From: Candidatus Symbiothrix dinenymphae
GTDB taxonomy: Bacteria > Bacteroidota > Bacteroidia > Bacteroidales > Azobacteroidaceae
NCBI GenBank assembly: GCA_001417715.1
Contig: BBRT01000085.1
Coordinates: forward strand, 1-55,547
Direction: 5' to 3'
Length of the DNA: 55,547 bases
Made by a program: the position numbers and the translations under genes. The notes under the pieces were generated by a model. The model was not told the DNA's origin and ran no database searches. It worked only from the letters and a program-made list of their open reading frames with translations. Below, in pieces: positions 1 to 55,547 of the stretch; positions within the stretch are counted from its first letter, which is position 1, and every line of letters begins with the position of its first letter.

Positions 1-330
1 ATGAAAGCATAACGGCGGTAGTACGCACATTTTAAGACATTTTGGAAAAAGCGTTTAGCTTATTAGTTTTGGCTTGTGAAACTTGACAATTTCTAAGTCG
101 CCAAGGAGAATAGTGTTAGCGTTCGCGCCGTTTGGCGGGACTTTATTCATTATTGGCGACAAAGGTAGTCAAGACCTCACAAGCAAATAAATCAAGAGTT
201 TTGTCTGCGCTTTTTTTATGCTGCGTATTTTGAATGAAAGGCAATAGTTGTCCAAACAACTGGTATCAAACTTGGGGCAAGACACCTACGAAGCCGTTTA
301 GAGTAGGAATTTTAATTAAAAATTTAAATT
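1..330 (+). ncRNA. Structured leader RNA, copy A
   Basis: This is one of three related copies in the window (the others lie near 13412-13770 and 47032-47445). The 5' end and promoter lie outside the window. Nested stems can be read directly: TACGCA 22-27 with TGCGTA 222-227; AAAAAGCG 46-53 with CGCTTTTT 208-215; GCTTGTGA 72-79 with TCACAAGC 177-184; CTTGAC 82-87 with GTCAAG 168-173; GTCGCCAA 97-104 with TTGGCGAC 153-160; apical CGCC 126-129 with GGCG 134-137. A 3' hairpin AGTTGT-CCAA-ACAACT spans 246-261. The element opens with a tiny frame, ATG AAA GCA TAA, at 1-12. No TAnnTTTG promoter separates it from the gene at 334, so the two are probably co-transcribed. I do not recognise the family. 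Confidence 0.75.
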
Positions 331-333
331 TAC

Positions 334-621
334 ATGAGTAAAATTAAAATTGGTGCAGACGAACTCATTTTGTGGCTACGCAAAAACGAAAAGGCAAAGG
401 ATATACCAAATGCAGGTAGTGGCGGATTAGGTCAAAAAATTTTTGATCTTCTTGTTACTACTATCGGTGGTAAAAAAATCATTGATGACAATCCTGCTTA
501 TTGGGCAAATTTGAAGGACGATAAAATTATCAGTCAATATAATTTGCCTCAAAAATCAGCACAATATGAAGTTGAGTCGAGTGAACTTGGTAGAATTTAT
601 AACACATTAATACTTTGGTAA
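334..621 (+). CDS. Hypothetical protein behind structured RNA copy A
   Basis: A 95-residue soluble-looking protein of unknown function. The N-terminus is MSKIKIGADELILWLRK and no signal peptide or membrane segment is visible. The ATG lies directly after the structured RNA, and no -7 promoter element is seen between them, so expression probably depends on that RNA. The stop is one base before the next gene, so the two small genes form a unit that closes at the terminator near 849-886. I cannot assign a function. Confidence 0.55.
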   Translation: MSKIKIGADELILWLRKNEKAKDIPNAGSGGLGQKIFDLLVTTIGGKKIIDDNPAYWANLKDDKIISQYNLPQKSAQYEVESSELGRIYNTLILW

Positions 622-622
622 G

Positions 623-835
623 ATGGCAAAATGTAAATGGTGCGGAAGGCGTTTTAAATGGGGATTTTTTCCAGAAATCGCCGAGCTTTTGAGTGCGTTT
701 GGGATGCACCCATATTGTAGTAAGCAATGTGAACGCGAGGCAAAAGGGGGTGGAAAAGCCGCTGGAGGATGCGGACGGACTATGGTAATTATTATTGTGA
801 TAATAATTATTCTGGCTGCAATAGGCTCAAAATGA
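623..835 (+). CDS. Small zinc-ribbon protein with C-terminal membrane helix
   Basis: A 70-residue protein with two Cys pairs, CKWC near residues 4-7 and YCSKQC near residues 32-37, which would form a zinc ribbon. A Gly/Ala-rich linker and one hydrophobic helix (VIIIVIIIILAAIG, about residues 54-68) follow, so it is probably tail-anchored in the membrane. It starts one base after the upstream stop and ends just before a strong terminator. It could be a small regulator or a partner of the preceding protein. No specific function is inferred. Confidence 0.6.
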   Translation: MAKCKWCGRRFKWGFFPEIAELLSAFGMHPYCSKQCEREAKGGGKAAGGCGRTMVIIIVIIIILAAIGSK

Positions 836-848
836 TGAAATCTGTAGA

Positions 849-886
849 AAAGCAGGCTTAACGGTAAAAGGTTAAGTCTGCTTTTT
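849..886. terminator. Intrinsic terminator, probably bidirectional
   Basis: AGCAGGCTTAAC (851-862) pairs with GTTAAGTCTGCT (871-882) with one G-U pair and an 8-nt loop. Ts follow on the plus strand and a short T run on the minus strand. It closes the 334-835 unit. The minus-strand PIN toxin remnant runs into it, so it also marks the rearrangement point that cut that toxin. Confidence 0.75.
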
Positions 887-966
887 GTTTGCAGTTTTTC
901 AGACGATTTTATTGTATAGGTGCAGATGAGCACATTTGTATCAAGAAACGATTTTTTATCGGGCAT
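883..966 (-). pseudogene. PIN-domain (VapC-type) toxin, 5' stub
   Basis: Read leftwards from the ATG at 966 the protein begins MPDKKSFLDTNVLICTY, the classical first strand of a PIN ribonuclease with its first catalytic Asp in LDTNVLI. After about 28 residues the similarity stops at the terminator at 851-882, so roughly 100 residues with the remaining acidic residues are missing. The ATG overlaps the end of the antitoxin remnant by 11 bp, the same arrangement as the intact pair at 16955-17573. Presumably inactive. Confidence 0.7.
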
Positions 967-1166
967 TGGCTTCTTCTCTATTAAATTTGTACTTGCGCGT
1001 GTCAAGCGAAATGGCGTTGAACGTCACCTCTTTTGAAGGTGCCGACTTTGCCAAAATTTCTTCTGTAGGGAAAAACGATAAATTCCAATTCCTTACCGAT
1101 GTATTCTTCCGGAATAGGAAATACAACACTATCATTTTGTGGTATTAAAACTGTACGTACTATAAT
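956..1166 (-). pseudogene. Antitoxin of a PIN module, frameshifted
   Basis: Reading the minus strand gives VLIPQNDSVVFPIPEEYIGK followed by ELEFIVFP, then, after a one-base frame change near 1068-1076 (a GGGAAAAA run on the plus strand), a tail ending KYKFNREEANAR. Both halves align with the intact protein at 16955-17179 (VLVPSEQN, IPIPREWYGK, FKFNRAEAN). No ATG is in frame with the N-terminal part, so the start is also lost. A promoter-like TAACTTTGC lies upstream on the minus strand. A broken antitoxin gene, unless the shift is a sequencing error. Confidence 0.65.
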
Positions 1167-1223
1167 TTTTTATTTTACTTTTTCGCGGCAAAGTTACGAA
1201 AATAATTTCGAATAATCATTCAA

Positions 1224-1697
1224 TCATTCCGGCGCAAAACTATCAAATGTATTGTCGGCATAATACACAATCACTCTGGTGGCTTTTTTCACTACTAATT
1301 TTTCTTTTATAATTTCCTGATATTTAATAGTTTCGGTGGCTTTCGCTATAGCTTGTTCTATGGGTTGTTCTGCGGGCTTTTCCATGCCCCTTTCTGCCGG
1401 TTCTTTGGGCTGTTCGGGGGCTTGTGGGCGTTGAGTAGGGGCTGTTGGTGTGGCAGCATCGGGGAATAGTTGCGTTTGTCGGGTGTCGTTTTTGTACATT
1501 GTGCCCTCTCCCAGCATCAGCCATTCGGCGTTGATGTTTTTGTATTTTTTCAGGATTGCCTGTAGGATGGGCGTGCTTGCGTTTTCGTTGCGCTTCATGG
1601 TTGCCGTCATCGTCTGCGGATTGACGTCGATGTGCGCTGCAAAGGTAGCGGGCGTAAATCCGCCGCTATCCATGATTTGTTTTATTCGATTTTTCAT
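1224..1697 (-). CDS. XRE-family helix-turn-helix regulator
   Basis: A 157-residue protein with an N-terminal helix-turn-helix (about residues 1-65), a Pro/Gln/Ala-rich linker (about 75-115) and a C-terminal segment with short beta strands (IKEKLVVKKATRVIVYYAD). The layout matches the small Bacteroidota XRE regulators whose helix-turn-helix is followed by a disordered linker. A good promoter, TACCTTTG (1736-1729, minus strand), lies just upstream, and several TTGCAA-type repeats further upstream could be its operator. Target genes are unknown. Confidence 0.8.
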   Translation of the reverse strand: MKNRIKQIMDSGGFTPATFAAHIDVNPQTMTATMKRNENASTPILQAILKKYKNINAEWLMLGEGTMYKNDTRQTQLFPDAATPTAPTQRPQAPEQPKEPAERGMEKPAEQPIEQAIAKATETIKYQEIIKEKLVVKKATRVIVYYADNTFDSFAPE

Positions 1698-2260
1698 TTG
1701 TACTGAACATTTATATGTTTGTGCGGTGCAAAGGTATGGATTATTTTTTACACTTGCAAATTACAATTGCAATAATATTTTATTTTATAGGAAATATGCA
1801 AATGCAATTGTGTTTGCAATTGTATTTTACTGTGGTATATTAAGCATGTTTACAGTGTATGCTTGCTCAAAAATAAATTTAACTTTTATCTATAATTTAC
1901 TGAGAATTACAGGTTTATGTTTTTAATTTTAACATTTCAGAGTAGCCAATCAGCGGTATATGGCTTTTAATGATATTCACTCCCCTACCCTATTCAAGGT
2001 TTGGTTTAATGAATATGCCTAATTTACTGAGTTTCAATAAATTACAATGCAATAAAACAAGGTTGTGAATAAATGTTAATCATACAGAAGCAGGAATACA
2101 AATGTATTTAAATTATTGAAATGCAGATGTGTTTTTAGGTGTATTTTCAGTTAAAATATAGCCGTAAAGTAGAAAATACATTTGTATAAGCGACTGTATT
2201 TTTCTACTCGTTCGTGAAAACCAAATAATTTGTTTACCTTTGCGGAGCAAACAGGGCTTT
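1698..2260. promoter_or_regulatory. Promoter region of the XRE gene and AT-rich spacer
   Basis: The minus-strand -7 box TACCTTTG lies at 1736-1729. Between about 1750 and 1826 the motifs TTGCAA, CAATTGCAA and GCAATTG recur several times, as expected of an autoregulatory operator. From about 1830 to 2230 the sequence is AT-rich without a convincing gene. A plus-strand -7 box TACCTTTG at 2235-2242 serves the gene at 2377. Confidence 0.5.
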
Positions 2261-2358
2261 GTCATTGCGGGCTTGACCCGCAATCCCCTGAAAAGGAGCC
2301 GAATGTTGGGCGACAGAGCGATGTAAAACAAGGGATTGCGGGTCAAGCCCGCAATGAC
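2261..2358. repeat. REP-like palindromic repeat, copy 1
   Basis: The two ends are inverted copies of the roughly 25-bp unit built on TGCGGGCTTGACCCGCA, with a 45-bp middle part. A near-identical element is at 50908-51005 and a shorter one inside a gene at 51922-52001. This copy sits in the 5' untranslated region between the promoter at 2235 and the start codon at 2377, so its hairpin could affect expression of the downstream module. Confidence 0.85.
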
Positions 2359-2376
2359 AAATTTTTTAGTCGGCAA

Positions 2377-2706
2377 ATGAACAAAGAACAAATAAAATCG
2401 GAATTACTCAAGCGACTGCATGAACACCATGCTTTTTGGTCGTATGACAAAAGTTCCTGTCAAACAATATCTGACTGGAACTTGATAAAATTTGTCCTCA
2501 TTCATTTGGATTTGGATGATACTGATAGGTTGTTTCAAATATATCCAAAAAGTTTGGTCAAAAAGGTTTGGTTGGCAGAGGTGGCAATACAGGGCGAATA
2601 TTTACGAAATATGAATATCTGCTTTGCAAACCTCTATTTCGATATTAAGCACCCTATCCCCTATTTGAAACGGATAGAAACACGTAACATAAATCAATTT
2701 GCATGA
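2377..2706 (+). CDS. Small protein of an AbiEii-type module, probable antitoxin
   Basis: A 109-residue protein beginning MNKEQIKSELLKRLHEHHAF and containing FWSYD near residue 20. The start at 2377 was chosen because everything upstream in the frame is translated REP repeat. The stop overlaps the AbiEii-like start by 4 bp (ATGA), implying translational coupling. From memory, short proteins with an FWSYD motif often precede AbiEii nucleotidyltransferases in Bacteroidota and probably act as the antitoxin. That role is inference from context. Confidence 0.7.
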   Translation: MNKEQIKSELLKRLHEHHAFWSYDKSSCQTISDWNLIKFVLIHLDLDDTDRLFQIYPKSLVKKVWLAEVAIQGEYLRNMNICFANLYFDIKHPIPYLKRIETRNINQFA

Positions 2707-3377
2707 TGGATAAGGCACTTGTAGCAAAAACAAAAACAATACTTGAATCAATTTCAACATTGGAGACAATCAAGCCCTATATTTTGGTTGGCGGCACAGC
2801 CTTGTCGCTTCAAATAAAACATCGTTTGAGTGAAGATTTGGACTTTATGCGTTGGCAAAAAACTAAAAATGAAAAAATGGAAGTCGATATCAAAGCAATA
2901 AAAAAAGAATTGAACGACAAAAAACATCGCATTGATACCATAGATATTTTGGATAGTAATCAGGTGCTATTTCTAATAGACGGCGGTGTGAAACTTTCAT
3001 TTTATGCGGCAGAAAAACGAGAACCAATTGTTCATACCGTGCTGTATATGAATAACTTGCAATTAGCAGATTCAAGTACTATTGCGTCCCTAAAAATGGA
3101 AACAATGCTGCGCAGAAGTGCATTTAGAGACTATTATGACTTGTATTTTATTCTAAGAGAAAAATCCGGTCAAGAGATTGTTTCTATCATTGATAATGCC
3201 CTCACATACTCTAATCATACGATGAAAAGCAAAAACTTGTTGGGAAAATTAGGAAACCATGAAAGATTTACAATAGATAAAGACTTTCAAAATTTGGAAC
3301 CAATATCCAACATCTCGCCCAAAGAAATCGCAGAATTTATGAATAAAACAGTGAAAACAGCGTATCAAAATCGGTAA
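2703..3377 (+). CDS. AbiEii/AbiGii-family nucleotidyltransferase toxin
   Basis: A 224-residue protein with the nucleotidyltransferase core GGTALSL (residues 30-36) followed by HRLSEDLDF (40-48), the acidic pair that binds metal. Further on is the family pattern RSAFRDYYDLYFIL (about 137-150). AbiEii proteins are toxins of type IV TA or abortive-infection modules that transfer nucleotides to RNA. Both visible catalytic regions are present and the length is usual for the short Bacteroidota form, so this looks intact, unlike most toxins in the window. It overlaps its upstream partner by 4 bp, and radA follows after 4 bp. Confidence 0.85.
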   Translation: MMDKALVAKTKTILESISTLETIKPYILVGGTALSLQIKHRLSEDLDFMRWQKTKNEKMEVDIKAIKKELNDKKHRIDTIDILDSNQVLFLIDGGVKLSFYAAEKREPIVHTVLYMNNLQLADSSTIASLKMETMLRRSAFRDYYDLYFILREKSGQEIVSIIDNALTYSNHTMKSKNLLGKLGNHERFTIDKDFQNLEPISNISPKEIAEFMNKTVKTAYQNR

Positions 3378-3381
3378 AAAT

Positions 3382-4758
3382 ATGTCAGCAAAAACAAAAA
3401 CAGCATTTGTATGCACGCAATGTGGCAACGATTCGCCGAAGTGGTTGGGGAAATGCCCCGTCTGCGGCGAGTGGAACACTTATGTGGAGGAGGTGATTAG
3501 CAGGAGTACGTCCGACAATATCGTGCCGACGATGTCTAATTTCGATACTTTTCAGTCGAAACCTGTTCTGTTGCAAGAGATTGAGACGGATGCGGAGGTG
3601 CGGATGGATATGCACGATTTGGAGTTGAACCGTGTGCTTGGCGGCGGGCTGGTGCCCGGCTCGCTGGTGCTGATTGGCGGTGAGCCGGGGATTGGGAAAT
3701 CGACGCTTGTGCTGCAAACGGTGTTGAAACTGCCACAGTACAAAACGCTGTATGTGTCCGGCGAAGAGAGTGCTAAACAGTTGAAACTGAGGGCTGAAAG
3801 GCTGCATACTTCAAGTGAAAATTGCTTCATCGTGTGCGAAACAAATTTGGAGAAAATTTTCACACATATAAATAATGTCAAACCTGATTTGGTGATTGTG
3901 GATTCTATTCAGACCGTTTTCACAGAGCGTGCCGAGTCCAGTCCGGGCAGCATCACGCAGGTCAGGGAGTGCTCGGCGGGGTTGCTGAAGTTCGCAAAAG
4001 AGACCGGCACCCCTACTCTACTCATCGGACACATCAACAAGGACGGCAATATTGCCGGTCCAAAGGTGCTGGAACACATCGTGGACACGGTTTTGCAGTT
4101 TGAGGGCGACCAGCATTATATGTATCGCATTCTGCGCAACATTAAGAATCGCTTCGGAAGTACCTCTGAATTAGGTATTTACGAAATGCGGCAGGACGGT
4201 TTGCGCGAGGTCAACAACCCATCCGAACTGCTCTTGACACAAAACCACGAGGGGCTGAGCGGCGTTGCCATCGCTGCTGCCATCGAGGGCGTACGCCCGT
4301 TTTTGATTGAAACACAGGGACTTGTGAGCACGGCTGCCTACGGTGTGCCGCAACGTAGCGCAACAGGCTTCGACATTCGCCGAATGAATATGCTGCTGGC
4401 AGTGTTGGAAAAACGAGCGGGCTTCAAACTCGGTCAGAAAGACGTGTTTTTGAACATTGCCGGTGGGCTACGGGTGAACGACCCCGCAATGGATTTGTCG
4501 GTGATTAGTGCGGTGCTTTCATCCAGTTTGGACATCACAATTGAGCGCGAAACATGCCTCTGCGGTGAGGTGGGACTGTCGGGCGAAATTCGCCCCGTCA
4601 ATCGCATCGAGCAGCGCATCCTCGAAGCCGAAAAACTCGGTTTCAAGCACATCATTATTCCACAAAACAATCTTAAAGGATTTGATGATAAGAAGTTAAA
4701 GATAAACATTAAAGCAGTTCGGAAGGTTGAAGAGGCGTTTCGGGAGTTGTTTGGGTGA
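3382..4758 (+). CDS. radA: DNA repair protein RadA
   Basis: A 458-residue protein of normal RadA length. It begins with a four-Cys zinc finger (CTQC at 11-14, CPVC at 25-28), continues with a RecA-type ATPase having Walker A GEPGIGKST (100-108), the RadA-specific KNRFG motif (about 255-259) and a C-terminal Lon-protease-like domain. RadA drives branch migration of recombination intermediates. It begins 4 bp after the AbiEii-like gene, an unusual pairing of a housekeeping gene with a TA module that suggests the module inserted directly upstream. No separate promoter is seen in the 4-bp gap. Confidence 0.97.
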   Translation: MSAKTKTAFVCTQCGNDSPKWLGKCPVCGEWNTYVEEVISRSTSDNIVPTMSNFDTFQSKPVLLQEIETDAEVRMDMHDLELNRVLGGGLVPGSLVLIGGEPGIGKSTLVLQTVLKLPQYKTLYVSGEESAKQLKLRAERLHTSSENCFIVCETNLEKIFTHINNVKPDLVIVDSIQTVFTERAESSPGSITQVRECSAGLLKFAKETGTPTLLIGHINKDGNIAGPKVLEHIVDTVLQFEGDQHYMYRILRNIKNRFGSTSELGIYEMRQDGLREVNNPSELLLTQNHEGLSGVAIAAAIEGVRPFLIETQGLVSTAAYGVPQRSATGFDIRRMNMLLAVLEKRAGFKLGQKDVFLNIAGGLRVNDPAMDLSVISAVLSSSLDITIERETCLCGEVGLSGEIRPVNRIEQRILEAEKLGFKHIIIPQNNLKGFDDKKLKINIKAVRKVEEAFRELFG

Positions 4759-4761
4759 TGG

Positions 4762-4986
4762 GCAGTAAAGTCGAGCGATATTGATGTGTTGATTGAAACA
4801 GAAGATATTAGTTCCGAAGAAAAAGGAGAAAATCTCATTGCGATTTGGGACGGCTTAGAAAAACTTTTTGACCGTCGGGTGGATTTATTGACAGCAAATT
4901 CACTTCGTAATCCCTTTCTAAAAAGGGAAATAGAACAAACAAAAAAACTCATTTACGATGGACAGAGTAAGCAAATATTTATTTGA
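4762..4986 (+). pseudogene. MNT-type nucleotidyltransferase (MntA-like antitoxin), 5'-truncated
   Basis: Directly behind radA the frame reads KSSDIDVLIETEDI, the metal-binding part of the minimal nucleotidyltransferase motif, and continues to a normal end. The N-terminal part with the preceding GS motif and any start codon is missing. Only a GTG at 4786 remains. MntA proteins modify and silence HEPN toxins, and a HEPN fragment follows at once, so this is the remnant of a HepT/MntA module. Confidence 0.7.
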
Positions 4987-4988
4987 TA

Positions 4989-5090
4989 TTTGAAAGATAC
5001 GACAACATTGATGCTTCTATCGTGTGGGCAATTGTGAAAAAGCATCTACCTGTTTTGAAAGGCGAAGTAGCGGCTTATATGAAGCTATAA
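4989..5090 (+). pseudogene. HEPN toxin (HepT-like), C-terminal fragment
   Basis: The frame reads FERYDNIDASIVWAIVKKHL and then PVLKGEVAAYMKL, the characteristic C-terminal helix of HepT/DUF86 HEPN ribonucleases. No start codon and none of the catalytic R-x4-6-H region are present. It follows the truncated MNT gene by 2 bp. Together they show a HepT/MntA module that has lost its middle. Confidence 0.65.
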
Positions 5091-5237
5091 TCACGGCTTT
5101 ATCGCCACAATTTTACCTCTACGCATCACAACCAGCGTGCCATTATTACGCCTTTTTGTTCTTACTAACTTGCGATAAGACTTTCTTAATCCGCGCAATA
5201 TTTGCCTTTCTAATTTGTCATTGTCCGCTTTCGTCAT
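5091..5237 (-). CDS. Small partner protein of a zeta-like kinase
   Basis: A 48-residue protein starting MTKADNDKLERQILRGLRKS and ending LVVMRRGKIVAIKP. The start at 5237 overlaps the end of the zeta-like reading frame by 20 bp, a typical TA arrangement. Basic, with a VVMRRGKIV end that resembles small proteins encoded beside zeta-like ATPases in Bacteroidota. Since the kinase is damaged, this would be an orphan antitoxin. The assignment rests on position and general resemblance. Confidence 0.55.
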   Translation of the reverse strand: MTKADNDKLERQILRGLRKSYRKLVRTKRRNNGTLVVMRRGKIVAIKP

Positions 5238-5561
5238 AATACTGATATAGTTTAGAAAATTTAACTTTGTCAATACAAATAAGCTCAGAATTATATTCTT
5301 TTTTTGCTATCAATTCACTGTTTCCTTTTGAATTATCAAAGATAAACACAATATTTGAGTCAAAAGTTCTTGAATGCGGTGTAACATGAGCCTACCCGCC
5401 TCTACCGCAACTTTCTCCGGCTGAAAAGGCGATAGCCCCCGTGCAATTTCGTCCGCATTCACAAACTCTTTGCAATTCAAACTATCCGGCAAAATAGTGA
5501 ACGAAGCCGTAGTCTTACCTGCCCCGTTGCACCCGGCAATGATATATAGATGTTTATTCAC
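5218..5561 (-). pseudogene. Zeta-toxin-like ATPase with internal deletion
   Basis: The N-terminus MNKHLYIIAGCNGAGKTTAS carries a full P-loop, followed by FVNADEIARGLSPF, typical of zeta-toxin-like kinases. After MLHRIQEL the frame is lost. In another minus-strand frame the C-terminus resumes as FIFDNSKGNSELIAKK and ends at 5218. About 80-90 residues of the core are missing in between. The promoter TACCTTTG is intact upstream on the minus strand (near 5568). Zeta proteins phosphorylate UDP-sugars or other small molecules. This copy should be inactive. Confidence 0.75.
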
Positions 5562-5627
5562 GGGTGCAAAGGTACGTTATTTTTTGAAAAAATACACTCA
5601 CAATATCAAAATTAAAATAAAAATCAC

Positions 5628-5635
5628 TACCTTTG
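5628..5635 (+). promoter_or_regulatory. Bacteroidota -7 promoter element
   Basis: TACCTTTG, followed 23 nt later by the ATG at 5659. It is the only promoter seen for the two tandem ATPase/nuclease genes. The short spacer between the genes (7270-7281) has no -7 box, so they are probably one transcript. Confidence 0.65.
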
Positions 5636-5658
5636 TCGAATAATTGAAAAAAAACATC

Positions 5659-7269
5659 ATGTTACAGGAATTACCCATTGGAATACAGTCGTTTGCGGAT
5701 TTACGCAGCAAAGGCTATTTGTATGTCGATAAGACCCAAGTGATTCATCGCTTGATAACATCCGGCAAGCCGTTCTTTTTGTCGCGCCCGCGGCGGTTTG
5801 GTAAGTCGTTGCTGGTGAGCACGATGGAAGCCATCTTTAAAGGACAAAAAGAGCTGTTTAAAGGGCTCTGGATTGAGAATAATTGGGATTGGACTACGAC
5901 TCATCCGGTGATTCGCGTGGATTTTGGTGGTACGGCTAATCGCTCGCCGGAAGCATTGACTAATTCATTGACCGATTTGGTAAAAGAAGTTGCTTCAAAT
6001 TGGAATATTACGCTTGAAAAGAGAGAACTTTCCGCTCAGTTTTCAGAATTAATTACAAAGTTGCACCTGTCAACCAAGAAACAAGTGGTAATCTTAATAG
6101 ATGAATATGACAAACCTATCATCGACAATCTCTCAAATCTTGATATTGCAGATGCTAACCGCTTGGTTTTGCACGATTTCTATCAGGTGATGAAAGCCGC
6201 TGATGAGCATCTGCACTTCATATTTCTCACGGGCGTATCCAAATTTTCCAAAGTATCCATCTTTTCGGGGTTAAACAATCTGTGCGACATTACACTTGAT
6301 GCCCAATTTGCCACCATTTGTGGCTATACACAGGCAGAGTTGGAGTCTTATTTTGACCCTTATATTGAGCAACTGGCTCAAAAAAATCAGTGGACGAAGC
6401 AAAAAACAGTAGATGAAATCAGGCACTGGTACGATGGCTATTCGTGGGATGGTGTGAACTTTGTGTATAATTCGTTTTCAACTTTGATGTTTTTTTGGCA
6501 ACAAGAATTTAAAGACCATTGGTTTGCTACGGGTTCGCCCACTTTTATAGTCAATATTCTAAAAAAACACAATGATGTAAAATCGCTGTTGGAGCCATTT
6601 CAGATGCAGGCTACAGATTTCGACAGTTTTGATATTCAGACGATAAACCCGCGCATATTGATGTTTCAAACGGGCTATTTGACAGTAAAAAAGAAGGAAC
6701 GAGACCCGTTTAGTGTCTCCATGCTCTACACGCTGGGTGTTCCCAACGAGGAGGTCAATCAGGCATTAACGCGCCATTTATTAGCCAATTATGCCGAAAT
6801 TTCGTTGCCGGAGGTGAACGAGGGATGCCGACAAATGATGCGACAACTTGTGTCGGGCGATTCGCAACAGTTTGAGCGCAGCCTGCAAGCCATGTTTGCG
6901 CGCATTCCCTACCAATTGTGGGGCAGCGATGAAAAATATTATCATTCCATGTTGCTGCTGTGGCTGAATGCATTAGGCTTCAAGCCGGATGCCGAAGTGT
7001 GCACCGACAAAGGGCGTATAGATGCCGTGTGGACGTGGCAGGAGCGGGTTGTGATTGCCGAAGTGAAATATGCTGCAAGTGACGACACTAAAGACGTTGC
7101 AGATAACACCGCTACAACAGCCAAATTATTAGACACAGCATTGGCACAAATTCGCGAAGTCCGCTATTATGAGCGATATGCGGGCGAGAACAAGCGCATC
7201 GCGTTGCTGGGCGTGGCATTTGTGGGGAAAGAGATTGCTTGCAGGATGGAAGAATTATCAAATAATTGA
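5659..7269 (+). CDS. AAA-ATPase-like / PD-(D/E)XK nuclease protein, copy 1
   Basis: A 536-residue protein of the AAA-ATPase_like/PDDEXK_9 family that is greatly expanded in Bacteroidota. The N-terminal ATPase has a P-loop variant RPRRFGKS (43-50) and Walker B LIDEYDKP (about residue 150). The C-terminus has the nuclease pattern GRIDAVW followed by VVIAEVKYA, giving the D and E-x-K residues. The ATG at 5659 is preferred over an upstream in-frame TTG because the twin gene starts at the equivalent ATG. The biological role of the family is unsettled, and mobile or defence-related functions have been suggested. Confidence 0.92.
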   Translation: MLQELPIGIQSFADLRSKGYLYVDKTQVIHRLITSGKPFFLSRPRRFGKSLLVSTMEAIFKGQKELFKGLWIENNWDWTTTHPVIRVDFGGTANRSPEALTNSLTDLVKEVASNWNITLEKRELSAQFSELITKLHLSTKKQVVILIDEYDKPIIDNLSNLDIADANRLVLHDFYQVMKAADEHLHFIFLTGVSKFSKVSIFSGLNNLCDITLDAQFATICGYTQAELESYFDPYIEQLAQKNQWTKQKTVDEIRHWYDGYSWDGVNFVYNSFSTLMFFWQQEFKDHWFATGSPTFIVNILKKHNDVKSLLEPFQMQATDFDSFDIQTINPRILMFQTGYLTVKKKERDPFSVSMLYTLGVPNEEVNQALTRHLLANYAEISLPEVNEGCRQMMRQLVSGDSQQFERSLQAMFARIPYQLWGSDEKYYHSMLLLWLNALGFKPDAEVCTDKGRIDAVWTWQERVVIAEVKYAASDDTKDVADNTATTAKLLDTALAQIREVRYYERYAGENKRIALLGVAFVGKEIACRMEELSNN

Positions 7270-7281
7270 AAAAAAAACATT

Positions 7282-8910
7282 ATGTTACAGGAATTACCCA
7301 TTGGAATACAGTCGTTTGCGGATTTACGCAGCAAAGGCTATTTGTATGTCGATAAGACTCAAGTGATTCATCGCTTGATAACATCCGGCAAGCCGTTCTT
7401 TTTGTCGCGCCCGCGGCGGTTTGGTAAATCGTTGCTGGTGAGCACGATGGAAGCTATCTTTAAAGGACAAAAAACGCTGTTTAAAGGGCTCTGGATTGAG
7501 AATAATTGGGATTGGACTACGACTCATCCGGTGATTCGCGTGGATTTTGGTGGTACGGCTAATCGCTCGCCGGGAGCATTGACTAATTCCTTAATGGGTA
7601 AAGTAAATGCCAAAGCTAAGGAGAATAGCATAAATCTTGAAACGATAGAACTTCCCGACCGTTTTGAAGAATTAATCACAAAACTGCATCAATTCACAGA
7701 GCAAAAGGTAGTTGTGTTGATTGACGAATATGACAAACCCATCATCGACAATCTCTCAAATCTTGATATTGCAGATGCTAACCGCTTGGTTTTGCACGAT
7801 TTCTATCAAGTGATGAAAGCCGCTGATGAGCATCTGCACTTCATATTTCTCACGGGTGTATCCAAATTTTCCAAAGTTTCCATCTTTTCGGGGTTAAACA
7901 ATCTGTGCGACATTACACTTGATGCCCAATTTGCCACCATTTGTGGCTATACACAGGCAGAGTTGGAGTCTTATTTTGACCCTTATATTGAGCAACTGGC
8001 TCAAAAAAATCAGTGGACGAAGCAAAAAACAGTAGATGAAATCAGGCACTGGTACGATGGCTATTCGTGGGATGGTGTGAACTTTGTGTATAATTCATTT
8101 TCGACTTTGATGTTTTTTTGGCAACAAGAATTTAAAGACCATTGGTTTGCTACGGGTTCGCCCACTTTTATAGTCAATATTCTAAAAAAACACAATGATG
8201 TAAAATCGCTGCTGGAGCCATTTCAAATGCAGGCTACAGACTTCGACAGTTTTGATATTCAGACGATAAACCCGCGCATATTGATGTTTCAAACGGGCTA
8301 TTTGACAGTAAAAAAGAAGGAACAAGACCCGTTTAGTGTTTCCATGCTCTACACGCTGGGTGTTCCCAACGAGGAGGTCAATCAGGCTTTAACGCGCCAT
8401 TTATTAGCCAATTATGCCGAAATTTCGTTGCCGGAAGTGAACGAGGGATGCCGGCAAATGATGCGGCAACTTGTGTCGGGCGATTCGCAACAGTTTGAGC
8501 GTAGCCTGCAAGCCATGTTTGCGCGCATTCCCTACCAACTGTGGGGCAACGATGAAAAATATTATCATTCCATGTTGCTGCTGTGGCTGAATGCATTAGG
8601 CTTCAAGCCGGATGCCGAAATGTGCACCGATAAAGGGCGTATAGATGCCGTGTGGACGTGGCAGGAGCGGGTTGTGATTGCCGAAGTGAAATATGCTGCA
8701 AGTGATGGCGATAAAGACGTTGCAAGTGATGGTGGCAAAGACACTGCAGACAACGCCGCTACAATAGCCAAATTATTAGACACAGCATTGGCACAAATCC
8801 GCGAAGTCCGCTATTATGAGCGTTATGCGGGCGAAAACAAGCGCATCGCGTTGCTGGGGGTGGTATTTGTGGGGAAAGAGGTTGCTTGTCGGATGGAAGA
8901 GTTGTCCTGA
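7282..8910 (+). CDS. AAA-ATPase-like / PD-(D/E)XK nuclease protein, copy 2
   Basis: A 542-residue twin of the preceding gene, 12 bp downstream and probably co-transcribed. P-loop RPRRFGKS, Walker B LIDEYDKP and the nuclease residues of GRIDAVW/IAEVKYA are all kept. It differs mainly in about 35 residues before the Walker B strand (for example SLMGKVNAKAKENSINLET instead of SLTDLVKEVASNWNITLEK) and in a small repeat insertion ASDGDKDVASDGGKD near the C-terminus. The sharp borders of the divergent block suggest recombination with a third paralogue. Confidence 0.92.
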   Translation: MLQELPIGIQSFADLRSKGYLYVDKTQVIHRLITSGKPFFLSRPRRFGKSLLVSTMEAIFKGQKTLFKGLWIENNWDWTTTHPVIRVDFGGTANRSPGALTNSLMGKVNAKAKENSINLETIELPDRFEELITKLHQFTEQKVVVLIDEYDKPIIDNLSNLDIADANRLVLHDFYQVMKAADEHLHFIFLTGVSKFSKVSIFSGLNNLCDITLDAQFATICGYTQAELESYFDPYIEQLAQKNQWTKQKTVDEIRHWYDGYSWDGVNFVYNSFSTLMFFWQQEFKDHWFATGSPTFIVNILKKHNDVKSLLEPFQMQATDFDSFDIQTINPRILMFQTGYLTVKKKEQDPFSVSMLYTLGVPNEEVNQALTRHLLANYAEISLPEVNEGCRQMMRQLVSGDSQQFERSLQAMFARIPYQLWGNDEKYYHSMLLLWLNALGFKPDAEMCTDKGRIDAVWTWQERVVIAEVKYAASDGDKDVASDGGKDTADNAATIAKLLDTALAQIREVRYYERYAGENKRIALLGVVFVGKEVACRMEELS

Positions 8911-8960
8911 TTCGTCATTTTTCAACACAAAAGTTAAATTTTGTTAAATCTTCATCAAAT

Positions 8961-9004
8961 ATAGTACTATGTATTGCATAGTACTATAATTTGTTGTACC
9001 TTTG
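8961..9004 (+). promoter_or_regulatory. Promoter with perfect inverted repeat, likely PadR operator
   Basis: ATAGTACTATG (8961-8971) and CATAGTACTAT (8977-8987) form a perfect 11-bp inverted repeat around TATTG. The -7 box TACCTTTG is at 8997-9004 and a -33-like TTG lies in the centre of the repeat, so a bound repressor would cover the promoter. PadR proteins commonly repress their own operon through such sites, and a PadR gene starts 29 bp downstream. Confidence 0.75.
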
Positions 9005-9032
9005 TCGCCTCAATTGAAATAATTAAATGATT

Positions 9033-9359
9033 ATGAATGCAGAAAATGTGAAATCTCAGATGCGTAAGGGAATTTTGGAATATTGTATTCTGCTGATTCT
9101 CAACAAGGAACCGACTTATGCGCCGGACATTATCCGTGCGTTGCAGGAGGCGCACCTGATTGTGGTGGAGGGAACGCTCTATCCCCTACTCACGCGACTG
9201 AAAAATTTGAATTTGTTGCGCTACGAATGGGTGGAATCGACCCAGGGACCGCCACGCAAGTATTATGCGCTCACCCCCGACGGGACGGCGTTTTTAAGCG
9301 AATTGAGCACCGCTTGGAGTGAAATCACGGAAACAATTATTCATTTAAATAAAAAATAA
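9033..9359 (+). CDS. PadR-family transcriptional regulator
   Basis: A 108-residue winged-helix protein. The pattern MRKGILEYCILLIL, then EGTLYPLLTRLKN in the recognition region and GPPRKYYALTPDG in the wing, is diagnostic of PadR. The ATG at 9033 (MNAENVKS) is preferred over the ATG two codons upstream on family length, though either is possible. It is followed after 4 bp by the PspC/DUF2807 gene, a common Bacteroidota pair in which PadR controls the envelope protein. The inverted repeat at 8961-8987 is its probable operator. Confidence 0.93.
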   Translation: MNAENVKSQMRKGILEYCILLILNKEPTYAPDIIRALQEAHLIVVEGTLYPLLTRLKNLNLLRYEWVESTQGPPRKYYALTPDGTAFLSELSTAWSEITETIIHLNKK

Positions 9360-9363
9360 ATTT

Positions 9364-11082
9364 ATGAAAAAGACAATTAGTGTAAACCTCAATGGTCGAG
9401 TGTTTACGATAGACGAAGACGCGTATCAGTTGTTAGACAACTACTTACGCAATCTCAAAATCCACTTTCGGAAAGAAAAAGATTCGTCCGAAATCATCGC
9501 CGATTTTGAAATTCGTATCGCAGAATTGTTCAACGAGCGTATCCGGTTGGGCTACGAAGTGATTAACATTGGGCACGTGGAGGAGATGATTGCCCGCATC
9601 GGTAAACCCGCCGATTTTTCGGACACGGAGGACGAGTACGATGCCGAAAAATCGCCGCATTCATCGGAGTCGAAGAACACAAAAAAGCGATTTTATCGCG
9701 ACTCGGACGACAAATTGATTGCCGGACTCTGCTCGGGACTTGCCGCCTATTTCAACACCGATGTGCTACCCATCCGAATTATTGCGATTGTGTTGTTTTT
9801 TGTGCCCCCCTTCCCCGTTCTAATCATCTATTTGGTGCTCTGGATATTTGTTCCGGAGGCAAAAACGGCTGAGGAAAAATTGAAAATGCGCGGACAGGCG
9901 GTAACGGTGGAAAACATTGGCAAAATTGTTGCCGATGCCACCGAAGATGCAAAAAAATTCTACCACGAAAATAAAGGCGGCTTCTTGAGTGGTTGCGTCA
10001 GGGCATTGGCAGGATTTTTCAAAGTCTGCCTTGTGATTTTGGGATTGCTTGTTGGGGTACCGCTCATTTTTGCCCTATTCACCGCGCTTATCGTGGTATT
10101 TTCCCTCCTATTCGGGCTTAGCAATAGTTTGGTTGGGTTTCCATTTTTCTTGGGTGGTATCGGCACCCCTTTTTTTGAACTCACCCATCCGGTTTTAGCT
10201 GCCGGTATGTTGATTATCTTGCTGATTATTCCGCTCGGAGTACTTATTTACACGATTGTAGCCCATTTCAAAAAACTCAAACCGGTGCATATCGGCATCA
10301 AATGGGCAGGTTTTGGCGTGTGGCTGTTGGCGTTGATACTGCTTGTAAGCTCCGGCTGTCGTATCCACCACAAGCATTTTCATCGGAATTGGAATGTTCA
10401 TTTCAGTCATGGCGAAGTGTTTGAGGGCAATGGCGTGCAGGCAGAAAAGAGCATTGCAGTCGCAGAGGCAATTGAACGGGTGATTGTGGAAGACCATCTG
10501 ATTGCTAATCTGCAAATCGAACAGGTGGCAGGCGAAAGCACCACAATCCTCGTCAGCGGCGATGAAAACCTAATAGACAAAATCAGTGCGAATTGGGAAA
10601 ACGGCGAATTGCGCCTTTCAGTAGATAACAACAGTAATTTGCGCCCTCAAAAGAACTTTAATATTATTGTGCAAACGCCTACTTTAAAAGCAATTGTATT
10701 AAACTCGGTGGGGAAAATAGTTATCCCTAATTTGTTTAAAAGCAACGAGTTAAACATTGCATTGGAAGGTGCCGGACACATTCAAGCAGACAGTCTGGCA
10801 GTCCAATCCTTAACAGTTCACGCAGAGGGAGTTGGCTCAATCACAGTAGCAGGCACAGCCAAAAACGCCGACTTGCATCTGGACGGAGCAGGCGAAATAG
10901 AAGCCGCCAACCTGCTCTCAGACACCGTAACAGCCCATCTGGAAGGCATAGGCAAAATAGCCTGCAACCCCACCCTACACCTCGCCGCCAAAGTAGAAGG
11001 CATCGGCAAAATCACCTACAAGACGGAGCCAAAGACGATGCAGCAGGTGATTGTTGGGCTGGGGAAGATTAAAAAACAATAA
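9364..11082 (+). CDS. PspC-domain membrane protein with C-terminal DUF2807
   Basis: A 572-residue protein. Residues 1-100 form an acidic cytoplasmic domain common in front of PspC in Bacteroidota. The PspC signature DDKLIAGLCSGLAAYF lies at about 115-130, followed by a hydrophobic segment to about 165. Two or three more membrane segments lie between about 200 and 330. From about 355 to the end is a repetitive beta-rich DUF2807 (GIN) domain with recurring G.G.I units, probably outside the inner membrane. It probably responds to envelope stress. It is translationally close to the PadR gene and presumably controlled by it. Confidence 0.9.
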   Translation: MKKTISVNLNGRVFTIDEDAYQLLDNYLRNLKIHFRKEKDSSEIIADFEIRIAELFNERIRLGYEVINIGHVEEMIARIGKPADFSDTEDEYDAEKSPHSSESKNTKKRFYRDSDDKLIAGLCSGLAAYFNTDVLPIRIIAIVLFFVPPFPVLIIYLVLWIFVPEAKTAEEKLKMRGQAVTVENIGKIVADATEDAKKFYHENKGGFLSGCVRALAGFFKVCLVILGLLVGVPLIFALFTALIVVFSLLFGLSNSLVGFPFFLGGIGTPFFELTHPVLAAGMLIILLIIPLGVLIYTIVAHFKKLKPVHIGIKWAGFGVWLLALILLVSSGCRIHHKHFHRNWNVHFSHGEVFEGNGVQAEKSIAVAEAIERVIVEDHLIANLQIEQVAGESTTILVSGDENLIDKISANWENGELRLSVDNNSNLRPQKNFNIIVQTPTLKAIVLNSVGKIVIPNLFKSNELNIALEGAGHIQADSLAVQSLTVHAEGVGSITVAGTAKNADLHLDGAGEIEAANLLSDTVTAHLEGIGKIACNPTLHLAAKVEGIGKITYKTEPKTMQQVIVGLGKIKKQ

Positions 11083-11097
11083 TTCACAACTATTTCG

Positions 11098-11105
11098 TAC
11101 CTTTG
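11098..11105 (+). promoter_or_regulatory. -7 promoter element for the phosphoesterase gene
   Basis: TACCTTTG, 11 bp upstream of the ATG at 11116. The untranslated leader would be very short. Confidence 0.6.
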
Positions 11106-11115
11106 CACAAAATTT

Positions 11116-11877
11116 ATGAAAATACAATACGCATCAGATTTGCATTTAGAATTTCGCGACAACACGCGCTATTTGCACGACAACCCGCTCATTCCTGTTG
11201 GGGAGGTGTTGGTGTTGGCGGGCGATATTGGCTGTTTTGATGATGTGAGTTACAGCACGCATCCGTTTTGGGATTGGGCGGCGGACAATTTTAAGCAGAC
11301 GCTGGTGATTCCGGGCAACCATGAATTTTACAAAAGTGGCGACCTTGGCACCATACAGAGCGGGTGTATTGCGGAAATTCGCCCAAATGTCAAATGCTAT
11401 CACAACACCGTTGTCACCATCGAAAACGTGGATTTCATTTTATCCACACTTTGGGCAAATATCCCCATCGAAAATGCGTTTATTACTGAAAAAAATGTGT
11501 CCGATTTTTACCGCATTGCCTACAATGGGCGACTGCTGACGGCACATTTATTCAATCAGGCGCACCAAGAGGCGGTAGCATTTCTCCAAAAATCCATTGC
11601 CGCCGGCACTGCTCACAAACGAGTTGTGGTAACGCACCATGTACCCAGCGCGTTATGTATGTCGGACGAATTTAAAACCAGCCGCATCAACGGCGCATTT
11701 GTGTCCGAATTGCACGATTTCATCTTCGACAGCCCGATAGATTACTGGATTTACGGACATTCGCACCGGAATATTGACACAATGATTGGCAACACGCAAT
11801 GTGTCAGCAATCAATTGGGGTATGTATCTCATAATGAGCATATTTCGTTTAATGTAAAAAAAATAATTGAGGTATAA
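11116..11877 (+). CDS. Calcineurin-like metallophosphoesterase
   Basis: A 253-residue protein with all signature blocks of the metallophosphoesterase fold in order: SDLHLEF near residue 6, LAGDIG near 34, PGNHEFY near 67, THHVP near 175 and YGHSHRN near 215. These provide the dinuclear metal site. There is no signal peptide, so it is cytoplasmic. The substrate cannot be told from sequence. The gene is followed after 14 bp by the carbonic-anhydrase-like gene and probably shares its transcript. Confidence 0.93.
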   Translation: MKIQYASDLHLEFRDNTRYLHDNPLIPVGEVLVLAGDIGCFDDVSYSTHPFWDWAADNFKQTLVIPGNHEFYKSGDLGTIQSGCIAEIRPNVKCYHNTVVTIENVDFILSTLWANIPIENAFITEKNVSDFYRIAYNGRLLTAHLFNQAHQEAVAFLQKSIAAGTAHKRVVVTHHVPSALCMSDEFKTSRINGAFVSELHDFIFDSPIDYWIYGHSHRNIDTMIGNTQCVSNQLGYVSHNEHISFNVKKIIEV

Positions 11878-11891
11878 AATAATAAACAACA

Positions 11892-12404
11892 ATGGCTTTA
11901 ATAAAATCTGTGCGGGGATTTACCCCGCAAATTGGCAAAAATGTTTTCCTTGCGGAAAATGCGACTATTATTGGCGATGTGGTGATTGGCGACGATTGCA
12001 GCATCTGGTACAACACGGTGCTGCGGGGCGATGTCAATTCGATTCGCATCGGCAACCGCGTGAATATTCAGGACGGTGCGGTGGTTCACACGCTGTATGA
12101 AAAATCCGTTGCCGAAATTGGCAACGATGTGAGCATTGGGCACAATGTGACGGTGCACGGCGCAAAAATCGAAGATGGCGCGCTGATTGGGATGAATGCG
12201 GTGGTGCTCGACCACGCCGTGGTGGGCGAAGGTGCGCTGGTAGCTGCCGGTGCGGTTGTCCTCAGCGGCACCCAAGTGGAAGCCGGCAGCATCTACGCGG
12301 GTGCACCGGCAAAATTCGTCAAGAAAATGGACACAGAACAATCCAAAGAAATCAATCAAAAAATCGCAAAGAACTATTTGATGTACTCGGATTGGTATAA
12401 ATGA
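11892..12404 (+). CDS. Gamma carbonic anhydrase family protein
   Basis: A 170-residue left-handed beta-helix protein with hexapeptide repeats from about residue 15 to 140 (for example IGDDCSIW, VNIQDGAVVH, VSIGHNVTVHGA) and a C-terminal helix. The histidines in DGAVVH, IGHNVTVH and VVLDHA occupy the positions expected of the metal site in gamma-class carbonic anhydrases. Whether it hydrates CO2 is not shown; many family members have unknown activity. Overall length matches the family. Confidence 0.93.
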   Translation: MALIKSVRGFTPQIGKNVFLAENATIIGDVVIGDDCSIWYNTVLRGDVNSIRIGNRVNIQDGAVVHTLYEKSVAEIGNDVSIGHNVTVHGAKIEDGALIGMNAVVLDHAVVGEGALVAAGAVVLSGTQVEAGSIYAGAPAKFVKKMDTEQSKEINQKIAKNYLMYSDWYK

Positions 12405-12452
12405 TTTAAAATTATCATAAATTTGAAGGTTGCCCTGTATTTTTTATCCACA

Positions 12453-12508
12453 ATTCAAAAATAATGCGTACTTTTGCCGCGTTGAACAAAGAAATAAAAC
12501 TAAAATAA
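12453..12508 (+). promoter_or_regulatory. Promoter and 5' leader of hicA, copied upstream of structured RNA C
   Basis: The stretch from AATTCAAAAATAATGC through the -7 box TACTTTTG (12469-12476) to CGCGTTGAACAAAG and the AT-rich leader is repeated at about 13385-13435 upstream of structured RNA copy C. Conservation is far above background for intergenic DNA and implies a copied segment. Confidence 0.7.
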
Positions 12509-12772
12509 ATGAGCACAAAGGATAAGTTACTCCGGCGTTTCAAAACCTTGCCAAAAGATTTTACTTTTGATGAGTTGGTGGTGTTGCTTAAAAGTTTTGG
12601 TTATTGGTTGGAAAATAAGGGAAAAACATCCGGTTCGCGGGTGGTATTTAGAAATAAGAATGGGACTCACAGTATTTATATTCATAAGCCACATACTTCA
12701 GGGCAACCAATAAAGAAAACTGCGCTGAAAATGATTTATGATGAATTGATGTTACAACAAATATTAAATTGA
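12509..12772 (+). CDS. hicA: HicA-family mRNA interferase toxin
   Basis: An 87-residue protein with the double-stranded-RNA-binding-like HicA fold: LLRRFKTLPKDFTFDELVVL, then SGSRVVFRNKN and the key histidine in YIHKPH. The family is small with a single active-site His. HicA cleaves mRNA and is neutralised by HicB, encoded 8 bp downstream. Toxin-first gene order is normal for hicAB. Confidence 0.85.
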   Translation: MSTKDKLLRRFKTLPKDFTFDELVVLLKSFGYWLENKGKTSGSRVVFRNKNGTHSIYIHKPHTSGQPIKKTALKMIYDELMLQQILN

Positions 12773-12780
12773 GATAAACA

Positions 12781-13038
12781 ATGGAACAGTTAGAGTATAG
12801 AGGCTTAAAAGGCAGTGTAGATATAGATGAACCAACGCAAGAGTTTGTTGGTCGGGTGCTTGATTTGCCGGATGCGTTGGTTCTATATGAAGGGGCAACG
12901 ATGGAAGAACTTGAACAGGATTTTAAAAACGCTGTGGACGATTACCTCCGAAACGCAGACAGTATGATAGCAGCGCATGAGCATCAATCAACAAACCCAT
13001 TCGCAGCTCTTAGGAGAGTGGCGGCTGTGTTTGCTTGA
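12781..13038 (+). CDS. hicB: HicB-family antitoxin, short form
   Basis: An 85-residue protein with the partial-RNase-H fold: YRGLKGSVDIDEPTQEFVGR, then a conserved EELEQDFKNAVDDYL segment (about residues 40-60). Family members usually continue for 25-50 more residues into a ribbon-helix-helix or helix-turn-helix DNA-binding domain. Here the end is an unrelated Ala-rich tail (FAALRRVAAVFA). It may neutralise the toxin but lack operator binding. The replaced tail could result from an old frameshift or rearrangement. Confidence 0.8.
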   Translation: MEQLEYRGLKGSVDIDEPTQEFVGRVLDLPDALVLYEGATMEELEQDFKNAVDDYLRNADSMIAAHEHQSTNPFAALRRVAAVFA

Positions 13039-13112
13039 AAGCATTGTGCATTTTCTTTATATTTGAAAAATTTGTTGTAATTTTGCAGCGCACTAAAAAT
13101 AAAGGCGAAAAG

Positions 13113-13346
13113 ATGAGTTATGAAACATTAATAAAAGAGGTGCAGAAAGTTCGCTCACCGGAGCAGCTCAATTTCTTATACAACATAGTTGTGCTTATGC
13201 GTAATAATGGTGCTTTGTTTGACACTCCGGTTTCGAGCGTGCCTGCGTTGCACAAAAAACGTAAGTTGTTTTCTGATTTGCCCACTTATGATTTTGGAAG
13301 ACCGGTAGCGGACATTATTTCAGAACTTCGGGAGGAGAAATTATGA
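13113..13346 (+). CDS. Antitoxin-like protein of a PIN module
   Basis: A 77-residue protein starting MSYETLIKEVQKVRSPEQLN and ending in a short acidic/basic tail (DIISELREEKL). The start at 13113 follows a TAATTTTG promoter-like box near 13077; the longer frame upstream runs through that promoter. Its stop overlaps by 4 bp (ATGA) the ATG of a beheaded PIN toxin, so it is presumably the antitoxin of that module. No DNA-binding motif is obvious. Confidence 0.65.
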   Translation: MSYETLIKEVQKVRSPEQLNFLYNIVVLMRNNGALFDTPVSSVPALHKKRKLFSDLPTYDFGRPVADIISELREEKL

Positions 13347-13384
13347 AAATTTATTTGGACTCAAAAGTGACGCATTTTTTGTAA
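13343..13384 (+). pseudogene. PIN-domain toxin, 13-residue stub
   Basis: Beginning at the ATGA overlap, the frame reads MKIYLDSKVTHFL and stops. MKIYLDS-V is the start of a PIN domain (catalytic Asp in YLDS). The frame ends exactly where the sequence shared with the hicA promoter begins (about 13385), so the toxin was cut by insertion of, or recombination with, the promoter plus structured RNA block. Confidence 0.65.
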
Positions 13385-13400
13385 ATTCAAAAATAATGCT

Positions 13401-13408
13401 TACCTTTG
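13401..13408 (+). promoter_or_regulatory. -7 promoter element of structured RNA copy C
   Basis: TACCTTTG followed by CCGCG, closely matching the promoter of copy B (TACCTTTG at 47019-47026 followed by CCGCC). It lies within the segment shared with the hicA promoter. Confidence 0.7.
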
Positions 13409-13411
13409 CCG

Positions 13412-13770
13412 CGTTGAACAAAAAAAATAAAACAACATAAAATGAAAAGTTAGAATTATAAAATACTGATAACAGGGCTTTTAGCTCTTATTCTCTTACT
13501 TACGAAATCTGGTAAATTTCCTCGAGAATAAGTTAGCGAAAGTTTGCGCTCCGGCGTGGATTGTTTCGTGCTTATTTGAGGGAAACGGTTTACCAGAGCC
13601 AGTAAGTATAAATAAGCATTCACACGAGCAGTTACGCGCTTATAGTTTGCCGATGAGATTAAGAGTTTAGTCCATAAACTTTTAAAACAATGGCAAACAA
13701 AATTATTAGAATTCGTTCAGACAACATATAGTCAGCCACATCAGGGCTTTTGCCTTGGTGTGGCTTTGTT
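13412..13770 (+). ncRNA. Structured RNA, copy C, with its own terminator
   Basis: The third member of the family, more divergent. Stems: TACTTAC 13497-13503 with GTAAGTA 13602-13608; CTGGTAAA 13509-13516 with TTTACCAG 13589-13596; CCTC 13520-13523 with GAGG 13578-13581; AATAAG 13527-13532 with CTTATT 13571-13576; apical CGC 13547-13549 with GCG 13554-13556. Shared with copies A and B are TTTAGCT before the first stem, GTTAGCG and GGCGTGGA in the apical region, and a hairpin ending near 13680. A mini-frame ATG AAA AGT TAG stands at 13442-13453. An intrinsic terminator ends it. Since no promoter is seen between it and the adhesin gene at 13877, readthrough may feed that gene. Confidence 0.7.
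13734..13769 (+). terminator. Intrinsic terminator of structured RNA copy C
   Basis: AGCCACATCAGGGC (13734-13747) pairs with GCCTTGGTGTGGCT (13752-13765) through a TTTT loop, with two G-U/wobble positions, followed by a short T-rich stretch. A strong hairpin about 110 bp upstream of the adhesin start. Confidence 0.75.
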
Positions 13771-13876
13771 CGTATGTCTTCATGGCGGGCTTGTCCCGCA
13801 AAATCAATTAGTAAAAAAAATAGAAAATTGAAAATTAAAAAAAATAAAATTTTTAAAATTTAAAATTATTTCAGTT

Positions 13877-16735
13877 ATGAAAAAGAAAAATTTATTCAAG
13901 TGCCTTGTAGCGATGGGAGTATTGCTCGGTACAACAGCGGCGGCTTACGCACAAACAGTCCCCGTATTTTCGGAGGACTTTGAAGGTAGCACAACGGGTT
14001 GGACGTTTGTGAACGGTAGCGGTACCAACGCCAACCAATGGCATGTAGGCAGTGCCACAAATGCTGTTAAGAGCGGCAGCCAAGCCGCCTACATTTCCTA
14101 CGATGGCGGCACAACCTATAGTTACGACGTAAATTCCGCCAGCAGAACACATCTCTACCGTGACATTACGTTTCCTACGGCATCGCCCGTAACCCGACCA
14201 TTCATGCTTACCTTTGATTGGAAATGTATGGGCGAAACAAACAGTGGGGGAACTACGTACTACGATTATTTGTCGATATTTTTATCGCCAAATTCATTTA
14301 CCCCCACAGCGGGTGGAATTTTTACAGGTTCATCTGAACTGAATCGTTGGGGAAAATCAAGTGCGTGGCAACAAGAAACTGTTACCTTGCCGGGAATCGA
14401 CTATTCGGGTGTCACAAAACGCTTGGTCTTGAGTTGGGTCAATGATGGCAGTGGTGGTGCCAACCCTCCTATTGCTATTGATAATATCGTTATTGCACCT
14501 GCAGTAGGTGTAACTTTTAATTCGCAGGGTGGTAGTGCAGTTTCTCTGAGATATGTAGCCTCTGGCGCTAAAGTGACCGCCCCCTCCGCACCTACTCGTA
14601 GTGGGTATATCTTTGACGCTTGGTACATAGATGCAGGATACACCACTGCGTGGAATTTTTCTACCAGTTTAGTTACAAGCGACACTACACTCTATGCTAA
14701 ATGGGATGTGAGAGTGGATGCCGAAAAGCCTGCCATAGGCACGCAACCCACAGGCGGCGCGGTAACACAGGGCACTACTAATACGACGCTCACGGTAGGG
14801 GCATCTGTAAGTGACGGTGGTACGCTCACTTACCAATGGTATAAGCCTACTACGGCTGTTAAGACGGGTGGCTCAACTCTATCAAGCGCAGCAAATGCTG
14901 CTTACACTACACCTGCCAACCTTGCCTTAGGCTCACACTATTACTATGTGGTGATAACCAACACCAACAATGGTGTAAACGGCACCAGGACAGCAAAAGA
15001 CACGAGCGATGTAGTTACTGTAACAGTGGTTCAACCCATAGATGCCGAAAAGCCTAATATCACAACACAGCCGCAAAATACAGCCACGTATGATGAGGGT
15101 GATGTGGCTACAGCATTAACCGTTTCGGCAGCAACCCCTACCGATGGCGGCACGCTGTCGTACCAATGGTATAGCAACGGCACAAACAGCACCACAGGCG
15201 GCACGGTGCTCACCGGCTCAACGGCTGCAAGCTACACGCCTTCAACAGCGACGGTAGGCACAGCGTACTACTATGTTGTTGTTACCAATACCAACACCGG
15301 CGCAACCGGCGCACAGACGGCAAAGGACACGAGCGATGTAGCGGTAGTCATCGTCAATGCGCTGGTGGATGCCGAAAAGCCTGCCATCACAACACAGCCG
15401 CAAGATACAGCCACGTATGATGAGGGTGAGGCGGCTGCAGCATTAACCGTTTTGGCAGCACCCCTTGCCGATGGCGGTACGCTGTCGTACCAATGGTATA
15501 GCAACGGCACAAACAGCACCACGGGCGGCACGGTGCTCACCGGCTCAACGGCTGCAAGCTACACGCCTTCAACAGCGACGGTAGGCACAGCGTACTACTA
15601 TGTTGTTGTTACCAATACCAACACCGGCGCAACCGGCGCACAGACAACAAAGGACACGAGCAATGTAGCGGTAGTAACGGTAACGGCAGTGCCGCCCGCA
15701 GGCACAGCGCCCACTATCACCACCACCTCGCTAACCGCAGGCACAGTTGGCACGGCATACAGCCAAACGCTTACCGCAACAGGTAGCACACCTATTACGT
15801 GGTCGGTAACCGTAGGCACGTTGCCCGCAGGCTTGAATTTGAATGCGAGCACAGGCGAAATCAGTGGCACACCCACCACAGCAGGAGCAGCGGTAACCTT
15901 TACGGTACAAGCCGCAAATGGCACTTCACCTGACGATACAAAAGTGTTGAGCATTACCATTAACGCTGCTGCACCCGCAGGCACAGCACCCACTATTACT
16001 ACCACCTCATTGCCCGCAGGCACCGTAGGCACGGCATACAGCCAAACGCTTACCGCAACGGGCAGCACGCCTATTACGTGGTCGGTAACCGTAGGCACGT
16101 TGCCCGCAGGCTTGAATTTGAATGCGAGCACAGGCGAAATCAGTGGCACTCCCACCACAGCAGGAGCAGCGGTAACCTTTACGGTACAAGCCGCAAATGG
16201 CACTTCACCTGACGATACAAAAGCGTTGAGCATTACAATTAACGCTGCAAGTGTTGCAGTTACAGGCGTTACGCTCAACAAAACCTCTACATCGCTTGTG
16301 ATAGGCGGCACAGAGACCCTCACGCCTATCGTTGCGCCAAGCAATGCCACCAACCAGAATGTATCGTGGAGCAGTAGCAACACGGGCGTTGCAACGGTAA
16401 GTGCAGCGGGCTTGGTAGAGGCAAAAGCCGCAGGCACGGCCATCATCACCGTAACCACCACCGATGGCAGCAAGACGGCAACTTGCACGGTAACAGTAAC
16501 AGCAGCAGGCACAACCATCGAAACAATTGCCGGAGATAAATTGCAAGTGCACCCCAACCCCACCAACGGCGTAGTGTATGTGAACAACGCCAACGGCGCA
16601 GAAATCAAAGTGCACAACCTGAACGGCGAATTGCTGCAAACGACCCGCGAAAGCCGCGTAGATTTGTCAGGCTATCCGAATGGTGTTTATCTGCTGCGGA
16701 TAGGTGGGCAGACTTTGAAAGTGGTGAAAAAATAA
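13877..16735 (+). CDS. Secreted multidomain adhesin with T9SS tag
   Basis: A 952-residue protein. Residues 1-25 are a signal peptide ending AYAQ. An N-terminal jelly-roll-like domain runs to about 210. Then comes an InlB/Listeria-Bacteroides repeat (about 211-278), three Ig-like repeats each opening DAEKP (about 280-600), two putative-Ig (He_PIG) repeats built on GTVGTAYSQTLTATG and GTPTTAG (about 605-790), one bacterial Big_2 domain (VTGVTLNKTSTSL onward) and a C-terminal type IX secretion tag with HPNPTNG, PNGVYLLRI and final KVVKK. It should be exported, cleaved and anchored on the surface, probably for adhesion. The DNA of the Ig and He_PIG repeats is almost identical, so unit number may vary. 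Confidence 0.93.
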   Translation: MKKKNLFKCLVAMGVLLGTTAAAYAQTVPVFSEDFEGSTTGWTFVNGSGTNANQWHVGSATNAVKSGSQAAYISYDGGTTYSYDVNSASRTHLYRDITFPTASPVTRPFMLTFDWKCMGETNSGGTTYYDYLSIFLSPNSFTPTAGGIFTGSSELNRWGKSSAWQQETVTLPGIDYSGVTKRLVLSWVNDGSGGANPPIAIDNIVIAPAVGVTFNSQGGSAVSLRYVASGAKVTAPSAPTRSGYIFDAWYIDAGYTTAWNFSTSLVTSDTTLYAKWDVRVDAEKPAIGTQPTGGAVTQGTTNTTLTVGASVSDGGTLTYQWYKPTTAVKTGGSTLSSAANAAYTTPANLALGSHYYYVVITNTNNGVNGTRTAKDTSDVVTVTVVQPIDAEKPNITTQPQNTATYDEGDVATALTVSAATPTDGGTLSYQWYSNGTNSTTGGTVLTGSTAASYTPSTATVGTAYYYVVVTNTNTGATGAQTAKDTSDVAVVIVNALVDAEKPAITTQPQDTATYDEGEAAAALTVLAAPLADGGTLSYQWYSNGTNSTTGGTVLTGSTAASYTPSTATVGTAYYYVVVTNTNTGATGAQTTKDTSNVAVVTVTAVPPAGTAPTITTTSLTAGTVGTAYSQTLTATGSTPITWSVTVGTLPAGLNLNASTGEISGTPTTAGAAVTFTVQAANGTSPDDTKVLSITINAAAPAGTAPTITTTSLPAGTVGTAYSQTLTATGSTPITWSVTVGTLPAGLNLNASTGEISGTPTTAGAAVTFTVQAANGTSPDDTKALSITINAASVAVTGVTLNKTSTSLVIGGTETLTPIVAPSNATNQNVSWSSSNTGVATVSAAGLVEAKAAGTAIITVTTTDGSKTATCTVTVTAAGTTIETIAGDKLQVHPNPTNGVVYVNNANGAEIKVHNLNGELLQTTRESRVDLSGYPNGVYLLRIGGQTLKVVKK
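15041..16258 (+). repeat. Near-identical in-gene repeats of the adhesin
   Basis: Two Ig units start at GATGCCGAAAAGCCT, 15041 and 15368 (period 327 bp; a more diverged one starts at 14717). Two He_PIG units start at GGCACAGC, 15701 and 15980 (period 279 bp). Long identical blocks such as the one from TATAGCAACGGCACAAACAG onward show recent duplication or gene conversion. Confidence 0.9.
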
Positions 16736-16755
16736 TCTGAACTGTGATTTCAAGA

Positions 16756-16868
16756 TGATTTTATTGATTTCTATGATTCAAAACAATCATAAAAAATCAA
16801 TGAAATCATACAAAAATCAAAGTTCAGACAAAAGGATTGGCAGGATTGATGATAATCCTGTCAATCCT
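16756..16868. repeat. Two imperfect inverted repeats downstream of the adhesin
   Basis: The first (16756-16808) pairs TGATTTTATTGATTT with AAATCAATGAAATCA around AAAAC. The second (16833-16868) pairs AGGATTGGCAGGATT with AATCCTGTCAATCCT. The following AATCCTGATTCAG recurs at 48118-48156 and 49780-49868. The 220-bp gap otherwise holds only the promoter TACCTTTG near 16920 for the PIN module. Confidence 0.7.
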
Positions 16869-16954
16869 TTCATCTTGAAAATCCTGATTCAGACAAAATT
16901 GCCAATACAAAAAAGTTTCGTACCTTTGCAGAAAATTATTAAATAAAAAGCGAA

Positions 16955-17179
16955 ATGTATCATCAAGTATTGGTTCCGAGCGAACAAAACGCACATATTC
17001 CCATTCCACGCGAATGGTATGGAAAGCAAGTAGAAGTGATTGCTTTCCCAATTACGCAAAAGGTAACAGAAAATTCTGCCAAAGCAAAGCGAAAAAAGTT
17101 GGATATGATACTTGACCCACATTTAGTCAGTTTGAAAAATTTTAAATTTAACAGAGCCGAAGCCAATGATTACCACTAA
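16955..17179 (+). CDS. Antitoxin of a PIN-domain TA module
   Basis: A 74-residue protein: MYHQVLVPSEQNAHIPIPRE, then WYGKQVEVIAFP and a C-terminal FKFNRAEANDYH. The N-terminal part resembles an AbrB/SpoVT-like swapped-hairpin strand pattern; the tail would bind the toxin. It is homologous to the frameshifted antitoxin at 956-1166. It overlaps the toxin start by 14 bp. Confidence 0.75.
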   Translation: MYHQVLVPSEQNAHIPIPREWYGKQVEVIAFPITQKVTENSAKAKRKKLDMILDPHLVSLKNFKFNRAEANDYH

Positions 17180-17573
17180 ATGCGCATTAGACACCAATAT
17201 ACTTATTTACAGCCACGATAAGGAAGATTTTTACAAACAAAACATTGCACGAAACCTGATAATTCAGTCGCCAATTATATCTACCCAAGTTGTTTCGGAA
17301 TACATCAATGTACTTATGCGGATTATGCCACTCCCAAAACTGAATTTGCTGACCTTATGCGCTCAAAGTCTTGCGTTTTGCGAAATTTATCCGGTTGTCA
17401 TTTCCACAATAGAAATGGCACAACAGATTGTTCAACGCTACGATTTGCAAATTTTCGACAGTATTATTGTGGCTTCCGCGATTGAATCGGGGTGCAATAT
17501 TCTTTACTCCGAAGATATGCAACATAATTTGGTAATAAACGGATGCGTATCTATCGTCAACCCTTTTCTGTAA
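17166..17573 (+). CDS. PIN-domain ribonuclease toxin (VapC-like)
   Basis: A 135-residue protein with a complete PIN domain: LDTNILIYSHD (residues 8-18, first Asp), SEYINVL (Glu, about 45), FDSIIVASAIESGC (Asp, about 98) and YSEDMQ (Asp, about 117). All four acidic residues of the VapC metal site are present, so this is the only intact PIN toxin in the window. It presumably cleaves RNA when free of the antitoxin encoded just upstream. Confidence 0.9.
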   Translation: MITTKCALDTNILIYSHDKEDFYKQNIARNLIIQSPIISTQVVSEYINVLMRIMPLPKLNLLTLCAQSLAFCEIYPVVISTIEMAQQIVQRYDLQIFDSIIVASAIESGCNILYSEDMQHNLVINGCVSIVNPFL

Positions 17574-17880
17574 AATCACAGTTCAGAAAAAAAAATGTTG
17601 TCCGAAGATTTGAAAGACGGACAAATAATCGAAAACAGCCTTACGATAGTCAATATCTTTGCATAACGCCCCAACCCCACCAAAGAAGCATAACCTGTGA
17701 GTTGATTTGATGGTCTGTCATTGTGAAAAATCATAGCCCATCACCGAAATCACCCAAAAATCAAAGTTCAGACAAAATCCCCCCGGTTATTCACCATTTT
17801 GTTTCTGCTTTTTACCCAAACTTTCCTCGTGTTTTTAAATTGTTTTTTGTTACTTTGCACCCAAAATAAAATTCATTCTT
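17574..17880 (+). promoter_or_regulatory. Intergenic region with putative LytTR site and promoter
   Basis: The motif from ACCATTTTGTTTCTGC (17793) to TTTACCCAAACTTTC (17826) contains two ACC-starting repeats 21 bp apart and lies 57-58 bp upstream of the -7 box TACTTTG (17851-17857). The same motif at the same distance stands before the TonB receptor gene and the DUF4249 gene. The part 17574-17790 shows no gene, only fragments of intergenic repeats (AATCAAAGTTCAGACAAAAT recurs from 16815). Confidence 0.65.
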
Positions 17881-20478
17881 ATGAAAACAAAAAAATTATC
17901 AATTGCGAAGGCTATCTTTGCGATGTGCGCAGGGAGCATTTTAGTGCTGTCATTAGGCTGTAGTGCCGATGAGCAGCCGGAGGAAAACATCACGCCGACA
18001 TACAGCATCGGCGGCACGGTTACGACATCCGATGGCGGAGGGGCTTCCGGAGCGTCTGTTCATCTGCAAAAAGTGGCTGATAGCAGCAATCTGGGACAAA
18101 CTGCCACCGATGCTGCGGGGGTATATACGTTTTCGGGCATTCCGGCGGGTGTCTACAAAATTGTTGTAACCTTTAATGGTTATGAAACGGCAACTATTGC
18201 CGACTTTCAGTTAACCGGCGATGTGAGCGGCAAAGATGCTGTACTGCAAAAGTTTACTGTAGCCACCTACTTGATTAGCGGCACGGTAACCATTTCTGAC
18301 GGCGGTGCGGCGGCAGGAACAACCCTGCAACTGCAAACAGCAGCCGACAATGTGCTTGTGGGGCAGTCAGTTACGACCGATGCCAACGGTGCCTATACGC
18401 TCTCCGATGTTCCCGCAGGCACCTACACCCTCATTGCTACGCTTGACGGCTACGATGCCGGAGTAGTTACCGACATTACGGTAAATAATGCAAATCTTAC
18501 TTCGCAAAATATTGTTTTACAAGCAAGTATAATAAGCGAAAATGCTATAAACATCGTTTATTCAAATAACGATGCTATTATCAGCAATCTTCCGGCGGAT
18601 GGCAGCGTTACCGCAACAAAAAGCGGTGCAGACGTTACAATTGCTTCCTCTGCAACGGGAGAGGTTGAGTTCTATGTTACCGGCTCAACATCCAACGGCT
18701 CGCTCAAAATTCAGAACAATGCAACCAATCCCAACACGCTCCGTCTGACGTTGAACAGTGCGGTAATCACCTCTACATCGAAACTTCCGCCCATTCAGAT
18801 TACGAAAAACGAAGGTGCGACCATTGTCGAATTGAAAGGGAACAGCATCCTGTCCGACAATGCAACCAACGAAGAGAACGCCACGCTCATCAGCAAAAGC
18901 GGCTCGCTCGAATTTGAGGGTTATGGCAAACTCCGCATCAGCGGCGCGGCGAAACACGCCATTGCAAGCAGCAAAAAGAACATTACGGTGCGTGGCGGCG
19001 ATATAACCGTTACTTCGGCGGCATCCGATGGCTTCCACGCCGAAGTTGGATTTTTGCAGTCGGGCGGCTCGCTCAACATTACCGCTTCGGGCGACGGCAT
19101 TGATGCAGGCACGGGTACGGCGGTAATCAACGGCGGCAATATCAACATTACATCCACCGCCGCGGACGTAAAAGGCATCAAAGGCGACGCCGGCGTGAGC
19201 GTAAACGCAGGCAACATCACGATGCACATTGCAGGCGCACAGTCGAAAGGCATCAGCAGCAAGGCAGATGTGGCAATAGCCGGCGGAAATATCACGCTCG
19301 AAACATCAGGCGCAGCCGTACTCGAACCAATCGGCAGCGGCTACGACCCCTCCTACTGCACCGCCATCAAAGCCGACGGCACCATCACCGTCAGCAGCGG
19401 CACCATCACCATTAACAGCCTCAAAGCAGCCAACGGCGGCAGAGGATTGTCCGCAGACGGCGATATTACAATCACCGGCGGCGAAATCAACATCGCGACA
19501 GCAGGCGACGGCGCAGTTTACACCAACGAAACAGGCGCAAAAGATTCCTATTCGGCGGCTTGCATCAAAAGCGATGCCAACATCTCGCTCTTGGGCGGCA
19601 CCATCACCTGCAACAGTTCGGGCACTGCCGGCAAAGGCATTTCGGCTGACGGCACAATGACTATCGGTAGGGCGGGCGCAAGCGACGATGCGCTCACTAT
19701 CACGGCAAGCACCACCGGCGCGAAGTTTCTCGTTACAGGCTCAACAGGCGGCGGAGGTCGCCCCGGCGGAGGCGGACAGGATAATTCCGATTATGCCAAC
19801 CCCAAAATTATCAAAAGCACGGGCAATATGATTGTCAACAGTGGCACGCTTCGCCTGAACGGTACAACAGACGGCGGCGAAGGATTGGAGAGCAAAGCCA
19901 CGCTGACCATCAATGGAGGCAACATCGAAATTCGCACCGTGGACGATTGCATCAATGCCGCCACGCACATCCAAATCACCGGCGGCAACCTCTACTGCAA
20001 GGCAACCGGCAACGATGCCATCGACAGCAACGGCACCATCACCATTACAGGCGGCTCAATCATTGCACAGGGCGCAGAAGAAGGTCTCGACTGCGACAAC
20101 AACACCTTCATCATCAACGGCGGCACGATTATCGGCGTTGGCTCGCAATCCATGGGCGGCGGTCCATCCTCCACCTCCACGCAAGGCTTCGTCAAGGTTA
20201 CAGCGACAGCATCCACGCAACTCGGCATTAAAAATGCAGCAGGCGAATGGATTTTGCTCTATCAAGTTCCGACAGCCTCAAGCGGTGGTATGGGTGGTCC
20301 GGGCGGTATGGGCGGCGGCAACTCGCTCATAATGCTCCTTTCATCGCCCCAGTTCGCGAAAGGCACGTCCTACTCATTTTATAGCGGCGGCACAATCACC
20401 GGCGGCACCACCGTGAACGGCTACAACGTTGGCGGCAGCTATTCCGGCGGCACAAGTCAATCATTTACAGTGAAATAG
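17881..20478 (+). CDS. Beta-helix lipoprotein (Cthe_2159-like carbohydrate-binding family)
   Basis: An 865-residue lipoprotein with lipobox LSLGC near residue 28. Two carboxypeptidase-regulatory-like beta-sandwich repeats (about 40-110 and 130-205; GTVT-SDGG, DVPAGTYTL) precede a long parallel beta-helix of the Cthe_2159 type (about 215-865; SGNIEGKI-like turns such as INGGNINITS). Gly-rich stretches (GGGGRPGGGGQD, GGMGGPGGMGGG) lie near residues 620 and 800. The founding Cthe_2159 protein binds polygalacturonate with calcium; the ligand here is unknown. It is followed after 7 bp by a histidine kinase gene and probably forms one operon with it. Confidence 0.85.
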   Translation: MKTKKLSIAKAIFAMCAGSILVLSLGCSADEQPEENITPTYSIGGTVTTSDGGGASGASVHLQKVADSSNLGQTATDAAGVYTFSGIPAGVYKIVVTFNGYETATIADFQLTGDVSGKDAVLQKFTVATYLISGTVTISDGGAAAGTTLQLQTAADNVLVGQSVTTDANGAYTLSDVPAGTYTLIATLDGYDAGVVTDITVNNANLTSQNIVLQASIISENAINIVYSNNDAIISNLPADGSVTATKSGADVTIASSATGEVEFYVTGSTSNGSLKIQNNATNPNTLRLTLNSAVITSTSKLPPIQITKNEGATIVELKGNSILSDNATNEENATLISKSGSLEFEGYGKLRISGAAKHAIASSKKNITVRGGDITVTSAASDGFHAEVGFLQSGGSLNITASGDGIDAGTGTAVINGGNINITSTAADVKGIKGDAGVSVNAGNITMHIAGAQSKGISSKADVAIAGGNITLETSGAAVLEPIGSGYDPSYCTAIKADGTITVSSGTITINSLKAANGGRGLSADGDITITGGEINIATAGDGAVYTNETGAKDSYSAACIKSDANISLLGGTITCNSSGTAGKGISADGTMTIGRAGASDDALTITASTTGAKFLVTGSTGGGGRPGGGGQDNSDYANPKIIKSTGNMIVNSGTLRLNGTTDGGEGLESKATLTINGGNIEIRTVDDCINAATHIQITGGNLYCKATGNDAIDSNGTITITGGSIIAQGAEEGLDCDNNTFIINGGTIIGVGSQSMGGGPSSTSTQGFVKVTATASTQLGIKNAAGEWILLYQVPTASSGGMGGPGGMGGGNSLIMLLSSPQFAKGTSYSFYSGGTITGGTTVNGYNVGGSYSGGTSQSFTVK

Positions 20479-20485
20479 AGGCATT

Positions 20486-21583
20486 ATGTTACAGATTTCA
20501 AAAGAGAAGGCAATTTTGATTTTCGCGCATTCAGTTGGGTGGATTATCTTTATTGCCTCTCCGATTATCAACGATACGAATATGTTGGCGCGGATTTCAC
20601 GGCATCCGGGGCTTTTCATTTTGGATAATCTGTTTTTGCTCACCTATTTTTATTTGAATCTGAATGTGCTTGTTCCTCACTTTTTGTCGAAGAAGAAAAT
20701 CTTCGCTTTCATCGGGCTTTCGCTCGGCGGTCTGCTACTTTACTTCGTGATTACGTGGGTTGTGCCCCAACATTTCTTTGCGGAACTATCGCGTCATCGA
20801 CCGGATATGCCGTTTCACCGACCGGAGATGTCGCCTCACCACCGACCGGAGATGCCGTTTCCGAAGGTTGATGTGATGCAGCAGTTGAAGTTATACACCC
20901 GCCTGACGCATTTTCTGATTGTATTCACTATCAGCAGCGGTCTGAAGGTGCTCACGCAGTGGTACGACGAAAAGCGGCGGCTCACGGAATTGGAAAATTC
21001 CAAGGTGGAAGCCGAACTGTCGTTTCTCAAATCGCAAATTCACCCGCATTTTTTGTTCAACAGCCTCAACAGTATCTACTATCTGGCTCTCAGCAAGGAC
21101 GATAAAGCTCCCCAAGCCATCCTGTCGCTGTCCGATTTTCTGCGATTCGTAACCATCGAGAGTGATAAAAATCTTATCCCGCTGGAAAAGGAAATCAAAA
21201 TGCTCAACGAATATCTGAATCTTCAAAGTCTGCGTGCTTCCGAAAAGTTTGATTTACAGGTGAATATGAAGGGCGATTTCAGTTTTTGGAAGATTATGCC
21301 GCTGGTGTTTATCCCCTTTGTTGAAAATGCGTTCAAATACGGGATAAGTGCCCACGTCGATTGCTTCATCCATCTGAACATCGAAATGGCGGATGGCACA
21401 TTGGAATTTACCATCGAAAACGCCATCTTTCAGGGACAAAAAGACATTATGAGTTCGTCGGGCATCGGCTTGGAGAACATCAAAAAACGGCTGGAACTTG
21501 CCTATCCCGACCGCCATACGCTGGCGATTGAAAGCAACCGACAGACCTATAGTGTTCATCTTAAAATAAATTTAGCCTCATGA
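20486..21583 (+). CDS. LytS-type sensor histidine kinase with His/Pro-rich loop
   Basis: A 365-residue protein. Four hydrophobic segments in the N-terminal half are interrupted, after the third, by the loop at 103-123 with HRPDMPF, HRPEMSP and HRPEMPF units. The kinase part has QIHPHFLFNSLN (184-195) with the phosphorylated His, and an ATPase domain with VPFVENAFKYG-like N box (FIPFVENAFKYG) and SSGIGLENIKKRL. It should phosphorylate the LytTR regulator whose start overlaps its stop by 4 bp. The His/Met-rich loop could sense a metal; that is inference. Confidence 0.93.
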   Translation: MLQISKEKAILIFAHSVGWIIFIASPIINDTNMLARISRHPGLFILDNLFLLTYFYLNLNVLVPHFLSKKKIFAFIGLSLGGLLLYFVITWVVPQHFFAELSRHRPDMPFHRPEMSPHHRPEMPFPKVDVMQQLKLYTRLTHFLIVFTISSGLKVLTQWYDEKRRLTELENSKVEAELSFLKSQIHPHFLFNSLNSIYYLALSKDDKAPQAILSLSDFLRFVTIESDKNLIPLEKEIKMLNEYLNLQSLRASEKFDLQVNMKGDFSFWKIMPLVFIPFVENAFKYGISAHVDCFIHLNIEMADGTLEFTIENAIFQGQKDIMSSSGIGLENIKKRLELAYPDRHTLAIESNRQTYSVHLKINLAS

Positions 21584-22290
21584 TACGTTGCATTGCCATT
21601 GATGACGAGCCGCTGGCGTTGAAACTGCTGACCCAATATTGCAGTCAAGTGCCGTCGCTCAACCTGCTCGGAGCCTATAGCGACTCGGTGGAGGGCTTGT
21701 GCTACATCAAAAATATGGAGCCTGATTTGATTTTTCTGGACATTCAGATGCCGGATTTGTCCGGCATACAAATAGCCAAGTCGCTGAACAAAAAGCCATT
21801 AGTCATCTTCACCACGGCTTATGAGCAATACGCCATCGCCGGTTTTGAGTTGGACGTGGTGGATTATCTCCTGAAACCGTTTGATTTTGAGCGTTTTCTG
21901 AAAGCCTACACCAAAGCGGAAGAGCGGCTCCGCTCCGCCTCAATACAGGCGATACCGCAACAAACCGCACCCGATGAAATCCTGTCATTCAAATGCCGCT
22001 ACCAAACCGTGCAACTGCCCCTCAACACCATCCTCTACATCGAGGCGTGCGACAACTACATCAAAATCATAACCCCGGAAGCAACCTACATGCCCGCAAT
22101 GAGCATGAAAAGCATCCAAAAACTACTCCCCGAACCCCGCTTCATCCGCGTCCACAACTCCTACATCATCCCAATCCAAAGAATAAAGTCGTTCAATCGC
22201 GAAAAAGTGACCACAGATAAAATCCAAATCCCTATCGGCAGGGCTTACAGCCGTGATTTCTTTCAGAAAATGAATGCGTTTTCTACATAG
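21580..22290 (+). CDS. LytTR-family response regulator
   Basis: A 236-residue protein: receiver domain 1-120 with the acidic pair IDDEP near 7-11, phospho-acceptor D54 in FLDIQMPD and the switch Lys in LLKPFDF; a linker; then a LytTR DNA-binding domain (about 137-236; YIEACDNYIKI, RFIRVHNSYIIPIQRIKSFNR). It overlaps the kinase gene by 4 bp. LytTR regulators bind direct repeats about 21 bp apart, and motifs of that spacing occur at 17793, 32022 and 36999, which makes these three genes candidate targets. Confidence 0.95.
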   Translation: MIRCIAIDDEPLALKLLTQYCSQVPSLNLLGAYSDSVEGLCYIKNMEPDLIFLDIQMPDLSGIQIAKSLNKKPLVIFTTAYEQYAIAGFELDVVDYLLKPFDFERFLKAYTKAEERLRSASIQAIPQQTAPDEILSFKCRYQTVQLPLNTILYIEACDNYIKIITPEATYMPAMSMKSIQKLLPEPRFIRVHNSYIIPIQRIKSFNREKVTTDKIQIPIGRAYSRDFFQKMNAFST

Positions 22291-22351
22291 CGAATACCGC
22301 TAATAATCCCTTCCGGAAAAGTTCCATTCAGTCCTTTGGAATTCCCTATCG

Positions 22352-22600
22352 CATAAATTTCTCCTTTCAGGAACACCGCGACAAGTCGCACAAGTTTACC
22401 AACAACTCCCGCAGGAAATTGCTGCCGCTACCCGCCCCAGCCCAAAGCAACTATTTTTAGATGCCCTGCCGATGGGATTTTCACGAAAAGACTATTTGGA
22501 AATCGCCCAACAACTAACAATCGCGGACAAAACAACACAAAAGTATATTTGTAAATTCGCTCAAAGTGGGTTGATTGTTCACTTTGCGCATGATGAATAA
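22352..22600 (+). pseudogene. C-terminal remnant of a DUF3987-like mobile-element protein
   Basis: The frame reads KFLLSGTPRQVAQVYQQLPQ and on to FSRKDYLEIAQQLTIADKTT and YICKFAQSGLIVHFAHDE, then stops. The winged-helix ending resembles the C-terminus of DUF3987 proteins found on Bacteroidota mobilisable elements. No start or upstream domains remain. It marks the left edge of the defence island. Confidence 0.5.
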
Positions 22601-22919
22601 AAAAAAGAATAATCTATGATAGAAAAACATATAGCAATTAGAAAAAAAAAGCGTACCTTTGCAGCGAAATGTTATGATTATGCTGAAGTACAAAAAAATG
22701 TCTTTTTCTACAATTCAATCACACTACTTTGGGAATGATTGTTTGGAGCAATTCAGAATCAAGTCCGTGTACTGCTTGATGTGCGCTTTTGCAAGCGAAT
22801 ACCAGCGGTTGACTGCGATATGCGGACGTTCAATAGTTGTGATGTGGAGTAGAACGTGGTCGGGATGGTTTGACAGAGTGTTAGTTGCTTAAAAGATTAT
22901 TACTGATAATAAGATAGTT
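22601..22919 (+). promoter_or_regulatory. Promoter and about 250-nt leader of the phosphoesterase/GHKL module
   Basis: A -7 box TACCTTTG lies at 22654-22661, leaving about 250 nt of transcribed leader before the ATG at 22920. The leader holds a small hairpin CGCTT-TTGC-AAGCG (about 22788-22801) and a 70-codon open frame from about 22674 that I do not consider a protein with confidence. It is less AT-rich than the genes it precedes. It could be a regulatory or guide-like RNA, or an uncharacterised small gene. Confidence 0.4.
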
Positions 22920-24371
22920 ATGCCTAATAAAATATCAATATTACATATATCGGATTTACATAAAGACTCTGATATTAGTTATGACAACCTATATCAATCT
23001 TTGATAGATGATTGTGATAATTACACATTGAAAGGGAGCATAAAGAAACCTCATATAATAGTTGTCAGTGGTGATTTAATAAAAGGAGGTAGTCAAGATG
23101 AGATTAAGAAACAATATGCTTGTGTGAACGAATTTTTAAATAAACTTGTCGAATATTTTTTAGATAATGACAAGACGCGAATAATTATTGTTCCGGGCAA
23201 TCATGATATAGATTGGACTGCTTCTAAAGAGTCCATGGATAGAGTAACTCTTGACGGTAATGAAGAAAAGAAACAAAGCACAATCAAAGAGAATGTTAAA
23301 AATTTCTTCCTAAAGAAATCTAATATTAGATGGTCTTGGAATGAACTGTGTTTCTATGAAATTAAAGATGCTAATAGGTATAATGAAAGATTTGCTCTGT
23401 TCTCTGAATTCTATAACACTTTCTACGAAAACATAAGAAACTATTCAATAAATCCCCAAGAACAATTTCAAATACATGATATTCCTCAATTTGGAATTAC
23501 TTTTGTTGCGTTCAATAGTTGTTATAATAATGACCATCTTAATCTTTCTGGAGAGATTAATCCTGATTGCATATCCAGAGCATCTACTGAATTGAAAAAA
23601 TTCTACAACCTTGGTCGTTTATTAGTTAGTATTTGGCATCATAATACGATTGGGCTACCGCATGAAAACAACTATATGGATAAGAGAATTTTAAGAAGTA
23701 TGATTGATAAGCATATCCAAATAGGACTACACGGGCATCATCACATGTGTCAGGCAACACACGAATATAAAAGTGTATTTGATGATAATGATAGATTGTT
23801 AATTCTAAGTGCTGGTACTCTATATGGGAATCATGATTCTCTCCCAAATGGAACAAAAAGACAATATAATATTATAGAAATCGGTTTTGATTTTGATAAT
23901 AATAGTGTCAAACTAATAGTACATTCAAGAGAAGATAAGTCGTCTGCAGAGTACGACATTCCATCATGGGGAGATGGAAGAATTGATGATAGTTCTTATT
24001 CATCATGGACGACAAAACTAAATCTTCCACCCCAACCCTCAATTGAAAATATTATGGATTCAATTATGGAAGAAACCGAAAAAAGAAATGATATTTCATG
24101 GGGAATTAAGCAACTGTTGAATTTGGACACAAATAATTCTTTTGTAAGAAAAATATTGCTTGACTATTTAGAACGGAAACAAGACTATAATTTAATTTTT
24201 GAACAATTTAGGAACCCGCAAACCAATGAAGAAGCAATATTATTAATAAATGCTGTCATCGAATTAAATGAAGTAGTAAAAATTAGAGAAATTGCAGGAA
24301 ACTCATTTATAAAGAACAATCAAGATGCTTCAATAAAGCAATTGTTTCAACAAATAAAATTAAAATTATAA
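22920..24371 (+). CDS. Metallophosphoesterase of a putative two-gene defence module
   Basis: A 483-residue protein. The N-terminal two thirds carry all metallophosphoesterase blocks: SDLH (11-14), GDL (51-53), GNHD (93-96), WHHN (239-242) and GHHH (272-275), with an insertion of about 140 residues between GNHD and WHHN. The last 130 residues are helical and have no motif I recognise. No signal peptide. It is AT-rich compared with flanking housekeeping genes. The next gene, a GHKL ATPase, begins 1 bp after its stop, so the two are coupled. A nucleotide or nucleic acid substrate is likely by family; the actual one is unknown. Confidence 0.88.
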   Translation: MPNKISILHISDLHKDSDISYDNLYQSLIDDCDNYTLKGSIKKPHIIVVSGDLIKGGSQDEIKKQYACVNEFLNKLVEYFLDNDKTRIIIVPGNHDIDWTASKESMDRVTLDGNEEKKQSTIKENVKNFFLKKSNIRWSWNELCFYEIKDANRYNERFALFSEFYNTFYENIRNYSINPQEQFQIHDIPQFGITFVAFNSCYNNDHLNLSGEINPDCISRASTELKKFYNLGRLLVSIWHHNTIGLPHENNYMDKRILRSMIDKHIQIGLHGHHHMCQATHEYKSVFDDNDRLLILSAGTLYGNHDSLPNGTKRQYNIIEIGFDFDNNSVKLIVHSREDKSSAEYDIPSWGDGRIDDSSYSSWTTKLNLPPQPSIENIMDSIMEETEKRNDISWGIKQLLNLDTNNSFVRKILLDYLERKQDYNLIFEQFRNPQTNEEAILLINAVIELNEVVKIREIAGNSFIKNNQDASIKQLFQQIKLKL

Positions 24372-24372
24372 A

Positions 24373-26700
24373 ATGATGGAAGAAAAAATAAAATTTCAAA
24401 TAGAAGCAGAGAAGGTATTAAAATTGTTATCAAACGATATTTACGATTCTCCTTATGCATTACTTCGGGAAAATGTACAAAATGCCTATGATGCTATTCT
24501 TATGAGGCAACAAAAAGATTCTATTTTTGAACCTCAAATAACAATATCATTAAATGGACAACAAATTTCTATTTCTGATAATGGGATTGGAATGACAAAA
24601 GAAACAGTAACAAATAATTATTGGAAAGCGGGGTCAAGTGGAAAAAATAATGCAGAAGCAAGAAAAGCAGGTGTTGTCGGAACTTTTGGAATTGGAGCCA
24701 TGGCAAATTTTGGAATTTGCAAGCATCTAAAAGTTGAAACACATTTTTGGGGAGAAAATTACACAATTATATCAGATGCTGATAAATCGACTTTGTCTGT
24801 AACGGAAGATTGTATTTCTATAACCTCAAAAGAAGAACAAAGAGAATCTGGGACAATTATTTATGCAACATTAGATGATGATTGTGTATTAAATGAATCA
24901 TCTGCAATACAATATTTAGCCCCTTATGTTCAATATCTAAAAATTCCTGTTACAATAAATGGCAAAATAATTAGCCAAAAAGCATATAATATTATTGCAA
25001 CAGAAGTAACTAATTCAAACATAATATCTGTATCTAAAAATGTATCTGATGTAAATACTACCTTTAGCATGAATATGCAAATTCTAAATTATACTAATGG
25101 AACTGTACGCATTTATATTAATAATTTATCATTGGGTAGTAATGTTGTACAAGGAGATATGTATTTGGAGCAAGGGAAAAATTTAATTTATGGGCTTCGA
25201 AATAATTTTGGACTTGCAGCAATCCCTGTAAATTCTAATTTTAACTTGGGCGGTATTGTTAATCTCTCAATTTTACAGCCGACAGCAGGGCGAGAAGCAT
25301 TGAGTCGAGAAAGTATTGAATTTGTTTCAAAAATAATAACCATAATAGAGAAGAATATTGCAGAAGAATTATCAAAATATGAAATTGCCGATTCCAATAG
25401 AAATTTTCTATCATATATATATAGTAAAGGAAGATACGATTTGGCAGGAAAGATAAAAATACAAATACGTCCTGCAAACACTCAAATAACTTTTGATACG
25501 GTTGCAACAAAAATTAGTGACAAAGATATTTATTATTACACCGGCTCAGACAGCCAAACTATAGAACAATATGCTAATGAAAACTCATCGTTATTAATAT
25601 TAAGTGGGGAAAATCCAAGACGGAGTATTCAGCAACAAATATTGTTTCAAAAACAAATACCGCAAATTCCAGATAGCCCCAGCATTATAAAAGAATATTC
25701 TACTTCAGAATTGTCATCTGCTGAATTTGCACTAACTCTTCGTATTATAGGTACTTTAAAAGATGATTATCTAATAGGAGAATCAAAAGTTGTTTTTGCC
25801 GATATTAGTCATCAAGTGCCAAATATAGTTTCTTCTAACAACAACATAGTAGTGATATATCTTTCTAAAACATCAGGTAACATTTTACAGGTGTTAAAAA
25901 TCTACAAAGAAGATGCACGACTTTTCGATGGTTTTGTAAAAGATTTTGTTCGTAATCATTTATATCCTAAGTTAGCACCATTTGTTCCATCCTCTACAAG
26001 ACAAGGTGCGGATGCTTTATATCGCATTTTGCAAAAGAATAAAGAACTTTATACGATAGAATATGAAGAGATGGGTGATATTGAGGCTCTTATGAAAGAT
26101 TATGTAGATGGGAAAAAAGATTTAAAGGAAATACTGAAAATATCCTCGAACCAACAAAAGGCGCATACCCAAATAGTTGATAGAAATCAAATTGGAACTG
26201 TAGAACAAGAATTGTCAACAATTATCAATCAATCTGTTATGCCAAAAGACAAAAATGATATTAGCAACGATGCAACAATGGCAATTCCTCCTATTAAAAT
26301 TCTTTCAAATGAAACTTCAAAAAAGATATTGAAGACAGAGAGTCAATATCCCCAACTAAATAATTTTACATCATTTTTGGCTTTATCTGACAAAATATTT
26401 TCAAGACAATTGGATTTTTTCTTGGAACCTCATACGACTAAAATTATTTGGGGAATGCATAAAATACTCTATATTTTTACTCATGCTTCCTCTCGTATTA
26501 CATTGTATTATGAAATTGAATTAAAAAATAAACTATCTGATAATCAGACAGGAGGCAAAAGTATTCCAACAACAACTATAATTTCTAAAAACAGATTATT
26601 TGTTCCAATAATTCCAGAATTAATTTCACATTTCGATATACAACAACAATCATTATCTTTTTATGTTAGATATGATTTGATTATTGATTTTAAAGAATGA
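24373..26700 (+). CDS. HSP90-like GHKL ATPase of a putative defence module
   Basis: A 775-residue protein. The first 230 residues form a GHKL (HSP90/MutL/MORC-type) ATPase: N box ENVQNAYDA (33-41), G1 DNGIGM (69-74) and G2 GTFGIGAMAN (103-112). A middle transducer-like region follows, with GREALSRES near residue 305. The remainder has no clear domain. Strongly AT-rich. MORC/HSP90-like ATPases are known from prokaryotic conflict systems, often beside restriction-modification genes (Iyer, Abhiman and Aravind). Here a metallophosphoesterase precedes it and a type IIS restriction system follows. Function in phage defence is inferred from context. Confidence 0.85.
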   Translation: MMEEKIKFQIEAEKVLKLLSNDIYDSPYALLRENVQNAYDAILMRQQKDSIFEPQITISLNGQQISISDNGIGMTKETVTNNYWKAGSSGKNNAEARKAGVVGTFGIGAMANFGICKHLKVETHFWGENYTIISDADKSTLSVTEDCISITSKEEQRESGTIIYATLDDDCVLNESSAIQYLAPYVQYLKIPVTINGKIISQKAYNIIATEVTNSNIISVSKNVSDVNTTFSMNMQILNYTNGTVRIYINNLSLGSNVVQGDMYLEQGKNLIYGLRNNFGLAAIPVNSNFNLGGIVNLSILQPTAGREALSRESIEFVSKIITIIEKNIAEELSKYEIADSNRNFLSYIYSKGRYDLAGKIKIQIRPANTQITFDTVATKISDKDIYYYTGSDSQTIEQYANENSSLLILSGENPRRSIQQQILFQKQIPQIPDSPSIIKEYSTSELSSAEFALTLRIIGTLKDDYLIGESKVVFADISHQVPNIVSSNNNIVVIYLSKTSGNILQVLKIYKEDARLFDGFVKDFVRNHLYPKLAPFVPSSTRQGADALYRILQKNKELYTIEYEEMGDIEALMKDYVDGKKDLKEILKISSNQQKAHTQIVDRNQIGTVEQELSTIINQSVMPKDKNDISNDATMAIPPIKILSNETSKKILKTESQYPQLNNFTSFLALSDKIFSRQLDFFLEPHTTKIIWGMHKILYIFTHASSRITLYYEIELKNKLSDNQTGGKSIPTTTIISKNRLFVPIIPELISHFDIQQQSLSFYVRYDLIIDFKE

Positions 26701-26708
26701 AATATTTT

Positions 26709-26768
26709 ATGCTCAAACAACAAAACATAGGATACAAGTCCCCGTGGCACAACGACTATCTGAAATAG
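26709..26768 (+). pseudogene. AlbA_2/Schlafen-type protein, N-terminal stub
   Basis: The short frame MLKQQNIGYKSPWHNDYLK then a stop resembles the start of AlbA_2 (AAA_4) proteins, which typically open with QN-EYK--W-DEYLKW. Nothing of the following domain remains. Probably what is left of an earlier island gene; the evidence is short. Confidence 0.35.
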
Positions 26769-26881
26769 ATATGCAAATTTGCCAACGTGCATGGCAGTCG
26801 TATGAACCATATGTGATACGCTCGTTTATTTTTGTTGATAACTTTCCCCAAAACCCCCCTTGCCAATTCAAAAAAAAGTCG

Positions 26882-26889
26882 TACATTTG
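26882..26889 (+). promoter_or_regulatory. -7 promoter element of the methyltransferase operon
   Basis: TACATTTG, 31 bp upstream of the ATG at 26921, gives the methyltransferase operon its own promoter separate from the upstream phosphoesterase/GHKL pair. Confidence 0.6.
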
Positions 26890-26920
26890 CCAAAAATTGT
26901 CAAGTCTAAAATATACAAAT

Positions 26921-27223
26921 ATGTTGTTTTCAGAACGAATCCGACAACTGCGGGAAGAAAAACAGTTATTGCAACGACAAATTTCTGCCAAACTTGAAAT
27001 GGACAATGCGCTCTATTGCAAGATAGAGCGTGGCGACCGTACCGCAAAACGCGAACACGTCATCAAACTTGCCCACCTTTTTGCAACCGACCAAGAAGAA
27101 CTCTTAAAATTGTGGTTGGCAGACAAAGTCTATGGCATTGTTGGCGAAGAAGATTATCCCAACGATGTATTGAGTATAGTTTCAGATAGTATTGTTGAAT
27201 ATCAAAAAAATAAATCATTATGA
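26921..27223 (+). CDS. XRE-family regulator leading the methyltransferase operon
   Basis: A 100-residue protein: MLFSERIRQLREEKQLLQRQ, then ISAKLEMDNALYCKIERGDR, a standard XRE helix-turn-helix, and a helical tail. The ATG at 26921 is preferred because the promoter lies just upstream and the longer frame runs through it. It overlaps the methyltransferase start by 4 bp. Likely a controller that times modification and restriction; a second XRE gene sits before the endonuclease. Confidence 0.88.
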   Translation: MLFSERIRQLREEKQLLQRQISAKLEMDNALYCKIERGDRTAKREHVIKLAHLFATDQEELLKLWLADKVYGIVGEEDYPNDVLSIVSDSIVEYQKNKSL

Positions 27224-29109
27224 ATCTCCAAAATTTATTATCCTACGAAGAAAAGTTGATACAAAACGAAATCAACTCTAAATATGCCACCAAACTTGGG
27301 GACATGTTGGATGTGCCCACCGAAGAGATTTTAAACGAAGTCAATGCCGACCTTGGCGATACCGATTGTGGAATTGCAATCAATATCCACAGTAAACTAA
27401 CTTTGGATTTGATTTATACCTACCTATCTGCACGAGGATTTTCAAAAGAGGTGTTACAGAATAATTTTGAGTGTGCCGGGCATACCAACTTTTCAATTAT
27501 AGAAAATATTACGGCTCAGGAAGTTCCAACACTCTGTGAAGACCTCCATATCGCCTTTCTTAATTCGAAGTTTGAATATCAAAAAGGTAAATTTGTTCGG
27601 GGAAAATCTAAAAACAATCTAATAGAGAAAGGTGCTGTTTACACAAAATTTAATATTGTAAAAGAAATTGTAGAAACGACAATTGAAAATTATGCCGGGC
27701 ATAATTCTGATTTAAGTAACGTTGCTATTTTGGATTTTGCGTGTGGCACAGGGCGTTTTTATGAAAATATTGTGAACACCCTAATTTCAAAATACGGTAT
27801 TGCTGCTAACGATGCCATTTTGAAACATATCCGCGCAATAGACATTGACCCTGCGGCAATCAATATTACACGCCTGAAAGCCATTGATTTTTTGAACGAG
27901 ATAACAGAGGAAAATATCAACACCATTTCAAAAAATATCATATTACGCAACGCGCTTGTGCGTGATGGTGTGTTTGCGGAAGAAAACGCTCTCAAAAACG
28001 ATGATTTGGATGGCTTGGTAAATGGTAAATTTGATATTGTTGTTTCAAATCCTCCTTATTTGGTGCTGAAAGTCAATAAAGACAAGGCGGACTTAGCCGC
28101 AAAAATTCAAAATCAAGTTGCCTATTTCAGAAATTCAGGGCTATACCACTACTCTGTTGAGGGGATGCTGAACTACTACCAACTTTCTATTGAAGCAATT
28201 CTGTCAATGGTAAAACCCAACGGCGAAATTGGTATTATCTGCCCTTCTTCGCTATTTGCTGATATTTCAGCCACAAAATTACGGAAGCACTTGCTATTGT
28301 CGCATAATCTTAGGAAAATTAAATACTTTGCAGAAAAGGAACAACTATTTGAAAATGTGACCCAAGCAACCAATATCTTCTACTTGCAAAAATCAGGGAC
28401 TACCAACACAATCGAAGTGGAAGATGCCGACAGTAAATTTACCGTTGATTTAGAGTTGGTTAAACAACTATTTCCCGAACAAATGGAAATCCCCTTTATT
28501 ACTCAGGTTGAATGGTCAATTTTGAAAAAAGTGTCAGAAAAAAAGAAACTTAAAAATATCCCTTTGGTACGAAATCGGCGCGGTGAATTAGATTTAACCC
28601 TTTTCAAAGACTATATTACCACACAAAAAACGTCATTCCGCTTGGTGCGAGGCAATATGATTTGCGAAAGCGGCATAAAAGATATAAACGATGAATTTGT
28701 TTCAGAAGCCTTTATACAGGCTAAATCGGGCGATTTTATCAAAAATGATTTTAAAAGGAAGCGGTTAGTTTGTCAGCAAATATCAAACGCAGGGCTTAAG
28801 AGGCGGCTTAAATTTGTTTTCTGTAACGAAACAGATATTTTGGGAAACTCGTGTAATTATTTGTCCGGCGATGAAAATATATTGTCAAAACTTAATCTCA
28901 TCCTCAATAGCAGCCTGTTAAATTGGCGATTTAAAATTACGAGTACCAACAACCACATTAACAATTACGAGTTAGACGAATTGCCGATTGCGGATTTGCA
29001 ATTGATAGATGAAAATTACAAATATCAGTCACAAAGGGAATTAGACGAATATATCGGCAGCATTTACGGATTAGAAAAAGATGAATTACAATTTATTCTA
29101 CAGAAATGA
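27220..29109 (+). CDS. N6-adenine DNA methyltransferase of a type IIS system
   Basis: A 629-residue methyltransferase. Motif I is DFACGTGRF (172-180) and motif IV NPPY (277-280), so adenine-N6 methylation with gamma-type motif order. The C-terminal third has a TaqI-like target-recognition region (for example KRKRLVCQQISNAGLKRRL, then NNHINNYELDELPI). It overlaps both neighbours by 4 bp. Alw26I, Eco31I and Esp3I systems are known to use one adenine and one cytosine methyltransferase, one for each strand of the asymmetric site (Bitinaite and colleagues); this gene fits the adenine enzyme. Confidence 0.93.
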   Translation: MNLQNLLSYEEKLIQNEINSKYATKLGDMLDVPTEEILNEVNADLGDTDCGIAINIHSKLTLDLIYTYLSARGFSKEVLQNNFECAGHTNFSIIENITAQEVPTLCEDLHIAFLNSKFEYQKGKFVRGKSKNNLIEKGAVYTKFNIVKEIVETTIENYAGHNSDLSNVAILDFACGTGRFYENIVNTLISKYGIAANDAILKHIRAIDIDPAAINITRLKAIDFLNEITEENINTISKNIILRNALVRDGVFAEENALKNDDLDGLVNGKFDIVVSNPPYLVLKVNKDKADLAAKIQNQVAYFRNSGLYHYSVEGMLNYYQLSIEAILSMVKPNGEIGIICPSSLFADISATKLRKHLLLSHNLRKIKYFAEKEQLFENVTQATNIFYLQKSGTTNTIEVEDADSKFTVDLELVKQLFPEQMEIPFITQVEWSILKKVSEKKKLKNIPLVRNRRGELDLTLFKDYITTQKTSFRLVRGNMICESGIKDINDEFVSEAFIQAKSGDFIKNDFKRKRLVCQQISNAGLKRRLKFVFCNETDILGNSCNYLSGDENILSKLNLILNSSLLNWRFKITSTNNHINNYELDELPIADLQLIDENYKYQSQRELDEYIGSIYGLEKDELQFILQK

Positions 29110-30263
29110 AATTATACAATCACATCGCAGCCGGATTTAGCGCATTGGAATGGGAAATGGTGCAACATATTCCCGAAGGTGGCAATTGGCAAAACATCCC
29201 CGAAAGCATACCCTCCCAACGACTTGTACAAATTCGCAAATCGGGCGGGCGAACCACTTATTACGGGCGGCTGATTTACGATAAGCCAAGTTACACCATT
29301 ACAACCTATTTTAATCGCTTGGGAAACGGCTGCAATTTGCATCCAAAACAAGACAGGGTACTTTCAAACCGAGAGGCTGCCCGGTTGCAATCGTTCCGAG
29401 ATTCATTCATTTTCAAAGGTACAAAAACCTCACAATACAAACAAATTGGCAACGCAGTTCCACCACTGTTGGCTCGCTTGATTTCGAGCTTGATAAAACC
29501 GCATTTAGAAAATCTGACGTTTATTGATTTGTTTTCCGGTGCCGGTGGAATTTCCGAAGGATTTGTAATGAATGGCTTCCAATTAGTTTCTGCAAACGAG
29601 ATTGAAAAAAACTATTTTGAAACTTACAAATTCAATCACAATCAATACGCAGACCCGAAAAATTTCATTTTAGGAGATATAACTTCGCCCGACATAAAGC
29701 AGAAAATTATCGATACTGCCCAAAACAAGAAAATCGGAGTGATTGTTGGAGGACCACCCTGCCAAGGATTTTCAACCGCAGGCTGGCGCGACCCTAACGA
29801 CAACCGCAACCAACTTTTCAAAGAATTTGTCGAAATTGTCAAAACCATTCAACCTGAATTTTTTGTATTAGAAAACGTGCTGGGGATTCTCTCTATGCGC
29901 GATGGTGCAGCCGTAAAAGAAATAATCGAATCATTTAGCGAAATAGGCTACCATGTGAATGCCCCAATCCGCCTAAATGCAGAAGATTTCGGAGTACCTC
30001 AACGACGCAGGCGCGTTGTAATCATTGGCTCTTTGAAAAAATGTGCAATACCTCAACCGACACCATTATTTTCTGATGAAGATAAAAACCTGCCTAATTT
30101 CATAACAGTGAAACAAGCCATCGGCAGTTTGCCGCCAATCCAAGCGGGAGATGATATCATTGTAAAGGATGTTGAGATGCCATCAAACACACCTTATGAC
30201 AGGCTTATGAAAGAAGAAATTACCTTTGAACAGTTTTATGAAAAGAGTAAGATGCGACTGTAA
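29106..30263 (+). CDS. Cytosine-5 DNA methyltransferase, circularly permuted
   Basis: A 385-residue enzyme whose motifs are in permuted order. The N-terminus starts in the target-recognition region (HIPEGGNWQNIPE, YYGRLIYDKPSYTITT), then motif IX (NREAARLQSFRD, about 88-99) and motif X (QIGNAVPP, 113-120). Only then come motif I (DLFSGAGG, 141-148), IV (GGPPCQGFS, 215-223, catalytic Cys), VI (ENV, 256-258) and VIII (QRRRR, 299-303), ending where the recognition domain would normally begin (SLPPIQAG, YDRLMKEE). All catalytic motifs are present, so it should be active. M.BssHII is a known case of such permutation. Its end overlaps the endonuclease gene tail to tail by 44 bp. Confidence 0.93.
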   Translation: MKLYNHIAAGFSALEWEMVQHIPEGGNWQNIPESIPSQRLVQIRKSGGRTTYYGRLIYDKPSYTITTYFNRLGNGCNLHPKQDRVLSNREAARLQSFRDSFIFKGTKTSQYKQIGNAVPPLLARLISSLIKPHLENLTFIDLFSGAGGISEGFVMNGFQLVSANEIEKNYFETYKFNHNQYADPKNFILGDITSPDIKQKIIDTAQNKKIGVIVGGPPCQGFSTAGWRDPNDNRNQLFKEFVEIVKTIQPEFFVLENVLGILSMRDGAAVKEIIESFSEIGYHVNAPIRLNAEDFGVPQRRRRVVIIGSLKKCAIPQPTPLFSDEDKNLPNFITVKQAIGSLPPIQAGDDIIVKDVEMPSNTPYDRLMKEEITFEQFYEKSKMRL

Positions 30264-31713
30264 CAGTTATCCATTTTGAATTAACATCCGCAATTTCAGC
30301 AAGTTTTTGAAAAGTCACTTTTAACTGCTTTGTTGCCTCTTCTTTGTTGCCTTCTGATAGATATTGCAAAGTCTGATTTATATTTTTGTCTATTTCTGCA
30401 TTATCCCAACCATATTGTTTGCGATTGTCTTTTGTTTTATAGTCTTCAAGGCTCTCAAAGGCAATTCGGAGATACCTATCAACATTATTCTGCTGATTTT
30501 TGCCGGTTAGATTCTTAGTTTTCACTTCTTTATATTCGCCTGTTTGTGGGTCAAATCCCTTAAAACTGTAATCATGAAAAGAGTGTTGCGGATTTAGAAA
30601 CTCAGTCAAAAAATCGTTGTACCCGTTTTCACTAATGATAGAAAAAATAAGCAAGATTTGATGTAAATTGTTACGCATAATTGCGCTTACCTTAACTGCC
30701 TCTGTATCATTGGTTATTCTATCTTTGAATGTATCCCAAATATACTTTGAATGCCAAGAAATCACCTGCTCGCCCTTTGCCTCATCAGCAAGTAAAGTTT
30801 GAACATCGCAAAAACTCATGCGATTATTCTTTGCCGAATTTTCACTTTTTGTCATCGGTTGAAACTTTGCACGATGACAAAATCCCAACGAAATAGGTCC
30901 GATATGGTCAGCACTTACGCCATGCTTTGCAAACTCAGCCATAAGCCTGTCCGCCATTTTCCAATTGCCATCCGCCCAATTTTCATACACACGTCTATCC
31001 TGTGAATAGCGTTGTAGATTTTCTTTGTGTCGTCCTTTGTCCGAAGTCCCCCGACAGCAACTTCCATCAGAATGGAATCCATCGAAACGGTCAGGCGAAT
31101 TACTCATAACACCCGGAGAAAGGTGCGTTTGACAATTTTTGAAAATATAATCGCCTAACTGAGCTTTTGTTGCCGTACAACCCTCAATCTTAAAAGCAGA
31201 TTTTATGTTTTCTATTGCAGAAGACGAAACGCCGTATTTATCAATGATTTCAAAAATAGTTAGTGTGTAGGGTTTTATATCAGCACTAAGTTTTTGATTA
31301 AGAGCGGTTAGAGTACGTTTGTCAGGATAAACATATTCAACAGAAAGAGTCTTACCACATATTTGGCAAACGTGCTTCTTTGTTGGATGTATTGCAACCG
31401 CAATCTTTGCATAACAACCTGCTTCTACCTTAATCCCTGCCGTTGTACATTGCTCGTCCCACCATTGCCGGCGAAGTTGTCCTTTATCCGATTTTCCGGC
31501 AGCACCCCATTTAACCCGCCCATCTGCTTTTCGTTCATAAAGCAATCCTTTGTAACTGGGATGGTTAACTATCATCTCCGTATAATCAGTAAAATTTTTA
31601 TGCCATGTTCTATCCATGATTTTTTGTGTTTTCTTGAGTGTATTTTTCTTTGACATATTTCTTTTTTGTGCCAATTTTTTCTTTTGCATTCCTCTGTTTT
31701 TGTTTTTTTTCAT
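30220..31713 (-). CDS. Type IIS restriction endonuclease, Alw26I/Eco31I/Esp3I family
   Basis: A 497-residue protein. Recognised by the family pattern MIVNHPSYKGLLYERK-DG (about 47-65), the zinc-type CQICGK (116-121) with VEYVYPDKRTL, and a central HNH-type nuclease with SADH (267-270) and NSAKNNR (292-298). R.Eco31I was shown to have one HNH active site, and its relatives cut outside GTCTC-containing sites. The gene converges on the cytosine methyltransferase and overlaps it by 44 bp. Its start overlaps the upstream XRE gene by 4 bp, so it should be translated together with that controller. Several ATGs occur in the first 33 codons (a Lys-rich leader), so the true start may be later. Confidence 0.9.
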   Translation of the reverse strand: MKKNKNRGMQKKKLAQKRNMSKKNTLKKTQKIMDRTWHKNFTDYTEMIVNHPSYKGLLYERKADGRVKWGAAGKSDKGQLRRQWWDEQCTTAGIKVEAGCYAKIAVAIHPTKKHVCQICGKTLSVEYVYPDKRTLTALNQKLSADIKPYTLTIFEIIDKYGVSSSAIENIKSAFKIEGCTATKAQLGDYIFKNCQTHLSPGVMSNSPDRFDGFHSDGSCCRGTSDKGRHKENLQRYSQDRRVYENWADGNWKMADRLMAEFAKHGVSADHIGPISLGFCHRAKFQPMTKSENSAKNNRMSFCDVQTLLADEAKGEQVISWHSKYIWDTFKDRITNDTEAVKVSAIMRNNLHQILLIFSIISENGYNDFLTEFLNPQHSFHDYSFKGFDPQTGEYKEVKTKNLTGKNQQNNVDRYLRIAFESLEDYKTKDNRKQYGWDNAEIDKNINQTLQYLSEGNKEEATKQLKVTFQKLAEIADVNSKWITVTVASYSFHKTVQR

Positions 31714-31925
31714 TTCTCCAACAAGTTTTTAATTTCAACATTCAACGCCTTGGCAATTTTCTCCATAGTGCAAAGCGTGATATTTTTCTCCGCACGTTCA
31801 ATCATACCAACATAAGTACGATGAACACTCGCCACCTCCGCAAGTTTTTCCTGCGACCATTGCCGTTCTTTCCTGTATTTTTGGACATTCGTACCAAAAA
31901 TGGCTAAAATTGATTTGCTACCCAT
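31710..31925 (-). CDS. XRE-family controller (C) protein of the restriction system
   Basis: A 71-residue helix-turn-helix protein: FGTNVQKYRKERQWSQEKLA, then EVASVHRTYVGMIERAEKNI and a short helix. Size and position just before the endonuclease match C proteins, which delay endonuclease expression. The ATG at 31925 is chosen; the longer frame starts at a TTG inside the promoter. It overlaps the endonuclease start by 4 bp. Confidence 0.88.
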   Translation of the reverse strand: MGSKSILAIFGTNVQKYRKERQWSQEKLAEVASVHRTYVGMIERAEKNITLCTMEKIAKALNVEIKNLLEK

Positions 31926-31985
31926 AGTGTTGCATATTTTAGTATGCAAAGATACGGCTATATGTCATGCCGTGCAACATACTAT
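31924..31985 (-). promoter_or_regulatory. Promoter and candidate C-box of the controller/endonuclease operon
   Basis: On the minus strand the -7 box TATCTTTG is followed by the palindrome GCATA-N6-TATGC (31947-31932). Flanking it, TGCAACACTAT near the start codon and ATAGTATGTTGCA (31985-31973) form an imperfect outer inverted repeat. Both are candidate binding sites for the C protein. Confidence 0.5.
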
Positions 31986-32021
31986 AATTAGCAATTAAGA
32001 AATGTGTCATCCCCGCCATCC

Positions 32022-32085
32022 ACCAATTTGTTTGTGCTATTTACCCAACCTTTCCGGCAGGATTGGAATATTTTTTATTCCTTTG
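32022..32085 (+). promoter_or_regulatory. Putative LytTR site and promoter of the TonB receptor gene
   Basis: ACCAATTTGTTTGTGC (32022) and TTTACCCAACCTTTCC form the same motif as at 17793 and 36999, with the two ACC starts 21 bp apart, 56 bp upstream of the -7 box TTCCTTTG (32078-32085). Confidence 0.65.
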
Positions 32086-32115
32086 CAGCAGAAATAAAAA
32101 AATGAACGTGCCGGT

Positions 32116-34827
32116 ATGAAAAAAAGCCTGATATTATGCCTGTTTATGGTCTTTGCGACTGTTGTGGAGGGGTTTTCGCAGACGAGCGATACACTTTTGG
32201 TCAAGGAGAACTATTTTGGGGCTCCGCTGTTGAAGGTGTTGAATGATTTTGAGGTGAAATATGGGATGCACCTGAAATATGATTCTGCCTTGATTGCCAA
32301 TTACACATTCGACCGTCTATATCTGGGTGCGCCGCCTCAGGTTGCCTTTGACGGCATTTTTCGGGAAATCAAAGATATTGCCTATTATACCGATGACAAC
32401 GGCGTTTATTGCATCGTTTTGACGAAAAATTTGCCCAAAAATCGGACGAAACTTGAAAATAAGCGTTATCAGGGGGATGCCGAGCGCCGGAATTTGACGG
32501 TTACCGGACGCATCAAAGACCAAACCAACGGCGAGCCGCTGCCCTTCGCCACCGTCTATGTGGACGGCACAACCATCGCCGCCAGCACCAATACGGACGG
32601 CTATTTCACGCTCTACAACGTGCCGACAGACAAGGAAACGTTGGTGTTCAAATACTTGGGCTATGAAACGCAGTATTTTTATCTCTCGCCGGAAGTCAAT
32701 CTCGGCAATTTGTTTGTGGAACTGCTGCCGGCAAGCAATATATTGGACGAAATAGTCATTGTGAAGGAGCGGGAGGACGTTTTGAAAATTCCGGAACTGT
32801 CCATCGGCGTCATCCAAACCACCGCCGCCAAAATAGCCGATTTGCCCGCCCTGGGCGAAAAAGACCTCTTCCGCACGTTCCAACTGATGCCGGGCATTTC
32901 GGGCAGCAACGAGTCTTCGGCGGGCTTGTATGTGCGCGGAGGCACGCCCGACCAAAATCTGGTCTTGTACGACGGCTTCACCATCTATCATCAGGAGCAC
33001 CTGATGGGCGTGTTTAGCGCGTTCAACACCAATGCCATCAAGGATGTGCAGTTGCACAAGGGCGGTTTCGATGCCAAATATGGCGGGCGGCTGTCGAGCG
33101 TGATGGAAATTGTCGGGAAAACGGGCAACGACAAGCAGTTCAATCTGGGCGGCGATGTCGGCTTTCTGGGCTTCAATGCGTTTATGGAGGTGCCGTTCAA
33201 AAACGAAAAAGGCTCGTTTTTCGTTGCCGGACGCCGCTCGTTTCAGAGTTTTATGTACGACAAATTCACCGACGTTTATTCCAATTCTTCGACCACCGGA
33301 ATGACGGGTGGAGGCGGTCCGGGCGGCGGATTCAGTCAGCGCAATCAGGAAAAACCGAACTCCTATTTCTACGACCTCAACGCCAAACTCACCTACAACC
33401 CGACGAAAAAAGACATCGTCTCGCTCAGTTTTTTCAACGGCGAAGACGACTTAGACAATTCACGCGACGGTTTCGGCAACTCGTTTATGAGCGGCAGCAT
33501 CACCGACAAGACCGACTGGGGCAATGTAGGAGGCAGTTTGAAATGGTCAAGAAATTGGAACAACCGCTTCTATTCCAATCTGTTGGCATCTTTTTCCAAC
33601 TACTACAGCCTGCGCGACAGGCAAAACAACTCCACCGAGAGCAGCAGCACCAACGCCTCGCGAGCCGTAGCGGTGATGTTTGACCAAAACACCGGCGAAA
33701 GCAACAACCTGTGGGACTATTCCGTGAAATTTGACAACGAATATAAAATCAGCCGCACGAACAAGCTGGAATTTGGCGTCAATTATTCACAATACAAAGT
33801 GGACTACCGCTATTCACGTAGCGATTCGGTGGACATACTGAATATGAAAAATCAGGGCAATCTGGTGTCGGCATACGTGCAGGACAAGTGGACGCTGGAC
33901 AACGACCTGACCATTCATCCGGGCATTCGCCTCTCGTATTACGATGTTACTGCGCGTCCGTATTTTGAGCCGCGCTTTCAAACGTTTTACAAAATCAATA
34001 AACAAATCAACCTGAAAGCCTCTGTCGGCTATTATTACCAATTTGTGAACCGCATCGTGCGCGAAGATATTTCCGCCGGCAGTCGCGATATTTGGCTGTT
34101 GTCGGACGACAAGGGCATCCCCGTGAGCAGTGCCACGCACTTTGTGGCGGGCGGGAGCTACGAAACCGGCGGCTACCTGTTTGACGTGGAGGCGTATTAC
34201 AAAAAGTTGCACAACCTGAGCGAATACACCCTGCGATTTGCGCCCTCATTCATCGACAACACGTCGTATCAGCAGTTTTTCTACAACGGAAAAGGCTATT
34301 CGCGCGGCATCGATTTTTTGTTGCAAAAGAAATACGGCAAACTGACCGGCTGGCTGGGTTACACGCTGGGCGAAAGCCGCTACAGTTTTCCGGTTTATGG
34401 CGATGGCTATTTCTCTGCCAATCAGGATGTTACAAACGAGTTTAAGGTGGTGGCGACGTATAAACCCCTGCGCGACCTCACGTGCACCGCCTCGTGGATT
34501 TTCGCGACGGGAAAGCCCTACACGGCACCGATTGGGGCATACACGCTCAACGTGCCCAACGGCGGAAATATGAGTTTCATCGTCGCCGATGCCAAAAACA
34601 ACGCCCGATACCCTGATTACCATCGTATGGACTTGCTGCTCAAATACGATTTGTCGTTCATCAAGTCCGTGAAATCAAGCCTGAGCCTGTCGCTGTTCAA
34701 TGTTTACGACCACACCAACGTCTGGTATCGCGAATATGCCTACGACAACATCGCCGGAGTAGTGGAAACCAACATCAATCTGCTGGGCTTCACGCCGAAT
34801 ATCACGCTGAGTTTTCAATTGAAATGA
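32116..34827 (+). CDS. TonB-dependent outer-membrane receptor
   Basis: A 903-residue protein with a signal peptide (about 1-22, ending EGFSQ), an STN-like domain (about 30-105), a carboxypeptidase-regulatory-like domain (about 130-205), a plug with LGEKDLFRTFQLMPGISG and SSAGLYVRGGTPDQNLVLYD (about 245-285), and a 22-strand-type barrel ending NITLSFQLK. A Gly-rich insert (TGGGGPGGGFSQ) lies near residue 395. It imports a ligand across the outer membrane using TonB. Its usual DUF4249 partner lies 2.2 kb further on at 37070, separated by minus-strand genes but preceded by the same regulatory motif. Confidence 0.95.
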   Translation: MKKSLILCLFMVFATVVEGFSQTSDTLLVKENYFGAPLLKVLNDFEVKYGMHLKYDSALIANYTFDRLYLGAPPQVAFDGIFREIKDIAYYTDDNGVYCIVLTKNLPKNRTKLENKRYQGDAERRNLTVTGRIKDQTNGEPLPFATVYVDGTTIAASTNTDGYFTLYNVPTDKETLVFKYLGYETQYFYLSPEVNLGNLFVELLPASNILDEIVIVKEREDVLKIPELSIGVIQTTAAKIADLPALGEKDLFRTFQLMPGISGSNESSAGLYVRGGTPDQNLVLYDGFTIYHQEHLMGVFSAFNTNAIKDVQLHKGGFDAKYGGRLSSVMEIVGKTGNDKQFNLGGDVGFLGFNAFMEVPFKNEKGSFFVAGRRSFQSFMYDKFTDVYSNSSTTGMTGGGGPGGGFSQRNQEKPNSYFYDLNAKLTYNPTKKDIVSLSFFNGEDDLDNSRDGFGNSFMSGSITDKTDWGNVGGSLKWSRNWNNRFYSNLLASFSNYYSLRDRQNNSTESSSTNASRAVAVMFDQNTGESNNLWDYSVKFDNEYKISRTNKLEFGVNYSQYKVDYRYSRSDSVDILNMKNQGNLVSAYVQDKWTLDNDLTIHPGIRLSYYDVTARPYFEPRFQTFYKINKQINLKASVGYYYQFVNRIVREDISAGSRDIWLLSDDKGIPVSSATHFVAGGSYETGGYLFDVEAYYKKLHNLSEYTLRFAPSFIDNTSYQQFFYNGKGYSRGIDFLLQKKYGKLTGWLGYTLGESRYSFPVYGDGYFSANQDVTNEFKVVATYKPLRDLTCTASWIFATGKPYTAPIGAYTLNVPNGGNMSFIVADAKNNARYPDYHRMDLLLKYDLSFIKSVKSSLSLSLFNVYDHTNVWYREYAYDNIAGVVETNINLLGFTPNITLSFQLK

Positions 34828-34837
34828 GATAATACCG

Positions 34838-35278
34838 CTAAAAGGATACTTCATTGGCAAGAATTTTCAACGTGGCATCGTCTTTTTCGCCATTGTAATA
34901 TTTGTCTAATACTTGTTGGAATACCGGATTATCCGAAGCCTCCAGAAAAAGTGTCATGGATGATTTCAATTTCAGCACATCCGGAAATCCGAATATCTGC
35001 TCTGCGGTTTTGTCCTGCAGACCGAGAAGCAGTTGGCAACATTCCAACAAACGGCTACCCAGAATCGGATGCTGCAAATAGGCTTTTGCCTCGTCCAACG
35101 ATTTGATGGCATAATATTGGGCGGTTGCCGAATACCCCAACCCGTCTATTTGCGGAAAAATAAACCACATCCAGTGAGATTCTTTCTCTCCGGCGGCAAG
35201 TTCCTCTTTCACATACTCAATTTGACTCTGTTGAGAGGCAATAAACCTGTCTAAATCAAAGACTTTGTCTGTTTTCAT
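34838..35278 (-). CDS. DUF1810 family protein
   Basis: A 146-residue soluble protein with the DUF1810 pattern: FDLDRFIASQQ, HWMWFIFPQIDGLGYSATAQ, YYAIKSLDEAKAYLQHPILG and a final QQVLDKYYNGEKDDATLKIL. Function unknown; some relatives have been called calpastatins without good basis. Its start codon lies inside the stub of a PIN toxin gene, so the gene was apparently joined to an older TA promoter at 35479-35471. Confidence 0.9.
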   Translation of the reverse strand: MKTDKVFDLDRFIASQQSQIEYVKEELAAGEKESHWMWFIFPQIDGLGYSATAQYYAIKSLDEAKAYLQHPILGSRLLECCQLLLGLQDKTAEQIFGFPDVLKLKSSMTLFLEASDNPVFQQVLDKYYNGEKDDATLKILANEVSF

Positions 35279-35303
35279 AATTTGTATCCAAATAGTACCT
35301 CAT
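35256..35303 (-). pseudogene. PIN-domain toxin, 5' stub
   Basis: From the ATG at 35303 the frame reads MRYYLDTN, the first strand of a PIN domain, then leaves the family and stops after 15 residues. The similarity ends about at the start codon of the DUF1810 gene. The stub starts inside the stop of the antitoxin gene (4-bp overlap), as in intact VapBC pairs. Confidence 0.6.
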
Positions 35304-35449
35304 CGTAAAACAGCCCTCATATTTACGATAGTGCCTTTTTCTTTGTTGCTCAACAAAAATTCCCCAATTTTAGAGAGTCTCATTGCTGTTGCTCCTGTGG
35401 CAGTATCCACGCTTGAGAATACTTGTGCCAATTCTTTACTTGTTTTCAT
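35300..35449 (-). CDS. Orphan antitoxin of a PIN module
   Basis: A 49-residue protein starting MKTSKELAQVFSSVDTATGA and ending GTIVNMRAVLR. Position and overlap with the PIN stub identify it as the antitoxin. A promoter TACCTTTG lies upstream on the minus strand (35479-35471 region). It appears intact although its toxin is lost, and its transcript probably continues into the DUF1810 gene. Confidence 0.6.
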   Translation of the reverse strand: MKTSKELAQVFSSVDTATGATAMRLSKIGEFLLSNKEKGTIVNMRAVLR

Positions 35450-35621
35450 ATTACATTTATTTTAAATTATGGCGCAAAGGTACAACTTCTTTTTTAATCT
35501 GCCAAATATTTTTTTGTGCTTATTTTGCAAAAAATGCGTGATAATTATTCGATTTTTAATTGAGAGTTCTCATTTTCATTCAGCACATATCCATATTCTC
35601 ATAGCGGGATAGCGGGATATT

Positions 35622-36626
35622 TCAAAATATTTTCTGCGGAATGTGGGTGTTTTTATGCAGATTCCGCAAGTTATTTTTTTGTTTTGCGGTGATTTTCTGC
35701 ATCAGACGCTGCAAAAAATAAATGGTTTCCCTTGCGGGCGTTTTCAGTATTTTCCAAATACTTCTTCGAGAGTTAAATTTATATGCAACATGCACATCAG
35801 CATCTTTGTCTTGTTCGATGGTGTTGGGATGTTTCAGAGGTAGAATAGCGAATGTAGGTAAGTTGGCTAAATTATTTTTGCTCTTTCCGGTCGTATGTGT
35901 GGCATTTTCTCCAAATCCGATATTTGATACCAGATTTTTATTGGGAATAATGGTTAATCCCCTGTTGAACCAAATAGAAATTGCCCATTGAAAATCCCAT
36001 GTATCAATTTTATGTTGTTGCATGAGACGAAATATATTTTTCCAAAACCGAATGATGGAGGCATCACAAAAATAGTGCCGAATTGCATCTTCAAATTGCA
36101 GTAGAGGAACGCCGCTTAAATCATACCGATACTTTTTCCAAGCTGAACGCCACGAAGCCCAGCCCCAAACATGAGAAAAAGCTGAAAAGTAATACGAAGC
36201 TTCTCCTCGAATAATTCCCTGTTGAAAATTGTCACTACCAACGAACATTATTTGCTCATTATCTTTGTATTTGTCCAACAATTCCCTGCAATACATAAAA
36301 AAATCGGGATGCGGCAAACAATCATCTTCCAAGATGATGCCTTGTTCTACATTTTCGAAAAACCAGGTAATAGCAGAACTGACGGCTAACCCACAGCCTA
36401 AATTTTCATCCCTAAAAAGGGTCTTTACTTCGCAATCCCAATCCACTTGCTTGATGATGTCGCGCGTTTGTTGGCATTTCTCGGCTTCTCCCTCTTTACC
36501 GGGACGCGGACCATCAGCAGCCACATACAGATACTTGGGCTGACGTTTCCGAATGGCATTGAAAACCTGCTGAGCGGTGTCAGCACGATTAAAAATTAGA
36601 AATAAAATTGGTGTTTCAAATTGCAT
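35622..36626 (-). CDS. Nucleotide-diphospho-sugar transferase (GT-A type)
   Basis: A 334-residue protein starting MQFETPILFLIFNRADTAQQ, with AADGPRPGKEGEAEKC near residue 37, ILEDDCLPHPDFF (acidic metal-binding motif, about 95-107) and VWGWASWRSAW (about 155-165). This pattern belongs to glycosyltransferases often annotated as HlpA-like proteins in capsule or glycan clusters. The ATG at 36626 is chosen over an upstream ATG because the family starts there. A (TG)15 tract lies about 185 bp upstream near a candidate promoter. Confidence 0.85.
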   Translation of the reverse strand: MQFETPILFLIFNRADTAQQVFNAIRKRQPKYLYVAADGPRPGKEGEAEKCQQTRDIIKQVDWDCEVKTLFRDENLGCGLAVSSAITWFFENVEQGIILEDDCLPHPDFFMYCRELLDKYKDNEQIMFVGSDNFQQGIIRGEASYYFSAFSHVWGWASWRSAWKKYRYDLSGVPLLQFEDAIRHYFCDASIIRFWKNIFRLMQQHKIDTWDFQWAISIWFNRGLTIIPNKNLVSNIGFGENATHTTGKSKNNLANLPTFAILPLKHPNTIEQDKDADVHVAYKFNSRRSIWKILKTPARETIYFLQRLMQKITAKQKNNLRNLHKNTHIPQKIF

Positions 36627-36668
36627 TTTCCAAAAATTTAAAATTAAACATTGCATATAATTGCGCCA

Positions 36669-36698
36669 AACCTAACAGGTTTTGAAAACCGTTAGGTT
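36669..36698. repeat. Nested inverted repeat
   Basis: AACCTAAC (36669-36676) pairs with GTTAGGTT (36691-36698), and inside it GGTTTT pairs with AAAACC. A stable hairpin in the leader region of the glycosyltransferase gene; it could be an attenuator or an intergenic repeat. Confidence 0.6.
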
Positions 36699-36923
<225 letters not shown>

Positions 36924-36998
36924 TTTTTTTGAATTTCGGCGGCAAAGGTAAATGTTTTTTTTGAATTGACCATTTTTTTTGAAGTGATTTCCCCGAAA

Positions 36999-37061
36999 AC
37001 CAATTTGTTTCTGCAATTTACCCAAACTTCTGCCCCGGTATCAGATTGTTTTGTATTTTTG
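36999..37061 (+). promoter_or_regulatory. Putative LytTR site and promoter of the DUF4249 gene
   Basis: ACCAATTTGTTTCTGC (36999) and TTTACCCAAACTTC, with ACC starts 21 bp apart, lie 55 bp upstream of the -7 box TATTTTTG (37054-37061). Third copy of the motif at 17793 and 32022. Confidence 0.65.
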
Positions 37062-37069
37062 TGCCTGAT

Positions 37070-37837
37070 ATGAGAAAATACAGTGTTGTTTTATTGTTTA
37101 TGTGCGTGCTGCTTGGCGGTTGCGGGGAAGATTTGATGCAGCGGGAGGTGGACACGGATATGCCTATCGTGGAAGGTTATTTGACGGAGGGTACTAATGG
37201 TGTGAGTGTCAAACTGTACAGTATGGAGGTGTATTTGGGCGACGATTACATCCTTTCCAAGCCCGTCGGCGGCTTGAATTTGACAATCAATGACCGAGAG
37301 CTGACGGAATCCGCCGCCGGCACCTACTCCCTGGCATTGGGCGAAGACACCCTCCGCGCCGGGCAGGACTACACCCTGCAATTTGAATACCGCGGCAAAA
37401 CGGTGAAGGCATCCACCGCCATTCCCCTGCCCGTGACCGGACTGAAAATAGAGCCGGAATATGTCGTACGCACTTCCTCCGACTACTTTTGGAATGCAGA
37501 CACCACGCAAATCACCCTCTCGTGGGACAATCCCGACAACGGTTTCTACCAAATCTATGTGGATGCCTCCAACACGTCATCCAATGCGTTTGACACCAAT
37601 TTCAGAAGAAGGATGATGCAACCCGTACAGGAGTCCTCTCACACGCTGTCGATGATGGATTTCAGGTCAGCAGGCAACTATTTCATCTACGTCTATAAGG
37701 TGAATAAAGAGTACGTCGAACTCTACGAGCGCGTCAGCTCCTCCGATTTAGCCAATCCGGTGAGTTTCATCGACAACGCGCTGGGGATTTTCACAGCAAT
37801 GAGCGTGGCGCGGGTGCGGTTTGTCGTTAATGAATAA
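37070..37837 (+). CDS. DUF4249 lipoprotein, partner of the TonB receptor
   Basis: A 255-residue lipoprotein: MRKYSVVLLFMCVLLGGC, lipobox LGGC with Cys at 18. The body is beta-rich with GYLTEGTNGVSVKLYSMEVY, LRAGQDYTLQFEYRGK and a terminal domain. DUF4249 proteins are usually encoded directly behind a TonB-dependent receptor. Here the receptor ends 2.2 kb upstream and shares the regulatory motif. The ATG at 37070 is chosen for the signal peptide; the longer frame passes through the -7 box. Confidence 0.88.
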   Translation: MRKYSVVLLFMCVLLGGCGEDLMQREVDTDMPIVEGYLTEGTNGVSVKLYSMEVYLGDDYILSKPVGGLNLTINDRELTESAAGTYSLALGEDTLRAGQDYTLQFEYRGKTVKASTAIPLPVTGLKIEPEYVVRTSSDYFWNADTTQITLSWDNPDNGFYQIYVDASNTSSNAFDTNFRRRMMQPVQESSHTLSMMDFRSAGNYFIYVYKVNKEYVELYERVSSSDLANPVSFIDNALGIFTAMSVARVRFVVNE

Positions 37838-37879
37838 AGCATCGGAAGAAAGAAAATCAGATAGTAAAAAAAGCCTAAT

Positions 37880-38108
37880 TTTTTTCAGGTGCTATTTTTG
37901 CAAACTGTGTTTTATCCCGTAGGGATTATAGCTCGGTAGAAATAGAATGCCTCCCCCCCGACACAGCATCCCGTAGGGATGCAACCGATTGCGGATTATG
38001 TTGCATCCCTACGGGATGCTGGGGTGGAGGGTCTGTTGTGCCGCTTCTACCGAGCTATAATCCCTACGGGATAAAACAAAGTTTGCGAAATAGTAGCACC
38101 TGAAAAAA
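37880..38108. repeat. Nested 229-bp palindrome with CCCGTAGGG units (MITE-like)
   Basis: The outer arms start TTTTTCAGGTGCTA and end TAGCACCTGAAAAA. Next inward, TTTTATCCCGTAGGGATTA pairs with TAATCCCTACGGGATAAAA and ATAGCTCGGTAGAA with TTCTACCGAGCTAT. Innermost, GCATCCCGTAGGGATGCAAC pairs with GTTGCATCCCTACGGGATGC. The palindromic 13-mer ATCCCGTAGGGAT or its complement occurs four times. The element has no coding capacity and lies between two plus-strand genes. Confidence 0.9.
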
Positions 38109-38198
38109 CGATTTACAGCAAAAAAACTCATAACTCATAATTATTTTGTACCTTTGCGCCCAAAAATTCGTAATTTTTAATTCGTAATTAAAAAAGCA

Positions 38199-38915
38199 AT
38201 GGGAAGAGCATTTGAATACCGGAAGGCGACCAAGTTGAAGCGGTGGGGCAACATGGCGCGAGTGTTTACTAAATTGGGCAAGCAAATCACGATTGCCGTG
38301 AAGGAAGCGGGCGGCGACCCCGACACCAATGGGCGTTTGCGCGTGCTGATTCAGCAGTCGAAGAAAGAAAACATGCCGAAGGAAAACGTGGAACGTGCCA
38401 TCAAAAAGGCAACATCCAAAGATTTCACCGACTACAAAGAAATGGTCTATGAAGGCTACGGACCGTTTGGCATCGCGATTGTGGTGGAAACGGCGACCGA
38501 CAACACCAACCGCACCGCCGCCAACATACGCAGCTATTTCACCAAATTTAGCGGCTCGCTGGGCATCACGGGCAGTTTGCAATTCCTGTTCGACCGCAAA
38601 TGTGTCTTCAAAATCACCCCCAAAGACGGTGTTGATTTGGAAGATTTGGAACTGGAGCTCATCGACTTGGGCGTGGACGAAGTGGAACGCGACGAGGAGG
38701 AAAACGTCATTCTCATCTACGGCGAATTTCAATCCTACTCCGCCATCCAAAAATATCTGGAAGAAAACGGCTACGAAATCCACAGTGCCGAATTTGAACG
38801 CATACCAACTGACTATAAGGAAGTTACAGAAGAACAACGCACCACAATCGATAAACTGTTAGAAAAATTTGAGGAAGACGAAGACGTGCAAAACGTGTTC
38901 CACAATATGCAATGA
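38199..38915 (+). CDS. YebC/PmpR-family protein
   Basis: A 238-residue protein of normal YebC length: MGRAFEYRKATKLKRWGNMA, then KQITIAVKEAGGDPDTNGRL, NMPKENVERAIKKAT and YEGYGPFGIAIVVE, all diagnostic. YebC proteins were described as transcription regulators and more recently as factors aiding translation of difficult motifs. Here the second domain ends in an acidic tail (EKFEEDEDVQNVFHNMQ). A -7 box TACCTTTG lies at about 38149-38156. Confidence 0.96.
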   Translation: MGRAFEYRKATKLKRWGNMARVFTKLGKQITIAVKEAGGDPDTNGRLRVLIQQSKKENMPKENVERAIKKATSKDFTDYKEMVYEGYGPFGIAIVVETATDNTNRTAANIRSYFTKFSGSLGITGSLQFLFDRKCVFKITPKDGVDLEDLELELIDLGVDEVERDEEENVILIYGEFQSYSAIQKYLEENGYEIHSAEFERIPTDYKEVTEEQRTTIDKLLEKFEEDEDVQNVFHNMQ

Positions 38916-38947
38916 GCATCTTTAATCACACTTTTGAACACTGAAAT

Positions 38948-42514
<3,567 letters not shown>

Positions 42515-42550
42515 ACTGCGCTGTTAACCCACACCAAACATTATAGAGCT

Positions 42551-43114
42551 TTAATTTGTTGTAAGCGCACGCTGTTGCCGTGTCAGGTAGGCATCTTGCA
42601 CAGCAATCATATTTGATAAGCGTTGGGTATAGACTTGTCGTTCTACATCGTTGATTCCGGCTGTGCTCAGGTTATTGCTTAGTCGTGCGCGATGTGCCAT
42701 GCAAGCATTGTGAAAAGCGTCTTTTGGCATACCATGGTAGCGATATTTTCGCTGACGGGAATACGTCATTTCGGCTACTTTATAGCCCACAACATCTTGC
42801 ACAGCCTTATATGCGCGAAGGGCATCATCGAAAGACCCTATCGCCACGTTCACACTGTTTAGCAGTCCCGTTTCAGTTGGGCGGCAATGGCGTTTTTCCT
42901 CCGTCAGATATGCGTGATCCACAAGCAATACGGTTTCAATATCATTGCCGTCATTAGCACCTGCACTTTGAAAAGCCATTAATGCCATTGATAGCCCCCT
43001 TGCAAGAAACCATCGCCCGTCTTCTGCCTCTCCCTCAATAGCAATTTTTCTTCGTCCAACGGCAATATCTTCCATGCTGCTGAGTATGTCATCGAGTAAG
43101 CCAGTCTTTTCCAT
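42551..43114 (-). CDS. Hypothetical helical protein
   Basis: A 187-residue protein rich in helices (SMALMAFQSAG, YKAVQDVVGYKVAEMTYSRQ, KYRYHGMPKDAFHNACMAHR, RLSNMIAVQDAYLTRQQRAL). I do not recognise the family. The next gene on the same strand, upstream, overlaps by 26 bp, so the two are coupled. A 22-bp match to the coding sequence of KYRYHGM occurs on the plus strand at 46964-46985, apparently the trace of a paralogue. Confidence 0.75.
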   Translation of the reverse strand: MEKTGLLDDILSSMEDIAVGRRKIAIEGEAEDGRWFLARGLSMALMAFQSAGANDGNDIETVLLVDHAYLTEEKRHCRPTETGLLNSVNVAIGSFDDALRAYKAVQDVVGYKVAEMTYSRQRKYRYHGMPKDAFHNACMAHRARLSNNLSTAGINDVERQVYTQRLSNMIAVQDAYLTRQQRALTTN

Positions 43115-43322
43115 ATTCTGCCTCCGCTTCCGAAAGATTAAATCCTCTTTCTATCAGGAACTCCGGTCCAACCATCTCCTTACCCCATTTTGCCAAATGG
43201 GGGGACAACGGCACTTGTTTCCGCAATCGCCTCGCTTCCTCCACCAGCCCCGCGTCTCTTAGCTCATAACTCTTTCGGATGATTTCTGCTTTCTCATCCA
43301 ATGTCCAAACTTTATCTTCCAT
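43089..43322 (-). CDS. Small hypothetical protein preceding the helical protein
   Basis: A 77-residue charged helical protein: MEDKVWTLDEKAEIIRKSYE and RDAGLVEEARRLRKQVPLSP. The downstream gene overlaps its end by 26 bp. The promoter TACCTTTG lies on the minus strand near 43354. The small-then-larger coupled order resembles a TA or regulator/effector pair, but no family is recognised. Confidence 0.7.
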   Translation of the reverse strand: MEDKVWTLDEKAEIIRKSYELRDAGLVEEARRLRKQVPLSPHLAKWGKEMVGPEFLIERGFNLSEAEAEYGKDWLTR

Positions 43323-43472
43323 ATCAATAATTATTAAAAAATTTTCTGCAAAGGTAAGTTATTTTTTTCAATGTACGGCAAATAAAAAAAACAATTTCAA
43401 TTATTGGAAATAAATAACTACTTTTGCGGAGATTTTTGGATGTTGTGGGGCAAGCTCGCGATGACAATTAGA

Positions 43473-45794
43473 ATGAAAAAATACCTGTACATATTATTAT
43501 TGCTGCTGCAATTCCACTTTGCCGTTGCTCAACAGACCGATAAAAGCATCGGCTTGGTGCTGAGTGGCGGCGGGGCTAAGGGGGCTGTGCATATTGGGGT
43601 GATTAAGGCTTTGGAGGATAATGAGATTCCTGTTGACTATATTGCCGGCACTTCGGCGGGTGCTATCGTGGGCAGTTTGTATGCTTCGGGCTATACGCCG
43701 GAGGAGATACTGGAGTTGTTTTTGTCAGAGAAATTTCGGTATTGGCAGACCGGACAAGTGGAGGAGATGTATCAATATTACTTTCGCGAGCAGCCGCCCA
43801 ATGCCTCTTTTGTCAATTTCAATGTGCCGGTTCGCAACTCCAAAAAAGTCTCCATCACCGATGCGCTTTTGCCCAACAGTGTGGTCAATCCCATTCAGAT
43901 GAATCAGGCGTTTTTGCAGGAGTTTGCACAGGTTACAGCGCAGTGTGAAGGCGATTTTGACAAACTTTTTGTGCCTTTTCTCTGCGTGGCGTCCGATGTT
44001 TACAGCAAGCAGCCCGTGATTTTCAGAAGTGGCAATGTGGGCGATGCCGTGCGGGCTTCGATGACGTTTCCGATGTTTTTCAAGCCGCTTATCATCGACA
44101 GCATCCCGCTTTGGGACGGCGGCATTTACGATAATTTTCCGGTGAAACCGATGAAAGAGGCGTGGCGACCCAATCTCATCATCGGCTCGGCGGTGGCGGG
44201 CAACAACAAAAAGCCGGAGGAAGAAACGCTGCTTGAACAAATGCTCAGCCTGGCGATGCAAAAAACGGACTATCGCGTTGACCCACAGGATGGGTTGATG
44301 CTGAAGCATATTTTGGAGGACGTGGGGCTGATGGATTTTCAAAAATCCAAAATTTTGTTTGACTTGGGCTATAATTCAACGCTTGAAATGATGGATTCCA
44401 TCAAAATGCGAACCGACCGCCGTTTGCCTTTGGCGGAACTTACCGAGCGGCGTAAAGCCTATAAAGCCTCGCTTAAACCGCTCATTTTCAATAAGGTGTA
44501 CGTGAGCGGAGATTATTTGACCGAGGCGCAAAAAACGTATATTGAACGGCAAATTCACCCCAAACATAAGGCAACTTTCACGATGGAGGACTTCAAACGC
44601 ATCTATTTTCGCCTGCTGACCAATTCCAAAATCAAGGAAATCATGCCTCACGCGGTGTATAACAAGGATGACGGCACGTTCGATTTGTACTTGGATGTTA
44701 CGATAAAAGATGAGATAAGCATCGAATTTGGTGGCGACATCGCTTCCAATGCAACCAATCAGATGTATCTGGGGCTGGGTTATCGGACTTTGACCACGAT
44801 TTCAACCCATATCAATTTTGATGTAATGCTGGGAAATGCCTACAATGGGGTAACCTTGCAAGGCAAATTGGAAGCCATCTACGGCGTTCCGTTCGACATT
44901 TCTGTTCTCGCTTCTTACCATATACGTGATTATTTTGACAGTGGTAGGCTGTTTATAGACACGGATTTAGCCACTTTTTCGACACAAACCGAACGCTTTG
45001 CCAAAGTGGGTGCCGGTTTCCCCTTCTTTTCCCATGCAAAAATAGACTTCATGGCAGGCATTGGCGGATTAAGCGACCAATACTACCAAAGCAACAGCCA
45101 ATATCAAACCGGCTTTGACAGAAGCGAATACAACCTGATAAACCTCGGCGCGTATTACCAATATAACACCACCGACAGCAAGCAATTCCCCATCAGCGGC
45201 AACAAACAATTTCTGTTTGCCCAATTCATCACCGGCAGCGAAGTGTACACCCCTACCCCAACGCACGACCTACCCGGCATAAATATCAGACAGACATACC
45301 TCCAAATAAATGCCGGCGTGACGAATTATTTCAACATGGCACGCCGTTTCAAATTGGGCGCAACCGTGCAAGGCGTGCTGTCGAACAAATTTCTATGGAG
45401 CAACTACACGGCAGCCCTCCTGCAAGCCCCCAGCTTCACCCCCACCCCACACAGTAAGCTGGTGTTCAATGAGGCTTTTCGTGCCAATGACTTCGTGGCA
45501 GCCGGTGTGTTGCCGATTTGGAAAATCAATGAAACCTTCCAACTGCGAAGCGAACTCTACGGTTTTGTCCCCATCCGCCCCATCGTGAAAGCGATTGACG
45601 GCATGGCACTGTATGCAGAATACACCGACCCACTGTCCGCCAATTACGCCTACATGGGCGAAGTGAGCCTCGTAGCGCGCCTCCCGTTCATAGCAGTCAG
45701 CGCCTTTGTAAACCATTACAGCCACCCCAAACAAAATTGGAACTTCGGAGTAAACATAGGCTACCTCATTTTTGACAAAAAATTTATTCAATGA
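43473..45794 (+). CDS. Patatin-like phospholipase with Omp85-type barrel
   Basis: A 773-residue protein. Signal peptide 1-20 (MKKYLYILLLLLQFHFAVAQ). The patatin domain has the oxyanion motif GGGAKG (32-37), nucleophile GTSAG (59-63, S61) and the dyad Asp in WDGGIYDNFP (about 215). A POTRA-like segment (about 345-420) and a beta-barrel surface-antigen domain reaching the C-terminus (YLIFDKKFIQ) follow. The same architecture as the self-translocating patatins such as PlpD. The ATG at 43473 is chosen for the signal peptide. It should present a lipase at the outer membrane. Confidence 0.94.
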   Translation: MKKYLYILLLLLQFHFAVAQQTDKSIGLVLSGGGAKGAVHIGVIKALEDNEIPVDYIAGTSAGAIVGSLYASGYTPEEILELFLSEKFRYWQTGQVEEMYQYYFREQPPNASFVNFNVPVRNSKKVSITDALLPNSVVNPIQMNQAFLQEFAQVTAQCEGDFDKLFVPFLCVASDVYSKQPVIFRSGNVGDAVRASMTFPMFFKPLIIDSIPLWDGGIYDNFPVKPMKEAWRPNLIIGSAVAGNNKKPEEETLLEQMLSLAMQKTDYRVDPQDGLMLKHILEDVGLMDFQKSKILFDLGYNSTLEMMDSIKMRTDRRLPLAELTERRKAYKASLKPLIFNKVYVSGDYLTEAQKTYIERQIHPKHKATFTMEDFKRIYFRLLTNSKIKEIMPHAVYNKDDGTFDLYLDVTIKDEISIEFGGDIASNATNQMYLGLGYRTLTTISTHINFDVMLGNAYNGVTLQGKLEAIYGVPFDISVLASYHIRDYFDSGRLFIDTDLATFSTQTERFAKVGAGFPFFSHAKIDFMAGIGGLSDQYYQSNSQYQTGFDRSEYNLINLGAYYQYNTTDSKQFPISGNKQFLFAQFITGSEVYTPTPTHDLPGINIRQTYLQINAGVTNYFNMARRFKLGATVQGVLSNKFLWSNYTAALLQAPSFTPTPHSKLVFNEAFRANDFVAAGVLPIWKINETFQLRSELYGFVPIRPIVKAIDGMALYAEYTDPLSANYAYMGEVSLVARLPFIAVSAFVNHYSHPKQNWNFGVNIGYLIFDKKFIQ

Positions 45795-45883
45795 CCAGTT
45801 ATCAGTTACCAGTTATCAGTTATCAGTTACCAATTACCCTAAACCTCAAATTCTAAACTCTAAACTCTAAACTCTACACTCTA

Positions 45884-46579
45884 ATGAAATTGTTCAACGC
45901 TCTTTTGTCGCTATTTTATCCTTCGCTTTGCGTGGGTTGTGATGAGGTTTTGATGCAGAATGAGGTGTTTTTTTGTTTGGATTGTTTGCTTCATTTGCCG
46001 AAAACTAACTATCATTGCCATGATGTTGGCGATAATCCGGCTGTTGACCGGTTTGCGGGGAAAATTCCTGTGCAGCAAGCCGTTTCTTACCTCTATTATA
46101 GCAAGGAGGGGTTGGGGCAGAAAATCGTTGGTGCTATCAAATACCATGGCAACACCGCTCTGGGCAGTTGGGTCGGCAATTATATGGCACGCGAAATGGC
46201 GACATCCGATTTTTTTGCCGATGTTGATTACATCATTCCGGTGCCGCTACACCCCAAAAAGTTCAAAAAAAGAGGCTTCAACCAAGCCGAAATCATCGCA
46301 AGAGGCATATCCGAAGCACTGCAAATCCCATTAAACACCCAAAATCTCTACCGCGAGGTTGCCAACACCACCCAAACAAAAAAAAGCGGCTTCGAACGCT
46401 GGCAAAACACGCTGGGCATCTTCAACCTGCACAACCCGCAACAGTTTGAAAACAAATGCGTTGTACTGTTCGATGACGTGCTGACGACAGGAGCCACCCT
46501 CGAAGCTTGCGGTCACGCGCTGCTGCAAAGTGCTAATGTGAGGCTGAAAATTTTGACGGTGGCGATTACTGCGGGTTAA
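45884..46579 (+). CDS. comF: ComF-family phosphoribosyltransferase
   Basis: A 231-residue protein. The N-terminal four-Cys finger uses CVGC (17-20) and CLDC (about 32-35). A type I phosphoribosyltransferase domain follows with PRPP motif VVLFDDVLTTGAT (about 198-210) and HPKKFKKRGFNQAE. ComF aids DNA uptake during transformation in competent bacteria. The 90-bp spacer upstream contains simple repeats (CAGTTAT..., CTAAACT units) and no clear -7 box. Confidence 0.92.
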   Translation: MKLFNALLSLFYPSLCVGCDEVLMQNEVFFCLDCLLHLPKTNYHCHDVGDNPAVDRFAGKIPVQQAVSYLYYSKEGLGQKIVGAIKYHGNTALGSWVGNYMAREMATSDFFADVDYIIPVPLHPKKFKKRGFNQAEIIARGISEALQIPLNTQNLYREVANTTQTKKSGFERWQNTLGIFNLHNPQQFENKCVVLFDDVLTTGATLEACGHALLQSANVRLKILTVAITAG

Positions 46580-46648
46580 TGTATCAGATTTTTTTTGTGT
46601 TTTGGAAAAAAGTAGTACCTTTGCAGAAAAATAAATTTAATTTTTGAT

Positions 46649-46894
46649 GTGATGAATACAATGCAACAGACAAAAAACAAAGCAAAGCAGGTTGTTTTGA
46701 CTGTTAATGACAGTAAATATCAATTTTTTATGGAATTGATTAAGAGTTTTGACTTCGTACAAATGGCTGATAATAAAGACGATGAAAAGGCTGATGTCAT
46801 TGCCAATCTGACAGATGGTTTCGAGCAAATTAAACAAATAAAAGCGGGCAAATTGAAAACGCGCTCTGTTGAAGAATTTTTAAATGAAATTTAA
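46649..46894 (+). CDS. Antitoxin-like small protein
   Basis: An 81-residue protein: MMNTMQQTKNKAKQVVLTVN, DSKYQFFMELIKSFDFVQM, then GFEQIKQIKAGKLKTRSVEE and FLNEI. The layout resembles small Bacteroidota antitoxins that precede RelE/ParE toxins. The promoter TACCTTTG is at about 46616-46623. No toxin follows: an ATG overlapping its stop opens only MKFNRHGF before a stop. Role inferred. Confidence 0.6.
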   Translation: MMNTMQQTKNKAKQVVLTVNDSKYQFFMELIKSFDFVQMADNKDDEKADVIANLTDGFEQIKQIKAGKLKTRSVEEFLNEI

Positions 46895-47018
46895 TAGACA
46901 CGGTTTCTGACAAAGAAATACAACATTTGTTAGACAAAGTTCTGTGAAACACAAAATTAAAAAAATATCGCTACCATGGTATGAGCTTTTGAAGTGAATG
47001 TATTTCAAAAAAAATCCT
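46895..47018. other. Remnants of decayed genes
   Basis: The ATG at 46885 overlapping the previous gene gives MKFNRHGF and a stop, perhaps a lost toxin. A second trace at about 46955-46990 reads KLKKYRYHGMSF, with a 22-bp identity (AAAATATCGCTACCATGGTATG) to the minus strand of 42551-43114. No intact frame exists here. Confidence 0.4.
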
Positions 47019-47026
47019 TACCTTTG
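47019..47026 (+). promoter_or_regulatory. -7 promoter element of structured RNA copy B
   Basis: TACCTTTG followed by CCGCC, closely matching the copy C promoter at 13401-13408. Confidence 0.7.
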
Positions 47027-47031
47027 CCGCC

Positions 47032-47445
47032 GATATTTACGCTAAAGTTATGAATTAAGTAAATATCAGACGATATTGGCTCGAATGAATGAGCTAATAC
47101 GAGTGATAACATATTAAACAATAGGAGATTATGATGACATGACAGCGGTAGTACGCACATTTTAAGATTGGGAAAAGCGTTTAGCTGATATTTTGGTGTT
47201 CGAAACTTAGACAATTTCAACATTACCAATAGTATAAGTGATAACGGTCGCACTGTGTGGTGTGGACTTAATTCATTTATTGGTAATGTGGGTAGTCTAA
47301 GACCTCGAACACGGATAAAATTCAGAGTTTTTGTCCGCGCTTTTTTTATGCTGCGTATCTGAGGAAGGACAACAGTTGTCCAAACAACTGGTATCAACTT
47401 GGGGCAAGCCCTACATTGTCGATTTGAGTAGGGAAAAAGTTAAGT
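47032..47445 (+). ncRNA. Structured leader RNA, copy B
   Basis: A full copy with promoter. Stems: TACGCA 47152-47157 with TGCGTA 47352-47357; AAAAGCG 47173-47179 with CGCTTTT 47338-47344; TGTTCGA 47197-47203 with TCGAACA 47305-47311; CTTAGAC 47206-47212 with GTCTAAG 47295-47301; ACATTACCAAT 47220-47230 with ATTGGTAATGT 47279-47289; apical CACT 47251-47254 with GGTG 47259-47262. All middle stems differ in sequence from copy A yet remain complementary. The hairpin CAGTTGTCC-AAACAACTG region is at 47373-47390. Two extra hairpins lie in the 5' part (GATATTTAC...GTAAATATC). A mini-frame ATG ATG ACA TGA lies at 47131-47142. It leads straight into the lipoprotein gene. Confidence 0.8.
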
Positions 47446-47473
47446 ATTAATGTCAAATTTAAAAATTAAGAAA

Positions 47474-48034
47474 ATGACAAAGTTAAAAAATGTATTTTTG
47501 CTGGCAGCAATGGCTGTTTCAGCGGTAACGTTCACAGCGTGTGACAAAGAGAATGAGGATGAGAACAACAACAACAACACTCTGCCGACTGATACTACAA
47601 GTACTCAGCCAACTGTTTTTGTTATTAAGGCAAGCAATGTCTCCACAGGCACAGTAGAAGTTGATTCCGTAAAAGTGGTATTTTGGTCAAATATGCGCCA
47701 AGAAGAATATGTCATTGCGAGTGCTCCCTATAATGGTGGTTTTACGCTCAATTTACCTGAAACGGTAGATGATGGATATCTTGATGATTGGGAGAATAGC
47801 GTTAAACGCATCGAAGCATATAAGAGCGGGAGCTATGTAGGTCAATTTTGGTATGCGGATAAAATTGACCCGGAACCGACTAAATGGACTATCTGGATGT
47901 ATGCCAACAAGGCAGATGAAATTGAAGGGTTACTTGTAAAACAAGGCTGGTCTAAACTGTATTGGTCGAAAGGCGATTCTGAAATGAGTACTACAGAGCC
48001 AAGCGGGCTGAAGTGGTTTTTTGTTCCAAAATAA
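47474..48034 (+). CDS. Lipoprotein behind structured RNA copy B
   Basis: A 186-residue protein: MTKLKNVFLLAAMAVSAVTF then TAC, giving lipobox VTFTAC with Cys near residue 23, followed by an Asp/Glu/Asn/Thr linker. The mature part (about 50-186) is beta-rich, with TVEVDSVKVVFWSN, VGQFWYADKIDPEP and a terminal WFFVPK. I do not recognise the domain. An alternative ATG lies 24 bp upstream (47450), right at the end of the structured RNA. No promoter separates gene and RNA, and a strong terminator follows. Confidence 0.8.
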   Translation: MTKLKNVFLLAAMAVSAVTFTACDKENEDENNNNNTLPTDTTSTQPTVFVIKASNVSTGTVEVDSVKVVFWSNMRQEEYVIASAPYNGGFTLNLPETVDDGYLDDWENSVKRIEAYKSGSYVGQFWYADKIDPEPTKWTIWMYANKADEIEGLLVKQGWSKLYWSKGDSEMSTTEPSGLKWFFVPK

Positions 48035-48060
48035 AAAGTCTTTAGCCTTGCACACAACTT

Positions 48061-48103
48061 GAAAAACCCGTCCGAGAGGCAAACTTTCGGGCGGTTTTTG
48101 ATT
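48061..48103 (+). terminator. Intrinsic terminator of the RNA copy B/lipoprotein unit
   Basis: AAAACCCGTCCGAGAG pairs with CTTTCGGGCGGTTTTT around GCAAA, with U-run. It closes the transcript started at the 47019 promoter. Confidence 0.8.
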
Positions 48104-48115
48104 TATCCATCCATC

Positions 48116-48156
48116 CTGTTAATCTTAAAATCCTGAAAATCCTGATTCAGAAAAAA
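48116..48156. repeat. Intergenic repeat AATCCTGAAAATCCTGATTCAG
   Basis: The unit AATCTTAAAATCCTGAAAAT followed by CCTGATTCAG recurs at 49841-49865 and, in part, at 16873-16897. It stands just upstream of the -7 box TACCTTTG for the ATPase gene at 48208. Confidence 0.8.
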
Positions 48157-48207
48157 AATGACATTATCAATTATTTTGCTTACCTTTGCGAAAAAATAAA
48201 ATGAATT

Positions 48208-49770
48208 ATGGCACGATATTTTAATGTAGCAGGTCCCTGCAACGAAGTTGATCACTACATGATAGAGGCTTCATCGCGTTTGTCGGGCATCAGAGAACTT
48301 ATTGACCAACGTCAATATTTTGTGATTCACGCACCTCGTCAGAGCGGCAAAACCACATTGTTGCTTGATTGGGCTAACCGCATCAATCACGAAGGCAAGT
48401 ATTATGCACTTTACTGCTCGTTGGAGGCGGCGCAAGGTATTATTGACCCGAAGGAAGGCATTCCGGTGATAGTGAAAGGGCTAAAATCGGATTTACGGTA
48501 TTCAGCCATACCCGGTGCCAAGCAGTTTGCCGCTGATGCGGATTACGGAGATTTCACCAATGTTTTAAAAGATGAATTGACAGACTTTTGTATCTCTTTA
48601 GACAAGCCATTGGTCATCTTTTTCGACGAAGCCGACTGTCTGAGCGTGGGCACACTCATTACTTTCCTTCGGCAGTTGAGAAATGCTTACAACACTCGAA
48701 GTCGAACTCCGTTTGTTCGGTCGATAGCGTTGGTGGGTATGCGCAACATACGCGATTTCAAAGCGAAAATCCGCCCCGACAGCGAGTCATTGGGTAGCGC
48801 AAGCCCGTTTAATATTATTACTAAAGCGATGACTTTTAGCAATTTTACAAGAGAGGAAATAGTGAAATTGTACGCTTTGCACACCGCTGAAACAGGGCAA
48901 GTCTTTGAACCGGAAGCGATTGAATTGGTGCATCAACAGACGCAGGGGCAGCCGTGGTTGGTCAACGCGATAGCCCGCGAAGTGATAGTTGAAACGCTCC
49001 AATCTGATTATACCAAGCCGGTGACTGCCGAATTAGTGGAAAAAGCCATCCAAACCATCATCCTGCGGCGCGACACTCATATCGACAGCCTGCTGGAGCG
49101 GCTCAAAGAAGAGCGGGTGCGGCGGGTGATGGAACCGGTTATCATTGGCGAAATGGAGAAAATACGTAGGCAATCGGACGACTATCTCTACACCAAAGAC
49201 CTTGGACTGATTCGGGAAGCTCCGGGGCTGGTAGCACCGGCAAATCCTATTTATGCCGAAGTAATTCTCCGCACTTTAAGTGCCGATTCACAACAAAATT
49301 TGTGCAACGAGAAGTATCCCTACCAGATGCCTCGCTATCTGAAAAACGGCAGTATCGACATGATGTATCTGATGCAGGATTTTCAAGCATTTTGGCGCGA
49401 AAACAGCGAGATATGGGTGGAACGTTTCGACTACAAAGAAGCGGCACCTCACCTGATTTTGCAAGCCTTTCTGCAACGGATTGTCAACGGCGGCGGGCAG
49501 ATTGTCCGCGAATTTGCCGCCGGTCGCGACCGTTTGGACTTGTGCGTAGAATATGAGGGGCAAAAATACCCCATCGAACTGAAACTTCGTAACAGTTCAA
49601 AAACGGAAGAAAAAAGCTATTCCCAAATCATCGGCTATATGGACACAGTAGGTGCCAAAGAAGGTTGGTTGATTATATTCGACCGCCGTCCCAATATTGA
49701 TTGGGATACTAAAATCTACCTCAAAACGGAGAAGATTAACGATAAAACACTAACGATAGTGGGTTGTTAA
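48208..49770 (+). CDS. AAA ATPase with C-terminal PD-(D/E)XK nuclease domain
   Basis: A 520-residue protein. Walker A is HAPRQSGKTTLLL (about residues 45-57) and Walker B LVIFFDEADCL (about 132-142). A helical middle region follows (WLVNAIAREVI, about 250-260). The C-terminus has GRDRLDLCVEYEGQKYPIEL then KLR, with the D and E-x-K nuclease residues. A family different from the 5659/7282 twins but with the same logic of ATPase plus nuclease. It is preceded by the -7 box TACCTTTG near 48181. Cellular role unknown. Confidence 0.9.
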   Translation: MARYFNVAGPCNEVDHYMIEASSRLSGIRELIDQRQYFVIHAPRQSGKTTLLLDWANRINHEGKYYALYCSLEAAQGIIDPKEGIPVIVKGLKSDLRYSAIPGAKQFAADADYGDFTNVLKDELTDFCISLDKPLVIFFDEADCLSVGTLITFLRQLRNAYNTRSRTPFVRSIALVGMRNIRDFKAKIRPDSESLGSASPFNIITKAMTFSNFTREEIVKLYALHTAETGQVFEPEAIELVHQQTQGQPWLVNAIAREVIVETLQSDYTKPVTAELVEKAIQTIILRRDTHIDSLLERLKEERVRRVMEPVIIGEMEKIRRQSDDYLYTKDLGLIREAPGLVAPANPIYAEVILRTLSADSQQNLCNEKYPYQMPRYLKNGSIDMMYLMQDFQAFWRENSEIWVERFDYKEAAPHLILQAFLQRIVNGGGQIVREFAAGRDRLDLCVEYEGQKYPIELKLRNSSKTEEKSYSQIIGYMDTVGAKEGWLIIFDRRPNIDWDTKIYLKTEKINDKTLTIVGC

Positions 49771-49778
49771 AATTTGTC

Positions 49779-49868
49779 TGAATCAGGATTTTCAGGATTT
49801 TAAAATTTTCAAGATTAAAATAAAATCCATCCTGGTAATCTTAAAATCCTGAAAATCCTGATTCAGAA
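49779..49868. repeat. Long inverted repeat
   Basis: CTGAATCAGGATTTTCAGGA, followed by TTTTAAAATTTTCAAGATTA, is matched in inverted order by TAATCTTAAAATCCTGAAAA and TCCTGATTCAG. It lies between the ATPase gene and the DUF362 gene and may act as terminator or as a target of a mobile element. Confidence 0.8.
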
Positions 49869-49951
49869 AAAAAAAACACTTCTAACATTTTGTCAATTCA
49901 ACAATAATATGTAATTTTGCGCGTTATTATGACAAATTAAAAACATATTAT

Positions 49952-50881
49952 ATGGAACGTCGTGAATTTTTGAAAACATCGGCTGTGCTGGGCGCGGCGA
50001 TGTTGACTTTTGACAAGCTGGCTGCCGCTACGCAAGCCGGCAAACTGACTGTGGAATCCACCCCCGACATGGTGGCTGTGATGGGCGGCGAACCCGCTCC
50101 AATGCTGCAACGCGCACTCCAAGAGATGGGCGGCATCGGCAAATACGTCAAAAAAGGGCAGTCGGTGGTGATTAAACCCAACATCGGTTGGGACAAAACA
50201 CCCACTTTTGCAGCCAACACCAACCCCGAATTGGTGGAAGAGCTTGTAAAACAATGCTTTACAGCAGGTGCAAAGAAGGTGACGGTCTTTGACCACACTT
50301 GTGACAACTGGCAGAAATGCTACGACCATTCGGGCATCAAAAAAGCCGCCGAAGCCGCCGGAGCAACGGTTGTGCCGGGCAATGATGAAAGTTATTACAA
50401 GCAAGTTGCCATCCCCATGGGCGTGAAACTCAAATCCGCCAAAATTCATCAGGCGTTGATTGATGCCGATGTGTGGTTCAACGTGCCGGTGCTGAAAAAT
50501 CACGGCGGCGCGAAAATGTCTATCGCGATGAAAAATTACATGGGCATCGTGTGGGACCGCGGCATTTTCCACTCCAACGATTTGCAGCAAAGCATCGCCG
50601 ACATCTGCACATACACAAAAAAACCGGCTCTGAATATCGTGGATGCCTATCGCTGTATGCGCAAAAACGGTCCGCAAGGCAAGTCGCCAAACGACACCTC
50701 CGTGCTGAAAGCCCTCATAGTATCGCCCAATATCGTGGCAGCAGACACAGCAGCCATCGCCATGTTCAACCAAGTTGAAAAAATGGACATCGCCGAAGTA
50801 GGACACATCGCCCACGGAGAGAAGCTGAAACTCGGCACGCAAAAGATTGATAATTTGAATGTTAAACGCATAAAAATCTGA
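49952..50881 (+). CDS. DUF362 protein with Tat signal
   Basis: A 309-residue protein with a twin-arginine signal MERREFLKTSAVLGAAMLTF. The DUF362 body has VVIKPNIGWDKTP (about 70-82), the VTVFDHTCD stretch and VLKNHGGAKMSIAMKNYMG (about 180-198). DUF362 proteins in Bacteroidota are commonly encoded next to polyferredoxins, as here (the next gene is 227 bp downstream), and are thought to take part in electron-transfer or metal chemistry. Exact function unknown. Confidence 0.92.
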   Translation: MERREFLKTSAVLGAAMLTFDKLAAATQAGKLTVESTPDMVAVMGGEPAPMLQRALQEMGGIGKYVKKGQSVVIKPNIGWDKTPTFAANTNPELVEELVKQCFTAGAKKVTVFDHTCDNWQKCYDHSGIKKAAEAAGATVVPGNDESYYKQVAIPMGVKLKSAKIHQALIDADVWFNVPVLKNHGGAKMSIAMKNYMGIVWDRGIFHSNDLQQSIADICTYTKKPALNIVDAYRCMRKNGPQGKSPNDTSVLKALIVSPNIVAADTAAIAMFNQVEKMDIAEVGHIAHGEKLKLGTQKIDNLNVKRIKI

Positions 50882-50907
50882 AAAGTTTCGGCATTGTGGA
50901 AGAATCT

Positions 50908-51005
50908 GTCATTGCGGGCTTGACCCGCAATCTCCTGAAAGAGAGCCGAATGTTGGGCAAAAGAGCAATTTATAACAAGGGATTGCGGGTCAAGCCCGCA
51001 ATGAC
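50908..51005. repeat. REP-like palindromic repeat, copy 2, with half-copies to about 51085
   Basis: Same structure as 2261-2358: outer arms TGCGGGCTTGACCCGCA inverted, middle part AGAGCCGAATGTTGGGC shared. Between 51005 and about 51085 three degenerate half units follow (AAGCCCGCAATG). Confidence 0.9.
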
Positions 51006-51108
51006 AGACTCTCGGCAAGCCCGCAATGGCAGACTCTTGCAAGCCTGGCAATGACAAACTTTTGGAAAGCCCGCAATGACGATGTAGGACTTAAATTTAA
51101 ATTTAAAG

Positions 51109-52725
51109 ATGGAGCATAATTGGTTGAAAGTAATGAGGTTAGCGTTGGCATCGCTCTTTTTTGCAGTGATGACGTGGGTGTTCGTGGATTTTGCGGGTAA
51201 GTCGCCGGAGTGGATGCGGCACGCGATTCCTCACATAGGGAGTTATGCTGCGATTGTCGTTTGGGCGGTGCTGGCACTGTTGTTTGGGCGTGTTTTTTGC
51301 TCATTCATCTGTCCGTTTGGCATTTTGCAGGACGTGATTGGGCGGTTTGCTCCCAAAAAATGGCGCAAGCACCACTATTCCAAGCCTTACAATTGGTTGC
51401 GTTACAGCCTGTTAGCGATTTGCGCGGTGTTCCTGATTTTCGGCATCGCCACCCCGCTGCTCGTGCTCGACCCGTACAGCAATTTTGGGCGCATCGCCGT
51501 CAATATCTTCCGCCCGCTGGTGATGGAGGGCAATAATGGGCTGAATTGGATTGCGCTCAAATTCAACAATTACGATTTTTATCATGTAACGATTTATACG
51601 GTGACGACACTCTCATTTTTGTCCGCTTTCATCGTGTTTTTGCTCGTTGGCGCGATGGCTTTGTTGCGCGGGCGACTGTTTTGCAACACGATTTGTCCGG
51701 TGGGGTCGCTGCTTGGATTGATTTCCAAGGTGCCGCTGTTTCGGATAGTATTTGATGAATCATGCACCAAATGCGGCTTGTGCGAAAAAGCCTGCAAAGC
51801 GGAATGTATCGACAGCAAGGCTCAGACGGTGGATTATTCGCGCTGTGTGAGCTGCTTCAACTGCCTTGGCAAGTGCAAAAAACAAAGCATTCAATACAAA
51901 TGGGCGTACTCAAAAAATCACGTCATTGCGGGCTTGACCCGCAACCCCCTGTCAAAAGAAGGGATGTCCGGCGGGGGATTGCGGGTCAAGCCCGCAATGA
52001 CGGAGGTGACGCCGGCAAAGGCAACGACAGATAAAAGCCGTCGCTCGTTTTTGCAAACATCTGTTGCTATGGCGGCGACCGTTCCATTCATTCAAGGCTG
52101 TGTCAAAGCCGTATCGAAGGAGATTGACACCACTAAACTGACGCCCATCACCCCGCCGGGGTCGGTGAGTTTACCGCATTTCAAAGCCAAATGCACCGCC
52201 TGCCATTTGTGCATAACGCACTGTCCGCAGCAAGTTTTGAAACCTGCAGGCTTTGAGTTTGGCATCGACTATGCGTTTAAGCCACACTTGACGTTTTACG
52301 AAATGGGATTTTGCAACTACAATTGCACGGTGTGCGCCGATGTGTGCCCCTTTCATGCGATTGTACCGTTCCAAGATAAAGATGAAGCGGGTATTTCCAA
52401 AGACAAGCAAACAACCCAGATTGGCATCGCACAATTCAACGAAAACCTTTGTGTAGTCTTTACGGAAGACACCTCCTGCGGTGCCTGTTCGGAACATTGC
52501 CCCGTGCAAGCCGTGCGCATGGAGCCGTATGGCGACAGCGGCTTAACGCTCCCGCACGTCTATGACGAGCTCTGCATTGGCTGTGGCGGCTGCGAATCCA
52601 TCTGCCCCGTCCGTCCAATCAAAGCCATCAACATCCTGGCAAATGAAGTGCACCAAAAAGCACACGCCCCGCAAGAGGAGGAAGTGAAAGATGTGGATGC
52701 CGGGAGTTTGGATTTTGGGTTTTAA
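51109..52725 (+). CDS. Polyferredoxin: NapH-like membrane part fused to Tat-type ferredoxin
   Basis: A 538-residue protein. Residues 1-215 hold four to five membrane helices and RVFCSFICPFGILQD, of the NapH/RdxA type. Residues 222-265 have two 4Fe-4S motifs (CTKCGLCEKACKAEC, CVSCFNCLGKCK). Residues about 272-300 are encoded by a REP repeat and act as linker. Then a Tat-like motif SRRSFLQTS (about 310) and a NapG-type ferredoxin part follow, with CTACHLCITHCP, CNYNCTVCADVCP, CGACSEHCP and CIGCGGCESICP. It should pass electrons across the inner membrane, together with the DUF362 protein encoded upstream. Confidence 0.92.
   Translation: MEHNWLKVMRLALASLFFAVMTWVFVDFAGKSPEWMRHAIPHIGSYAAIVVWAVLALLFGRVFCSFICPFGILQDVIGRFAPKKWRKHHYSKPYNWLRYSLLAICAVFLIFGIATPLLVLDPYSNFGRIAVNIFRPLVMEGNNGLNWIALKFNNYDFYHVTIYTVTTLSFLSAFIVFLLVGAMALLRGRLFCNTICPVGSLLGLISKVPLFRIVFDESCTKCGLCEKACKAECIDSKAQTVDYSRCVSCFNCLGKCKKQSIQYKWAYSKNHVIAGLTRNPLSKEGMSGGGLRVKPAMTEVTPAKATTDKSRRSFLQTSVAMAATVPFIQGCVKAVSKEIDTTKLTPITPPGSVSLPHFKAKCTACHLCITHCPQQVLKPAGFEFGIDYAFKPHLTFYEMGFCNYNCTVCADVCPFHAIVPFQDKDEAGISKDKQTTQIGIAQFNENLCVVFTEDTSCGACSEHCPVQAVRMEPYGDSGLTLPHVYDELCIGCGGCESICPVRPIKAINILANEVHQKAHAPQEEEVKDVDAGSLDFGF
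51922..52001. repeat. REP-like repeat inserted in frame in the ferredoxin gene
   Basis: A shortened copy (80 bp) of the same element: both inverted arms TGCGGGCTTGACCCGCA are present, the middle reduced. It is translated as VIAGLTRNPLSKEGMSGGGL and RVKPAMT. The frame stays open through it. Confidence 0.9.
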
Positions 52726-52733
52726 CCTGATGC

Positions 52734-54395
52734 TTATTTCCCACTCAGCAACTTGTCATACTCTTTTGGATTTTCGAGCAGCTTGATGGCTTGTTTCAGT
52801 ACGTCGTCTATTTCGTTGTGGATTTGATAGTATTCGCTCATGTTCCAGATGTCGCGGGCTACTAATGCCTTTATTTGATTTTGGATGAGGGGTTTGGATT
52901 TTTCCAACTGCTTCAAATCTTCATCGGTGAGGTGGGTTGATTTGTGCGGCGCAGCTCCACCGGTTACTATCATGTCAAAATCCGCCTTTTTTAGCGAACT
53001 TAGCAAATCGTCAATCATGGCATCCGTCACCTCATATTTAGCCTTGAATGTTGCAATATTCGGATATTTTGTCTGATAACTCTTGCGATTTTTATCAATG
53101 AGATTCATTACCTGCTTAAATATCACGCCACTTGCCATGAGAGAACGATGCATATCGGTGTAGCGCGTGGTGTCGATGGGCACAAAATAGTCGGGCATGA
53201 TGCCGCCACCGCCATAAACGGTGCGCTTGGTGACTAAAGTGCTGTAGCGCAACGAGTCCGGAAAATGGATGCTGTCCGCACTCAGCATTTCGCCGTGATT
53301 GTAGCGCGTAATCATATCCTTTTGATACGACTCCATATTGCCGTTTTCGTAGGGCTTCTGAATGCAGCGACCGGTGGGCGTGTAGTAGCGGGCGGTCGTC
53401 AATTTGAGCATCGAACCATCGGGCAGCGGGATGGGACGTTGCACCAAACCTTTGCCAAACGAACGGCGACCAACCACAACAGCTCTGTCCCAATCTTGCA
53501 AAGCACCCGTTACAATTTCGCTTGCCGATGCACTTGATTCGTCAATGAGCACAACAACTTTGCCTTTTTCAAGCGAACCACGCATATCAGCTTTGGCATC
53601 ATCGCGCTTTTGATGGACTCCTTCGGTGTAAACAATCAGGTTGCCACTCTGCAAAAATTCGTTGGCTACCTGAATGGCGGCTTCCAAATAGCCGCCGCTA
53701 TTGTCCTGCAAATCCAAAACCAAATCTTTCATCCCTTGCGCCTGCAATTTTGCCAACGCAGTCTTAAACTCTTCGTAAGTGGTTGCAGCAAAACGACTTA
53801 ATTTGATGTAGCCTGCCGTTTTATTCAGCATATAAGAGGCATCCAAACTGTACAGCGGAATTTTGTCGCGCACAATGTTGAAAGACATCAGATTGGGATT
53901 TGAGCCACGTTTCACCTTGACATTCACGGTCGTACCCTTCAATCCGCGCAACTTTTTAGTAACACTCGTTGTATGTTTCACCGCATCGCCAACCATCAGC
54001 GTATCATCAATGTAAATAATGCGGTCGCCGGCAAGCAACCCAACCTTTTCCGAAGGTCCGCCGGCGATGACTTGAACCACATAAATCGTGTCGGTCAGCA
54101 CATTGAACTGCACCCCGATACCGTCGAAATTGCCTTGCAGCGGCTCGTTCATTTCCTTCACCTCCTCAGGAGTCATATAGGCAGAATGGGGGTCTAAACC
54201 CTTCAAGAGCGCAATCACGGCATCATTTGCCAACTTCTCCTTATCGACATGATCGACATACAGGTTTTCGATAACGGCAACAGTCATAGCTATTTTCTGC
54301 GTAGCAGGGTCATTCATTCCACGCTGACCATACGTGCATGAGGTATTCAGCAGCAAACTTGCCGCCAAAACGAGAGAAAAAGATGTATGCTTCAT
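52734..54395 (-). CDS. C-terminal processing peptidase (S41 family)
   Basis: A 553-residue protein. The signal segment ends LLLNTSC, a lipobox. A PDZ domain follows (about 90-170; GIGVQFNVLTDTIYVV, AGDRIIYIDD). The protease domain has SSASASEIVTGALQD with the catalytic Ser and RSFGKGLVQ with the Lys. It cleaves from C-terminal ends in the periplasm. A promoter TACCTTTG lies on the minus strand near 54430. It converges with the ferredoxin gene at its 3' end, 8 bp away. Confidence 0.95.
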   Translation of the reverse strand: MKHTSFSLVLAASLLLNTSCTYGQRGMNDPATQKIAMTVAVIENLYVDHVDKEKLANDAVIALLKGLDPHSAYMTPEEVKEMNEPLQGNFDGIGVQFNVLTDTIYVVQVIAGGPSEKVGLLAGDRIIYIDDTLMVGDAVKHTTSVTKKLRGLKGTTVNVKVKRGSNPNLMSFNIVRDKIPLYSLDASYMLNKTAGYIKLSRFAATTYEEFKTALAKLQAQGMKDLVLDLQDNSGGYLEAAIQVANEFLQSGNLIVYTEGVHQKRDDAKADMRGSLEKGKVVVLIDESSASASEIVTGALQDWDRAVVVGRRSFGKGLVQRPIPLPDGSMLKLTTARYYTPTGRCIQKPYENGNMESYQKDMITRYNHGEMLSADSIHFPDSLRYSTLVTKRTVYGGGGIMPDYFVPIDTTRYTDMHRSLMASGVIFKQVMNLIDKNRKSYQTKYPNIATFKAKYEVTDAMIDDLLSSLKKADFDMIVTGGAAPHKSTHLTDEDLKQLEKSKPLIQNQIKALVARDIWNMSEYYQIHNEIDDVLKQAIKLLENPKEYDKLLSGK

Positions 54396-54515
54396 TATTT
54401 TAATGTTTTAATGTTTTATTTTGAAAGCGCAAAGGTACAACTTTTTTCTCATTCCACAAGCAACTAACAAAAACATTTTCGCATCCGCAGATTCAGCCTA
54501 TCAGAGCGAATGTAA

Positions 54516-55262
54516 TCAGCACTTTATATCAATTACAGGAATATCTGCAAGTTCATACAAATACATCGTTTTATCAATTTCAACGTTCCATGCTTTTGAT
54601 TTTTCCCGTATTTTCAATATAGGGCTGGGCAGATAAAAGGGCTTTTTCTGCAAATTCAAAGCGCGATAATCGCCATTGTGTATGTCGTGATTGCGCCACG
54701 TGAGCGGATAAGAAGTTACCAACAAATATTTTGAGCCACTGCTTTTGAAATTGTTGAGGGCTGCCATCACGCTTTTGTAACTCAAATGCTGCAAGCAATC
54801 TTTGCAAAAAATCAAATCCACTTTCGGCAGTGTGTCTTTTGTGATGTCAATTTGCGCAAAACGAACTTTATCAGAGGTATATAATCTCCGGTTATTTGCA
54901 ACGACTTCTGCCACAATGTCGCCGCCGATGTAGTCGCACGTTTTTGGAACTTCCTTCATCCAATTGTAGTCGCCGCAAGGCACATCTAACATTGAACGAA
55001 TGGCAAACTTGTCTATGAGCAACGGCAATTGTTCCCGAATGGTAACCGTTCCCGCCATTGTTGACCCACCGCCGGATGCAGATTCTTGCGAACCCCAATA
55101 ATTGTTTTTGTAAATATCCGTAAAGGATTCAGCAGAGTTTTTCAACAAAAACTTATCCTTATTATACGAATAGGAACACTTCAATCGTCCTAAAATGGTA
55201 CACAATGCCGATGGTAAAATCCATCTTAGCAATTTTTCAACTAGTTTGATAACTTTTTTCAT
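54516..55262 (-). CDS. Class I SAM-dependent methyltransferase
   Basis: A 248-residue protein. After a basic N-terminal region comes the Rossmann motif I SMLDVPCGDYNWMKEV (about 88-103), motif II YIGGDIVAEVV and post-motif DLIFCKDCLQHLSY (about 150-163). The substrate cannot be told; similar proteins modify glycans or small molecules. No clear -7 box is seen upstream; the gap to 55404 holds two hairpins. Confidence 0.85.
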   Translation of the reverse strand: MKKVIKLVEKLLRWILPSALCTILGRLKCSYSYNKDKFLLKNSAESFTDIYKNNYWGSQESASGGGSTMAGTVTIREQLPLLIDKFAIRSMLDVPCGDYNWMKEVPKTCDYIGGDIVAEVVANNRRLYTSDKVRFAQIDITKDTLPKVDLIFCKDCLQHLSYKSVMAALNNFKSSGSKYLLVTSYPLTWRNHDIHNGDYRALNLQKKPFYLPSPILKIREKSKAWNVEIDKTMYLYELADIPVIDIKC

Positions 55263-55311
55263 TGTTTTTATTATTTTTTTGAATATCTTTGTTGAGTATA
55301 GAATACGAAAA

Positions 55312-55393
55312 AATGCCCCGTTTTCGGCGTTTTTAGCAACGCCAAAAAGCAGGGCATTTTAGGTGCCTCTAAAACATGCCCAAAAAGGGCATT
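55312..55393. terminator. Two hairpins between the methyltransferase and the T9SS-tag frame
   Basis: The first hairpin pairs AATGCCC with GGGCATT (about 55312-55359) and contains an inner GGCGTT/AACGCC stem. The second pairs ATGCCC with GGGCAT around AAAAA (about 55375-55391), followed by a T-run on the minus strand. They probably terminate the gene ending at 55404. Confidence 0.6.
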
Positions 55394-55403
55394 TAAATGC
55401 TCG

Positions 55404-55547
55404 CTATTGCACGATAAGTTTTTCCGAGAAGCGGGGGGGGGGGGGGGCAGAATGTCGCAGCACGTCGTGATTGTTATCGCGGCGGGATGTTACCAATGTC
55501 ATATCTGCGAACTGTATATACATACGTCTTTTGTTAGAACGGCGCAA
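55404..55547 (-). CDS. C-terminal end of a frame with T9SS-like tag, interrupted by a C15 tract
   Basis: Only the last 47 residues are in the window. The end RFSEKLIVQ matches the terminal strand of type IX secretion tags. Directly before it the coding strand has 15 consecutive C (Pro codons), and before that the frame reads MTLVTSRRDNNHDVLRHSA, which does not look like the rest of a T9SS domain. Either the tract has shifted the frame or this is a decayed gene. The frame is open to the window edge. Confidence 0.4.
   Translation of the reverse strand: MRRSNKRRMYIQFADMTLVTSRRDNNHDVLRHSAPPPPRFSEKLIVQ
55433..55447. repeat. Homopolymer G15
   Basis: Fifteen consecutive G on the plus strand (C on the coding strand of the partial gene at 55404-55547), 8 codons before the stop. 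Prone to slippage and to sequencing error. Confidence 0.95.

Follow-up and report, generated by a model that had tools for sequence, protein, structure and literature searches.

The window, a stretch of 55,547 nt from Candidatus Symbiothrix dinenymphae (contig BBRT01000085.1, forward strand), belongs to a genome of 3.52 Mb in 346 contigs (G000). It contains three copies of a structured RNA, referred to as A (1 to 330), C (13412 to 13770) and B (47032 to 47445), each followed by a gene on the same strand (Table 1). The initial annotation had described short blocks shared by the three copies and strands that differ in sequence while staying complementary, and both are present at these coordinates upon inspection of the sequence. 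The common core measures approximately 165 to 200 nt, and the parts on its 5′ and 3′ sides are lineage-specific. Copy A is cut by the contig edge, so that its 5′ part and promoter are absent, and copy C is a divergent subtype. In shuffle tests, the folding z-score equals -5.7 for copy B (47142 to 47365), a value reached by none of 200 shuffles, and -7.0 for copy C (13430 to 13760), reached by none of 100. The first 608 aa of the protein encoded behind copy C match the Listeria-Bacteroides repeat and Ig_3 families of Pfam. Elsewhere in the window, several eukaryotic microRNA models match both strands of positions 49773 to 49871, all below cut-off, suggesting an inverted repeat of about 95 bases.

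Table 1. Features of the three RNA copies in the window. E values refer to covariance models R1 (copies A and B are among its 23 source sequences, copy C is not) and R2.
Feature	Position	Strand	Basis
Copy A mini-ORF, ATG AAA GCA TAA	1-12	+	Sequence; contig start, promoter absent
Copy A P1 5′ strand TACGCAC, partner TGCGTAT at 222-228	22-28	+	RNAalifold, genome copies
Copy A core RNA, P2 to P2′	44-220	+	R1 141.5 bits, E 7.7e-32; R2 E 2.5e-12
Gene 3′ of copy A, 95 aa, without Pfam match at E 0.01	334-618	+	
Copy C promoter motif TAccTTTG	13401-13408	+	Sequence; motif enriched in family
Copy C mini-ORF, ATG AAA AGT TAG	13442-13453	+	Sequence
Copy C core RNA, divergent subtype	~13470-13640	+	R1 E 1.1e-9 at 13475-13636; R2 E 1.5e-6
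Terminator-like hairpin in copy C leader, between core and gene	13734-13765	+	14 pairs, 8 G-C
Gene 3′ of copy C, 952 aa, export-type N-terminus by eye	13877-16735	+	
Copy B promoter motif TAccTTTG	47019-47026	+	Sequence; motif enriched in family
Copy B mini-ORF, ATG ATG ACA TGA, preceded by AGGAG	47131-47142	+	Sequence
Copy B P1 5′ strand TACGCAC, partner at ~47351-47357	47152-47158	+	Predicted folding
Copy B core RNA, P2 to P2′	47170-47350	+	R1 E 1.1e-38; R2 E 1.1e-16
Copy B P2 5′ strand GGGAAAAGCG, partner CGCTTTTTTT at 47338-47347	47170-47179	+	Alignments
Copy B P3 5′ strand GTGTTCG, partner CGAACAC at 47306-47312	47196-47202	+	Compensatory changes
Copy B P4 heptamer CTTAGAC (read as kissing), partner GTCTAAG at 47295-47301	47206-47212	+	Covariation, swap test
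Copy B P5 5′ strand ATTACCAA, partner TTGGTAAT at 47280-47287	47222-47229	+	Covariation, swap test
Copy B P6 apical hairpin	47246-47268	+	Little sequence variation in A4 columns
Copy B P7 hairpin, then U7, intrinsic-terminator-like	47312-47347	+	Sequence
Copy B PK3 5′ strand TTGTCC, partner GGACAA at 47367-47372 by eye	47331-47336	+	Family-level swap tests
Gene 3′ of copy B, 194 aa, lipoprotein-like by eye, without Pfam match at E 0.01	47450-48034	+	

A blastn search with copy B as the query retrieved 27 places in the window's genome (E below 1e-5), 23 of which were aligned (A2) to give covariance model R1. Across these 23 same-genome copies, RNAalifold predicts 40 base pairs, with compensatory changes in 21. 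Covariance model R2 was derived from 91 sequences of other records (alignment A4), which have no 30-mer in common with the loci of the window's genome. The input for A4 consisted of at least 120 stretches matched by a 5′ pattern scan of a named genome collection, together with one viral contig (121 loci, 122 matches; the first match of each was taken). Full flanks were available for 112, of which 99 were non-redundant and 94 had a recognized P2′, leaving the 91 rows used (the viral one included; L124, L154, and L212 omitted). The same helices are supported in A4, which is independent of the window's genome: both-side changes occur in 31 of its 48 pairs, 90.5% of the cells are paired, compared to 36 to 50% in slid versions, and the covariation score equals 0.421, compared to 0.185 after shuffling. 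The proposal of a selected RNA fold with compensatory changes, originally made from the three copies, is thus supported by covariation that persists in a wide, independent alignment.

The core is predicted to fold compactly, with P2 as the closing helix, P3 as a variable one, the hairpins H1 and H2, and a P5-P5a-P6 arm. Three helices that were claimed at the outset fall within this scheme, with GCTTGTGA/TCACAAGC and its counterparts corresponding to P3, CTTGAC/GTCAAG and its counterparts to P4, and the apical pairing to P6. When A4 was scanned for covariation without guidance, the best 14 column pairs belonged to P4 (seven), P3 (five), and P5 (two); the closing pair of H2 scored 46.7, below the best non-pairing columns (57.7). 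The P6 columns of A4 vary little in sequence, and because the A4 loci were picked by a fixed 5′ motif, conservation of the motif block proves nothing. P1 and P7-U7 appear by eye to be confined to the window's lineage rather than family-wide, and shorter subtypes lack P7, also by eye.

P4 is a genuine pairing and the hypervariable element of the core, a 7-bp helix with 31 different 5′ strands in 46 rows of the window's genome. Its cells are paired in 315 of 318 cases across these rows, in an alignment fitted to a P4-containing model, which favors pairing. Own-versus-swapped complementarity was assessed on alignment A5 (83 sequences from 82 sources, without L038, L100, L106, L108, L109, and L235; the core of L038 is identical to that of L037, and L100 overlaps L041). 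In this kinship-naive test, the kissing helix reaches a z-score of 29.5 and P5/P5a one of 22.5, and two control pairings give -0.9 and -2.0. P4 is bracketed by H1 (GAAA/TTTC) and H2 (AGGT/ACCT) and is therefore read as a loop-loop kissing helix. Both-side changes are found in three of the four H2 pairs. Since the H1 stem barely varies in A4 and the minimum-energy fold of copy B draws P4 as an ordinary helix, we infer the kissing geometry, in which H1 and H2 would be joined loop to loop, with more reserve than the pairing itself.

Two further pseudoknots, PK1 and PK3, pass the swap tests on average (z of 4.7 and 5.1, respectively, in the kinship-naive A5 test; 6.5 for PK3 in the equally kinship-naive pattern-scan set). 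Row by row in A5, PK1 beats the median swap in 48 of 83 sequences and PK3 in 44 of 82, against 30 of 83 and 31 of 81 for the controls. In PK1, the strand 5′ of P3 would pair with the internal loop between P5 and P5a; as the pattern scan required a fixed 5′ motif, this pairing is beyond what A4 can test. PK3 would pair the sequence just 5′ of P2′ with downstream sequence. A mutually exclusive switch between PK1 and P5a was considered and rejected, as the distant members L232, L236, and L240 accommodate both by eye, with PK1 lying within the internal loop.

Copies A, B, and C indeed belong to one family, as had been claimed, but its total in the genome is about 50 rather than three. R1 finds 50 places at an E value of ≤1e-3 (among 53 listed), two of them partial and two, C281 and C70, with identical cores; R2 finds 49 at the same threshold (among 50 listed). 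One partial copy, at 2456 to 2596 of L031 (G000:C337:45433-45573), lies approximately 0.8 kb from a full copy. The family is widespread beyond this genome. At least 51 of 97 genomes, comprising the window's own and relatives up to the order, match at an E value of ≤0.01 with at most 27 candidates scored per genome. In a sample of the phylum, at least 56 of 395 genomes match at ≤1e-3, the window's own included, with at most seven candidates scored per genome, and 11 of these 56 fall outside the class.

Among the records from the pattern scan, 77 of the 80 listed titles are Bacteroidota, and the matches include Alistipes, Prevotella, Bacteroides, Tannerella, Rikenella, Dysgonomonas, Draconibacterium, Sunxiuqinia, Mariniphaga, Symbiothrix, and Dysgonamonadaceae. 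The RNA is also present in L114 and L175, from records titled Heliobacteriaceae and Sulfurospirillaceae, which are likely misassigned metagenome contigs. Copy numbers are uneven: in nine genomes picked as known carriers of the RNA, R2 (E ≤ 1e-3) gives 106 matches in Symbiothrix Hs463_bin62, 80 in Dysgonamonadaceae Cc175_bin72, 13 in Bacteroides muris, and two to seven in each of the six others. The viral-collection contig IMGVR_UViG_3300029995_000342 (L110) carries an RNA copy with a promoter motif and a downstream ORF. A blastn search of plasmid and phage records with one Bacteroides copy gave no match.

The copies sit between a promoter motif and a gene on the same strand, which is the place of a 5′ leader. 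The start of a same-strand ORF (≥120 aa) lies no more than 350 nt downstream in 64 of 78 cases in A5 and 42 of 67 in A4, compared to 20 of 74 and 22 of 82 at the mirrored position. The Bacteroidota promoter motif TAnnTTTG is found 25 to 130 nt upstream in 48 of 82 (A5) and 75 of 91 (A4) sequences, compared to 17 of 82 and 11 of 91 on the other strand in the same interval; in many copies of the window's genome, the motif lies at about -150, outside this interval. The median distance from P2′ to the ATG is 75 nt.

The genes behind the RNA are biased toward seemingly exported or membrane-bound products. By a simple hydropathy rule, an export- or membrane-like N-terminus is present in 75 of 93 ORFs (≥120 aa) downstream of the RNA at the pattern-scan loci and in the window's genome, compared to 150 of 438 controls, which were other ORFs near the pattern-scan copies only, starting at the first ATG. 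A Pfam search took 117 of 138 downstream ORFs, the other 21 being mostly short or cut, and yielded 87 families, the largest groups being outer-membrane beta-barrel (eight), FISUMP (six), and BspA repeats (five). Given this diversity, a single ligand is not suggested. Exceptions to the bias include a nuclease, DNA methylases, small HTH-like proteins, and an IS66 transposase, whose gene follows the copy at L094. In L058, L059, L097, and L106, all of the window's genome, the RNA precedes small proteins of 77 to 102 aa that are alike by eye (IHIG...DFF). Three of these were tried singly and only the one in L058 has an HTH match; HTH_26 is present in 2 of the 117 downstream proteins.

In the leaders of DNA methylase genes at L124, L154, L169, and L212, the H1/P3 strand occurs twice, once in the RNA and again right at the start codon; in L212, the two occurrences differ by one base. 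Together, H2 and P3′ would be able to mask the start codon there. As a general mechanism, masking by the H2/P3′ strand scores weakly (z of 2.3, against 1.7 for the control) and was dropped; the eight best scores include all four methylase loci, where masking is kept as a local observation.

A very short ORF precedes the core in the window's lineage. It consists of ATG, two codons, and a stop in 24 of 25 inspected leaders, copy B included, mostly 36 to 43 nt 5′ of the core. More broadly in A5, 61 of 83 leaders have an ATG, zero to three codons, and a stop (TAA in 33, TGA in 15, and TAG in 13) within 15 to 62 nt 5′ of the core, compared to a mean of 24.3 (standard deviation, 4.1; highest, 35) in 300 Markov shuffles, 7 to 24 for other start triplets, and 33 for the reverse complement. 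Broken down by origin, the mini-ORF is found in 42 of 46 leaders from the window's genome, 19 of 28 from relatives, and 0 of 9 from distant members. In A4, the count is 36 of 91 sequences, compared to 16.8 after shuffling, but 47 are obtained for the reverse complement. With zero to three codons, the listed mini-ORFs hold no regulatory codon run.

We conclude, with a probability of roughly 0.7, that copies A, B, and C represent an unrecorded family of cis-acting leader RNAs in Bacteroidota. To judge from sequence, the RNA likely regulates the gene that follows, acting as a leader that either is riboswitch-like or senses ribosomes. Along the message, the order is the promoter motif, the mini-ORF (in the window's lineage), the folded domain, and an ORF often encoding an exported or membrane protein. 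The stop of the copy B mini-ORF ends at 47142, and with P1 starting at about 47152, a ribosome that terminates there would abut this helix. From this arrangement, we infer attenuation as the likeliest route of control in the window's lineage. A ribosome on the mini-ORF, abutting the 5′ strand of P1, may influence whether the P1/P2/PK3 fold or the terminator-like P7-U7 hairpin prevails. P7-U7 is present in copy B and, by eye, in near relatives; the 3′ strand of P7, TTGTCC, doubles as the PK3 strand able to pair downstream. In a plausible attenuator, P7-U7 would hence compete with P2/PK3, and the ribosome on the mini-ORF would bias the outcome.

An orphan riboswitch, in which the pseudoknotted core would bind a common metabolite or ion and control the genes behind it, is a possible if less probable reading, and one that partly overlaps with the leader family as a form of it. 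It would account for the pseudoknots and covariation of a complex core located in 5′ leaders and for the low sequence variation of P6; conservation of the fixed 5′ motif by which the A4 loci were chosen is no proof. The many unrelated genes downstream can be counted in its favor, but they lack pathway coherence. In addition, the 80 and 106 matches in two of the genomes are far above the copy numbers known for riboswitch classes.

It is doubtful that the RNA is a constitutive mRNA element for exported proteins, such as a stabilizer, an RNase barrier, or a ribosome-loading structure, in a phylum where Shine-Dalgarno sites are seldom used. The bias to export- and membrane-like genes, the use by unrelated genes, and the median distance of 75 nt from P2′ to the ATG all fit such an element, but pseudoknots and a terminator-like hairpin in the leader point to control that is conditional, unlike that of a passive cap. 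Independent small RNAs acting in trans, ending at the U-tract or at downstream terminators, are improbable. The terminator-like hairpins of copies B and C and the many copies with differing loop sequences would suit them, but not the strong same-strand gene placement, the pairing of sequence 3′ of the U-tract back into the core (PK3), or the lack of P7 in shorter subtypes. Least probable is a dispersed mobile or self-processing RNA (a non-autonomous element, ribozyme, or retron-like RNA) lying upstream of genes by chance: the high and uneven copy number, the one copy before an IS66 transposase gene, and TTAGC beside the closing stem, which is reminiscent of retron RNAs, are outweighed by the regular place between promoter motif and gene, the absence of matches to Rfam self-splicing or ribozyme families, and a G of TTAGC that is not invariant among the genome copies.

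As a cis-acting leader, if regulatory, the RNA would act as a common switch governing surface proteins, and this in organisms with few understood RNA control devices. A far-reaching version, which we regard as speculative and rather unlikely, would be a phylum-wide layer of RNA control over the Bacteroidota cell surface. Some genomes would then hold about 100 leaders sharing one pseudoknotted sensor of ribosome activity on a start-stop mini-ORF, or of one common signal, and the kissing strand would have diversified against cross-pairing between leaders.

The family is real, widespread, and strongly covarying, and it is absent from Rfam 15. An Rfam entry would be expected for an RNA this abundant (49 matches in the window's genome, 106 in Symbiothrix), covarying, and widespread, yet it is missing. 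The window has no match at gathering scores, every Rfam 15 family staying below its cut-off, which bears out the initial impression that no familiar RNA family was matched. Permissive scans of the window and 17 family loci gave only matches far below cut-off and nothing at A, B, or C. A single permissive match, SQ1002_RNA on L119, coincides with a member; at 20.1 bits (cut-off, 128; E value, 4.4), it is taken as chance. Identity with a known Rfam family was consequently rejected, as no cut-off was reached and the two families closest in name or habits, Bacteroidales-1 and Flavo-1, lie elsewhere among the places listed.

Those portions of the open literature that were covered, including PMC2864571, PMC6414381, PMC8040213, and PMC9723704, contain no description of the RNA; an entry in the candidate tables of PMC8040213 or PMC9723704 is possible. 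In a Flavobacterium, 64 structured 5′ regions have been described, a number of them new and without an Rfam match (PMC9723704), and overlap with the present family is possible. The same study states that Flavo-1 matches lie sense or antisense to transcripts alike (PMC9723704). Flavo-1 (RF01705) resembles our family in being dispersed, with many copies per Bacteroidota genome, but is shorter (76 positions). In three carrier genomes, none of the Flavo-1 matches listed overlaps a listed leader-RNA match. At an E value of ≤0.01, this further high-copy element has 41, 48, and 110 matches in genomes G302, G270, and G427, respectively. Bacteroidales-1 (RF01693) is alike in its Bacteroidales host and its length (179 model positions), but its single match in the window's genome, at C248, is at none of the R1 or R2 places.

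With riboswitch leaders, the family has in common the 5′ leader position, a pseudoknotted covarying core, and a downstream gene; it differs in that its genes are united by cellular location more than by pathway and in reaching up to 106 matches per genome. Leader-peptide attenuators, such as the trp leaders and the 3-codon leader of tetQ, resemble the window's lineage in having a structured leader that contains a terminator-like hairpin and is preceded by a very short ORF. However, they differ from the present leaders, in which zero to three codons without a regulatory codon run precede a large pseudoknotted core.
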